Made by a program: the position numbers and the translations under genes. This document shows, piece by piece, positions 1-64,000 of a DNA stretch of 64,000 bases (position 1 is its first letter; each line of letters starts with the position of its first letter). The stretch is taken from contig NC_056551.1 of assembly GCF_910596095.1 (NCBI RefSeq), forward strand, positions 5,195,001 to 5,259,000, in the 5' to 3' direction. Source of the DNA: Thunnus maccoyii (lineage: Eukaryota > Chordata > Actinopteri > Scombriformes > Scombridae). The notes beneath the pieces were generated by a model that saw only the letters and a program-made list of their open reading frames with translations, did no database searches and had not been told where the DNA came from.

Positions 1-3000
1 ATGAAATCTGCCTGCAATAGGAGCAGTTGCGTAATAATTGTTTACCATGAGTAAGGACATCAGAGGCTGAGTCTGCATGATTGGGACAAAAGGTCAAAAA
101 TTTGACCCATTTTTGAAAACATTTGACTCTATTGCTGTGTAAATACAACATGAGTGTGGAAATACCATCTACACTTGTAGTAACAACTTTCTGTTTATTC
201 CAGCATGCAAGTATGAATTTAGTCCACATGTCACATTTGTAGACAGAAATACACCATCTTAATTCAGTTGTTTATGTTTTGTTTTATGTTTTGAAGTTAT
301 CCTAATTTTTATATTGTTTTATGTGTTTTATATTCTGAAATATAAACTCAAGATAAAGCAAGAGACTACTGCTTTGTCCCTTTGTTTCTATCCATTCATT
401 TTTTTCACCATTGTATTCTCAGTCTTTGTTTTAGAGTTTTTAGTGAATAAATTACCCTCCAAAATGCCCTCTTACTTAATAAAATTTCTCATCAACTTCT
501 ACATACATTCAGCAACACACAATCTCAAAATATGCTGAACAAATGTAGTTTTAAGGTCTTTTGAAATAGTTGGTTTTTAAGTAGGTAACAAGGTTTTACA
601 AGTAACATGTAAAGGTGAATATAATGAATATATTGCAAGAAAACACATTAGAAGTAAAAGAACACAAGAGAAAAAAATACCATCCACGTCCTTTAAGACA
701 CTGACAAACCCAGCATCAAACCACAGACAAAAACCACAAATGCAGACACACATTCCCAGAGTAACTACTGTAATCATAGGCCTGAAAAATAGGAACAGTT
801 TTCAGGTTGCTCCTGAAATGGAAGCAGCAGTTGTGACAGCTTGGGACAACAGGAGGTTTGTTCCAGAGAACAAGATTGAAAAATCCTCCTCACCAGATCT
901 GGATCTCATCCTGGGTCCAGTTAGAAAACCACCACCTGATGAGCAGAGAGGCCTGACTGGACTGAAGCCAGTGAGCAGTGTGGTGTCATAGGCCTGCAAA
1001 CATAGTTGTGGTTGCCCACTAGTGGTGACTTCTGGCACTGACTGTATCTCCTGGTTTACCTCTTTTTATTACAGGTAAATCTGAGAATGTGTTGCACCTT
1101 CTTCCTTTCCATTCTAGTTTTGGGACATTCATAAACATCTTGTGTTTATGTAAAAGCAGTTCAGCTCTCAGAGTTTTTCTTGGTTCTGAGTTGCCCTCTA
1201 ATGCAGAAAAATGTCTTTTTGTACAAGAGACAAACAAGCTGCTAAAATTGAAACCCAGTCAAGTCATTTTTATGAGAACATTTTTATGTGTGTGGCCCAT
1301 ATTTCCTTCACAATCTATACATCATATGACACCATCAGGGCGCCAGAGCTGTGTCCAGGGCTGATGCTAGCACTGAAGACACCAAGGCAATCTGATCTGT
1401 AATATTTCTGGATTTGGAATTTATAATAACACGAAGTGGAGTTTACATTCAATTATTATTGACACATTACACACATTCAGTTTTTTTAAAGGTTTTTTTT
1501 TCGATTACATTTGACTGCTGTTATGCAAAAAACTAAATAGATTACATTAAAATTGAATGAAACATATTTAGTATTCTTCACCAGAATTACATACTTGGCA
1601 CAGGACTACAGGAAGGTACAATTTTATAGGAAATATAACTGAGGAGTAAAATGCAAAATTTTGTGATTCATTTAAATACCCCCCAAAAACGTTTTTTTTG
1701 GGTTGCTGGATAGTTAAAAATCCCCTCCAGACATGTATTAAGACTCTGCTTGGAAGTCTTAGACAGAGAGCAAGTTGTCTTTCAGAGTTTTATTGCAATA
1801 AGCAGTTCACATTTGCAAATGCGGCTCCCCCAGTTTGCTGAAGGCTGAAGAGATGCTGTATGAAGTTCAGTGTCAGTATTTACAGCCGCGTGAATCACAA
1901 TTATCCCATATTCGTCACTCTTAATAGGTGTCTTTTAATTAATACACTGTTGCCCTTTGTACATTCATAACTTTATCTGCACCAGTGTCTTTATCTGCTG
2001 AGTTTATAGGTTGACGGCCAGCTTTGCCTTTGTTAGCATCTCTGGTAATTGGCAGTTGATCATGCTCATATGAGAGAAATAAGACACAAAGTCTCACATT
2101 CTGCACTCAGCCATAAGATAGTATAGACCTAATATAAGACAGTGCACATAATATTAAGACAATAAATTATAAGAGTAAAAATATCCATTACAAACAATAA
2201 AGGGTGTCTGATATGGTTTTTCCACAAAAAATGGCATCTTCTCCTTCTCCCTCATTAAAAATGAAAAATCAACTAAAAAATCTATGAATCTGCAAATATA
2301 TTCCATTTCAGAGGAGAACCTATGGTGGCTGTGAAACCCGCGAAAAATGCGAAAGGCCCTTTTTAGAGCCAGTGTTTGGTTAGTCCATTCTGGGCTACTG
2401 TAGAAACATGGCGGTGCAACATGGCGGGCTCCATGGAAGAGGACCTGCTCCCTATGTAGATATAAAGGGCTCATTCTGAGGTAACAAAATACAACAGTTC
2501 TCATTTTCAGGTGATTATACACTAATTAAAACATACTTATGAATATTACATTCCATTTCTACTAAGTCCATTCCACTAGATGCCACTAAATCCTACACAC
2601 TGCACCTTTAAGTCACACAAGAAAAACAGGATGGCCTGTGTGTCTGTGCTATGCGGAGCATGTGGAGAGTGTGTGGGTGGTCCATACAGTCTGTGGGGTG
2701 GTCTGGGGACACAGGATCAAAAACAAGTTGTTGCTGACATGTGAGTGTGTGAGACTCACATGTGCCAGTGACTGAACGTACTGAAATGTGACTCCACTGG
2801 CTGGGAAATACTGTTCTAAAACTGTGGAGGAGCCATTCCACACATAGACATAAGTTGAAGTTATGCATTAGAAGAAAAATAGTAGTTTAGCTTAAGATAA
2901 ATGGAGTGATTTCTATTTGTCCTTTTTTAGGTTGACCATAGTTTATATTCCCATTAATTTTGGTAAATGGGACATAAAATCTTGTGCTTCACAATACGAT

Positions 3001-4700
3001 TTACATAAAACATATTTATTGTTGTTACTGTTTATATAATACAATGCTGAGATAGTGATATTTTACTTGAACATTTCTACTTTGTGAGACTACATTTCAC
3101 AAGAAAACATTGAACATTTCATTTCATTACATTTATCTGATGGTTGTATTGACTTGGCATGTCAGAGTATGAGATAAGCACATAAAATGGGATTGTTTGT
3201 GCATGAAGAAGTCAGAGCCACCTGAACCAGAACATTAAAATACTTTATAACCAACACATCACGTTTATCATTTATATTTAGCTACACTATACTTCTTATA
3301 CTGGTTTAGAGTTAATATGTCTCCTTGTAATTGAATATAATGGATTATTGTTCAATTGCAGAACAATAGAAGCCACAATCTATGAATATGTGAAAACTAA
3401 AGTCTCGTACCAAAACAAACAGGAATGGAACATATGTTCACTCTCAAACTCAAAAAAAGATCTGTTGAGCCTTGACAAGAGCTACATCTAAGTTCTGAAT
3501 GTTTTCTACATCACAGGGGCAAAACTGACATGTATGCTTTTTCAACAGGTCACTGAGAAATACAGTTTTTATTTTGTCTATGAGTCAACAGGTTAGAGAA
3601 GGCCAAAGATTTTAAATACTTTTTTTCTACCACTGATTTTATTCCTATAATAGAAGTAAAATAATTATTTTCCTCCTTATTTATTTTACTATTATTTAAC
3701 TTACATTTGAAGGTCATGGTATAATTTAATATTATTCTATCCATATACATGGGGGAAAGATATGTTCACTGTGCTGCACTGTACACAATAAAAACTAGCC
3801 AAAACAGGTACAAAGGACAAAAGACAAAATATACAAAAGACAGGGTAAAATAAGATGAAATTAAATACTGACGGCACAGTTTCTTGTTGCTACCAGGCAG
3901 GGAGGGTCAGATGAGTTGCATTTTGGGAAGTGTAAGATCCCTCTGTTTTTGGAGTTTGAGCCACTGGGGACTAAAAGTTAGTATAACTTGGCTTCTGCTG
4001 TTTCAGTTTTGACCATTCTTTTAAAAGTATGTGTCTTGTGAGACTCCCAACATCAAGAAAGTGCAATGCTGCATCCCTGTAGTACATTATAGACCAGATG
4101 AGTCATAATATTAACTAAATAAATAAATGAGTGAGGAAGTATCATCAGTTTATGTGTTTATTTTATTACCTACTTCTCAATTTAATGCATTTATATTTTC
4201 ATTTGATATCTATGTATATATTTATGGATATATTTCAACACTTGGTTATTTATTTGATTGTCAATTTATTGATTTATATGTTTATTATATTTTATTCATA
4301 TAATTATAACTTAAAATGATTGACAATGACTTAGTCTTTGAGAATTGATGAGTGCCCTTTTAAACTGCCAACAAATGTGTTTACTGACCTCCAGGGCTGC
4401 CCCCATTAAGGACACATGAGGTGTTGTCTTCTTTATTTTTCCCAGACAATGTTACACATGGAGTGTATTTTACATGCCTACTGTGTGGGCTACTGCTATT
4501 TACAATGCGTTTGTATCTTTAAGCTTTTAAGAATTAAGTATTCCCCCAAAAGAAACGAGGCAGTGGGTAAAGGGCTTTGAGATATGAATAAATAAAACAC
4601 ACAAATCTAAATGAAATGCTGATGAGACTTTCTTTTTGGTGCCTGGTTGGACATGTTAAGGTACTTGGCCTCAGTGTTTGTAAAATCCTGGCTACGTCCC
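1..4700. other. Intergenic region, no gene seen
   Basis: AT-rich DNA upstream of ghr. All open frames are short and have no recognisable domain. It contains at least one dispersed repeat (about 2,240-2,611). I see no splice-bounded coding segments or RNA genes. Confidence 0.6.
2240..2611. repeat. Dispersed teleost repeat (MITE-like)
   Basis: The segment containing 'aacatggcggtgcaacatgg' (about 2,405), then 'tagatataaagggctcattc' (2,456) and ending in 'cctacacactgcaccttta' (2,592) matches my recollection of a short non-autonomous element found in many teleost genomes. It has no coding capacity. The family name is not assigned. Confidence 0.5.
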
Positions 4701-5061
4701 TTCTGACCTCACATTGTTAGCACCTGCAGCTCATGTTTCAGTCAGCTTTTCTTGGAGATCTGTTGCTTGTTTTCCTGCTGTACACAGACGCCACCGCCAG
4801 ATGGCCTCCAGCTCTCTGCCGCAGAAACAACAGCTGTGCTGCTTCTCCAAACCAAACAACCACACACCGTCAGCCTGTCAGCCGGAGTCACCAACTCGCA
4901 TGGATATCTGTTCAACGCGCTCCCGGCTGGAGATTAGAGGGTTTCCGCGGTCTGTTTGGAGGAACGGTTGGCTTTTTGTGTGAATGTGAGTTTACAGTAG
5001 TCGCTCTTGAATAAAGGAAACCTGTGAAACCTTTAGGACTGCTGTCCACTTCACCACAGCG
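4700..5061 (+). promoter_or_regulatory. ghr: Probable ghr promoter and untranslated exon 1
   Basis: A locally GC-richer island with several CpGs in AT-rich surroundings ends in a strong splice donor (…cacagcg|gtgagt, exon end 5,061). The first coding exon of ghr lies at 9,794 and starts only 9 bases before its ATG, so an upstream non-coding exon is required. This is the best candidate in the preceding 5 kb. The transcription start cannot be fixed from sequence. Open frames inside it do not resemble known proteins. Confidence 0.45.
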
Positions 5062-8000
5062 GTGAGTTATAGTTCTCATGTCCGTCCTGCATGTTTATGT
5101 CTGTTTACGCAGCTTTACGTGTCTGTCAGTGACCAGTTAAACTCATAATCATCAACTGAAATCTCCACTGTCCTCTGTAGAGCAGTAAACTCCTTGATGT
5201 GTGCATACGGATATTGTGTCAGGGCTATATTTAGGGCTTTATTTACATTTTCTCCATGAATCTTGCACAATCCCAGATAGCACACCGGGGAAAAAGCTCT
5301 TACTTCACTGTGAAAACAGTTTAAAAACAAACTGGAGATGTAGTCAAAGTACTGGTTTAAGTTTCAAGTAAAGGTTTATTTTTTTATAGGCCTATAATAT
5401 ACAAAAATAGCCTGTCAAGGTTTAAATGTTGTTAATCTGTTGAGTCTACACGATACTTTGTGGAAAGTAAAGTATTTTTAAGTCCTACATAAATATTCAA
5501 CTCTCTATAGTAAATTGTACTCTATAAAGTACAATTTTGAGGGACTTAGGTTACTTGATTTCCATTTGATGAGATTTTAAAGGGATACTATGTTCATTTT
5601 TTTAAAATGCCAAACGCTCTCTATAGTTCCACCTCTCAGTAGTGAGTATTTGCCCTTTTTCTTTATCTCATGTAATAGTAAACTGAATATCTATGGAGTT
5701 TTTGGACTGCTGGTTTGGAAATTTGAAAGGACAGAATTTTGGGGTCTCAGAAACTATAATGAGTTTACCTATTTTATATATATTTCATAGAATAAACAAT
5801 TAATAAGTGAATCTAGAAATGAATAATGAAAATAAACGTTACTTGCACCCCTAAAAATATTACTTTACTATAGCCTACATTTAATTCCACTGCATCATAC
5901 ATTTAGTTACTCCTTACATTGTAGCTAAAGATCTTATATCCAAATATACTGACTCATAAAATACGAGTAATGTTCTATGGCTAATGTTGCATACTTAAAC
6001 TGCTGCAGATACATAAATAGTGCTTCTGCAATTAATGACTTTTGTTTGAACTGAAAAAAAAATACAACCTTCAGCTTCAGGCTTATTTTTCTGCATAATG
6101 TAATTTTTCTGTTACGTTATGATCTCGCCCTGGTGTCTCTTTCCTGTGGTTTTGTCTGCAAAACATAAACAATAAATGTCACTATGAACATAACTATTGT
6201 ATCATCATATCATCGTCAGTTGCAGACTTTTTAAATTTAAAATTTATCAGACTAACAATCTAAGAAACCTCCCATGACCCTGTCTGCATGTCTGATGGCC
6301 CCATGTGAGGTTGGTTGAGAAACTGAGTCCAAGGGAAAATAAATATCAGACTGAACCCTGAGTAAAAATCACTCAAAATAGCCCAGCTCAAAATACTAAA
6401 CATTATCATATATTACAAAATAAAAACTGTATTATATATCACATCAGGTGATAAAGTAAAGTAAAATCCTGTGATATGTTTCTCTACAAATTTCTGTCAC
6501 AACCTTGAGTGTGTTTGTAGAGTCTTTAAAACAGTCTGTGCCATCTGCAGCTGTGAGGGTCATTTAGTCTGCAGCCCACACTTGTTATTTTATTGTGTCT
6601 TATCAGCATGAGACATCCCAGAGTGTAAAAAAAAACTTGTCCGTTCTCAACTGTGTGAAGGAAACAGTGGTAAACAGAGATTACAAAGTAATAATGCTGA
6701 GACTACAACCATGTTTATTATAGGAGAAACTGAGCATGATAGAGGCTAGTAAAACCTTCTCACTCCTGGCCTCAACACTGGAGATACATGTAATTATAAT
6801 AACGGAAAACATGAACAGTCAGATGAACAGCAAGAGAGAGCTTTCACTGTTAACTATAACCTGAACACAAGTAGTGAAAGATTGTGTAACCATAATTATT
6901 TTTAGCATATTACATATGAGAACATATTGAACCAAATGCAGTCCGACAGATGCTGAATTTTTTAGGCGTATATTGACATATGAGAGTAAAAAACATTTAA
7001 AAAAACACAATATATCAGCCCATTAGATATATTCTATTAGCAAGTAGCATTCATATTTGGTTGTTATAGATAAATCAGTATTGGCCTGCCTGTACATCAG
7101 AACAGAAATATAATACAGTGAATGCTGCATAGGCAGCTGGGATATTTGAAGCAACCAGGGTGAATTTTATGTCACTATAACAAAGACAAGGTATGATAGA
7201 AGGATAATATATAATCACAACACTGCATATCTTCCACCTGCATAATCTGCAACATAGAGCTGTAGGAGTAAGATCAAAGATACTGAACTAACAAGACAGG
7301 AGACTCTGGAAAAAAACAATAAAGAAAATCAATGTGTCAAAGCTTGAGAACACAAGTCTGTAGGTGTGAGGAGAGGAAATGAGAAGGTTCTGTGACTGAG
7401 CATGACTTGTTTTGTATGTGATTATGTACGTACAGGAAAAAGTGAACATTTAACCATGAAACATGTTGTTGATAATAGAGCTCCTAAAACTGTCAAACAA
7501 TTTTTTTCAATTAATTGATTAAATGTTTAACATTTGTTATTATTGCTTTATAAATTACTTCAAAGATTAGTCTTAATCATTGAAATAGGCTAGTTGTTGA
7601 TTAATTTTATTTTCATCAGCTTATCTTAATTGACTAATCACGTCAGCACTAGTGGGCAGTTTTGCTCTCTGATCAATTGTGTCAATTCATATGCAATAAT
7701 TATCTTTTCCATCTGTATCTCGCTTAAAAATCTATTGTTCACATTTGATTTCTCATGGACACCTGATTTACTATGTTATCCATCCCCATGTGTACTCTCT
7801 CTTCACAAAATTGCTTTAGTGACTGGTTCTCAAGGTTTTTCTCTTCAGGCCACATACAGTACTAGTTTTTCAACCTTTTCTGGCTATTGACACAAATTAT
7901 TAGGCCCTGAAATTGTCATAATACCAGCAATTTTATATGCATGAAATTGCCATCAAAATATGAAAATTAGTCTCATAAGGGGCCCCAACTTAGGGGTTGA

Positions 8001-9793
8001 AGAACTCTGCATTAGAAGACAAAATCATATAAATCCTGTATGAATCCCCATGCAGGACCACTAAATGAGATCTAAATAGGCCCCAGAGTGTAGTAGAGAT
8101 GAATTTCAAAATTGCTGGCAGGAACCTAGCACGCTTGGCTGGAAATGGATATCATGTTCAGTGTAAAACTGTTTACTGTTGTGAAACGCGCCTCTCCAGG
8201 AAGGATAAACAGTGTGAATTCCACGAAGAACCTAATGAATAAAACATGCTCAGACTCTGATTCAGACCTGCTGGTCCTCCCTGCTGTCCAATAAGTGCGC
8301 TGTCCTGTGATTCCTGACTTGGGTTTTTTCATTTTTTTCATTGAATTTTAAATGACATGAAAAAAATATGGAAATCTACATGTTGAATAAATAATGTTAA
8401 TATGACAGATAGTAAAGGAAGTGGTGAAAGAGATGGGAGTGACAGTCTGAACGGAATCACTAAAATAATTTAAAGTGGCGGTTAAAATGATGCCGGTTGT
8501 TGAGGTTTCACTTTCAGTGTAAGCGCTAAATGAAGTTCAAGTGTAAGCGATGAATGAAGCTGAAGCACAGTATGAGTTTAAGTTAAAGTGCTGAAAGGAG
8601 TCAAGGTGTTAGATGAATCATGAGCAGAAAGGGTAAGCAATGAAAGGAGGTGAAATGTTAGTAGAAGTGTAAGTAATAAAAGGAGCTGAAAGAGTCAGTT
8701 TCACTGAATACCTGAAAGGAATTTGTGTCAGTTCAAATGTAAAAACTGAAAGGAGCTTAAGTGGCACTTAAAATGGAATTACTCAACGGAGTTTCTGTTT
8801 AAAGTGTTAGCAGTGGATGAAGACGAAGTGACAGCTTTAGTGTAGGCACTGGGTGAAGTTGTGAAGATGCTGAAAGGAGTTGAAATGTCAGTTGAAGTGT
8901 AAACACCGAAAGAAGATTTCTGAAAGAAGTTGAACTGAAAATGGATGTGCTGAATAGAGTTGAAGTTTCAGTTGAAAGTGTAAGCACTTGATGAAACTGA
9001 AGTGACAGTTTCAGTGTAAGTGTAGCAGCACTGAGTGAAGTTAAAGTACAGTATTAGTTGAAGTGAGGGTTGTGAAAGGAGTTGAAAGTGGCAGTTGAAG
9101 TTACGACATAAAACGCAAGCTATATAATGAGTTGATGCGTCAGTTGAAGTGTAAGTAATAAAAGGAGCTGGAAGTATCAGTGTGAAGTCCTGACAGAAAT
9201 TAGTGTCAGTTCAAGTCTAAAAACTGAGAGCAGATATCAGTTGAAGTGTCAAATCAGAATTAAGATCCTTTTAAAGTAACCAAATGTGTGACTGCACATA
9301 TAAAAGTCAAATTCTACACAAATCAAAAGCCTTAAAGAACTTAAAGCAGTACAACAGTAAATTGTATTATTCATGCTGCTTAGAAAACATACAAGGCGTA
9401 GATAGCAAAAGGGTCTATTGGGTTCCCTTTCTAAAGAGGTAAAATTTCAAGTATCAGGCAAAATATATGCAAAGTGGTTGGAGTTCATCCAGCCAAATGT
9501 GAAGCTATAGAATAACCTAGAAAAGCTGCTATGCATACACTAGAGCTGCATATACAGACTCAAACATGAAGTCATTTGATGAATGTTTTTATCTAAAGCA
9601 CTTTTGATGATCTGTTCTATGACTCTATATGGTTTAATCATGTGTGTACCCAACTTGTTCTCTTTTTTAAAAAGAGTAAGGAGTGGTCAGAGCACGCCTG
9701 TTTAATGGTGGTGGTGGTGGGCTGGGCTGTTGTGTGTTTCAGCTGGGTGGACTGCACTGAGAAACTACCATTCCCCACATGTTCCCTCCACAG
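5062..9793 (+). other. ghr: Probable ghr intron 1
   Basis: AT-rich non-coding DNA between the presumed untranslated exon and the signal-peptide exon. Its main structure is the degenerate tandem repeat at 8,518-9,265. No other gene is seen. Confidence 0.45.
8518..9265 (+). repeat. Degenerate minisatellite, about 36-bp unit
   Basis: Roughly 20 diverged copies of a unit close to 'gtgtaagcactgaaaggagt' followed by 'tgaagtgtcagttgaa'. Unit length varies through indels. A higher-order duplication is visible: the block starting 'gtgtaagtaataaaaggagc' occurs at about 8,670 and again at about 9,142. The array lies in the presumed first intron of ghr. A minus-strand open frame across it (8,799-8,987) is a by-product. 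Confidence 0.8.
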
Positions 9794-9802
9794 TTCGACA
9801 GC

Positions 9803-12800
9803 ATGGCTGCAGCTCTCACCATGTTCCTCTTCTTCTTTCACATCTTCACTGCTTCAGCACTGCAGTCATCTTCTGAGCAAGGTATGTTTTGCATATTGGT
9901 ATCTATTTGCCTTTAGTTCACTTGCGCAGCATAATTAGATTAGAATTTTAAGACATTTGTAGGCATTTGATGACTTGAGACATGTTTGAAATTATGTTTA
10001 TTACATAATTACAGCAGATGAACATATTGTGTTATGTTGTTTGCAACCTTTATGCTTGGCACTGATGATGCTTTCTTTGACATCTGGTGTCTCCTGATGC
10101 CCAGATTTTTGAATTCCTGTTGCTCTCTTAGGTTTCAAAATCAGATCAGAACACCAGATGGAACAGATTTTTGAGATAAATCTTGCTTTTAATGGGCCAC
10201 ATGACTATTTCAGTTTGGAACAATATAAAACATTTACAGCTGCACAGTGACTGTGCTGCTGTGGTGTTGAAATGAATATGAAGTGTGTTGCACAACAGTG
10301 AAGCCCTCCACAGAGAGCCACAGAGAGCGGCCAACAGATTTCTAGTGAAGTGGCTTCCCAGGAATTCTGGAGAGCAGAGAGTACTCCACTCCAACAATGG
10401 GCTGTTTAGTGTGTAGAGGCCACCCTTTTGTACCAAACAGCCCCTCAGCGGCAGTAGAAACGCTGTGTATTTGCATACATGGATGGTGTTTTATCCACAG
10501 ATATAAACTAAGTCTGCATTGACCATTAAAGTCACGCACGGACATCCTGTGCTTTGTCTTGTTACATAACACTGTCAGTAACTTACCGGTGATGTGGACG
10601 GAGGACGTGTTTCCCAGCTACTGTGGCTCTCCTGCTACTTGAATTATTCTGTTTTTGTTTCATGCCTTTATGTGGGATTGAACAAGGCTGCTGTGTTCTG
10701 ACAGTCATGTTTTCCCCCTGTAGCAAAATTATGGCAGTGAGTGAGAACTTACAACTTATTCATAGAAATCAGTGGTGCCTCCACCAGCTTGTACTGTAGT
10801 TTATGCAGACTGGGTAGCAAGTTTGACAACTTTTATTAGCCTGGAGATTTCTAAATCGCTGCCCTCATCTCATGATTCTGAACAGTCTGTTCGGTCTGCA
10901 TGTAACAAAATAATTAATACAAATGAAACATGTCAGAATAGAATATATCTCTTTATTGTCCACCGGGGTGGAAAATTGTCTTTGGCTCACCAAAACATGA
11001 AGACGCACTGCATTCTTACAAGAAAGAGATAGCGAAGCAGTCAGTATAACAAACATAGAGACAAGGTCACATTACACATTAAAAACATGTTTATGATCCA
11101 TCTTCCAAGAGAGGTGACTTTATCATAACAGATAACAGATATCCTAACAGATATTAGCAGACAGACGCTAAGGAAGATACCCTTGCTATGTTGACTGGCT
11201 ACCTTTTGCTAACCAGCAACATTAGCTACCCCAGCCCGCCTATTTTTACTGACAGCATCATGACTAATCTTTAATTAAATGCTGGTTCATTGTAAGAAAA
11301 CACTAGAAGGAAAGAAAAGGACAACTAACAAATACATCAACACACTTACACAACTTACATGACAAAGTACTCAAATATTAAGGTGGTTTCAGACATTTAG
11401 CTGCTACTGCTGTGTGCCGCCCAGCAATGTTGGTGTTTCTTATTTTGTGGCAGTATGTGAATTCTGCTACTGCCATTGTTGCTACTGACTACATTTGATC
11501 CTTGTAATGATAGACAGGTTGCTACTATCCACCTACTTAATCTCATCACGTAGCTTAAAGGAGAAGGTTGGCAATTTCTTATATTTTTCTTATTGTCAGC
11601 AAATCTCATGTGGAGACTCAAAACAACAATGGACTCATTCTACTTACAAGTATTGTACATGAATCCAAAGCCTGATATATAGTGTTCCTCTGTGTCATAG
11701 ACCTCCGTTATTGTCCCAAAACTATTAAAAACGTGTCAATAAGTGACAGATTCACTCAGTCACTCATGTTCCTTCGCCCCAACAGCAATGGCTACCTTTG
11801 TAAGAAACGGCTCTTTTGGTAGTATTTTGGTAGTATTTTTTTTAAAAATTAAAATTAAAAAATATCTATATCTATAATACCTATTAAACTCTGTGAGGAT
11901 GTTGTATGTCTCCACTTCTACCTTTCACTATTTATACTTTTTTTTTGTAACACTGTTGCTCATCTTTTGTACTGATGATTCAACCAGGAGAAGTCCATGT
12001 CCTCCTGCTCCATCAGTCGACTGACATTGTCAATTAGAAAATGAGCACCACTTTTACTTTCAGAACACTAGTTGCCAGAAATAACTCCCCTCACTTCCCA
12101 ACTCTGTTGCAATACCACTTCCAGGAAATGTAGGAAATGAATGGTCTCTGTAGGGCAGACTCCTCCCCACCTGTATGCCCTAAGCACCACAGTTTATATT
12201 GCTTGGGAATCAGGACATTGGTTCTTAATGTGATTACTTTCCTTGACTGGAGAGGGCATACAGTCGCTCTACACTTTAGGGCATACAACGTTTTTTTCCA
12301 CATTTTTTGCCCTTAAGACTCATTAGGTTAGTAAAAGGTCCAGAGCTGTAATCATTGATGTGAGCGTTGTGACCTTTAGCCATAGAAAGGAAATATATTT
12401 CTAAATGCAGAGGACAAGGTATTTCCCCCTGAGAGTTCACTGATTGATGTTTGAACATGTGACTCTCTAAATAACCGTTTGCCCTGTGAGCTCACAGGAA
12501 AGAGACTAATGAAGGCTTTCCACCAACACACTGTGCAGATGTTAATGCTATAATAGGAAAAACACACACTAATTACCATCAAGAGGGAGCATAAACAAAG
12601 AGAGACTACAAGCTGTGTTCTACCTGATAATTTATGAGATTATCTGAATGCACTGTGAGTTAGTCCTTTTAAGGAAATTAATGCTTGCTGCTATTTCCTG
12701 CCCCCCTCGAAATCACGGTTAAAAGGAAACACATCTGGGCTTATCAAAACAGATTGAGTGAGGATGTTTTGTTTCACCCTGAAATAGATTGTGTCAGCAG

Positions 12801-15800
12801 TGCTCAGAGAGAAAAAGAAAATCATGTTGTAAACATGTTTACTTTTTAGGATTGTGGCAGTTTGTCTCAGAAAGAGGAATCCTGTAAGAGAGTATGCTGC
12901 AAATTGATATTACCGTCTTGAAAATTGTGTGTTTTGTGGCTCTGATAACTGTGTTTAGAAAGCGCCTGACATCCACTGCTCACATGTTTACTTACACCAG
13001 AAGTGAACTCTGCTTGGCAGCTGTTGAGCAAACACAGCAGCACTTACTTTGACGCACAAGCACGTAAATGAAGCCTGTCAGTTTGTAAGTTAATGTAGTT
13101 ATTCTAACTACATTCTCTGACAAAAAGGATCTGATGTTCACAATGTAGGTGTCTTTTTTCCTTTTTGTTCTTTTTTTATCTCATTCTCATTTTCACTCAG
13201 TGGTGGAAGAAGTATTTTAGATCCAATAGTTAAGTAGAAGTAGCAAAACCACAATATAAAAATAAAAATACTGCATTTAAAATTGTAAATTGTATACTTG
13301 GTTAATTGATTGTTGTTGATTAATTGTTTGGTCTATAAAATATCACATACAATAGTTCAAAACCGAAACATATTCAATTTACTATCATTTTAGACACATT
13401 TAAGCAGAAAATCTTTACATTTGAGTGGCTGGAACCAGCAAACTTTTGGCAATTTTGCTTGAAAAAAATACTCAAATATGATTTCAATAATTGTAATTGA
13501 TTGTCAAGATTGATGCAAATGAAATTTCTGTTGAATGAGATCATCATCTCAGTTTTATCTATCATGGCTTATTGTTACTGATGTAATAATAATTAGGGTT
13601 TTCCCTGGATTTTTTTGAGACAAAGGTGACAAAGGTTGGAGAACGTGTGTGCTGCAGTGTACACAGTTTGTGCGTGTACCTTAAGAGTGTCGTGTGCTTA
13701 AGTGAAAAAGTCACTATATGACAAATGAAAGTGTCCACAGGGATTTAAATTTTATACCAAGATGGAACAAAAAGACGAAAAATAAAGGTTTGTGACAAAT
13801 TATGGTGTTTATTTTGTAGGCTTTGGACGATATGCTAATCTCCTGGTTGAGTACTATCACGATACTTGGTGCGGATTTGATACAGAATCACTTCTTGATT
13901 CAAAAGCGATTCTTGATTGAATAAATAGAAAAGGGGGCACTATTTTCAGTCTCTTGCTCCAGTATACTGTATGCCAAACCATTCACTGGTATCATTCCAC
14001 TGAAATACAATATGAAACAGAATTGGCATATAAGATAAATAGTCCACAGCCTTTTTCTTTTAAAAAGTTAATTGCATTAATGAATGAATGAATGAATTTG
14101 ATAGCATCTTATAGTCTCCTGCCTGTATAATAACAAATTGAGCGGGAGACGGAGTGCTCCGCTGTGTTATTAACGTCATGGGTGCAGCCTCCCCTTCGCC
14201 CTTCACTCCCCTTCGTGTGAACGCGCACACACATCATGCTACAAGCTACTCAGATCTCCACTTATGTTTAAATATCTTTACTGGAAACAGTCTTATTATC
14301 TTTGGTTTACTGCAGGATAAATGAATAATGAAAGAATATTAAATCGGCAGGGAGATGGTTTTATGGGGGATTTTGTTTCACTAAACGAAATTCAAGATTC
14401 CTCTTAGGCTATATTAAACAATTCAAGGTGCGACTCAAACAAAATCTCTTTGCTGACTTGATCTGGACCTATTGGTCACTAGTGGCAACAGGGGACTGAG
14501 GAGGGAGTCATATTTTGTTGGGTTGCCTTTTACATTTACCAAAAATCTGACTCTCCTCGTATATTAAAAATGCAAGGTGTGACACACACCAAATTTACTC
14601 AATTGGCATATCTGGCCTTCTACTATGTGTGGATACAGTCATTTGTAACTAGTGGCAACAGGGGAGGGATTGGGGGGGAGTCGCTTTTTACGTCTAACAA
14701 ATTTTGATGACTGAGTCAGATTCTGTGGGAGAGTTGGATAATTCTACGAATTTTCTACGTGGAATTTTCAACAAAGGCAACAGCCAGTAATACAAAGATG
14801 GCCTACCTTTGAGTTAGACAGCGAAAACCCTGATAATGTATTTGCATCAAATAAGCAAACAGTGCATATAAGTTAAATAGATTGTATGTTTTGTATGTAA
14901 CGTAAAATCTGCAAAGTACTTAAATAAAGAACTCTGTCTCCTATCAGTTATATTTATACTACTAACTTGCTGCCCAGATTATGTTTTCTATCAACATAAT
15001 TAGGAGACATAACTACGAAACATACTTGGCAAGTCGAAAATATTGATATTGAAAGTCAGTGAAATGCTCACTGACAACGTACATTTCATTTGTTTTCCTA
15101 CAATTTCCATTCTTGCAATACAATATCTGATTGTAGCAACTAAAGCATCATTCATCTTTTTCATGGTTATGTTTGAGCACTCACAGAATCTGGTTAAGTC
15201 TAGGGAAAGATCATGGTCCACATTCATTTGAGAAGCGGTATACAGATAACCCAGCTGAATTAAATACTTGACCAATCAAGTTATTTCTTAAGTCACAGGT
15301 GGTGTTCTCACTGTTCCCCAGGTCAAGAATGAGTTTCAATGCTTCCATTTCGTCAGTTTGATATAACAATGTTGGAAATCCATTATGCCATAAATTAACC
15401 CTGCTCCTTGATTCACCCACATTGGTCTGATACAAACAGAGATACCGCATTTTAAACAGTATGTCAAACGGAACCATGAGAGTATTATGATTTGTAATGT
15501 TTACCCAAACGCAGACACAGACTTGAATTGAGATGAATGAAAAAGGACTTACTGCCAGGGAAGCGGGGAATGGGGGTGGATGGAGTGGCGATGAAGCAGG
15601 CTGAGGCAGAGGGCTGGAGGGGGGTGATGAATGAGGGAGAATGGTGAGGACTGGCAAAGGGGAGCAAGTGGTAGTGGGTTGGAGAGTGGGTGAGCAGGCA
15701 GGCAGGCAGATAGGCAGGTGAGTTGTGGCCCAGGAGTGCTGGAGAGAGAAATAGCACTTAGCGAGGTATCAACACTTGGAAATTATCACTATAATACAAG

Positions 15801-18800
15801 TGAGAAGCCCGAAGCGTTGGCTACCACTGAGATAGAAACAGCGATCTGGTGAAGAGTGGGTGAAGAGCTAGAGTAGATAAGCTGCAGGATGATAAGCTTG
15901 ATGGAAGACAGGTTTGTGCAATCAGCCAGGAACCAGGAGAGTCAGGTAAGGAGTACCACGCCCACGCCACATAGATGCAGACAGACAAACAGACCCTTAC
16001 GCCTCCTTGTAGGGAATTGTAAGGGAAACTAGAGGCACAGCCGTAGCTGTGACAGAGAGGAGTTTTATTGTCTCACGATCATAGACTATTTCATCAAATC
16101 ATCCCACTCTTACACTCTATGTCAAAATTGTACTTAACACAGTACTTGAGTACATCTGTTGTGCACCACTGCTCTCATTCTCTGAATTTGATCTTTATTC
16201 GGATTTTCAAGTTCAATAATGTATGATGAATGTACCCTCTGCACTTTCAGCACTCACAAACACAAAAAAATGTGCTAAATGAATATGAATATGGCAAAAC
16301 TATCTCTTTAACACATTTTCTCTATTACTCACACACGACTAACAAACCACCCACATGCCCTCATTTATCATGATAGAGTGAGCCAGAAAAATGCTCTGCA
16401 TAGCTGAGCGTCAAATTGATTTTTCTCTTAACGCTGAGCTAAGCACAGTTCCAAGGAGGAGTCGGGGGTCTGGTAAACAGGTTATTTTTAACCTGTAACT
16501 CCCCTTCCTTGAAGCACCCTAAGGAGGCCAGAGGTATTCATCATCTGCTCAAAGTGCTGCCTCTCAACTGTAAAGGAGCCATCTTGTCCTCACACTTCTC
16601 GGTACTCAGCCAGCCCGGGCTTGTGTTATTGTTCCTCCCTGAAATGTTGCCAGCGGACTGCTGCCGCTTTCCTCAGAAGCATTGATCAGAGAGCCTCCTG
16701 GTAATACAGTCAGCTGTGTTTACTTAACGGAATGCAAAAAAAAAAAAAACCCTCTCTCAGCTTTTTTGCTTAAAGGGCCAGTTCACCCACATTAAACAAA
16801 CATTTGCACTTAGCTCTGGCGGGATTGAGACTGCAAAGTTGCAAAGTTAATTTTAATTGAATTTTTGGACACATTTAAATTTGGTTTTAAAGAATTGTGT
16901 CCAAGATATGTACTGTGGTACATGTGCAGTTAAATAAACAACTTGTTCTCTGGTGAACAAACTATGAGGCAACCATATTTCAAAATTTCCTCTCACATAT
17001 CTTTGGCATTTCTCTGCTGCAATTCCATGTTACTGTTGGCGCTGATACCAATATATGTGTGATAAGTTAATATTGGCCAGTAACGTAGGGGGTGATTCAA
17101 ATTCTTGAGATATTAGTCCCGATTACTCTGGATAATCCTTCATACGTCACAATCAGCAGAAATACTTGCCATGAAAACTGATGATAGTGTGTTCTGTGGA
17201 TTACTTAGAGTAACTAAAACTTTATTTTGGAAAGAAATGAGTCTGGAGAGTTTTTTCAATGTGGGAGCACCACCAATAAAATTTATCAGATATCTTAAAA
17301 CCTGTGCTAATTAAATCAAAACTTTGTACGGATAGATACCACTAGACTAAGGTGAGGGTTTTTTGTTTGTTTGTTTGTTTTTATAATTTTTTTCTCGGCT
17401 AGACTAGCAGTTTCTAAAAGTTATTATCTTTTGGTGGCCTCTTACCTGCTTTCACTTTACGATTATCACCACAGTACCACAATGATTCATGTACGCGTTG
17501 CCTGCTTTCAGGGGGGTAAATATTATCTAATAGTAAATCACCTAGTCTGGCAACATTTCTTGGGCGTAAAATTTTCTGCCCCAGATCCAATTATTTTCGG
17601 TGTGCGGTGTCAAGCAATCAGGGACCAACTAGGAAAAGCCAAACATATTACACACATACTGGCATCAGGTGGAGAAAAGTACCCATGTGCCAGCATTCTG
17701 TGAGGTATGTGGGCCAGATGAAAGTGCCGAAAAAGTCGTATGTAAGCTGGATCTGGGCCACAGCAATTTTGCTATCTGGGTAACAACTGAAATTATACAC
17801 ACACACACACAACAATAACAAAAACATTTTTTCATTAAAATATGTATTTCACAATTGGAATTTCAGGTTCACACACCAGCACACATGAAAAGACAGAACA
17901 GAAATTGTTACACAGTTGCAAGTTGCAAGAGAGCTGTAGAAACATGCTTTGTGCATGCATGGTTTGAATTCATGCAGCCAGCAAAACAGGATCCAAGTGG
18001 TACTTTCTGTGCAAGTGAATTTCTTAGAACTGAGACACCGAATAGCTTCTTCCACTAGAGCTGTGGCAGTGAACTCTCTAGCTGCAGCCTTCGTTGAAAA
18101 GTAGTAAAATGACTTCCAGGAAAATTCTGGTATTTGCCTTGTGGCTGTGCTGCACACAGGACTTAGGTTACAGTTATTATCCCGTCCCTGAAGTGCAGCT
18201 CAGCCGTCCTCAAAGGCAAAGATTAGTTATAGAAGTTGCAACAATGAGATGAAAGCAAAACGGATATTTACAGTATCAAAAATAATTCAATCTTTTCTTC
18301 TCTCTCTCTGTTTCCCTACAGTCCCACACCTCACTGGCTGTGTGTCCACCAACATGGAGACTTTCCACTGCAGATGGAATGTCGGCACTTTCCAGAAACT
18401 CTCTGAGCCGGGAGATCTCCGTTTATTCTACCTTAACAAAAAGTGAGGGGAAAAGCTTTGTCATTACTGAGTGACAGAAATACAAAGTTTCTCTGTGCTT
18501 TCAAGTAAACCAAAGGTCACAGATGAAAAATAGCTTGTCATTGCCCAAGAGAAAGAGAAAAGAAGGATTCTATAGATTTTTTATTTTTTTAGCCTTGACT
18601 ATCCAGGCTTTTTAAAATAATGTTCATGAAAGAAAAGCATAATCATTATAACAGAAAAATAATGCTTGATATAAAGATGTAATACAAAAAGGTTTATCGT
18701 TTTTTGTTCGTTTTTTTAACTTAGATTTTATTTTCATATACACTTAAATTTATAAGATTACAAGATTCCTGAGACAAATTATCTCAGGAAAAAGCAAAAA

Positions 18801-21800
18801 GTGGGTTATATGTGAAATGAGTTTGTACATACTGTATGTGTCTGATAGGGAAAGAGGGGAAGGAAGAGGTTTAAGAGAATATAAGCTGCAGTCTCAAGTT
18901 TTTAAAACGTTTTAAACACCTTTGGTCAGCAACTTTTTTTATTCTCTCTTACTCAACTATGCTGATCAAGGTCGTCACTGCTTTTACAGCTCAAATGCAC
19001 ACATTGTGTCCAAGCCTTATCTGGCATATGGTGCACCTGCTCACTCTGTTGACAAGGCAAAAGTCCAGTTAAAGGGTTACACTTAGTTGCGATATTACTT
19101 TTAAAAAGCACAACTTAGGGTATATTAGTATTTCTCTTGTCAAATAGTTAACTTCTTTCACATATATTTATTAACTCCCACCAAAACTAACAATATCTCA
19201 GTCCACCCATCAGTGCTTTTCTGATTTGCCCACCCTGTCTGTCTGAGCCCCAGACTCATTTGGTCCTACTGAAGACATAAATCTTAAAAAACAAGTCACA
19301 AATATATAGTTTCATTTTTAAAAAAAGGCTCAGTAATTTCCTAAAACAACTGTTTTTTACAAACGTTACTCACACAGGAGTAAACATGGTGCATTTGTTG
19401 GTGACTGTTTTCAGCAGCGGATTAATACACATCAGGTGTTTTAATATTTATGGCAGCAGGACAGTGTGTGTGGGATCAACTCAGAATTAACTATAGTGAG
19501 TGTGTTTATGGTAATGAAGGAACAAATCAGCCAGTGCAACAGTGTGGCTCGTGATGTGTTTTTAATAGTTTTTGGACGACAATGGAGCTATATGGAATGG
19601 AGGAATTAGCTTTGGCTATACAGAAATACTTCTTAGTAGGACAAATTAATTATTGATTTTGGTCTTTTCATTCCTATTGATTTCTTTCACCCGCCTTTGG
19701 CCACAATTTCCACAAGGACACAAAAATGTCCATATCTAATCAGCAGATTACACTAAAATTAACCAATCATAATCAAGAGCACAATCATGCTCCCCAGGGG
19801 ATGAACCATCTCAATTATAGACACTCAATGATAGACCTGGGTAAAAAAACAAAAAAACAATTTTCTGATTAACTGCAATTATCAGGTAAATGATTCAAAA
19901 TCGATTCTTGAAATCCCAAGATTGGTCTTTGCATCTGTGCCTTCACTCAGTGACTATGTGGACATTATTTTCTAAATATTAAGTGTGCTTACTTTACTGT
20001 TATTTAAAATGGTACAGGTTTATTTTCTTTTATTGTCTAATTTGGTCCAGAATTGTACGACAAGGAAATGTCTTTACAATGTAGCTTATAATTTGCTTAC
20101 TTGTGTAATAAATAGAAATTCAAGTTCCCAGGATAAATTCTGAGAAGCGCTGTTATGCAATGGGGTTTATCTGATGTAATGTAATCTTCACAAATCAAAT
20201 GGGTTTTTTCTAAATTTAAATTTTTTTCAGCTTCATACACAAGATAATCTAATTGGCAGATTGCCATGAAATTTACAGAGCACATTCATCCCTCCCAGAG
20301 GACCACTTTTGATTTTAACAACTGCATAAGCTTTCCCTTAGCGCCACCTACAAGACAAGCTTTACACCTCAAGAGACTCATAAGGCTTTAAGAATAGCTG
20401 AAACATATGTTTTTTCTGTTTGACACATTTATATATCCTGTCATGATTTATAGCTTCAAACATCCTAAAATATTTAGAAACTGCTTTTAGCATTGTCATT
20501 GTATCATGTCACCTCCTTCCTCTCCTTCACGCAGTGTTTTAGACTACATGTTGTCTTCCCCCTCCTTGCAGACCCCCCCCTGCCTCTCCTAAAGAGTGGA
20601 GTGAGTGTCCTCACTACAGCACAGACAGGCCAAACGAGTGCTTCTTCAATGAAACCTACACATCCGTCTGGACATATTACAGTGTCCAGCTCCGCTCAAG
20701 GGATCAAGCCACCCTGTATGACGAGATCGTTTTCCTCCTCCAAGACATTGGTGAGTTTACCACCTCACTGCCAGCTGTCCCAGTTGTCATGATCCAGAAT
20801 AAAGAAGGTTTTCCCATTTTCCACTTGAAAACAAATCAAATGTGCCTTATTGCCTAACATCAGTATCCAGCTTCACTAATGCTCTTATGGCTGAATGGGA
20901 GCAAATGCTGGCAGCCAGGTTCCAAATGTTTGTGGGAGGCCTTAAAACGATATGAGGAACAGATTAATGCCTATGGCAACTTGAATCCAGCACGCGAATG
21001 GTGGACTCTGCCACTAACAATGAAAACTACTATATAGAGAGGTAATTACGGAATGTAGATACATTGAATGACTATTGCTGAGAATTGCTGACCATTAGTT
21101 GCATCAAAAACATGTTGGTGGTTTGAAGTCTTATACCTTTTGACAGACTAACTAATTTTGTCCAACTGAGGACCTCTTGACTCCAACAGTCCTCCATCAC
21201 CCACATACTATAGAAATAATCCATGAATCTGTGTGTGTAAACTGTTGCAATACACTGTCAGTAAAAAAATACTGATGTTCTTATTCAATAGCTGATGACT
21301 TAACAACTAAAAAAATGTATCTTCTGCAGTGCAACCGGATCCACCAGTCAGCCTGAACTGGACACTGCTGAATGCAAGTGTGACCAGCACGTTTTACGAC
21401 GTAATGCTGAGCTGGAAGCCACCTCAGTCTGCAGACGTGGCGATGGGATGGATGACGCTGCAGTATGAGGTCCAGTACCGAAGAGTTGACTCTGACCGCT
21501 GGGAAGTGGTAGGTGTTTATTTGTTTGTTTAAATCCTGTTTTATTTTTGTGCGCTAACAAACATCTTTAGGTATATATCACTTAATGCAGATTTTTATCT
21601 TATGTTTGTAAAATACATATATATGATTTACAGTACCAGTCAAAAGTTTGGAAACCGGTACTGTATATATGTCATTTTTTGTATTTATATATAACAGTAA
21701 ACAAAATCTCAGGTTTTCTGTTAATGTAAATTAATGTAAATATTCTATCAACAATAATGAGAATGAGAACGATATGAGAATGAAACGATATTTCTGTAAC

Positions 21801-24588
21801 CTCCATGCTATAGCACTTTGTTTGGAATTCGAATATTATTTTCTTCACCACAGGTCGACCTTGTGAAAAGCACAGAGTGCTCCCTGTATGGGCTTCAAAC
21901 TAATGTGGATCATGAGGTTCGGGTACGGTGCAAAATGCATGGTGGGAAAAAGTTTGGAGAATTCAGCGACTCTGTATTGGTCCACATCCACTCTAAAGGT
22001 AAACGCTCACTGCCGTGTTAACAGGCTGGAAGGGCAAAGTTGTTAGAAGTGCTCTTATCAAGGCTCTTCAGTTTGTATATGTGAATTTGTGTGTATTTCT
22101 TCTCCCAGTGTCGAGATTCCCTGTGGCGGCTTTGCTTATCTTCGGTGCCTTGTGTTTAGTGGCTATCCTGATGTTGGTTGTCATATCGCAGCAGGAAAAG
22201 TAAGTATTTAATAACCACCAAGGCTTCTTTGCAGGGCTGACAGGTTTTGAAAAGCTCAGAGAAATGATGAATTGCAATGTGCTGCTCGACCTTGAGAAAG
22301 TACAGTCTGTTATCAAGGGCGCCACTTCAAAGGTGTTAGAGAATAACACATTCTGTACATCTGCAGTGTTTATATTGAGGTCCAAAGTCAAGCTTTTCTC
22401 CAGTTTTGTTTTCATTGCTGCATCATGTAAAATGTAACATTTTTCCTTTTTCTCTTCATTAAGGTTGATGGTTATTCTTTTGCCTCCTGTTCCTGGACCT
22501 AAAATAAAAGGAATTGACCCTGAACTACTCAAGGTATCTATCAACACTTGATTATGCTTGACCTTGACTTGTCCTAAGTTACTAGCACAGTGGGTATTAA
22601 AGTGATACTTCACATGAAATGTAGAAGAGAAATGATTTTCAGGCCCACAGAAAACTTGTCCAGTGTAGCTTTTGACTTAAATTCAATTTGAAGTTGTTTT
22701 TTAACAACATTGGTCCCAAATGTCTAACTTAAAGAATCAGTTCACCTAAATAACCAAAAACATATATTCTCACTCCAAATTGAGGTCTGTGTATTATCTT
22801 GACTAAATGAGACTCATTAATTCTGTAAAGAGAAGCTGCGTTCAGGTTTTTCAAATGTGTAGATAATTTTATGATGCTTTGAGCTCCACACACTAAATTC
22901 TCTTAGACTCTGGTGTATTGAGGTTTTGGCTGACGTCTCAGTGGGCGATAATGCATAAGGATTTTGTGATATTTATGTCCTTGCCTATTTATTAAATTGT
23001 TTGGTTCTCAGTTTTTGTCGTGTTTGATTGTGTCTTTTGGTGTTTTTAATATGTATCTGTTTTTGAAGTGGATGTGTGGGGGTTGGGAGGCTTTGGGACT
23101 GGCAGGGCATGGGTATGTGTGTCTGTGTGGGCAGGATGGTGTATGTGTGTGGTTCTCTTTATACCACTAATTGGGGAAATATATTTTCTGTGCTTTGAGT
23201 GTGCTTACCATGAAGATTGTTACAGCTTATTTTTTTTGCTTTGGTAAGCTTTCCTAATGGTTACGACAAAATTTTACTCAGCAACATCTGAGATCTGGGA
23301 ACATGGCAGCATCACTACAATGAAGTCGAACAAAGCAACAGACACAAGCAATCAGATGATCATTCAGTTTGTAAACAAGCCAGCAGTTTATTCTGATTAT
23401 CTAAACCACTTATTTGGATGGAAAACTAAAAGTGTGCACAGATGAAATGTTGCTGATAATCCCTCACTGCACAGTAAAACTGTGCACAGAACTATGAAGA
23501 GTCAAGAGTCAGAACTAAGAGGGTCAAAGTTAAAGCAAGAAGTCAGTCCATAAACTGTGATTGAATGTTTTCAGCTGACAGTCATCTTCAAACAAGTTTG
23601 ACTAATCTTGGAGTTTGTTTACAACCTGACCTAACAGGTAGGTTGACTGCTTAGTGTGTCAACTGAGTGTATGAACTGTGTTTACTTTATCGCACAGAAA
23701 GGGAAGCTGAAGGAGTTGGTATCCATCCTGGGTGGCCCCCCTGATCTGAGGCCGGAGCTGTACAACAGCGACCCATGGGTGGAATTCATTGATCTGGACA
23801 TTGAGGAGCAGAATGACAGACTGACAGACCTGGACACGGACTGTCTCATGGACCGCTCCTTATCGTCCAACTGCTCTCCCCTCTCCATTGGCTTCAGAGA
23901 CGATGACTCGGGCCGCGCCAGCTGCTGCGACCCAGATCTACCCAGCGACCCGGAAGCGTCACCTTTCCATCCTCTCATCCGAAATGAAATCGTCAGTAAG
24001 GAACCATCAGGCCCAGCATCTTCTGAGCCAAACTCCCCGATCCAAAGCCCTACCACTGGGGAGTCTCCTTTAGTAGCCCCGGGCAGAGAGGTGTTGTACA
24101 CCCAGGTGAGCGAGGTGAGGTCATCTGGAAAGGTGCTGCTGTCACCTGAGGAACAGACTGAGGTGGAGAAAACCATTAACAAAGACACAGAGAAAGACAT
24201 CATAGAAGAGAAGGAGAAAGAAAAGATTCAGCTCCTGGTAGTGAATGCAGAACACGGAGGTTACACCTCAGAGCTCAACGCAGGGAAAATCAGCCCAGGG
24301 TTGTCCATAGGGGACATGGGAGAACCTTGTCAGACAGGAGGAAACTCAAGTCCTGTTCAGTCCCCGTCATCTGGGGACTACCAGAGGCCTTACCATGAAT
24401 CAGATAGCAACCCCATATCCCCTCTTCCTCCTGCTCCTGTCTACACTGTTGTAGAGGGTGTTGACAGGCAGAACAGCCTCTTACTGACACCAAACTCAGC
24501 ACCTGCCCCCCAGCTGATAATCCCAAAAACCATGCCAACACCAGACGGCTACCTGCCCCCTGACCTTTTGGGAAGCATCACACCGTAG
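9803..24588 (+). CDS. ghr: Growth hormone receptor, type 2 (8 coding exons, 584 aa)
   Basis: Class I cytokine receptor that binds growth hormone at the cell surface and signals through JAK2/STAT5. Coding exons: 9803-9881, 18322-18442, 20572-20750, 21330-21508, 21854-21998, 22109-22199, 22464-22533, 23698-24588; all introns are GT-AG and phases agree. Residues 1-20 form a signal peptide. The extracellular part has Cys pairs 33/43 and 79/90, unpaired-looking Cys195 and Cys212, and N-glycosylation sites (NET, NAS). FGEFS (220-224) is the WSxWS equivalent. The transmembrane helix is about 238-261. Box 1 (LLPPVPGPK) is 270-278. The ubiquitin-dependent endocytosis motif [11 protein letters not shown] is 313-323. 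Cytoplasmic tyrosines include YTQV, YTVV and YLPP. The third disulfide pair of tetrapod and type-1 fish GHR is absent (LLQDIVQPDPP context), which indicates teleost type 2. No counterpart of human exon 3 is present. ccdc152 follows 1.6 kb downstream on the same strand. Confidence 0.95.
11555..11840. repeat. Dispersed teleost repeat
   Basis: The stretch beginning 'cttaaaggagaaggttggca' and running through 'gtgtcaataagtgacagatt' resembles a common non-coding teleost interspersed repeat, from recollection. It has no coding capacity and lies inside ghr intron 2. Confidence 0.4.
13190..13310 (+). repeat. Fragment of a common teleost MITE, left end
   Basis: 'agtggtggaagaagtatttt' followed by 'agatccaatagttaagtaga' and 'agtagcaaaaccacaatata' matches the left end of a widespread teleost non-autonomous element as I remember it. 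A sequence typical of the opposite end of the same family lies near 16,120-16,172. Confidence 0.5.
14420..14700 (+). repeat. Two-copy degenerate tandem repeat
   Basis: Two diverged copies about 170 bp apart each contain 'actagtggcaacagggga' (about 14,477 and 14,648), preceded by related text ('caaggtgcgactcaaaca' and 'caaggtgtgacacacacc') and followed by a G-rich run. Non-coding, within ghr intron 2. Confidence 0.6.
16120..16172 (+). repeat. Fragment of a common teleost MITE, right end
   Basis: 'aaaattgtacttaacacagt' followed by 'acttgagtacatctgttgtg' and 'caccactg' resembles the right end of the element whose left end is at 13,190. Either one copy is split by about 2.8 kb of later insertion or these are two solo fragments. 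Confidence 0.4.
16374..16730. promoter_or_regulatory. Candidate intronic regulatory block in ghr intron 2
   Basis: A GC-richer, repeat-free interval inside an otherwise AT-rich intron. It contains a forkhead-like site (gtaaaca) and an interrupted palindrome 'acaggtta…taacctgt' at about 16,477-16,496 that resembles a spaced HNF1 half-site pair. No open frame with recognisable domains. Its role as enhancer or alternative promoter is inference only. Confidence 0.25.
18443..20571 (+). other. ghr: ghr intron 3
   Basis: Intron between coding exons 2 and 3 of ghr. A dispersed repeat occupies about 19,165-19,640. No coding segment is seen. Confidence 0.7.
19165..19640. repeat. Dispersed teleost repeat
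   Basis: Text such as 'gtctgtctgagccccagact', 'ggagtaaacatggtgcattt' and 'ggaggaattagctttggcta' is familiar from many copies in percomorph genomes (recollection, not a search). The segment is non-coding and sits in ghr intron 3. Confidence 0.45.
22534..23697 (+). other. ghr: ghr last intron
   Basis: Intron between the Box 1 exon and the long cytoplasmic exon. It contains a TG-rich stretch at about 23,060-23,160. No gene is seen. Confidence 0.75.
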
Positions 24589-25560
24589 ATCAGCGGTGAA
24601 AAGTGCAAAGTGTAAGACTATTTAATTGAAGGCAGAGATAAGCTTGGGAACAGTCTTTAAGATTGACTGTTGGCAAGGTTTAGTATTGAATGTCAGCTAA
24701 AATAGTTGGGGGTGGGGTGGGGGGAATCTGTGCCTGTCCTGCCACTACCTCTACCTCCTCTGACCTCCACTGCACTCTCTGACAAAGCTGTAAAGTCAAC
24801 ATGGTTTGAAGTGTGATTGAATAAACAAAAGAATGTGTTTTACTGCAGTTGTTTAAAGGGAACCGCTCAAAGGGAAATAAAACAATCTGGGCTTGGAAAT
24901 TGCCTCAATAATTCAACACTCTGATACCTAAATACCAAGTATTCAAAATAACTATCTTTGTTCAAGTTGCATTAATCATGTTTTGGCCACTGGGGGGCAG
25001 AATAACCCACAAACAAGCTGACAGACACAGCCCTAAAACATAAATGCCTTATAAAGCTGTTGCAAACAGTTGTCTGTTTACTCATCAAGCAGACAAAAAG
25101 CTACATGATCATTCATTTGGAGTCTTCTTTCTGTCCAATTGATGAATGTTAGTTCACTTTAACTGTCCATCATATCCTGACAAAAATATCCGGCTCTTTA
25201 GCTGCTAGATGCTCCACTTTTTTCACCAGCTAGTCCTTAATTTTGTCTCTCTACTATTTGGTGCTATGAACTAAAAGAAGCTAAGAAGCTCTGTAGAGCT
25301 GCAGAGTCAGTGATTATTTCCTGTGGTTTTATCTCTTGAGTAACACCTTTTACAGTAGAGGTAGTCATTTCATTAAGTGTTAATATAAAAATGTCTATTA
25401 ATGCATGCACTATTAATGTTTTTATTTTTTACTTAGTTTCTGGTCAACAGTGCATTTAATGCAAATTTAAAGTTTGTGGTACACGGTCAACAATATTGAA
25501 TTTGTACAGTTACTGCATTTTGACTGCAAGTGCTACAGTAGTTATAAATAAACAACTTTC
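24589..25560 (+). other. ghr: ghr 3' UTR with poly(A) signals
   Basis: Downstream of the TAG at 24,586-24,588. AATAAA signals occur at 24,820-24,825, at about 24,876 and in 'tataaataaac' near 25,545. Which is used cannot be decided from sequence. There is no gene between here and ccdc152. Confidence 0.5.
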
Positions 25561-25989
25561 CTACTTTTGCCATTGTCTATCTTGTTATTAATCTAAGCTA
25601 GTTAAGGTTTCCACATCACTGCTGCAGAGATGGCAGAATTTCTGTTTCTGTACAAAGAGGAATAGACCTGCTGTTATTCAGTCATTATATATTATATATA
25701 ATAATGTTATATATTTAATATGTTCATATTTATGAAACAGTTCCCTTTCAGGTTGTTATTATTGATGAACATACATACCAGTACATAAATTAACAACTAC
25801 ATTGCATTTTTTAAAATATTTAAATACTTCCTTTCTCTGAAATGTGGTGTAGAATTTTAGTGTAACAACAGGAAATACACCTGGAAATTGTACATAACTT
25901 ACACTTACATAGCATACTTAATATACTTATTATTCACTGCTGACGTAAATGTAATCGATTAACGATACTTCGAACCTGTAATGAATAAT

Positions 25990-26205
25990 ACATTTATTTC
26001 TCTGTGCACGAGCGCAGCCGTTTTCGAGCGCGTGCGGTAAAATAAAGTAGCTTTGGACCTCCTCATTTCTTAACAGCAGCTAGCAGCAAGGCTTAATATC
26101 GGACAATTACGTTAGGTTATATTTAATGGTTGCTGGTATAGCTTGAATGAAACTGAACTGTAAAACGGTATTTTTACATTTTACTGTAGCAGTTTGTTCT
26201 TGAAG
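25990..26205 (+). promoter_or_regulatory. ccdc152: Probable ccdc152 promoter and 5' UTR
   Basis: A short CpG-containing stretch ('cgagcgcgtgcggtaaaata' at about 26,023) stands out in AT-rich DNA directly upstream of the first ccdc152 ATG at 26,206. The transcription start is not determinable. Confidence 0.35.
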
Positions 26206-29200
26206 ATGACAAAATTAAACTGTGTTAACCTTGATAAGTTTATGGAGGAGTTTGCTCTGCTAGAACAGGTAAATTAAGGTAGCTAACGTTAGCGTTAATT
26301 CACTAACTGCTCAGAGGAAGTCTGTAGGTTACCTTCGACTTAGCTATTGTCTATTTCTTAAGTTTTTGACACTTTACTAGATTACAGAGTTAAAAAACGT
26401 AGTTTCTCGCAAAATAATTATGGGAGTGGTAATCTCGGTCATTATTTTCAAAGAAGGTAACGTATGTTATAGCCTAGGTGTTGTGACATCACGATTGCCT
26501 CTGTCGTTTGGTGGCGTATTTTTCCAGTGTTTGGTTGACATTACTGGGCTTCAGGTTTCGCTATCCATTTTTCTTTATCTCTGAGTCTTTTTTGTCAGAC
26601 AGACAGGCAGACAGAATTAATCACGAAGGGGAAATGCATAGTTAGAGAGCCAAACCACATAAAACAAAAGACAGTAAACAATAAGAAGACCATACATGAT
26701 AAACAACTAGAATGAAATAAAAACCTGTTAATAGAGACTGAACCTAAACCCGAACCATACTGTGTTATTGCATGTCCACAATGTAGTAAAATATTGTACA
26801 TTAGCAGTGCATGTGTAATATTGTGGGATGAAGAAAAGTCTGAAATTTCTCCATTCGCCTTTACTTTCATCTAACAGAAAATTACAGAAGTTAATGGCAA
26901 AAACAACGTGTTGGAAATCATGCTGGAGGACGCCAATAGACTCATGAAATTCTATCTGACCAAGGAAAAAAATCTTATTGAGGGTAAGTTTCTGTGTGTC
27001 ACTTGAAAACTGGAGGTCCACATTCATTTTAGGTTTTTTTACTACTGTGTTTTTTTTTCTAAGATACAGGATCTTTATAGTGCTTGATTTATGTTTGTAT
27101 GTCTCCCCCTGCTGAGTTTTTTTTTTTTTGCTAAATAACAGTCCTGACCTGGTATCACTAGTTCTCATTGAAGTCAAATAAATCCTAAATTTCTAAGCAT
27201 TTACATTCAGGATTGATACTGTATATTAGGGAAACTGAAATATTAGTCTAACTGAAATTGACCAGAAATTAAAATACAAAAAGACATAAAAAATACTCCA
27301 AAATGCATTTTCAAAATATTTTGTGGCAATTACTTGATATTTTAAGTGTCGATCTCACCATGTATTGGGGTGTATTGAAATGACATGTCTTAAAAGGTGA
27401 CACGTGCAGTTATATATTATGAATACTGTATATTATATTTTAAATACAATGTTTGTCATGCAAATGACTTGGTGACCATTAAAAGATAGATGGGATTCAT
27501 ATCAACAATGAGCTAGATTATGGTGACTGTGCTGTGTCAGACTACGGTTGAATATTATGTGCACATGCAGTTAGATTTTACATTAATTCGGATGGAAAAT
27601 ACCAGATAGATACATAAGATATACATCTCACTGGTTTTAATAACTGTCTGACTATCATTGAATTGTTTCCTACTGGAACCTCTACAAATGTATGGCACCT
27701 AAAAACAAACCAAACAAGAGAGGTTGCTTATTATTTTGATCTACCTATTTCAGAGAGAGACAGCCTTCTTGTCACAGTGAACAGACTGCAGCAGACTTTG
27801 CAGGAGCAGTGCAACCTCAGAGGTACCTGTGATAACTTGTTGGACACACAAATTTCCTCATTACTTAAAGTCCCTGCACACGCATTGTTAACTCACACAG
27901 ACAGTTTCACCTATTTCAATTTATATTAGACCTCTTCTCAGGACTGTGTTTGATTGGCATCTCCCTCGCTCTCCGGTTGGAGTCCACAGAACTCATGTAA
28001 TTCCCAACAAATCTCCACCCAACTTCAACTGGGGCAGAGGTTTTTAATTAACCAAAATAACTGAAAATACCTGTGTGGGTGTGCAGGGCATTTAAGATAC
28101 CCAGGAGAATACTTTATCAGGAAGAAAGAGTATGTTTTTTAAGCACACACCACAGTGAAAGTAAAGTTACAGCAGAATATGGTCTATTATAAATAAATGG
28201 TCCTCCAGTTCAAGTTATGATAGTATTGGTCGTGTTTTTAAGTGAAAACATCTCTTGTAAATTGTAATTAGTGATATCCATTTAGTACTAGAATCATATT
28301 TGGTACCTGAAAACAAATATCAATAAGCAAATTTACTGTGGAAATTCTGTGTAAGGATTTTGAGGATTTTCATAATGTAAATATTCTAAGACTGTTCATG
28401 TTGTAGTGGAGAATGAGAGACTAAAGAACGACAAGGCGGACCTGAAACGACAGAATGAGAGAACAGCAGAGGTAAGGACTGAAGCAGGGGTGAACACTAA
28501 CACAACTGTCTTGTCATAGTAAGGAAAGCACAGGTTTTAGTAACAACATTAGTAATGGCTCTGTTCTATTCAAGTGTCCCAGTAAGTCATGACAGTGTGG
28601 CAGCGATCCAGCATGAACAACACCAGGACCCTGAAACTGAAGCAGCTACATGGAATTCAGTCATAATTATTTGTATTATTTACACCTGTGTGTTTCTTAA
28701 TGCATCAAAATGTTTTTTCATGAAAAAGACCTATTGCATTAAATACATTGAATATAGCTGTGAATCAAAAGTTTAGACTTCATTGTGCTGCCCATTTCTG
28801 AAACCAACCCTACACTACGCCCTGCACTGTATACGGTCATGGTTGCATTAAAAAAATACTAGATAGAAGCATTTTCTGGCTTCAGATGTACAGATACTGA
28901 GTTACAGTCCACTGCAGCTGAGTGATTTATATGTCTGTACATTATTTTGAAGTCAGAACAATCAGTCGATTTCCTCCATAAATATCACCCTTCTTACCAA
29001 TACTTCTTATTTATGCTTTTTGGTGACTTTCAAAGCCTTAACACTGGTAGCAATTCCACATCTTTGACCTCATCTTGAACCCGTAGTAATTTCTAATTGA
29101 ATAAAACAGTTTTAGCGTCAGGCTATGATGTGGTGTGTGGCCTGTGTGTGCTTTCATCAGGATGGAGAGGCTGAGGTTCAGAGGCTTATCAGTGAAATGA

Positions 29201-31484
29201 GAGCAGTAGAAGAGAGACACAAGAGGGAGCTAGAGACTGTAAGGCAGCAGTGCAGGAGAGAGGTGGAGGACGCCCACAAGGAGGCGTTCAATCAGTGTAA
29301 GACCTCACAAAACAGTCAGTACACTGAGATAAACAGTGTTCATGTTTTAGGGAATACTGACACTTTACTATGTACAAAATAACAGCCCTAAAGTCTCAAT
29401 GCAAGACTAAGGCAGTGGATCAGATATCTGCTGAAAAACACAAGAGTTTCATAAAACAACAGAGAAACCACAGACCAGTCAGAACACACCATCAGAGCAG
29501 CTTACATGATGACGTGTTGACATCAATCTACAGCATCAGAACAGAAATTTAATGAGACAAAAAAACAAAACAACCATGTTAAAGATAAATCTATACTTGG
29601 CTGGTGTCTGCTGCTGTTTTATTTCCTGACAGTGGAAGCTAAAGATGCTGAAGTAAAGACGCTGCTGAAGAAAAAGGATGTAGATCTGGAAGAGATGAAG
29701 AAGAGGCTGAAGGACCAGGAGAGGGAGCGGCAGAGCGAACTCCTGAAGTTACAGATGGAGGTAAATTAAAAGCTACATTTAACTTCCGACAGTGTTGCTG
29801 TCAATGACCACTGATATGAATACAGTTGATACAGGACACTGTTGTTGATGTTTCTATCTTTCATGATTTTGAAATATATATTTGAGGGTAAAGTGCTTGT
29901 TTTGATAGAACATGAACAGTTACTTTTTGTCAGTTTTTAAAGATTGACAAATAAAGCCTGAAATAACAGTTTGATGTACTAATGTAATAACCTGCCAGAT
30001 AACTTGCAGGGTTGAAGAGGTCAAGAGTTCAAGTAAGACAGCAGCATGCGTCTGCAAGAGTGTGTGTGGGCAACAAAACAATCCACATACGCTTTCAGTA
30101 TTTTCAGGAAAGCTGCGTGAAATTAGCAGAAGTCTTGAGGAATGATTTCAATATGAATGCAGTGCTAGGACTCCCCTGTGGTCTTGAGTGACTAGTTTCG
30201 GCTTTACTACATGTAAGCTTATTGGGGTTTTTTTCTGTGTATATTTTGGCAGTTTGGTGCAAAGTTAGCCAGAGTTCAGAGTACAGCTCAGTGGAGCCAA
30301 CAACAGCAGCAGCAGCAGCAACACGGATCCCAACTTCTTCCACAGAGTGTCTTCAAGAGGGTGAGCAGCACACATGTCCTCCCTCTTTTCCCATTATAGA
30401 CATTAATTAACAAGGCACAAAACAAATGGAAATGATCAACCTGTAAGTCAAGGTCTTGGTGTGCAAGGACATATTTTATTAGTATTTATTATAGTATTTG
30501 CAGGGGTGAAGAAACTACTGACGTTTGATCCTACAAGATTAAGTGCACAGCAGGGCTTCCCTTGCTCTTGGGTTTGCCAGTTTGTTTCCTTTACATGCAA
30601 ACTTCAGCCCAGACTAGAACAAAGTCCATTAGAGTTTGACCTGGAACTTTCATCTTGTTAGTTCCCTTCCTTCTAAATGATATCAGGCCACTTGCCAGCA
30701 TGCTCCATCACCTTTGCCCTATCTGAAAGACAAATGTCTGGCAAAGAGAGGAGCCTAAGGGAGCACCCCTGCAGTGTTTTTGCAGTCTGTTTATTCGCTC
30801 ACAGCAGCCAATGTACTGACTGTACAGACATTAGCTGTCGCTAGCTAGAAACTTATGCACCAAGCATATTTGGACAGTGTGCACACAAAACTTGACAGAA
30901 ACTCTAGATTGTTTTTTAAATTTTCCTCCAGCTCCTGCAATTCCAAAGGCAGACAAGATCCAGAGTCCTTGATATGTGCAAAAATGCATTCTGAAGTTCA
31001 GCTGATGCTAATATGAGGCTCTGTTTTATGTTTACTATTTGCCAAAGTTCCAGTCTTTTTAGTGTGAAATTCCCTGTTCCCTGTTTTATAGACTAAATAA
31101 CTAATTGAGAAAATAATTACAGATGAATCTCTAAAGAAACAGTTCCAGTCATAGAACAAATTTCATTAGCAATCACTACATTGTTTTGTTGTTAAAATAC
31201 TTAAAAATCTGATAGTCCCTTCACAAAACTCACAAAACACTTCACAACAATCACTGCTCTGTTCTTAGAGATGTGTTGCATGTCCTGTTATATTGCATCT
31301 TTCTAGTGTGTGTTTGTGTGTGTGTGTTTGTTTGTGTGTGTGTGTGTGTTGTTAGAAGTTGATGTACATCCAAGAGGAGAAGAACAAGGAGATTGTGGCT
31401 CTGCGTCAGAGAATCAAAGAGCTGGAAGAGAGCCAGCGTGTCGGGGGATTCAATGACAGCCGTTCGAAGAAGAGAAAGATCTAG
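26206..31484 (+). CDS. ccdc152: Coiled-coil domain-containing protein 152 (8 coding exons, 267 aa)
   Basis: Coding exons: 26206-26268, 26878-26983, 27754-27822, 28407-28471, 29161-29296, 29633-29760, 30253-30360, 31356-31484; GT-AG introns and phases all close. The protein begins MTKLNCVNLDKFMEEFALLE and is almost entirely Glu/Lys/Arg/Gln-rich heptad-like helix, with no signal peptide, membrane segment or catalytic motif. It ends in a basic tail (SKKRKI). Exon 7 encodes a run of seven glutamines from a CAG/CAA tract. Length is close to the mammalian protein (about 254 aa). Identification rests on the N-terminal match as I recall it, the coiled coil and position directly 3' of ghr on the same strand, as in mammals. 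Molecular function is not established. In mammals the locus overlaps SELENOP on the opposite strand; no selenoprotein P exons are recognisable here. Confidence 0.85.
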
Positions 31485-32214
31485 TTTGTAAAGGTCAACA
31501 GTGCTAACAAGCTGCTGACCTGTCAGCTCTGCAGGTTCATGAATCTGCAGGAGACCCAGGGGTCAGAAGTTACCAAAGTGTTTTGAAATTTCCAGATTTA
31601 AATTTAAATTCTGTAACTCAGTTCTTCAAATGAACCGTTGCCTCATTTTATAGGACATTTGTTCGACTTTACAGCCTCTTGTGTACTGTCATACACAGAT
31701 TTGCAGTTTCACCCCCTTGCTCGCAGGTGACCAGTGTGTGGAGAGTACAATTAAACACAGGCCGTGTTCCTGTCTAAGGCTTTAATCCAATCAGACGCCT
31801 GCATGGTAGGAAAGAAGGGAGGGAGGGAGGGAGGGGAGGCATGGACTCAGGAGAAACTCACTTGAATCACTTGGCTCTTGTCTCATTCAAAAAAAGAGAA
31901 ATCATTTAACTTTCACTTTCCATATTTTTCCTTGAAGTCAAACATGTGTTCTACTAAGCTTGAGATTTTGGAAGAGTAGAGCTCTTGAACTTTACTTAAT
32001 GTTATTTGTGTGAATGGCTTTCCCATTGTTGATGTTTAGGAAAGTAAAGGTAGAAAGTAGATACACACCTACTTTATTTAACATGACTGAGCAGATTTTT
32101 ACAGCTTAGATCTACTTTTCTAGCCTAAAACATGTATGTCCACCTGAATAATTAATACAAATTAGGTTCTTTACATAGAGTAACTTTGATTTTTAACATA
32201 TCACGAGTGGGGCG

Positions 32215-32550
32215 TTCAATGAACATCCAGCAATCATTCAGGACTTAAGGGGGAACTCCATTGATTTTATACATGTCTGTTGGCAGGTGTTGGGAAATAC
32301 TGCGACATATGTGAAAAAAGTTTCATAAAGCCTTTTGTGGCTCCAAAGGCAGCTGCATAAAGTCTGATGTCATTTGAGTCAGTATTGGTTGGGTCTGGCA
32401 GTGTGGTGTTAGACAGAGGTGAGGTTACCAGACCATCTCTGCTTCAGGCTAGTGGCTTGAGGCTATATTAGCTGCAACTAGCATAACACCCAAATCTCCA
32501 ACTGAACAGACTGCTGTTATGTTGCATTCTGGGTAATGTATAAGTTTTAC
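32215..32550. repeat. Dispersed teleost repeat
   Basis: Text including 'tcatttgagtcagtattggt' and 'acagactgctgttatgttgc' resembles a common teleost non-coding repeat, from recollection. It directly precedes another repeat family at 32,636. Confidence 0.35.
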
Positions 32551-32635
32551 TGGTTAAACTGTCCATTGTGAGTCTGACAATGTTATAGAAGTGCAGTACT
32601 CTTTTTAAAGAGTTGATCTGATTTGAGAGCAAAAT

Positions 32636-33006
32636 GTTGGGAAATACGCTTATTTGTTTTCTTGCCAAGAGCTTGCTGAGAAGCTCGATACCACTCTCAT
32701 ATGCGTATGGTAAATATGAAGTTACTGCCAGGAGCCGAGTAGCTTATAATAGAATAAAGACTGGAAACAGGGGGAATTGCTCTTTCTAAAGGTAACAAAA
32801 TCCTGCTTATCAGCACCTCTAAGGCTCACTACTTAATACGTAAAATCTCATTTGTTTAATTTTGAAAAAGTGTAAAAATGACTGAATTTGATTTTATGGG
32901 GGATTATGTGCCAGACTATTTCTTGGCCAGGCTTCAGGAAGTCACTGCTCCCAGCCAAGATAGTACATAGCACATGCATTTGCCAAAATATCAAACTATT
33001 CCTTTA
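32636..33006 (+). repeat. Dispersed teleost repeat, family A copy 1
   Basis: Starts 'tgttgggaaatacgcttatt', contains 'cttgccaagagcttgctgag', 'ataaagactggaaacagggg' and 'agcacctctaaggctcacta', and ends 'caaactattcctttaac'. The same ordered landmarks recur at 47,275-47,786, so this window alone shows it is repetitive. Non-coding. Confidence 0.75.
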
Positions 33007-33669
33007 ACAAATAACTAACACTTTTGATAAGTATTTCCTAAATTTGGCAATTAAAGAATTTAGAGCTACAATGATTTGAATGAACTGATTATAGACATAC
33101 ACTAACACAGATCTATCTATGATAAACTAAAATCAGCCAATAGTATCAAACATGCTAATGTATCAATCAGGCTCTAATCCACTAAGTACACTTGCACTAA
33201 GTTTGTTTTATGTTCTTGAGATTAGACTACAATGTTTTCCTGCTGTTCCTCCACTGCTCCTCACAGGGACAACACACCTGAATGAAGACGCTCCGCCTTG
33301 TGAAGTGTTGACCTCCTGCTTTGTAATCTCTTTATCTGTGCTGCTCAGCCAGCGTCGAAAATGGACAGAGAGTTAATCTCTATGGGAACATTGGGTAATA
33401 CCGTTGCATAACATTTCATCTTAACAAAAGCCAGGAGATCAACCTTGGCTACACACAACATAGCTATTCCCCCTCACAGGTGGGCTTTCCCAAACCTGCA
33501 AAGCAAAGCATTCAGATCACATACTGTATGTTGCATCCTCACTGAGCACATTTAATCTGTTGTGTGGTTTTGGCCTCATTTTTTTCAGGGCAGAAAAAAT
33601 GAGGCCATTTGAAGGGATTGGGACAGACCTAAATTAAAACAGGATTAGAGTTCATGACACCACCTTAAT

Positions 33670-34049
33670 CCGTCGTCCCTCAGTGAGAAGGAGAGGGTGC
33701 AGGAGGGAAGAGGTGAGCGGTGAGAGGTGTGGCCAGGAAAGCCCGCAGTCCTACTGTCTGTCCACTCGGCTGATGGCTCAAACAGATCCCCCCCCCCCCC
33801 CCTCCCCTCCTGTGTTCCTTGCCGTCATTGTACAGTAGTCTTTTAGAGAGCACAGAGAAAGAGGCTATGACGGCATCGCGCTGCTCACTAGGATAGGACT
33901 TTCTGGAATGATTTGGACACAAACATCGTCAGACTCCAGTATGTCAGTGAGGAAAATTAATTTTCTCGGATCTCACTTGAGAAGGGCAGCAATTTGTGCA
34001 ATGGACTCTACAGCTGTGTTTTGATGCAGAGCAGCAATTTGGAAACTTG
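33670..34049 (+). promoter_or_regulatory. nim1k: Probable nim1k promoter and untranslated exon
   Basis: The nim1k start codon lies only one base after a splice acceptor (ctgctgcag|aatg, at 34,740), so an upstream untranslated exon is needed. The best candidate ends at the donor ggaaacttg|gtaaga (exon end 34,049). It is preceded by a GC-richer region with a poly-C tract at about 33,788-33,802. The start point is not fixed. Confidence 0.4.
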
Positions 34050-34741
34050 GTAAGAAAACAAGAACCTTGTGTTCTAGATTCTTTATCTAATTATCTTTCT
34101 CCGGTCTTGTTGCAACCATTTCGCGGTTACAGGTGTCTTTTGAAAAAAATAACAGTAAAATGTGTACTAAATGTTGCATAAGACATCTGAAAATTTTGGA
34201 TGTAATGGTATAGTGTAGTGGTGAGTGACATGGCTTAAGAATACTCATGCAGAATATTTATGTCATGGTAAAGGGATTCTAGGGACATTTGAAGGGAATA
34301 CCAGGTAATTGGGTTTCAAGTGGTTAACAGAAATGTGATTGTATTCACTTATATTAAAATTTAGTCCATGGACTAAATAACTCACTAGTATATTAGTATG
34401 TATCATGTTTCAAGTCTTGATATATTATTCATAAGGTACACCCATTTTGCAGCTTTGACAATGACTATAGGGCTTCTCATAAGCTAAACATTTCTGGATA
34501 GACTAAAACCGTTTTTATCTGAATTTATTTACTTTTTTTAAACTGCAGTAGTTCAGTATCTTTTTGTGAGTGATGTTGAAACAATGCCATGTGGTATTTG
34601 TAGTGATGTACATATGGTTGTTTTCACATCCTGTTAGCAATTTAAGGAAAAAATGTCTGTATGTATGAACTATGAGCTGGTAATGACTTAATTACATTAT
34701 CATGTTTTTGAAGATGACCATATCCTCAGCCTGCTGCAGAA

Positions 34742-37551
34742 ATGCCCGGGAGTCAGTACCAGGTGACAGGCACCAAGTTCCACCATAGCCTCTACAGCCT
34801 GACAGACAGCTCTGTCGGCCCAGAGGATGAGGAAGCAGACCCCCCGGTGCCCCTCACCCCCCTGCAGAAGCTCACCACAGACATGTGCAAGGATGAGAAG
34901 ACCATCAAGGAGCTGATTATAGGCCGCAGAGTGGGCTTCTACAAGGTCCGCGGGGAGATCGGCTACGGGACCTTCTCCAGAGTCAAACTGGCTTTTCACG
35001 CTCTGACTAAAGGTAGGTGGACATGTTATCTGACTACAAGCAAAGTAAACATTTCCAAACAAGACACCTCTGGCCATCCGTCCCTCACATACCTGAGTTA
35101 GGTTGGGTCCTGTTACTTTCCTTTAGCTTTGCTCATTATTGTGCAGTCACTGTTGAGTACTATCTACAAAAAGAGAGCTACCCAGAACACTTTGTGAACA
35201 GCTTAAGGAAAAGGGTGAACAGAAGAGAGCAGTCATGTAAGGTTAAGACGGGTGCAGTGTGTTGTTCAAAAACACGAGAAAAGCAAAAAAGATGCCCGAC
35301 ACACTTTTGCCATTGAGAGTTCTGCACCAACCTAAATTGCAGACCCAGACCCATCCAGTACCTGTTTCCTACCTGACCCGACTGAACCTGATGGATATTG
35401 TTAAATTTCAGAGGCGAATTCGACCTGAAGTTATATTTTTGCTTTGTCTATTTTTGACCATTAGCTCGACAGGCTAATTCACTGCTCTGTCTACACTATC
35501 TTTCCCACTGGGCAAATGCATATCTATTTGAAACACGTCATGCATGGATGCAGACAATTGTCACAGTTAGTCAGAGAGAGACAGCGTGACATTTCTTAAT
35601 AAATCGCATTGAAAGATAACCAAACCCGAACCCAACCCAAAACCTAAGCTTTACGCAACAAAACAAAGTATAATATCAGTTTTCTCAGGTAGCAGAACTC
35701 TGTCTACCAATTATTTTTGCAAATTGTTTAGTCTATAAAATATCAAAAGTAATGTAGGCTGCAACTAACCACTGCAATGATTAACTGATTATCAGAATTG
35801 TTGATTCCCTTGTTGACAACCGGACAGTTGTTTAATGTCTTTGTGTCCCGTCATCTGTCCCCCTCGTAGACAAAGTGGCCCTGAAGATCCTGGATCGGAC
35901 GAGGCTGGATACTCAGGCTCAGCGGCTGCTCTCCAGAGAGATCACCAGCATGGAGTCCCTGCAGCATCCTAACGTGGTCCGTCTGTACGAGGTGGTGGAG
36001 ACGCCGAGTCGCCTCTTCCTGGTGCTGGAGTACGCAGGAGGAGGAGACCTCCACAATAAGATCTACAATGAGGGGAAACTGTCTGACAACACCAGCAAGG
36101 TCGCGTTTGCCCAGATCCTTTCTGCCATCAAATATATGGTGAGTGACGTAGAATCTGAGCGAGATTTTGCTTTGTTTTTCCCATCATGCAGTCAAACATT
36201 TTATGATAAGTTAAATTATGTTTAACACAGATTTGTATTTCAGGAATTGTATTAAATAAATCCAAAGATATTTAATGAGCTTTCATATACGGCAAAGAAA
36301 AGCAGGATATTTTCACATTTGAGATACTGGAACTAAAACTGTTGATTTAAAATCATTTAACAAAATAGCAAAGTATAGTATCAAAATAGTAGCTCCAATT
36401 TAAATTCATTCTAGGATGTACTGTCATATACCACTCGACGTTTATTTACAGAAAACAAGAAGCCAAAACATTTTAAGCCAACTGGCCTTGATTAGTGTCA
36501 CAATTTGATGCCTTGCAAACATGACACTACTCTCTGCTAACGGTCCCACAATGCAACGTGCCACATTACCTTGGTCTTTTTTTCTATTAGCATTTTAACA
36601 CACTAGCTTCATTGCTGCAGAGATTGTAGGGAAACCGTCCATATACAGCAAGCAACATATTGTCAGGTTGATGGCCTGATGATGGCCGAGACTGTGAAGA
36701 TTACAATCCAGGATATAACAGAGAATCTATCACATCAGATTTATTTAATATTTAGAAATTTAAACCTTGTATGTTTTGCTATGTAGCACGACATCAGCAT
36801 CATCCACCGCGACATGAAGGCAGAGAACGTCCTGTTTACCAGCAGCGGCTGTGTGAAGGTGGCCGACTTTGGATTCAGTACGCGGGTTTCAAACCGCAAC
36901 GACGCCCTCGACACCTTCTGTGGCTCGCCACCTTACGCAGCCCCGGAGCTCTTCAGAGACGAGTGCTACGTGGGGCCTCCTGTGGACGTGTGGGCCATGG
37001 GGGTTCTGCTTTTCTTCATGGTGACCGGCACCATGCCGTTCCGTGCCGAGACTATGGGCAAGCTGCGGCGCTGCATCATTGAAGGCGCCTACACCATCCC
37101 TCCCTGGGTGCCCGGCCCCTGCCAGAGGCTTATCAAGGGCATCCTGAAGACGGTCCCCGCCGATCGTTATGCCGTCGACCAGATGCTGGGCTGTGATTGG
37201 CTCTTACCTGTTGAGTTTCCCTGGTCGCTGGTGCCTCCTGAACCAGATAGCCCTCTGCAAAGCCTGCTGGACTCGGAGCGTGGGGACCTGGAGGAAGAAG
37301 AGGAACATGAGGAGGTCAGGAACTCGCTGGAGGAGCTCGGGATTACCCAATTGCACTTACGGAACAATTCACTCAAAGACAGCCGCAGCCCTGTCACTGG
37401 AGTTTATCGAATCGTGCTGCACCGAGTGCAGAAGAGGAGGGGCTGCGACAGCCTGCCTGTAGTCCGAGGGATGGTGAGGGACCCCAAGAGGGAGGGCCTC
37501 CGGGCCTACCGGGGCCTCAGACACACCTCCAAGTTCTGTGTGCTTTCATAA
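34742..37551 (+). CDS. nim1k: Serine/threonine-protein kinase NIM1 (3 coding exons, 434 aa)
   Basis: AMPK-related (CAMKL) protein kinase that transfers phosphate from ATP to Ser/Thr. Exons: 34742-35012, 35870-36138, 36787-37551; phases close and the length matches the mammalian protein (about 436 aa). The kinase domain starts near residue 67. Glycine loop GEIGYGTFS is at 71-79, ATP-binding Lys96 in VALK, alpha-C Glu114, catalytic HRD with Asp189 and KAEN (191-194), DFG Asp207, and activation loop Thr223 in [13 protein letters not shown]. All essential residues are present, so it should be active. The C-terminal tail (about 310-434) has an acidic EEEEHEE stretch and a basic end. The N-terminal 65 residues are low in known motifs. 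Start supported by the acceptor directly upstream. Regulation by T-loop phosphorylation is inferred from the family. Confidence 0.95.
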
Positions 37552-38600
37552 CAGACTGTTCGAGACGCTTCAGCACAGTTTTTATACAGACTTCTTTTAT
37601 ACCAACATGGAATTTAGAAGTAGAAGTTTTTTTATTTTATGTTTTACATTGTTCATGACAATAAGTTGGTTTGTTTATTTATTAAGTGAGTTAAATTGAC
37701 AAATACCTTTTCGGTTTGTAGCTTTTGATACATTTGTTTTGCTCCTTTTAGTGTATCTTACGGGGGTTTGAGAATAGCGTAGAAGATACGTAAAAGTGCC
37801 TGATAAAATTAAACCAGAGAACTGTAAGAGTTGTGAAAGCATCTTTATAAAATATTTGCCCCTTGTAGAAACAGCAAATTTGGATTTAACCTGTAAAACT
37901 TGTACTGACAGCTGCTGTAAGTCATTATATTCTAGGACTGCAAGTAATTATTTTCATTATCAATTAATCTGTTTATTATTTTTGATTAATTGTTTGGTCC
38001 AGTAATGAAAATGTGACCTATAATCACAAGTTATGGCCTTTATGCTCTGTTGACATGAGATGTCAGCAGATGAGGTAAAGATTTGATGATGATTAATGAG
38101 GATTTTAGAGGCCTGAAGAGGTGAAAGCATCTAGTATGAGAGAAAAGCCAGACAATGTTTTCTTTCTTATCCTTTAATCATCTTGGAACAGCTCAGACTT
38201 ACTTTAGGGGTTACTGGGAGGTCCAAACCTCCATGTTGAGAACTACCGGTTTAGTCTGTAAAATGTGAACTAATAGTGACACATTACAAGTTTCCAGAGT
38301 CAAATAGCCCAAAAAAAATCAATTAGTTTACAATAATGTGAAACAAAACTCAGTATCAGTTAAGGATGTATTTTCTGTCCATCAACTAATCAAATAACTT
38401 TGTCATGCAAAACCTGTTTTTATCTTTTCAATCCTTTTGAGTGCAGAGAGGGGGTTTTGTAAATATGAACATCTTTGTAAGTGTCTGTAAGGGGAAGAGA
38501 AAACCTCATGCCCACTTAAAGCAATTATGTCTGTTGAAAAGACTCTTATTGTTTATGAAAAACTAAATAAAGTGTTAAAAAAAACTGATGAGTCAAGCAG
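37552..38600. other. nim1k 3' UTR and intergenic DNA
   Basis: AT-rich sequence after the nim1k stop codon. A candidate poly(A) signal AATAAA lies near 38,566. No gene is seen. Confidence 0.5.
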
Positions 38601-38619
38601 ATCTCATTGTTCCGGCAGA

Positions 38620-39115
38620 GCAGGTGGCTGCTGCTGCTGCTGCTGCACCCAAACAGAGCTGATCCTGCGTCTTTGTGGCCTGTTTACCAAAGTTTCACCA
38701 AGTGCCTGCGAGCAAATAATAGTCCCGACAGCAGCTGGCAGGACACCAGATGATACCCGGGACCCCTCTCGTCTCTACAACCGGTCCAAACCAGCCAGAC
38801 CCAACCCGACTGTCCCCTTTGGCAGTGGAGCGCAAACCAACCCCCGACTCCTCCCAGCCCTGCCCTGGCCGACCCCCACCTGCAGGAAGCGGCAGATGGC
38901 GCGGCGTGGCTGCGGAGACATCTGCAGGCCAGACAATAGGCGCTCTGTGCGGACCGCTGGAGCTGACAGGCCTGGAGCTCCGCTATTGTGCGCTGCGCTA
39001 TACACATGCAGATGAGGCGTGCAGGAGGAGGGACCGCAGAGGGCCTTTTTTTTTTTTTACTGCAGGGACAACAGCGAGCAGATGACAGGCCTTAGCGCCC
39101 TCCATGCAAATTTGC
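38620..39115. promoter_or_regulatory. GC-rich candidate enhancer with SOX, E-box and octamer sites
   Basis: A sharply GC-rich, repeat-free island with a short CTG run (about 38,628-38,646). It contains E-boxes cagatg (38,893), catctg (38,919), cagatg (39,009) and cagatg (39,079), SOX-like acaatagg (38,933) and ctattgt (38,983), and an octamer atgcaaat (39,104). Long open frames here are not protein-like. It lies about 1 kb downstream of the minus-strand gadd45 gene; the target gene is unknown. Confidence 0.35.
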
Positions 39116-39298
39116 TGAGTTTTAAACTTTTGTTAGTTTCGTAACACCCTCCCCCCCACCCCCTTCTCTCCATCCTCTATGACCCCTCACCATCTCCTCC
39201 AAACACACACACACAGGCACACAATATATACACACAGCTCAACTCTAAAACCCAAGAGAAAGTTAAGACACACAACGCCCAAAATATGATTTTTGTAT

Positions 39299-39304
39299 TT
39301 TATT
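39299..39304 (-). promoter_or_regulatory. gadd45g: Poly(A) signal of minus-strand gadd45
   Basis: AATAAA on the minus strand (tttatt on plus), about 800 bases beyond the stop codon. It lies outside the near-identical inverted repeat arm. Confidence 0.5.
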
Positions 39305-39500
39305 AAGCATTTTCCACTTACAATTTCCAACCATTTCTAAAGTGAAACTGATAGAAAGTTGTAAATTAGTTTGTTTCCAACATTGTTTCGACAGGATCAG
39401 AACATCTTAAATCAGATCTTCAGTTTTTAAATATTTCTGTTCTTCAGTACATAATTAAATGTTTCTAAGATACTCTTACAATTTCTCATATTTTTAACAT

Positions 39501-40533
39501 TAACTTAATTTAGTCATATTCTAAAGTGAAACCTTTAGAGAATAGACATTTTTTCAAAGTTTTTTTTTAAATGTTTTAGAATATTTTTGTCATTGTTAAA
39601 TTTCTAAAGTGAAACCTTTAGAGAATTAAGACAATTCTGGAAAGTGGGAAACATTTCCGCTGATTGCAACTGTTGTCATGTTGCTCAGCAAAGAGGACAC
39701 TTTTAAAAAGTCCCTTTTTAAGAAGGCCTCTTTCTCAGCACCGCTTCTTCTCCTGCTGCGCGTGCTTCAACGTGCGACGTTTGCTCTGTGGAACCACAGG
39801 ACGCAGAACTCGCATCTCCTTCCTCTCCAAACCTCATCCGCACAAAGAATGAGGGTCGATGTGTCGCTCTTGTGGCATACCTGACCTCATTCACATAAAG
39901 AATGAGAGTCATCTTGGCATGGACTGGACAAGAGGCGACGGTTCACGGGGGCCCCTCGGGCCGGCGCCGTGCTGCCTGGACGGGAATCCTCCTCAGGAGT
40001 ATCCAGGGATGAGAAGAAACAGGGTCATCCTGTTCATCAGGATGAGTATTTCCAGGTAAGAGCTTCACAGCATCTGTTCAAGAGAGGAGCCAAGTCCCAG
40101 ATCAACGCCCGGGCAGGCTGATCTCAGGAACCCAGTCGTTCAGACGGCGGCTCTCCTCACAGAACAGGTGCAGTTTCTCCAGAGCGGGGTCCTCCCAAGA
40201 ACCTTCAGCTGGGTTCTGTTCAAACAGGAAGAGGAGAGAAGCTTTAGTCACATGTTTTCTTTTTTAAAAGCATCACATAAAACAGTTTAGTAGAACAGAA
40301 TCCTGTTAACTGAGCCCTACATACCGTGATGAGGACGCAGTGAGCATCTTCAAGCTGCTCCGCTTTGTCGCCAACAATCTCAGCCAGACGCTGCATGTCG
40401 CTCACTCTGACGATGCTGATGTCGTTGTCAAAGCAGAAGGACTGGATGAGAGTGAAATGGATCTGGAGAGCGATATCACACTCAAACTCCTCATCCATGG
40501 CCAGGACGCAGAAAGACACGCTGTCCGGGTCAC
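39501..40533 (-). repeat. Inverted repeat arm 1 (gadd45 conversion tract)
   Basis: Pairs with 45,431-46,463 in inverted orientation with no net indel: positions sum to 85,964 throughout. By eye I count about six substitutions. The arm covers the second and third coding exons, the 109-bp intron between them and about 600 bp of 3' UTR. Identity stops abruptly at the intron 1 acceptor on one side and at 39,501 on the other. Confidence 0.9.
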
Positions 40534-40796
40534 TGTGGAAACAAGATAAAGGAAAAAACATGAGCTTTCATCCACAAAATTATCCAAAGCAGCTGATATA
40601 ATAAATGAAAATGTAGTAAAGCGAGTATCTGAAGCTGGAAGTCTCATACTTACAGATTCATAACTTTTGCGCACTCGTAGACACCGACGGTGAGGGAGTC
40701 GTTGTCTTTAGCGGTCTCCAGGACCTCCTCCAGGGCTTTGCCGGTGCACTGAGCACGCTCGGTGGGTTTCTGGATCAGAACTTCCTCAAGAGTCAT
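40102..40796 (-). CDS. gadd45g: GADD45 gamma-like protein, copy 1 (3 coding exons, 154 aa)
   Basis: Small acidic stress-inducible protein of the L7Ae/GADD45 fold. The family binds MTK1 (activating p38/JNK), PCNA, p21 and CDK1, mainly in the nucleus. Exons (minus): 40796-40654, 40532-40325, 40215-40102. The first exon encodes [10 protein letters not shown]…[11 protein letters not shown]. The second encodes the core [19 protein letters not shown] and ends HCVLIT. The third ends [19 protein letters not shown], closest to GADD45G. Canonical vertebrate GADD45 genes have four coding exons; here the first two appear fused. A TATA box (40,901-40,908) and an inverted CCAAT box (40,949-40,953) lie just upstream. 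Exons 2 and 3 are nearly identical to those of the plus-strand copy (one residue differs: Ala here, Thr there). The exact orthologue name is uncertain. Confidence 0.88.
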
Positions 40797-40900
40797 GATG
40801 AAGATGATGAAGATATTCCGCAAAGGGAAAGAGCTTTAGCAAGTGTGTTCGAGAGTAAATCCGAAAAGGAGCAGAGTGCTTTCAAACCTCGAGCCTCCGT

Positions 40901-40953
40901 CTTTTATACTCTTCAGCTCGTGCGGCGCAGTGAAAGCGCTGCGTCCTGATTGG
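40901..40953 (-). promoter_or_regulatory. gadd45g: Core promoter of gadd45 copy 1 (TATA + CCAAT)
   Basis: On the minus strand, TATAAAAG lies at 40,908-40,901, about 105 bases upstream of the ATG, and CCAAT within 'cagccaatcag' lies at 40,953-40,949. The same CAGCCAATCAG plus TATA arrangement is present at the plus-strand copy. Confidence 0.65.
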
Positions 40954-40969
40954 CTGAAGCTGAATGGTG

Positions 40970-43890
40970 TATTGGTATGATAATGCTATTGTCACACTCC
41001 GGCTCGTGGCAGATTGATGGAGGTCATCGAGCCACGCACGCTCCCCCTCTGTGCAGCAGCCTGGCCTGAAACTAAAAATAGCTTCATTAAAAAAAAAAAG
41101 TTTGATCACTCTGCAGCACCCTTTTGTGCAAATCACAGAAAACACAGCAGGTTATTCTGATTGCAGAGATTCTTCCTGAACAATAATTATCCTTTTGCAT
41201 GCATGTCTAAGAACTCTAGTGCACAAGAGCTTCTTATAGTGCCTTTTGGAATCACAAAAAACTATGTATTGATCATTTCAGCCACATAAACAAGCTTTCA
41301 AACTTTTTAAAATGCATCTTTTAGAACTATAAACTTTGCTAACAGAAAACTCAACAAATACCTAGCACTAATTGTTGCATTTTTAGACTTTTGGTCACAG
41401 TATTTCAGCAGCAACATAGAGAAAGTGTGAAGCGCCCCTCCCCCTGTCCCCTCTCCAAGCAGCAAAGAGAAAGGGCAGGTGGATGATGCCATCTGTGAGG
41501 CTGGCCATAAAACGGCCTCATTGTGCACACAGAAGCCCTCTATTATCACAGTTCCCATACAAATGCAAATGACCAGCGCGTGCCAGAACGCTGTGCGTGC
41601 TGCGCAATCTGCACTGCAGGCCCATGCTGACCACGTGGCCATCAGCTGTCCAGAAAATCCTTGCTTGGTTTTTATTTATTTACTCTGGGGAGTTCGGGGA
41701 CCACATGAGTGGACTTCTATAGGAAAACTTCAGAAGTTTATTGCACTTTTGTTTTGTATATCACTGTTTATCACTGTCATTGTCCGTGATTCTATTTAAA
41801 TCAATTTCTGAGAACGTTCTGTTAATTTCAGATCACGTTTACGCACGATTTAAGTTTTACGCACAACTCTATTTAATCTTTTCCGCTGATTAAGCACTTT
41901 ATCTCCCACAATATCACGTGTTTTTTGGTTTTATATAGTATTTTGTGTGTAGATCCACTAGATATCAAATAAACAAATATTGCCAACTGTCTGTTAATAT
42001 CTGATCACTTTTACGCACGACGGAACCTTTACGCACGGTTCTATTTTATCTGTTACACTGGTTGAGCAGTTTCTCCCCAACAGCTCGTGCTTATTTGGTG
42101 ATATTCCTGCTGCATGATAATTCAAAACACATCTTGCATCAGGTCAGGCCTGCAGCCACTGCTGCGTAAATAGAGAAGGGGGGCTGGAGTGCAGAGGTGG
42201 TGGAGGAGACACGGGTTGGCGGTGATTGATTCAGCGCTATTGTTCTACGAATGCAGAGCGGCAGATGGAGAACTGTCGCTATGAGGAACCCCCCTCCCCC
42301 CCTCCTCTCCTCTCTCCTAAACCTAGGTCAACCCTGACCCCAGGGCGCGCCCGATCTTTTGTCTACAAGTCTCCACATTCGCTCATCTGTTGTCTGAGTT
42401 TTGATTAAATTTAAATGCCAAAGAGGAGAGCTTATGGTCCAAACTTTCACAATGAAAAGTGTTATCTCCAAAAGATACCAGACACGTAAAGGCAGATAAA
42501 AATCTCTTTCAGTTTGAGCTGTAAACACGTGCAAGAATGCTGAAAGTGTGTTTTTTTCAACAACAAAACGCTTATCTGTACATTATTGCAACAACAAAGT
42601 CATTTGTTTATTTCCAAGTTGCTTTCAGTTTCTGTCAGCATGCTGCAAATCCGCCCGCACATCAGCTGGCCGAGAGGCTTAAATTTGGGCCAAAGTTTGA
42701 TTTGGATCCAGCTGATAGGGACTCCAAACACTGAGCTATTTTAGGAAGGATCAGCTTGCATGGCCACGGGGCAGGCGCGTGCAAATCGATACCGACCTAT
42801 TGTTGCTGAAACACATCTGCCAAACGGAGGCCTCCCAGGCTGCGCGCGACAGGTGTTGGTGGTCAAAGCTCCTCCGCTGACCTGTGGCGACTCAGCAAAG
42901 CCTTAAACCTCTTTCTAAAGATGGAAAGTGTCTAAAGCTGCAAGATAAATCAACGTTTTGTAAATGTCTGGCTTATATGAACGCACTTGAGGAGGATAAG
43001 GAAGTTAAGCGAACATTTTAGATATAGAAATAAAAATATACTGTCATTATTTATCCTTCATTTATCAAATTACTTCTCCTTTTTTTTTCTTTTCTTTTTT
43101 TTTTTTTTTACCAAGAAAACATGAATAAATCTAAACTTAACGAATCTAAGTGTGATTTTGCTAAAGTTCTGCCTTCAGATTCGTTTAGACTTGAAGACTT
43201 TAAATCACATTTGCAGCGGAATAAAAAAGTAACCCCTCGTGCAGCCCTCACGCCCAGCAGGTGCTGCCTGACTTCCTTTGTCCACCCTCCCCTCACCTTC
43301 CCCCCGGGGACAGATGGTATCTCTCGGTTGCTATGGAGAGGGATGCAGACAGAGAGATAAAGCATGGAGGTATCTCCAGATGCCACGCGCCTCAAGTGAG
43401 GACCGGCTTTACGCATGCAAAGCAGCGGCGCGTGCCATTGCCTAATCTACAAAAAACAGTTCATGCAGTGAAATTGGTCATGAGTTATAAAAGTCAGTGT
43501 GACATCCAGCACAATTACACTGGTGGGTATATTAGCATCATAACGCTTCAAACAACACCAAATTGCAGCTTAAGCATGTTTTATTGAATTTTCCAAACTT
43601 TATTATATATAGTGTTCATACTGTTATGACGCAGGATCAAACATTATGTAACTTAAGAGGCATTTGAAGGAAGTTTTAGCTCTTTATCTACAAACCATGT
43701 GTTATTTGCTTACAAATGCATGCCACAGATTTGCATGTTCAAATGTATTTTTCTCACTGTTACTGGTGGCCTTTGATTTCCATGGCAGTATAGAAACATC
43801 CAGAGAAACATGAAAATTGGATTGTCAGAAAGTCAAACCAGGTTTGAACATGTTTGAGATCAACATAAGACTTCATTTGACAAACCTTAA
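40970..43890. promoter_or_regulatory. Spacer between divergent gadd45 genes, candidate enhancers
   Basis: No gene. Several short GC-richer blocks are separated by AT-rich DNA. An octamer atgcaaat lies at 41,563. SOX-like ctattgtt at 42,237 with cagatg at 42,262, and ctattgtt at 42,797 with catctg at 42,814, form two similar pairs. Position between two head-to-head stress and neurogenesis genes suggests shared regulation, which is inference. Confidence 0.3.
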
Positions 43891-43899
43891 CCCAATGAG

Positions 43900-44810
43900 G
43901 TGAGAACAGTCACAGCACAATGTTGAATCAGACTTTTATTTTTCAGGTTTTCATCATACAGACAAAACACATATGCAGTGATTTTTTCTAACATAAAACA
44001 TAAAAACAAAAGCTTTAGTGTTACGTTTCTGTTTCGTTCTTGTCTTTCCATATTGTTCCATTTATTTCCATACAACAGGAAAATCAATTAGCAGACTTTT
44101 GAAACTTGCTTTAATTGTGTAATCCATGTAATCCAGTATGTATTCGTTTTTGTCAAAGTTGCATTACATTATCATTGCATAATGCAGTTTAAAACAGTTC
44201 AAACCTCAATAATTTGACTCTGACAAAAATGAATGAAGACTTTATTTATAGAATTTTGAATCTATATTTTGGACTCTAGGCAGCCATTACTTTCACTATG
44301 TTTTCAGTACGGTATGAAAATCAGTTAACAGACTCTTGAAACGTGGGGGTTTTGCATGTTCACATCTTCAATACATTGAACTTATACTGTTGTGTTGTTG
44401 ACTTTTGGATGTGTCTGTTTACATTCCAGGCAGGCATCATTTTTGCATGGTATGAAAATCCCTTACACTTGAAACTTTCTTGAGTTGTATAATCCATCAT
44501 AGTGAACATCAGGTGTGCAATATTTTTTGTCAAGTTACATTTTTGTTACAGGTTAAATCAGTTCAGACTTATCAAATCAATCCTCACTGTATACGCTCAA
44601 AAAACCTAAAAACTTAAAAAGCTTGAAATGGAAATTAAACTGCATTACCATGCAATGATGATGAATGAAGCAAGTTTCAAGAGTCTATTAATACATTTTC
44701 ATAACATGCAGAAATGAATGAAAATCAATGGCTGCCTGAAATGTCTGCAATTACATTCAAAAATCTACAACACAATATCATAAACTGCCAAATGCACTGA
44801 AGATGTGACT
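43900..44810. repeat. Cluster of diverged repeats, direct and inverted
   Basis: At least three direct diverged copies contain text like 'tatgaaaatcagttaacaga' then 'ctcttgaaac' (about 44,075, 44,313 and 44,450). A fourth copy is inverted at about 44,665-44,740 ('caagtttcaagagtctatta'). Companion text 'aggcagccatta' or 'aggcaggcatca' precedes each direct copy at 44,279 and 44,430. Non-coding, directly upstream of the plus-strand gadd45 gene. Confidence 0.6.
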
Positions 44811-45095
44811 ATGACAAACCCTTGTATCGTCCTCTATCAGTATGAATGGGAGTTATTGTTTGATTCTACATCTTCCAGAACTTGGAGGACTTTGACAACA
44901 GCAGTCTGATCCTCCTGTGTGGTTTCATTATTCCTGTAAGCTGAAAGAATCATTTAAAGGTCAGAGAGTTTCTACATCTGATCCTTTCAACCAAAGCTGC
45001 CCCCAACTTTCCTTCTAAGACTTTTCTATAGGCACGCGTCCCTAAGGGTGGGGTTGGGGGCTGCAGGCCTGTTGTAGCCATTGTGCTTCAAACAG

Positions 45096-45135
45096 CCAAT
45101 CAGAGGGTGAGCGTGTGCCGGGTCTGTAGTATAAA
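45096..45135 (+). promoter_or_regulatory. gadd45g: Core promoter of gadd45 copy 2 (CCAAT + TATA)
   Basis: CCAAT at 45,096-45,100 within 'cagccaatcag' and TATAAA at 45,130-45,135, about 86 bases upstream of the ATG. The architecture matches copy 1 although surrounding bases differ. Confidence 0.65.
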
Positions 45136-45220
45136 TGCTGGCAGATTCTTGGAGGCAGCACAAACACTCTTCTCTGGAGTTTCTGACCACATCAGCTGAA
45201 CTGTAAGATAAAACTTCACC

Positions 45221-45862
45221 ATGCAGTCTCCTGGAAAATCTCTGAAGGAAGCTCTGCTCTGTGCTCAGAGCGAGGATCGACTCACTGTTGGAGTCTATGA
45301 GAGTGCCAAAATCATGACTGAGTAAGTAAACTAAACATGACATCAGTATGACTTTACATGCTCTTTGAACATTCAACTTGATCAACATCTGAGAGCAGCA
45401 GTTAACAGGAGGTGTCATTTCTTTGTTTCAGTGACCCGGACAGCGTGTCTTTCTGCGTCCTGGCCATGGATGAGGAGTTTGAGTGTGATATCGCTCTCCA
45501 GATCCATTTCACGCTCATCCAGTCCTTCTGCTTCGACAACGACATCAGCATCGTCAGAGTGAGCGACATGCAGCGTCTGGCTGAGATTGTTGGCGACAAG
45601 GCGGAGCAGCTTGAAGATGCTCACTGCGTCCTCATCACGGTATGTAGAGCTCAGTTATCAGGATTCTGTTCTACTAAACTGTTTTATGTGATGCTTTTAA
45701 AAAAGAAAACATGTGACTAAAGCTTCTCTCCTCTTCCTGTTTGAACAGAACCCAGCTGAAGGTTCTTGGGAGGACCCCACTCTGGAGAAACTGCACCTGT
45801 TCTGTGAGGAGAGCCGCCGTCTGAACGACTGGGTTCCTGAGATCAGCCTGCCCGGGCGTTGA
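45221..45862 (+). CDS. gadd45g: GADD45 gamma-like protein, copy 2 (3 coding exons, 140 aa)
   Basis: Second member of the divergent GADD45 pair; same fold and family role as copy 1. Exons: 45221-45321, 45432-45639, 45749-45862. The protein begins [20 protein letters not shown], then [13 protein letters not shown], and lacks the MTLEE-type N-terminal extension, making it 14 residues shorter than copy 1. From residue 34 it is the same as copy 1 except one Ala/Thr change in the EDP(T/A)LEKL segment. The start codon is the first ATG after the TATA box. Since the conserved core is complete it should be functional. The differing N-terminus and promoter give the pair room for separate regulation. Poly(A) signal at 46,717-46,722. 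The alternative, a collapsed or duplicated assembly error, is unlikely because first exons differ. Confidence 0.88.
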
Positions 45863-46463
45863 TCTGGGACTTGGCTCCTCTCTTGAACAGATGCTGTGAA
45901 GCTCTTACCTGGAAATACTCATCCTGATGAACAGGATGACCCTGTTTCTTCTCATCCCTGGATACTCCTGAGGAGGATTCCCGTCCAGGCAGCACGGCGC
46001 CGGCCCGAGGGGCCCCCGTGAACCGTCGCCTCTTGTCCAGTCCATGCCAAGATGACTCTCATTCTTTATGTGAATGAGGTCAGGTATGCCACAAGAGCGA
46101 CACATCGACCCTCATTCTTTGTGCGGATGAGGTTTGGAGAGGAAGGAGATGCGAGTTCTGCGTCCTGTGGTTCCACAGAGCAAACGTCGCACGTTGAAGC
46201 ACGCGCAGCAGGAGAAGAAGCGGTGCTGAGAAAGAGGCCTTCTTAAAAAGGGACTTTTTAAAAGTGTCCTCTTTGCTGAGCAACATGACAACAGTTGCAA
46301 TCAGCGGAAATGTTTCCCACTTTCCAGAATTGTCTTAATTCTCTAAAGGTTTCACTTTAGAAATTTAACAATGACAAAAATATTCTAAAACATTTAAAAA
46401 AAAACTTTGAAAAAATGTCTATTCTCTAAAGGTTTCACTTTAGAATATGACTAAATTAAGTTA
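45431..46463 (+). repeat. Inverted repeat arm 2 (gadd45 conversion tract)
   Basis: Counterpart of 39,501-40,533. The 5' limit coincides with the intron 1 acceptor. Substitutions cluster in the exon 2/intron 2 part (five in about 317 bp), one is in exon 3, and none was seen by eye across the 3' UTR part. Confidence 0.9.
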
Positions 46464-46654
46464 AAATATTGGAGAAAAACTAAAATTGAATAGTTTTCCT
46501 ATATATTTTAGATATAACATTGACCGAAAATACAAAAAGTGTTAGAATAAAAAACAAACAATTGTATGAATCTGATGTTGAATCTTGAAATGTGAAAAAT
46601 ATGGAAAAATACATAAAACTGAAAATGTAGTACTTCCTGAAGGTTTCACTTCAG
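46343..46654 (+). other. gadd45g: Iterated hairpin in gadd45 3' UTR
   Basis: Three copies of a 6-bp stem with a six-base loop: CTAAAG-GTTTCA-CTTTAG at 46,343-46,360 and 46,426-46,443, and CTGAAG-GTTTCA-CTTCAG at 46,637-46,654. The third copy carries a paired change (A to G in the left arm, T to C in the right arm) that keeps base pairing. The first two also exist in copy 1 at 39,604-39,621 and 39,521-39,538. Confidence 0.6.
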
Positions 46655-46716
46655 TTTTATTATATATATGTCAAGTGAAATAACTTCTTTTCTATTTTGT
46701 ATGACGAAAGCCTACA

Positions 46717-46722
46717 AATAAA
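46717..46722 (+). promoter_or_regulatory. gadd45g: Poly(A) signal of gadd45 copy 2
   Basis: AATAAA about 855 bases after the stop codon, downstream of the third 3' UTR hairpin and outside the near-identical arm. Confidence 0.55.
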
Positions 46723-47274
46723 ATATTTGAAGTCAACATTGCTCTCTGACTCTCTCATCTGAGGTTTAAATTTTCCAAAGCATAAATGAAGTCTCATGTT
46801 TACCTTTTTTCAGCAAACCTGCTTCAGTCTAGTTTGACTTTTTGATTTTCTGATCCCTTTTTGGGGATTTCTGTGAAGGTTTCCTGTACTTTCAAATTTG
46901 ACTTTGGACAAATGCAGCTGTGATGACTATACAACTATAATGTCAGGTCATTATATATTTACTTGTGTTCAAATAGTGCAGCATGCAAAATCTAATTCAA
47001 ATATAATACATGGTGCTTTAGGTTGTACAGCTAATAAGTAATAAGTGAGCATGCAACAGAAGAAAATAATATGAATCGCAATCAGCTAATGTATTGATTA
47101 CAATGTGAGTGACATGTGCTAATGGTTTCTGGGGTGGAGATTGTGTTGATCAACACTTTTCACTTCTCTTGGGCTCAGTATGGTATTTTTTACTGAGACA
47201 GATGTCATTTCAAAGCTGTGGCAAAAGCAGGCTTCATTTTATATCTAGAACACCAAGTTTAAAGTAGTAGATTT

Positions 47275-47786
47275 AGATTGTGGGAAATTAGCTTTTTTGC
47301 TTTCTTGCCAAGAGTTAGATGAGAAGATTTATACATTATGATACCAGAAGTACATGCACGCTGAATCAATCCTCCTTTTACTTTTATTTACAGCGTGAAA
47401 CGCTACAGGTTTTCCTCAGACAAATGCTTTTTGTATCCAGCACCTATCCACTGAGGTCTAAATATGCTGCTAGAGCCAGCATATGGTTAGCTTAGCTTAG
47501 CTTAGCTTAGCATAAAGACTGGCAACAGGGGTAAACCACTTCTGTCCAAAAGTAAAAACAAAGATTCACCCGCCAGCAACTCCAAAGGCTCACTAACACT
47601 TTATACCTTGTTTGTTTAATCTGTACAAGTTTAAATATAAATTTGTGCTCTGTGACAAAGCTAACTGTCTGCTGGCTTTAGCATCTTTAGCATACAAACA
47701 CAGGAGTGGTGTCAATCATCTCATCTAAACTCTCGGCAAGAATATTTATAAGCGTATTTCTCAAAATGTCAACCTATTCCTTTAAA
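47275..47786 (+). repeat. Dispersed teleost repeat, family A copy 2
   Basis: Shares ordered landmarks with 32,636-33,006: 'tgggaaattagc', 'cttgccaagagttagatgag', 'ataaagactggcaacagggg', 'ggctcactaacac' and the end 'cctattcctttaaac'. It contains a short TTAGC-type tandem run (about 47,490-47,512) typical of the family. Confidence 0.75.
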
Positions 47787-48256
47787 CAGACTTTTTGGCA
47801 CAGTGGGGTGTAGTTTTGGCATCTGATAAGACTTTGTTTTGGTTCTATTTCATCCTTCATCTCACGTCACTGATCAGACAACTGACTCACAGGAAGCTTT
47901 TTCAAGACTTAAATAAACTAACTGAGCTGGTGAGATGTTCTCTGAGGCTCTGTGATTCACTGCGTTTACAGCCAAAAATGTCAACTGTCACTGCAGTAGT
48001 AGCTTTATTTCATGACCCTGCACTTATTGTATAGTCAAGAAAAATCAACCCAAGAGAAGCTGCAGCTTAATGAAGGTGATCTTTTGCTCTTGGCACACGT
48101 TGGTTTTCTTTTTCTTTTTCTCATTTGTGATTCAGAACCTTTAAGAGGCTTTTGTGTCTTTGGACTGGAACTCTAAAGTCACTCTGACCTGCATGTTGCC
48201 TGTCACTGCCAGCTATTGTGAAGTCAACAGCTGCTGCAGCCCCCACGCCCCACTGT

Positions 48257-48257
<1 letters not shown>

Positions 48258-48310
<53 letters not shown>
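48258..48310. repeat. (CA)n microsatellite
   Basis: About 26 uninterrupted CA units. Confidence 0.98.
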
Positions 48311-48312
<2 letters not shown>

Positions 48313-48715
48313 ACTGAGCTTTCTCTTTTTTTCTCTCCTTCTATTGTGAAGTGCTCACTACAACTTGATAGGATGCTTAAACTCGTTTAACCAGAATAAA
48401 AAGTTACATAAAAAGGTAAAAAGGACCAAAGAAGAAGAAGAGTGATCAATTCTGAGTCTGTGCAGTTGTGAAATATGACTAAAAACCTGAACCAGCTTTA
48501 TAACTCACTGTGTCCAATGTGCATATACACAAACACACTCAGCCCTTGTTTCAAAAAGGAAAGAAAAAAAGAAAGGGGAAAAAAAGGACAAAGCAGGACC
48601 AGCTGAAACACGATCACCCCTTTAAATCTCCTCAGCAACCAACCCAGCACTCACTCTGCTGTCCAATTTAATGATGAGGAAAAAGGGACAGAGAGGGAGG
48701 GAGGAGTGGATGGAG

Positions 48716-48750
48716 AGAGGAGGAGGAGGAGGAGGAGGAGGAGGAGGAGG
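48716..48750. repeat. (GGA)n microsatellite
   Basis: About ten GGA units in a purine-rich tract. Confidence 0.95.
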
Positions 48751-49815
48751 CCCTGTGCCTGGCACAAGTCTGCTGCCATTCATCCATTCAGAACCAAATC
48801 CTGACTAACGACAACATCCCCCAACCATCAGCAGAAACACGCCTGAAGTCAAAACACAGCCGAGTTCCTGCAGGACGGAGCTGCATGCACTTCCAGTGAC
48901 ATCACTGTGCCAAACTTTTTGCAAACTTTATCAAATTAGTAAAAATGTCCTTTAGTAGTACAACATTTTTAGAATAATTTCTTTCTTTCTCACAGAAAGA
49001 TGAGACATACAGTCTGGCAGCGAGCGGTAAAATCTGTGCACAAATGTAAAAATGAAACGTTTTAGCTTGGAATTATTTCTTTCTGTCTGTCCGTCTCTCT
49101 GAACTCTGTCACCCCGAACAACCTCGGCTGCCCTCTGTCTCAACCCCGGTCATAAAGAGCTCCGCCTGCAGCCACATGCTGCTTCTCAAGTGTCATTATA
49201 ACATAAAAGCCTCCTCCTCCCCAAAATCTTTTCTGTGTGCTGGAGAGCTGCAGCAGATGGTAGTGACTGGGCTGCAGGCTGAGTGCTTGTGCACGCGTGT
49301 GTGTATATATTCTTTTTTTTTGGTGTTTTGGTTAAACAGGTTGCCTAGGATACAGGCATCAGCATCACCCTCCACAACCCTACAATCTGAATCACAACTC
49401 AATTCATTGTTCATCTTTTTATATATATTTGTTTGTTTAGTTTTCTTTATGTATTTAAAAGCATAAAGTATTTGTTTATCCAGGAGCTCTAATCGAATTC
49501 ATATTGAATTTCACCCAATTTAAGAAAAACTTTTTTTTTAAAATTCTGCATATGACTATTCCAGCTCTTCATTGAAGCTATATCAACATATTGAAAGTTT
49601 ATACATGTTATATCTTTGGGAGCTCCTCTTACATTTTTGGAAAAATGTTTAATCAAGATAGTTTTGTAAAGACGCATCCATGGTTGCAGAGTTTCAGTGG
49701 TTGAGTTCAGCTGACTTGCTCTGTCTGATAACTATGCTAATATCGTCCTCCATCATTAACATACATCTGCACAACAGCATTGTGCCGCAGGTCACAGCAG
49801 ACTCAGGGTCAAACC

Positions 49816-49854
49816 ACACACACACACACACACATATACATACACACACACCCA
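49816..49854. repeat. (CA)n microsatellite, interrupted
   Basis: CA units with 'tata' interruptions. Confidence 0.9.
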
Positions 49855-51949
49855 CGCCCATTCCCTCAGTCATCAGCTGTTTATGCTAATTTCTGTTTCT
49901 GATCTCCATCAGTCAGCTTGTTTCAGCTCATGATGAATCTAATCACTAATTACATGAACAAACTTGAAGCCCCTCAGGCTGCTTCTCTCTTACTGGTGGG
50001 CTGAGTTCTGAATTTTAAAAAAATCTTTAGTTTATCATCTTTTGCTGTTTACATAATTCAGAACATTCAGTAACCCAACATAATCATTTTGATGTTCAGG
50101 GGAGAACTTTTTAATACTCAACACATCAATATAAAACAGTTTTTTTAATACCCAGCACTCTGTTATTACAAGCTGATAAGATGTTGGTTGGAAGTGAAAG
50201 TACATGCTGTATGTTCGTATTAGATACTATCTTTTAAAGCAACCAGAGTGTAAATAAATTACATTTTCTTTTATCTGTTTACGTTTACAGTTGCAGCTTG
50301 TAGAGACAAAGTGGACAGCTCTCTTTCTCTCTCTCTCTCTCTGTCTCTCTGTCTCTCACTCACACACACACACACACAGAGCCAGCTGTTGCCTAAACAC
50401 TGGTCTGCCTCTTCATTCAGCATTGAGGCCCTCAAGGGTCCTGTTCAGATGTAGCAGTAACACTGTGTTTGTGTGAGTGTGAGTGTGTGTGTGTGTGTCG
50501 CAAGCTAAAAGCTACAGCTAACACCTGTACTGTCTTCTTCATTGGCTATTTATTTGTGATTAAACTCCACAAACACTCAAGTGTCCAAATTCACCCAAAT
50601 GTGCATAAATACCCATTTAATGTGGTGCGGTGCAAGATGTTCCTATTTGTTTTCAATGGGATGACTCACTTCTCAAGGCATGAGGAGAGGGAAGGACTGT
50701 GAGTTGAAAGTTTTTAACCTTGTTAACTTTTTCTGCAAATAAGGATGAAATTCACCTGAAAGAAAGTGATTTTCCACAACATTTATAAAGAAAAAGTGAG
50801 CTTCCTGTTTCCCCTCTGTAAAAAATGTGTATGGGGGAGAAGATGATTGTTGTTTCTGGGATTCATCTTTTTATACGGCTTTTGCCTCCACGACTCCAAC
50901 CACAAAAATGATGTTCTGTTTGCCAAAAAGTCATGTAACTTTGTGCCAAATAGCCAAGTGGGTTGCTTATTCCCTCAATACTTGCTAATGAACAAAACTT
51001 ACACGACAAAAATAGACGTGGAAATTACAAATCACTTCAATCTCATTACTGACCAGAATGTCAGGCCTCAGTAGTTAAAACAAAGTGCTTGTCAAATCAT
51101 CTAACAGTGCCCAAAGCCCCCTTTCCAGTGGTGCAATTGTCTGATAATTTGTATCAGAGATTAGTCAGGTGTGTGCAGGTGAGAAAGTATGCGGGGTTTG
51201 ACCTTCTCATTTTCATGCTTCACACAACTACAGAACTTCTGTTACTTTTTGTATGAACACCATGAATGAAATTGAAGAGAAACTGTCTGAAGGTATGCCC
51301 CGTCACTTCAATTTGTATGATTCATTGCAGTGAGACTACATACAAGCAAAAACCACTCAGTTCTTGGAGAGAGATCAGGTTGTGATGCAGCCAGAGAGAG
51401 GCTTCCAGTGTGGCCACTTTTGCTTTTAAATGTGGTCTGACAACACATTGTACCACCTAGTTCTTTTGAAGCATACTGGTACTTCTTCTAACTGTCTTAG
51501 GTTCAGTCTAGGATTTGAAGTATGCTGAAAGTGATTTACCAGCTTTTTTCATTCAGTTCATTACAAAACCAGCCCTATATAAGTGCTGTTTATAAGAGCT
51601 CAGCAACCACCTACTTGTAACAGAGTTGCAAAATTGTTTCTTTGGCTTTCTCATCTTCCAGGAACCTTTTAACTTGGGAATAAGATAATGTGCATCATGA
51701 AAGAGCTGACAACAAGACTTTCAGTCACCATTGAGAGGAGCTCCACTGCTAAAAGGTCCTGATTCGATCAGTGACAAGTACACTCAGGATTTGGTATTAA
51801 AAATTTGTTCATGTACCGAGCACTTCTAAGAGACAATTTTGTCACTTCCAGTGGAAGTAAGGAGAAAATTCACTTTGCGTTGAATCTGAATTGACACTGA
51901 GTCTAGTCTCAAGTACTGCATTGTGTCTGTGTTGTGTATTTGTGTTCAT

Positions 51950-52600
51950 GTGTGCTGTAGAGACAGATCAGATGGCTAAATGTGCTTGTACTGCTCCCCC
52001 TCTACTGCTCACCCTCACCAAAACAAAACTCAGACAAAAGCTACAGCCAACACTCCTACACCCTCATCAATGGGCACAAAGAGCAGAAAAACGACAGGAG
52101 GGGCCCTGCACAAAGGTGCACCGAGACCCTGGCCCTCTCTCCTCTTTTGTCCTGAAGAATGGCGAGGTCCAGGAGCAGCTGCTGCGGCTGCACGGGACAT
52201 TTGAGACGGCCCCTTTCACCAAATACAAAGTCTGGAGCTGTGAGTGTGCAGGCTGCAGGGCTGCAGGGAGGGGAGTGGGGAGGGCTTGTATACAAAACGA
52301 AAGGCACACTTTGCCAGATCATCGTGGAGCTGACTCCCCACTTAGCCTGTAGATCAGCAGCAGAGGGAGGAGGGGCCTTAAAGTGCAGGAGGAAGCCTTT
52401 AAAGTTGACATGAGTCACATCAGTCACAGCACAAAGGAGTCCCCGAGGTCTGCCATATGGACGCAGGCACATCATCTGTTCAGGAATCACTCGAAGAAAT
52501 CCAGTCTGAACCAATAGCAGCTCAAGCTCTGCTCTCTCTCTACCCAGTGACACAAATCTCTGGTTTCTTATTGGCTGTTGAAGTGTTGTCATTAACAGAG
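51950..52600. promoter_or_regulatory. GC-rich candidate regulatory block
   Basis: Repeat-free, GC-richer than its surroundings. It contains an AP-1-like tgagtca (52,411-52,417) and two oppositely oriented CCAAT boxes (52,511-52,515 and attgg at 52,570-52,574). Open frames on both strands (up to 178 aa) are low-complexity and show no known domain or exon structure, so coding is unlikely. Role unknown. Confidence 0.25.
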
Positions 52601-52950
52601 TATCTCAATTAGCCAGATAGGTAGGTGGGCATTTTATTGCTTTAGTGCTTCAGGATAATCTGTGTGTTGGATTGATTAGTGTTGGTGGGGAAAAGGGAAA
52701 AGGAAGGAGTTGTGTTAAAAATATTTAATTTCCTCTCTTTACGGCTGTTATTTGTGTATGTGGTTCATTTTGTACGTCAAGACATTTTAGAGCAAATTCA
52801 AAAAGATTTTTTAAAAATGGTCTGTTTGTCACAATAAAGCTCTTTTTGTGCTTTTCTTAGTCAACAAAAGACTTTTTGCTCAGCTAATTTCTCCTCAGAT
52901 ACCCAATGAAAAGAATCAATAAGTGATAGAATGGAAAAAAATCAATGAGA

Positions 52951-53068
52951 AGAAATCAATGCACCTAGCAAGATGATCAAGAAACGTGTAGTATACGTTT
53001 CTTGATCATCTTGCTAGGTGCATTGATTTCTGTGGTCTGTCTCTCCAAATTAGAGAGACAGACCACAG
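52951..53068. repeat. Two adjacent perfect hairpins
   Basis: First: 37-bp perfect inverted repeat, arms 52,951-52,987 and 52,995-53,031, seven-base loop. Second: 16-bp perfect inverted repeat, arms 53,030-53,045 and 53,053-53,068, seven-base loop, overlapping the end of the first by two bases. No coding potential. Confidence 0.95.
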
Positions 53069-53069
53069 C

Positions 53070-55330
53070 TTATTTGCAAATGACTGAGTACTAAAATTAT
53101 ATTACTAAACTAGTTTATAGTACTAAATGTTCAGAAAACAGTAACACTACATGTCACAACACTTTTAAAAAAAATAGGATGCATATTCTCAGCATACACT
53201 TATAAGATGAGCATGTTATTTGATCTGTCTAAAGCACAAAAGTTTTCTGTCTCAGTGAAGGGTCTGAAACAGAAGGATGCACATGACAGGACAGCACAGT
53301 TACAGCGCCCTCTAGTGACATAAGACTGCAGTAACCCCCATGGAGGAAATACACATTACAACCAACAGCAGTGAGACACAGTTTAGATGCAGGAAACAGA
53401 TATAAGAAAACAATACTATGTAAAATAAATAATATAGAATAAAGAATTACATTATATGCATCACAATACCTTATAATACTTGTACACTATTGAACTTATG
53501 GAGACACAAAGCGTGCAATATTAAATAGATAAATAAGTCATTATGAAATCATTATATAAATTAATACTGACCTAAAAAATAGCATAAACATGAAATTGTG
53601 AAATAAACGAATATTTTTCTTTAAAAAAACTTATAATAATACATGAAATGTTATTTCATAATGAGCGTTTATTGCTGGTCATTTCAAAATGTCCTTTTTC
53701 CAAAATTATTTTAACAGTCTTTCCCCCAAATGTCTATCAAATTTTCAAACGAGGCAGAGCCACTTTTGAAATTTCTAAATAAAAACTGCTGTAATGAAAT
53801 TAAAATAACCTAGAGTAACCTTTATTACTGTGAAAAGAAGCAGGATGAAATAATGTTTCATAATGATGAGCTGAGTTTTACTAATTTATTATTTCACAAT
53901 GTCATGGTTATAATACATATTTTATCATCATTTTGGGTTTCCATATAGACTACAGACATATTCTGTCCAAAAAGTATCAGTCCAGTAGTGTTACACATCA
54001 GTAAAATCAAATTAAAGAATACTGTATGTATACATACAGATAAATATCTTTTCCAAGTCATCTCCTCACATTTTTCCCACAGAAACTAGGTTAAAGTACA
54101 GTCACAGCCAACCAGCTACATCTTTACTAAAGTAAACACAACCTCTCACTGGAACTCTAAACACACTCAGAGGTGGACTGAATAACAAGAAAAAACAGTC
54201 CTCACATCCACTTGAATGAACTATATATTTTTGTGCCCTCCAGTGGTGGAACAGTGGTACTGCACGCCACTACATTCAGCCTGATTAACGCAGAGCAATA
54301 ACTCCACCTAGTAGTCAAGAGTCCCTCCTGCATCACAGCACCTCCATAAAAGTGAAGAGAAGACAATCTGGTTTTGATTAAGCATATCTTGATTAAAAAT
54401 AAATGACCATAATGACTGTGTAAAATTAAGTTCAGACAAAAAAATAAAGAAGCTGCAACTTTTCATCCAACAAATGTATTCAGTAGAACTTGGAAAACAA
54501 AGTAACACAAAATATTACCAGCATAAACATTACAAAGTTTCTTAACTATTCAGTTTCCTTTGGTTTGTTTGACATCCAATTATGCATGCTGACTGAGAGT
54601 GTCCAAGATATACAGACCCACAGAAGGTCGTGGATAGATACACAACTGAAGTGTTTTTGATTGGCTAATTTCTCTACTGCTATTGTATTTCTTTCATTAA
54701 ATTTAAGGCACCTTATTACTGTGCTCAAACTGTATTTCCTCTCTGCAACTTATTGTATTTTAATTAATTTTATTTTACTTCTCATTATCATTTTGAATGC
54801 TGTTCTAATGCATTTCTTTACCTTGTATAAAGCACTTTGCCTCTGTGTCCGACTGCCTAAGTGCTATACAAATAAACTTGCCTTGACAATTGTTATAGAT
54901 TTTTCATTTTAAATTTAATTTTATGTTTTTTAATTGAACCTGGAAAGAAAAAAAATCCAATTACAGAAGAACAAAAGGAAAAAGAAATAGTGCTTACATA
55001 CAGGGTGGAGGTGGGGGTGTTAATTGCACAACAGAAAGAAAAAGGAAAAGGAAATATACATACAGGTGTGCACATTTACACACATTTACATCTGATATCA
55101 AATGTATTAAATTTAGTATTGCACTTTCATAAAGTCAGGGGACTCACAAAAGATTAAAAAAGAAAGGTCAAAATCTAAGCAGCAGCTATGCTGAGGTATC
55201 CTGACCTTTAGTCCCTAATAGGGGTAACACTGGATCTTCCATTTCCCATAATGCAATAGAGTCTGTCATTAGAACCTCACTGCCTGGTAAACAGCTGCTT
55301 CTTCTGAACTCCACCCTCCCTCTTTGTAAC
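53070..55330. other. Intergenic AT-rich region, no gene seen
   Basis: Short open frames only. It holds a retroelement tail at about 54,800-54,890. Confidence 0.6.
54800..54890 (+). mobile_element. L2/SINE-like 3' tail fragment
   Basis: 'accttgtataaagcactttg' followed by 'agtgctatacaaataaactt' is the typical 3' end of L2-type retroelements in fish. The larger LINE at 56.6-58.7 kb ends in the same way ('ggtgctatacaaataaaatt'). Confidence 0.5.
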
Positions 55331-55339
55331 ATACAGCAG

Positions 55340-55562
55340 CGTATTGCTGCCACCATGATAAAAAACATTTGCTCAGTTTCTTGTTATAATATTTCTCATT
55401 ATAACATGATGAATTGATATGTTATTATAACAAGAAACTTCCATATGTTGTTTAAACAAGGAAAAGATCTAGTGCCTGCCTATAGAGACAGATATTGTAG
55501 CCTTGTTTGTTGTTATAGCAATAAACTGAGCAAACATTTTTTGTCATGGTGGCAGCAATACG
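55340..55562. repeat. Foldback element with nested arms
   Basis: Outer arms 55,340-55,390 and 55,512-55,562 match in inverted orientation at 45 of 51 positions. Part of the left arm (55,375-55,391) is also perfectly complementary over 17 bases to 55,423-55,439. It is a probable non-autonomous foldback transposon or hairpin-forming sequence, without coding capacity. Confidence 0.75.
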
Positions 55563-56585
55563 TTGCCATAGTCACGTAGGCCGTCTGGTAAAAACTTTGT
55601 AGTTGCAGCCAAAGTCCTGATGACCTGGTGCTGTTCCTTTCAACAAATTTGGCTCCATGGCAGAAAAATAATAAATGACATAAGTGTTTGGAAACTATTT
55701 CCTTCTTTTCCCTCTTCCAAAACCCATAATCTTTCTCTCCACCTTTACACCTTATCTGCTGCTATCCCTCTTTTGTCTCCATTCCAGATGTTTTCCAGCT
55801 GCTTACAAGCACACCAGCAGTAAATAATTATTTCATAGTCATCATTAGTAGTCAACATAAGTTTTTTGCATCAACTATGAATGACTTCACAATTTTACTA
55901 TTTGTATACTTTTGTGTGTGTTGTCCTTCAATGTCAGGTTAAAGCTGTTTGAGCCTGGTTTCCGTGATAATAAAGTTTAATTTTGAATCATGAGGGAGAC
56001 GTTTTGCTGCTGATGTCAGCTGCTAATTTGCACATATTTGAGAGGAAATGGTCAAACCTGCGTCTTTCTGTGTGCAGACAACCAGACCACCCGCACACAA
56101 GGACGGGCAGGCGAGCAAGCAACAGTCTCACTACGATTTTAGCTCACAGTGTTTACTGAGACAATAGAGGATCTGTGTGTGGTCGGAGGACTGTGTCCGA
56201 GATTCATCCATGTTTTCTTCCTAACAGATCTGCAGTTCAGAGTGAAGTATGTCAACAAACCTATAGGCATTGACATGTTTAAGCACTTCAGTTCATGTAT
56301 AGTCCATTAAACTGGCCACAGACAGACAGATGAGTGAGTTTAAAGCACCGTGAGACTGCTGATTAACTGACATGTTTTGCCCCACTTGAAAAACACAGCT
56401 CAGACTGAAGTGTCGACTTCTTTCTATTCCTTTCTCTGTCAGACACCCAGCAGTTTTCTGTCAGTAGATTCTCAGCACTAGAACAATCTACGCTCAGACG
56501 TGAATCAAAGCATGTTAGGCTTCTGCATGACCATGTTTCAACAAGACTAACAGTCTACATATGGGGCTTTTTCCCTATTTTCATT

Positions 56586-56643
56586 CAAGAGTGTGGTCTT
56601 TAAATTTGAGAGCATGATTTATTGATTTAACGTTAAGATTTTT
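56586..56643 (+). repeat. Repeat family X, left part, split by LINE
   Basis: 'caagagtgtggtctttaaat' then 'ttgagagcatgatttattga'. It matches, inverted, the end of the copy at 59,640-60,217. The continuation of family X is found only after the LINE, at 58,731. Confidence 0.75.
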
Positions 56644-58730
56644 CAGTCAGGATTTTGCATCATAGAACAGAGACAGCACTGGTGAAAGCTACAAATGACC
56701 TAATTGCATCGGACAAAGGACTTCTCTCTGTATTTGTCATTGCCATTGCTACGCAGATGACACCCAATTATGTTTGCCAATGAAGCAGATGTAACCAATC
56801 AGTTAAAGAAACTCCAAGCATACCTTAATGACATATGACCTACAATTTTATACTACTAAACCCAGACAAAACTGAAGTTATTGTGCTTGGCCCTAAACAC
56901 CTTAGAAACACATTATCTAATGATATAGCTGCTCTGGATGGCCTTACCCTTCAACTCCCACATAAAACAAATTTCAAAGACTGCCTTTTTTCACAATGTT
57001 ATACAGTGGAAACCCCTTATATGGATCAAAAAGCTCAGGACAGAATCATTCCTATACAAATGCTGTTTAAATAATTCACTTATAGTGATCAAGTAGTCTG
57101 ATTACAGTGTACATTTTGGGTCTTTTCATACATCACAACATATGGAAAAAACTTAAAAACTACAGTAATTCTATTTTTTTTACTTTACTTTCATGATACA
57201 GGTTTGATATGTACTTAATGGCTGTGGCACTATTATTGCCTTGTGGTCTGCTTCCAACTGGTTATACGAGGCTGGTGCTGCATGCACATTGAAATCAGGA
57301 TGGGTAAAAGAAAGTAATTTTTTCTTAATGAAAAAAATTGTCTCCTTGAAACTTACAACAAATTGTGTTTAAAGAGCTGTACTGTATTTTGAAACAGTTA
57401 GTAAAATTCAGTATATAGCAAAGCTGGCTGTTTCATTACTTTATATTCATGTATAAATATACAAATGCCAATTGGATGGTAGTCTGCATGAGAAATAAAG
57501 AAAAAATTAAAAGGTTTGGTTATAATAATAATCTGCTTATAGTGATCAATTTGACCCGGACAGACATGATCACTATAAGCAATTTCCACTGTACTGCAAA
57601 AATCGGGCACATCTTGTCTCAGAAAGATGCAGAAAAACTAGTCCATGCATTTGTTACTTTTAGACTGGATTTTTGCAATTCCTTGTTATCAGGCTGCCCT
57701 AATAAGTCTCTATAGACTCTCCAACTGGTCCAGAAAGCAGCTGCACGTATACTGACAAAAACTAGGAAAATAAATCATATTTCTCTCATTTTAGCTTTGC
57801 TGCACTGGCTCCCTGTAAAATCCAGAATTGAATTTAAAATTCTTCTCCTCACCTACAAAGCTCTTAATGGTCAGGCACCATCATATCTTAAACTACAACA
57901 CTGTGCTCCCAGAATGCAGGCTTACTGGTGATTCCTAGAGTCTCCAAAAGTAGAATGGGAGGCAGAGCCTTCAGCTATCAGACTCCTCTCCTGTGGAACC
58001 ATCTTCCAGATTCGGTCCAAGGGGCAGACACCCTGTCTATGTTTAAGAGTAGGCTTAAAACGTTCCTTTTTGATAAAACTTATAGTAAGGGCCAGCCAGG
58101 CTTGCCTTGGACCAGCACCTAGTTATGCTGCTACAGGCCTAGACTGCCGGGGGACTTCCCATGATGCACTGAGCTTCTCTCTCCTCTTCCCCCTCTCCAT
58201 CTGTATGCATTCATGTACCATTAATGCATGTTAGTAACTTGGCTTCTTCCGCTGGAGGTTTTGTGCCTTCTCATCTTGCAGGTTCCTTTGGATCAGGGTC
58301 ATGGACCCCCTAGTTACAGATGGTGGGGTTCCGAGGACCGTGGCTGTGGGGAACCTGTGCTGGTGTGGTCCTGCTTGACAACCACACCTGCTATTATTAT
58401 TATTAGTCATATTACTATTATTGATGTTGTTGTTGTTATTATTGTTGTTATCATGCTCTGTGTCTCTCCCCCCTCTCTCCCTCCTTCTTTCTCTCTGAAC
58501 CCAACCAGTCAAGGCAGATGGCCGCCCACCTAGGACCCGGTTCTGCTTGAGGTTTCTTCCAGCTAAAGGAGAGTTTTTCCTTGCTGCTATCGCCAAGTGC
58601 TTGCTCATGGGGGAATGTTGAGTCTCTGTAAATTAAAGAGTACGGTCTAGACCTGCTCTATGTGAAAAGTGCCCTGAGATAACTTCTGTTATGATTTGGT
58701 GCTATACAAATAAAATTGAATTGAATTGAA
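56644..58730 (+). mobile_element. Defective L2/Rex-like LINE retrotransposon
   Basis: Remnants of a CR1/L2-clade reverse transcriptase on the plus strand. They include the catalytic YADD motif at 56,750-56,761, a segment LLNPDKTEVIVLGPK (about 56,855-56,900), LVHAFVTFRLDFCNSLLSG (about 57,640-57,697), and the C-terminal LLHWLPVKSRIEFKILLLTY region (about 57,795-57,860). The frame is broken by stops and shifts. An internal deletion removes the section between the early RT blocks and YADD, and a DNA transposon interrupts it at 57,004-57,591. The 3' end has 'ctatacaaataaaattg' and a TTGAA repeat tail, typical of L2-type elements. It is not functional. The choice between L2 and Rex families is uncertain. 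Confidence 0.85.
57004..57591. mobile_element. pogo/Tigger-like non-autonomous DNA transposon
   Basis: Terminal inverted repeats 'cagtggaaaccccttat' and, inverted, 'cagtggaaattgcttat', flanked by TA on both sides (57,002-57,003 and 57,592-57,593). The internal motif 'cttatagtgatcaa' occurs near both ends (about 57,079 and 57,536). It has no transposase and lies inside the LINE reverse transcriptase, so it inserted later. Confidence 0.7.
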
Positions 58731-58833
58731 TTTTGTAATTCTTTCCCTCAAAACCCTGCCCTTGCACTTAAATAGCCCCTGCTTGCACTTAGATTTGCTC
58801 TGCTTCTGCTCAAACTTGCACTCAGATATACAG
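58731..58833 (+). repeat. Repeat family X, right part after LINE
   Basis: 'ttttgtaattctttccctca' and the following 'cttgcacttaaatagcccct' resume the family X sequence interrupted at 56,643. Homology to the inverted copy ends near 58,831, where a Tc1-like element begins. Confidence 0.75.
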
Positions 58834-59275
58834 ACAGCTGACAAATTAAAGGAAAAACTGGTATATAGGCCTGAATGCTTGACCCCTACAGTGAGGGGAT
58901 CTCGTGGCTCTGTTATGCTGTGGGGGGCATTTTGCTGGTATGGTTTGGCTCCACTTGTCCCCTTAGGGGGAAGGGTCACTGCAAATCAATAGAAAGTTGT
59001 TCTGAGTCATCACCTTTATCCTATGATGAAACATTTCTATCCTGATGGGAGTGGTCTCTTCCAGGATGATAATGCCCCAATTCACAGGGCACAAGGGGTT
59101 ACTGAATGTTTTGATGAGTATGAAAATGATGTGAATCATATGCTATGGCCTTCACAGTCACCAGATCTCAATCCAACTGAACACCTATGGGAGATTTTGG
59201 ACTGAGGTGTTAGACAGTGCTCTCCACCACCATCATCAAAACACCAAATGAACAGTGGTGAGGTTGTGTATTGTG
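58834..59275 (+). mobile_element. Truncated Tc1-like transposon
   Basis: The left end contains the Tc1-type terminal text 'acagctgacaaattaaagga' (about 58,840). Conceptual translation gives the transposase C-terminal half: GSVMLWGAFCWYGLAPLVPL (about 58,908-58,967), DDNAPIHRAQ with the second catalytic Asp (about 59,065), and [15 protein letters not shown] with the catalytic Glu (to 59,202). The DNA-binding N-terminus and first catalytic Asp are missing, and a stop codon interrupts the frame at about 58,990. It is inactive. Confidence 0.85.
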
Positions 59276-59639
59276 TAGTTATATCAAGTGTTCAAATGTG
59301 GTTTACTGTTGCTTATTGAGTTAAGAAGTTACTTTTGTTTTCTACTGTTTTAATGTGTTAGTTAGCATTAGTTACTTTTGCTGGTACTTTTCCCATTTCT
59401 AAACAATGAAATACAGATAAAAAAAGAAACACATCAGCATCCATTTTGTCGTTAGTTGCCTAGCAACAGTGTTCACATCATGTACAACACTTGAAAGCCA
59501 AGCATATTTTCATGGATGTATTCTTGTGCCCCAAATATGGCTTAACCAATTCAATTTGAAGGAAGTAATAGCACCATTAAAATAAAAAGCTTACTTGAGG
59601 TCCTTGACTGTGGCGGTCCATGCAGACTCCTGCTCCTGA

Positions 59640-60217
59640 GTCATGACGGTGATGTTGTTTTCTTCTCTAGCCAGTGTGTTAAACGACTACTATTATATGT
59701 AGCTATTATACTCAAAGAAAAAGTACAGACACTGGTATATACATTAAGTGTCCTTTTATTCCAAAAGTCATATAAGAAAGCAAGGAAAGTACATTTAATA
59801 AAGCCCCGGAGGGTGGAAGTGGATGAACCTGGTAACAGAATAACTGCCAATACAGGACACTCAAAGAAGTAAAGCAAATGTCCCTGCAAGAAGGCAGAGA
59901 TTATTTCATTGGTCAGCACTACACCTGGCATTCTATTTGTTGGAGGATTTTGGCAGAATCTCAGAGCAGACGTTTCACGAGTGCAAAGAAGCAGCCCGAG
60001 CATGAGGAGAAGGGTTGAAGCTGGAGCAGGAAATCTGTGCAAGCAACAATACATCTGAGCGCAAGCATACAGTTTGAGCAGAAGCAGAGCAGACCTAAGT
60101 GTGAGGCAGGGGTTATTAAGGTGCAAGGGCAGGGTTTTGAGGGAAAAAAATTACAAAATCTGAATGTGAAATCAATAAATCATGCTCTCAAATTGGAAAG
60201 ACCACACTCTTGAAATT
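59640..60217 (-). repeat. Repeat family X, inverted copy
   Basis: The reverse complement begins with the same 'caagagtgtggtcttt' and 'ttgagagcatgatttattga' blocks as 56,586 and continues through the 58,731-58,831 homology into a longer sequence. It therefore shows what the interrupted copy looked like. A 161-codon minus-strand open frame inside it has no recognisable domain. The distal boundary is uncertain. Confidence 0.6.
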
Positions 60218-60219
60218 AA

Positions 60220-62640
60220 TGCTAAATGCTAACTTTACCATGCTAACATGCTCATAATGTCAATCCGAACATGCTGATGGTAATGTTTACCATGTTCACA
60301 ATCTTAGTTTAGCATGTTGGCAGCGCTGTCCTGCTGCCAAACTCCAGATGAGAGAAGCTTTTCGGGCTACATTCAGGCTTCTCTACCCTCAGATAGGTGG
60401 AGCTTGTTTGGACTGTACCACAGGACTGTAAACACAGATCAGATCTGCAGATGCTACTCAGGGCTGAAAAAATGTGCTGCCAACTTCTCTGTTTTTAGGA
60501 GGAAAAAAAGTTTTAATTTACAGGTTGCAGTGTGTAATTATAATATTTTCCTAAAAAAGATGTTGGAATTTAACATCAGTCAAAAGTAAAACATCACATG
60601 ACATAGTGCCCTTTGTAGTAAAGACAAACTGAAATGTTGGTCTAAAATTAAATGTGAATTAAATAAGGTTAATGCATTAATAAGAGCAATTAACACGCAT
60701 TACAACATTTATTGTAAATGTAAATGTTTTTTCTGTTTTTTCTTGGTTGACAAATCCATGACCCTTCTGAACTCAAACCTATCTCCTTGTCTTTAAACCT
60801 TGTTTTTGGCATCTGTATTAATCAATTTTGCACTTTCACTCAAGTTAACAATTTGAATACTTCCACCCATCCCTCCTTTTACCTCTTCCTGTTTTTATCT
60901 CTGTTGTTTTCTCTGATTCTGTCTCTGTCCCTGTTTTCTTCCTTCTTCCTCTTTTAACCTCCTCTCTCTCTGTCCGAGGGTGTACACAGAACAGACTGGA
61001 AGTCATTTCAGAAAGAAATTAACACAGAAGTCTAATACTCTAATGCTCCCTACACAGCAAATTGGATTCGTGCACTTCACTGACTCTGAGTATCAGTGTG
61101 TTGCAGAACACAAAGCCTCCTGCAGCAAGTCAGAAACACAGACTCGGGAGATGGTGGTGCTTCAGCACGGCTAAACTCTCTGGTTTCAGATGGTTTTTGT
61201 GCTGCTTTTAGTTGCATGAGAACATACCATACCAGGCTAAAAGTATGTGGACACCTGAACATTACACCCATAAGTATGGCTGTTTTTTTTAATTATTAAA
61301 ACAAACAAAACAGAAATAATGAATTTCTGTCAAAGTAAAACAAAACATGTCAAAACTTGTGCCATACATATCAAGAAAATAAACATTAATACAGAGAAGG
61401 ATACACTTCCTGAGAGATCAGGCTGCACCAAAACACTTATTACATTTCAAAATGAACAACTCTTAACTACCAATTCAGCTGACTCAAACTGACTTTCATA
61501 AATTCTCCCTAAAGGAAAAAAAAATCCTGTTACATCTAAACCTAAATAGGCAGCTCATTTCTCATTTCCCGCCTTATGTGGCTGTAATGTTGTAATGTGT
61601 TTCATTACTTTTTTGCCCTGCAGCTCGAATGTTAATTATGTTTGTTAGAAAACCTCTGAGACATTTCTGAAGTCACTGAAAGACATTGTTATTGTTGTTG
61701 CAGTTTTGGTTAACCTTACAGGCTTTTAGTGTCTCTGCAAAGACAATCAGTATGCACTGTATGTGCTGTGTTCTGTGTGTTTACATTTCATATTTAAAGC
61801 ACTTTGAAAGGTGCTAATGAACTCATCTTGCTTCTTCTTAAACAGTATAAACAGTGTTAATCTGCATTTATTTTGATTTATCTTCCATATAAAAGTTCCA
61901 GCATTTTGTTTTCTTTTTTAGCACCTTCCTTGCATCTTAACAGACTTGACTGTGTTCATTTTTCTGGCATAATATGAACCAGTTTACAGGATTTTTAAAC
62001 ACTATTCTTATTGCATTTTTAACAAGGACAGGAAACGTGAATGTTTTTCTAATGTAATAATGGATTTAGTATTAATGCATGTCAGACTATGTTGTCAAAG
62101 TTAGTAATAAAACTGATCAAAGCAGTAATAAAACTGGATTTGATAAAGTAAGTTACAGAATGTTTTGAATTTTACAAAACTGTAGCCTCTTGAAACTCTG
62201 TTTCATCTACACAAACCAAAGTAATTGAAATTTTGCTTTAGGAACTGAACTTTGATTGTAGTGTGTGAAAACACAAAAGCAATACAGCAATGGTTCACTG
62301 ATCTTTAACTTTAGAGAGAGAACAACTCCGGTCACAACAAAGAACAAGTTCTCAGTCAAGTTGGTAAAAAAAAAATCCTTTAACAACAATGGTACAAATC
62401 TGTACTAAATGGATATAGAACTGTGGATGAAGGCATATCACTGCTATTGTTGAATTATGTCTTACTGAAAAAGATTATTTCCATTTGTATATTTGGCTAG
62501 AATATTGGAGCCATGTAAAAGGTAGAGAAAAAAGAACTGAGCGCTCAATCAGAGATAAAAAGAGAGCTAGGTTGTATAGAACTAATATCAACCCAAATTT
62601 CCTGTTTTTTTTATATCTTATATAGTATTTTACCATATAA
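60220..62640. other. Intergenic region, no gene seen
   Basis: AT-rich unique-looking sequence with a pyrimidine-rich stretch at about 60,880-60,980. No coding exon is recognised. Confidence 0.6.
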
Positions 62641-62872
62641 ATTTTGTGGTACACCATGTTCCTGTGGTAAATTCTTGTGGCATTTTCTTGTGGTACAGGA
62701 AATCTAACAAATTAGATTTGTGTGGTATTTTGGGACCTTTATCACAGGACTGTACTGCAGAACATGTAGTAAAGTACAACAGAACATGTGCTAAAGTAGT
62801 ATTACCTATGGTACATTGCCATAGAATCTATGGTACAGCGCTACAGAACATCTGGTTAAGTACCACAGGACC

Positions 62873-63060
62873 AGGGGCCTCATTTATAACTGTTGTGTAC
62901 ACACAAAGCAGGGTTTGAAAGATATGTACTTCACTTCTCAGGAAAAGATTGGGATTTATAAAAACAAACTTGACAGGAGAATGTACACACCTGTGGAGAA
63001 ACTCTGACACTGTGTCCTAACAGCAAGTGAGCGTCCAACTATCGCATCACATTGGACGTT
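62873..63060 (+). repeat. Dispersed teleost repeat
   Basis: 'ggggcctcatttataactgt' followed by 'tgtgtacacacaaagcaggg' matches the start of a widespread teleost interspersed element, from recollection. Non-coding. Confidence 0.45.
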
Positions 63061-63083
63061 CTCTGTCCACACTGAATCCATTA

Positions 63084-63114
63084 AATATGTATATGTATGT
63101 ATGTATGTATGTAT
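63084..63114. repeat. (TATG)n microsatellite
   Basis: About six tetranucleotide units. Confidence 0.9.
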
Positions 63115-63359
63115 ATCAGTTGAACACTTGAGATCACACATCTTATCTTCCTATGTTTGTACTTTCTAAACAGAAAACACATATTGTGATATTTAGATGC
63201 TTCTTTACTGGAAATGACATACAATATAGCCAGTGGGTTATGTAGGATAAGTAGGTTGTTATTAGTGATGGTCATTTACCTTAATAAGGCTACTCCAGCT
63301 TTTTTTTAGGGTTTTGTACTGAAATGAGGAGGTATCTCTGATAGAAATAGTAGCAAGGA

Positions 63360-64000
63360 ATAGTGGTCATTAGCCAGCTAGACATAAATAGCCTATTAGC
63401 TGCTAATGCGGGGTGTGGGGGCCCTGCTTGTGATGTTGAGGCCGAGGAAGAGCAGTCCTTGTGCACTGCTTTCCCCTTATTCGCCTCACCTGGGGAGAAA
63501 AGGGGAGCGTCCCCTCTGACCCAGGTGGGACACCTCTCATGGGTAACTGTGCTAATGTCTGAAACAACCTGTGTGTCAGAAATCTCTTGGAGGTCACGTA
63601 ATAGTTAGGGCGACGCCCTTTATTGTAAAAATGTAGCTGTTGCTGTCTCCAGCCAGAGGCAGCGGCACAAACAGGCCAGACACTGTCACGAATACGGCCG
63701 TGGCGAGGAAGCGGAAGCTGCTGGGCAGGCCCTGGATGGCTTGCACTTGCACTGGACCTGTCCCTGGACTTCTCCCCAGGGCAGCAATGTTATTGACTCT
63801 GCTGCTGGTGCTGCTGCTGCTGCTGCTGCTGTTGCTGGGGATGGAGCTGTGAGGCCAGGTGCTCCGCCTTCAGTCGTCTCCAGACTCTCAGGCTATAGTG
63901 TCTGGATGTCTAGGCCGAAGATTGATTTGGTGGAGAGAGGAGTGTTAATAAGGAGGTGCAGCTCATGGTCCTTTAGGGGGGACAGGCCCAGCCATGTTGT
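63360..64000. other. GC-rich unassigned segment with CTG repeat
   Basis: GC-rich relative to its surroundings, with a CTG run at about 63,800-63,835. Translations on both strands show no recognised domain. It could be the edge of a gene, a regulatory island or a degenerate mobile element that continues beyond the window. Confidence 0.3.

Follow-up and report, generated by a model that had tools for sequence, protein, structure and literature searches.

We found that two gadd45g-like genes of Thunnus maccoyii, arranged head to head and 4.4 kb apart in our gene models, carry near-identical inverted arms, and that ectopic gene conversion between old paralogues is very probably the best explanation for them. 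The two genes, called A and B here, lie in a window of 64,000 nucleotides, which is the whole stretch of DNA analysed (NCBI RefSeq assembly GCF_910596095.1, contig NC_056551.1, positions 5,195,001 to 5,259,000). The pair illustrates a known process cleanly, and a similar pair has already been described in guppy. What is new here is that all of the differences between the arms fall in the first 349 bp and none in the 601-bp 3'UTR, together with the unusual fold of this 3'UTR and a hairpin pattern whose exact matches in the genome are confined to the locus. In compact form, the locus offers a natural instance of partial concerted evolution, in which the gene start diverges freely and the core and 3'UTR are held the same.

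Ectopic conversion and concerted evolution of close inverted duplicates leave near-identical arms that include introns, diverged flanks, and edges at the loss of homology. The present locus shows no essential difference from this general picture, and its cleanest part is the common 3'UTR.

Both genes have three exons, the acceptor CAG|TGACCC, and an intron 2 of 109 bp, and both models are open and in frame. The parts of the models are as follows.

40654..40796, minus strand: gene A exon 1, coding part (154-aa protein)
45221..45321, plus strand: gene B exon 1, coding part (140-aa protein; in the alignment, the start falls at an internal position in gene A)
40325..40532, minus strand: gene A exon 2
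45432..45639, plus strand: gene B exon 2
40216..40324, minus strand: gene A intron 2 (differs from that of gene B at 2 positions)
45640..45748, plus strand: gene B intron 2 (from the gene model and the arm comparison)
40102..40215, minus strand: gene A exon 3, coding sequence including the stop codon
45749..45862, plus strand: gene B exon 3, coding sequence including the stop codon

Both proteins score above the cut-off for PF01248 (L7Ae/L30e/S12e/Gadd45 domain). In the comparison with the PDB, run only with the gene A protein, the top matches were 2wal, 3ffm, and 3cg6 (GADD45 gamma), with 193-194 bits versus 162 for alpha. Two neighbours were identified in the window: at 23.6-24.6 kb a GHR domain (PF12772), and at 35.8-37.5 kb a protein kinase, which we take to be NIM1K.

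The arms have the following extents.

39501..40533, minus strand: arm A, the homogenised part of gene A, running from the final base of the intron-1 acceptor through exon 2, intron 2, and exon 3 into the 3'UTR (601 bp)
45431..46463, plus strand: arm B, the homogenised part of gene B, which differs from arm A by 6 substitutions and by no indel

A reading of the DNA made from the sequence alone, the starting point of this work, had proposed an inverted 1,033-bp tract with no net indel and about six substitutions, beginning at the intron 1 acceptor. The in-register comparison gave exactly 6 differences in 1,033 positions (identity 99.4%) and no indel at the proposed coordinates, and CAG|TGACCC stands at the arm start in both gene models. 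A similarity search stretched the arms by 1-2 bases (39,500-40,535 and 45,429-46,464). The six differences consist of three synonymous ones, one nonsynonymous one (Ala/Thr), and two in intron 2. The roughly 600 bp of 3' non-coding sequence, also proposed to be free of differences, has 0 in 601, and the final 684 bp of the arms are identical. The clustering of the differences has P of about 0.0015 under uniformity, a post hoc value computed with the pattern already seen; the difference-free 3'UTR, set against the intron and synonymous sites within the arm, gave P of about 6e-4, likewise post hoc. For exons 2-3, dS was 0.046, dN 0.004, and the protein identity 99.1%.

Intron 2 and the 3'UTR are about as alike as the coding sequence; thus, selection on the protein cannot explain the identity. 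It is scarcely credible that purifying selection in general, acting by itself, holds the arms identical. The unusually stable fold of the 3'UTR and its lack of differences would agree with such selection, but synonymous sites (3 of about 67 differ) and intron 2 (2 of 109 differ) are also near-identical, and yet exon 1 has diverged beyond the estimation of dS. Moreover, the 601-bp 3'UTR has no match outside genes A and B, so deep conservation is not seen in the other gadd45 genes of this genome. Selection could act on top of conversion.

The regions upstream of the arms have a different history. The first exons, described in the sequence-only reading as strongly diverged, match at 18 of 33 residues (54.5%) and at 61% of 96 aligned nucleotides, and dS was not computable. 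They are still significantly alike, as none of 200 shuffles reached the score. The first exon of gene A is nearer to that of the gadd45g gene on C9 (67.6%) than to that of gene B, and the first exon of gene B is nearer to C9 gadd45g or to the solved GADD45 gamma (57.6% each) than to gene A. Introns 1 of the two genes showed no significant similarity (148 of 200 strict and 174 of 200 loose shuffles reached the scores). The promoters retain a weak collinear similarity in their CCAAT and TATA elements (reached by 9 and 14 of 200 shuffles), located as follows.

40902..40908, minus strand: gene A TATA-like box (CCAAT at 40,949-40,953)
45130..45136, plus strand: gene B TATA-like box (CCAAT at 45,096-45,100)

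Because of this weak similarity, the earlier description of the promoters as strongly diverged is correct, and 'unrelated' would not be.

In a tree of exons 2-3, gene A groups with gene B with support of 99/98 and end branches of 0 and 0.009. In the exon-1 tree, built with 34 columns from the paralogues of this genome, the end branches were 0.60 and 0.61. As so few columns leave A and B unplaced, A and B as sisters are not rejected there, and we claim no formal conflict between the trees. Fast change of the gene B exon 1 alone could mimic part of the contrast in age.

At the other end, the similarity of the sequence just past the arms was not significant (44 and 29 of 200 shuffles reached the score), nor was that of the sequence farther out (94 and 22 of 100 shuffles). 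Residual homology directly beyond the 3' end of the arms was therefore rejected as an alignment; it is carried by hairpin units only, which are listed below.

46342..46361, plus strand: hairpin unit 1, the hexaloop hairpin TCTAAAG-GTTTCA-CTTTAGA (mirror copy at 39,603-39,622)
46425..46444, plus strand: hexaloop hairpin unit 2 (mirror copy at 39,520-39,539)
46637..46654, plus strand: third hairpin of gene B, CTGAAG-GTTTCA-CTTCAG, outside the tract, with one compensatory change of A-U to G-C relative to the units in the tract
39332..39361, minus strand: third unit of gene A, degenerate and beyond the tract, with a weaker, different fold

The hairpin-like motif that had been noticed near 39,336 is real, since the 16-mer GTTTCACTTTAGAAAT is common to the degenerate unit and to the first of the two units in the arm. 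Of the weak similarity suggested to continue past the tract, the relationship of the hairpin units thus stood, and the remainder was not significant against shuffles. In both genes, the third unit lies past the tract and about equally far from the stop codon, and it has diverged, which fits an old duplicate with unconverted ends.

The two paralogues are old except within a sharply bounded tract of high identity. This mosaic of an old exon 1, an unalignable intron 1, arms of 99.4% identity that take in intron 2 and the 3'UTR, and diverged ends supports the earlier proposal of recent conversion rather than a simple recent duplication. We infer the following course. An ancient gadd45g-like gene would have been duplicated long ago in inverted orientation, and the promoter, exon 1, and intron 1 of the two copies would then have diverged. 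Ectopic (intra-locus) conversion between the inverted arms, in all probability more than once, would have preserved the near-identity of the part from exon 2 to the 3'UTR. The tract would be bounded by loss of homology, at the intron-1 acceptor on one side and at the diverged distal 3'UTR on the other; as homology ends at the acceptor, the start of the tract there needs no special mechanism. The outcome would be one protein core and one structured 3'UTR in common, with two promoters and two N-termini.

A diverged exon 1 with near-identical arms would also result if exons 2-3 and the 3'UTR had recently been duplicated in inverted orientation and had come to lie beside an old first exon, or had taken the place of the gene end behind it (exon shuffling), without conversion between two complete old genes. 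We regard this as improbable. It demands a breakpoint that coincides exactly with the intron-1 acceptor and preserves the phase, as well as related third hairpin units about equally far 3' of the two arms. Given the arrangement in guppy, moreover, a recent event that happened once is unlikely, except between closely related fishes. An artefact in which one arm was copied or mis-joined is more improbable still. The locus is known here from a single assembly, but the six substitutions, the different flanks, and the two open, in-frame gene models argue against such an error, as does the publication of a similar two-gene arrangement for guppy and Poecilia formosa.

In guppy (Poecilia reticulata LG12, LOC103474023), the accessible part of the report describes a GADD45G-like pair that is head to head with about 4 kb between the genes and three exons in each; exons 2-3 are stated to be identical and exon 1 different, and the proteins have 151 and 137 aa (Dor et al. 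2019, PMC6829149). According to the same text, the interval also holds GHR and NIM1K, and P. formosa has two copies (LOC103130705/LOC103130706) with proteins of 151 and 137 aa; the guppy sequence was obtained by placing short reads on P. formosa (PMC6829149). Such an assembly could by itself blur the copies. The 14-residue difference between the proteins is found in both fishes (151/137 there and 154/140 here). As for the neighbours, of which these two were compared, a GHR domain and a kinase taken to be NIM1K lie near the head-to-head pair here as well. The guppy pair, as far as described in that text, looks like the same locus as genes A and B. Because the published pair is similarly homogenised, the process is probably ongoing concerted evolution and not a single event; the published text and protein lengths from guppy and P. 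formosa suggest that it recurs at this locus.

The accessible text speaks of duplicates or isoforms, names no conversion between the copies, and does not discuss the 3'UTR; its passage on 'gene conversion' concerns sex linkage (PMC6829149). Our literature search found no paper on conversion between these two genes. In the sections accessible to us, the guppy pair on LG12 was put forward as a candidate for sex determination (PMC6829149), a later paper disputed the proposal (PMC7534449), and a haplotype-resolved study of the guppy Y in 2025 placed two GADD45 gamma genes among the genes of the male-specific region, without an identity figure (PMC11960691). If the guppy arms are as alike as those described here, reads from exons 2-3 or the 3'UTR are not assignable to one copy, and expression and variant calls there should rely on exon 1.

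The 3'UTRs and their poly(A) signals are located as follows.

39501..40101, minus strand: gene A proximal 3'UTR, identical to that of gene B across 601 bp, with an unusually stable fold
45863..46463, plus strand: gene B proximal 3'UTR, identical to that of gene A
39299..39304, minus strand: gene A poly(A) signal AATAAA, outside the tract
46717..46722, plus strand: gene B poly(A) signal AATAAA, outside the tract (a second one at about 46,546)

Since the 3'UTR is freer of differences than the intron and synonymous sites, a single conversion followed by neutral drift fits poorly; the pattern calls either for another conversion over a shorter stretch or for purifying selection on the 3'UTR. In one version, for which we see somewhat less than an even chance, an older conversion covered the whole arm and a younger one the last 684 bp, so that the 3'UTR would be clean because it is younger and not because it is selected. 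This history is a variant of the conversion explanation and does not exclude it. The position of all six differences agrees with it and nothing speaks directly against it, but selection on a structured 3'UTR also accounts for the same data. We infer, beyond conversion and its recurrence, either purifying selection or later nested conversion on the 3'UTR.

An additional, rather unlikely possibility is that the 4.9-kb middle, with both promoters and first exons, is a switchable cassette inverted by crossover between the arms. Inversion would then swap promoter and N-terminus among the arms and distal 3'UTRs and would break neither gene. Such harmless inversion, combined with conversion, would preserve a common core and structured 3'UTR and leave the starts free to evolve, and the orientation may differ among individuals of a species as well as among species.

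In the genome search, the full arm and its 3'UTR occurred in two copies, these only; the other three matches to the arm were exon-level and came from gadd45 genes on C9 and C7. As no third copy was found, the 3'UTR was rejected as a dispersed repeat. Outside this genome, 2 stretches in viral contigs and 38 in prokaryote genome contigs matched a search pattern, and none was confirmed as a relative. An Rfam scan of 38,500-47,500 at a lax threshold gave seven matches, none at the gathering score, which we took as chance.

The fold of the 601-bp 3'UTR was unusually stable on the sense strand (z -5.5 with 60 shuffles and -10.3 with 20 shuffles) and nearly as unusual on the antisense strand (z -5.0). 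The full 3'UTR gave z -6.5 (sense) and -6.7 (antisense) in gene B, and -6.1 (sense) and -4.1 (antisense) in gene A. These values do not show a strand-specific RNA structure. The distal parts by themselves fold ordinarily on the sense strand (z -0.1 and -1.4), as does C9 gadd45g (z -1.2). Seven hairpins had stems of at least 7 bp, a number reached by none of 300 shuffles, and at 6 bp the excess was weak (27 of 300 shuffles). The count of six such stems over the 722 nt of C9 gadd45g, for which no shuffle control was made, speaks against the number of hairpins being special. The stably folding, difference-free 3'UTR is a candidate for shared control at the mRNA level.

An alternative decay element (ADE) recognised by Roquin is known from the Ox40 3'UTR (PMC5603727), and the predictive consensus has a GUUYUA loop on a stem of 6-8 bp (PMC6294493), as far as given in the accessible text. 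The predicted hairpins resemble it in their stem of 6-7 bp, their U-rich hexaloop starting with G and ending with A, and their place in the 3'UTR; however, the loop GUUUCA has C at position 5 where the consensus has U, and we rejected them as Roquin ADEs on this motif comparison. The GADD45B of human cells has a 3'UTR escape element with a functional stem-loop (PMC5589255, accessible in part). It concerns a different gene, and the likeness, by description, is that of a GADD45 mRNA with a stem-loop in the 3'UTR. The hairpin pattern has five exact matches in the 782-Mb genome, all at this locus. A U-G pair in the second CTCATTC hairpin is the sole hint for the RNA sense strand.

Genes A and B are a head-to-head pair of gadd45g-like genes on contig C19 (window, 5,195,001-5,259,000), and their start codons are separated by 4.4 kb in the gene models. 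Both proteins contain the L7Ae/Gadd45 domain, and GADD45 gamma is the nearest PDB match of the gene A protein. A protein search of the genome (782 Mb, 54 contigs) gave 22 matches at E <= 10, which we read as the following eight gadd45 loci; their a/b/g naming is partly by similarity to two solved proteins and partly by background knowledge of the family.

Gene A, window on C19, minus strand: 154 aa, head to head with gene B
Gene B, window on C19, plus strand: 140 aa, head to head with gene A
C9: gadd45g
C7, 34.25 Mb: gadd45b-like
C16: gadd45b-like
C7, 5.24 Mb: gadd45a-like
C12: gadd45a-like
C10, 31,378,347-31,378,589: copy like the C9 gadd45g, with in-frame stop codons

The C10 copy looks like a pseudogene. 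In the genome searches, neither the full arm nor its 3'UTR was found outside the window.

From the intron-1 acceptor onward, the two genes are mirror copies over 1,033 bp (arms A and B), with six substitutions and no indel, as the sequence-only reading had described. Of the six, three are synonymous, two fall in intron 2, and the remaining one is an Ala-to-Thr change; since this codon is Ala in the C9 gadd45g, gene B probably carries the derived state.

The first exons were claimed to be strongly diverged, and this held: the exon-1 cores have 18 of 33 residues in common and are 61% identical over 96 nucleotides, and dS is not computable, whereas exons 2-3 give a dS of 0.046 and a dN of 0.004. 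In exon 1, gene A is closer to the C9 gadd45g (67.6%) than to gene B (54.5%; B-C9, 57.6%), and in exons 2-3 the A-B identity is 99.1% (A-C9, 69.8%; B-C9, 68.9%). Of two trees of nine proteins, the one from exon 1 gave A and B end branches of 0.60 and 0.61 and left their grouping unsupported; in the one from exons 2-3 these branches were 0 and 0.009, and the grouping had 99/98 support. No alignment of intron 1 between A and B was possible. The promoters, also claimed to be strongly diverged, still resemble each other weakly, with CCAAT and TATA elements in collinear order; the score was reached by 9/200 and 14/200 shuffles. The MTLEE piece, separate from the following coding piece in the C9 gadd45g, is continuous with it in gene A exon 1 (40,654-40,796); gene B exon 1 (45,221-45,321) is without this piece, and its start aligns to an internal position of gene A.

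Because exon 1, intron 1, and the promoters are old and the common part, which includes intron and noncoding sequence, is young, the proposal of gene conversion between two old paralogues is supported, with the refinements given below from the guppy locus and the 3'UTR. From established knowledge of ectopic conversion, the inverted arms would pair on one chromosome, within or between chromatids, and repair would copy one arm onto the other as far as homology reaches. The limits would be intron 1, which cannot be aligned, and the distal 3'UTR, which has diverged. Exon 1 may escape conversion as a short, 61% identical segment, and selection on separate N-termini and promoters may also spare it. 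A crossover, if one occurred in place of conversion, would invert the middle and leave both genes intact.

Two further features lie near the pair, and we take the kinase to be NIM1K.

Window 23.6-24.6 kb: GHR domain
Window 35.8-37.5 kb: kinase

In guppy, passages of Dor et al. 2019 (PMC6829149) describe two head-to-head GADD45G-like copies about 4 kb apart, each of three exons with exon 1 alone differing (151 and 137 aa; the long form is expressed 15x higher), in an interval also holding HTR1A, RNF180, C7, GHR, and NIM1K; they also name two copies in P. formosa, of 151 and 137 aa. A guppy Y paper (PMC11960691) lists two GADD45 gamma genes with a spacing of about 4 kb, and a sex-determination role of the pair is disputed in another (PMC7534449). 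In guppy as here (154/140), the longer protein has 14 residues more than the shorter, and each member differs in length by 3 residues between the fishes. Concerted evolution predicts this pattern, which rests on published protein lengths: the 14-residue gap is an old difference kept between the copies, and the 3-residue gap a length change common to both, wherever located. Because the arrangement, the GHR domain, and the kinase (presumably NIM1K) near the pair match, the locus is very probably the ortholog of the guppy locus. Its odd architecture is already published for guppy, and the present case is well resolved.

Confinement of all six arm differences to the first 349 bp of the arm has a P of about 0.0015, and neutral-type differences number 5 in about 176 synonymous and intron sites versus 0/601 in the 3'UTR (P about 6e-4), both P values being post hoc, computed with the pattern already known. 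The roughly 600 bp of 3' noncoding sequence is thus free of differences, as first noted. Compared with dinucleotide-shuffled versions of itself, the shared 3'UTR folds more stably (60 shuffles, z -5.5; 20 shuffles, z -10.3); sense folds gave z of -1.3 to +0.9 for five other gadd45 3'UTRs and -1.5 to 0 for three nearby control stretches, and antisense folds of these reached -2.9. Fold stability alone does not establish an RNA role, because the antisense fold is almost as extreme (z -5.0), and more so for the full 3'UTR of gene B (antisense -6.7, sense -6.5).

The shared 3'UTR contains seven hairpins whose stems are 7 bp or longer, a count reached in 0/300 shuffles; for stems of 6 bp the count was reached in 27/300. 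The C9 gadd45g has six of the longer-stemmed class in 722 nt, a count without shuffle control. Each arm holds two copies of TCTAAAG-GTTTCA-CTTTAGA, and beyond the arm gene B has a third unit, CTGAAG-GTTTCA-CTTCAG, with a compensatory pair change. The pattern CTNAAGGTTTCACTTNAG occurs five times in the genome, all at this locus (reversed control, 0). The hairpin-like motif noted beyond the tract proved to be a degenerate unit in the distal 3'UTR of gene A, with a weaker fold. Since third units exist beyond the arm in both genes, the array probably predates the duplication. Use of an earlier AATAAA of gene B at about 46,546 would leave out its third unit.

The units resemble the Roquin ADE in having a stem and a U-rich hexaloop; the loop mismatches the published consensus, GUUYUA, at position 5, and this identity was rejected. 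Also in the shared 3'UTR (46,057-46,132) are the similar hairpins CTCATTC-(7 nt)-GAATGAG and CTCATTC-(7 nt)-GGATGAG; the U-G pair in the second favours sense-strand pairing.

The intergenic middle (44,056-44,821) contains imperfect direct and inverted repeats of 26-56 nt (73-81%). Also between the genes, on the minus strand at 44,838-44,950, a short open stretch, ETTQEDQTAVVKVLQVLEDVES, follows an acceptor-like CTTACAG and may be due to chance. A long CA microsatellite lies downstream of gene B (48,258-48,310).
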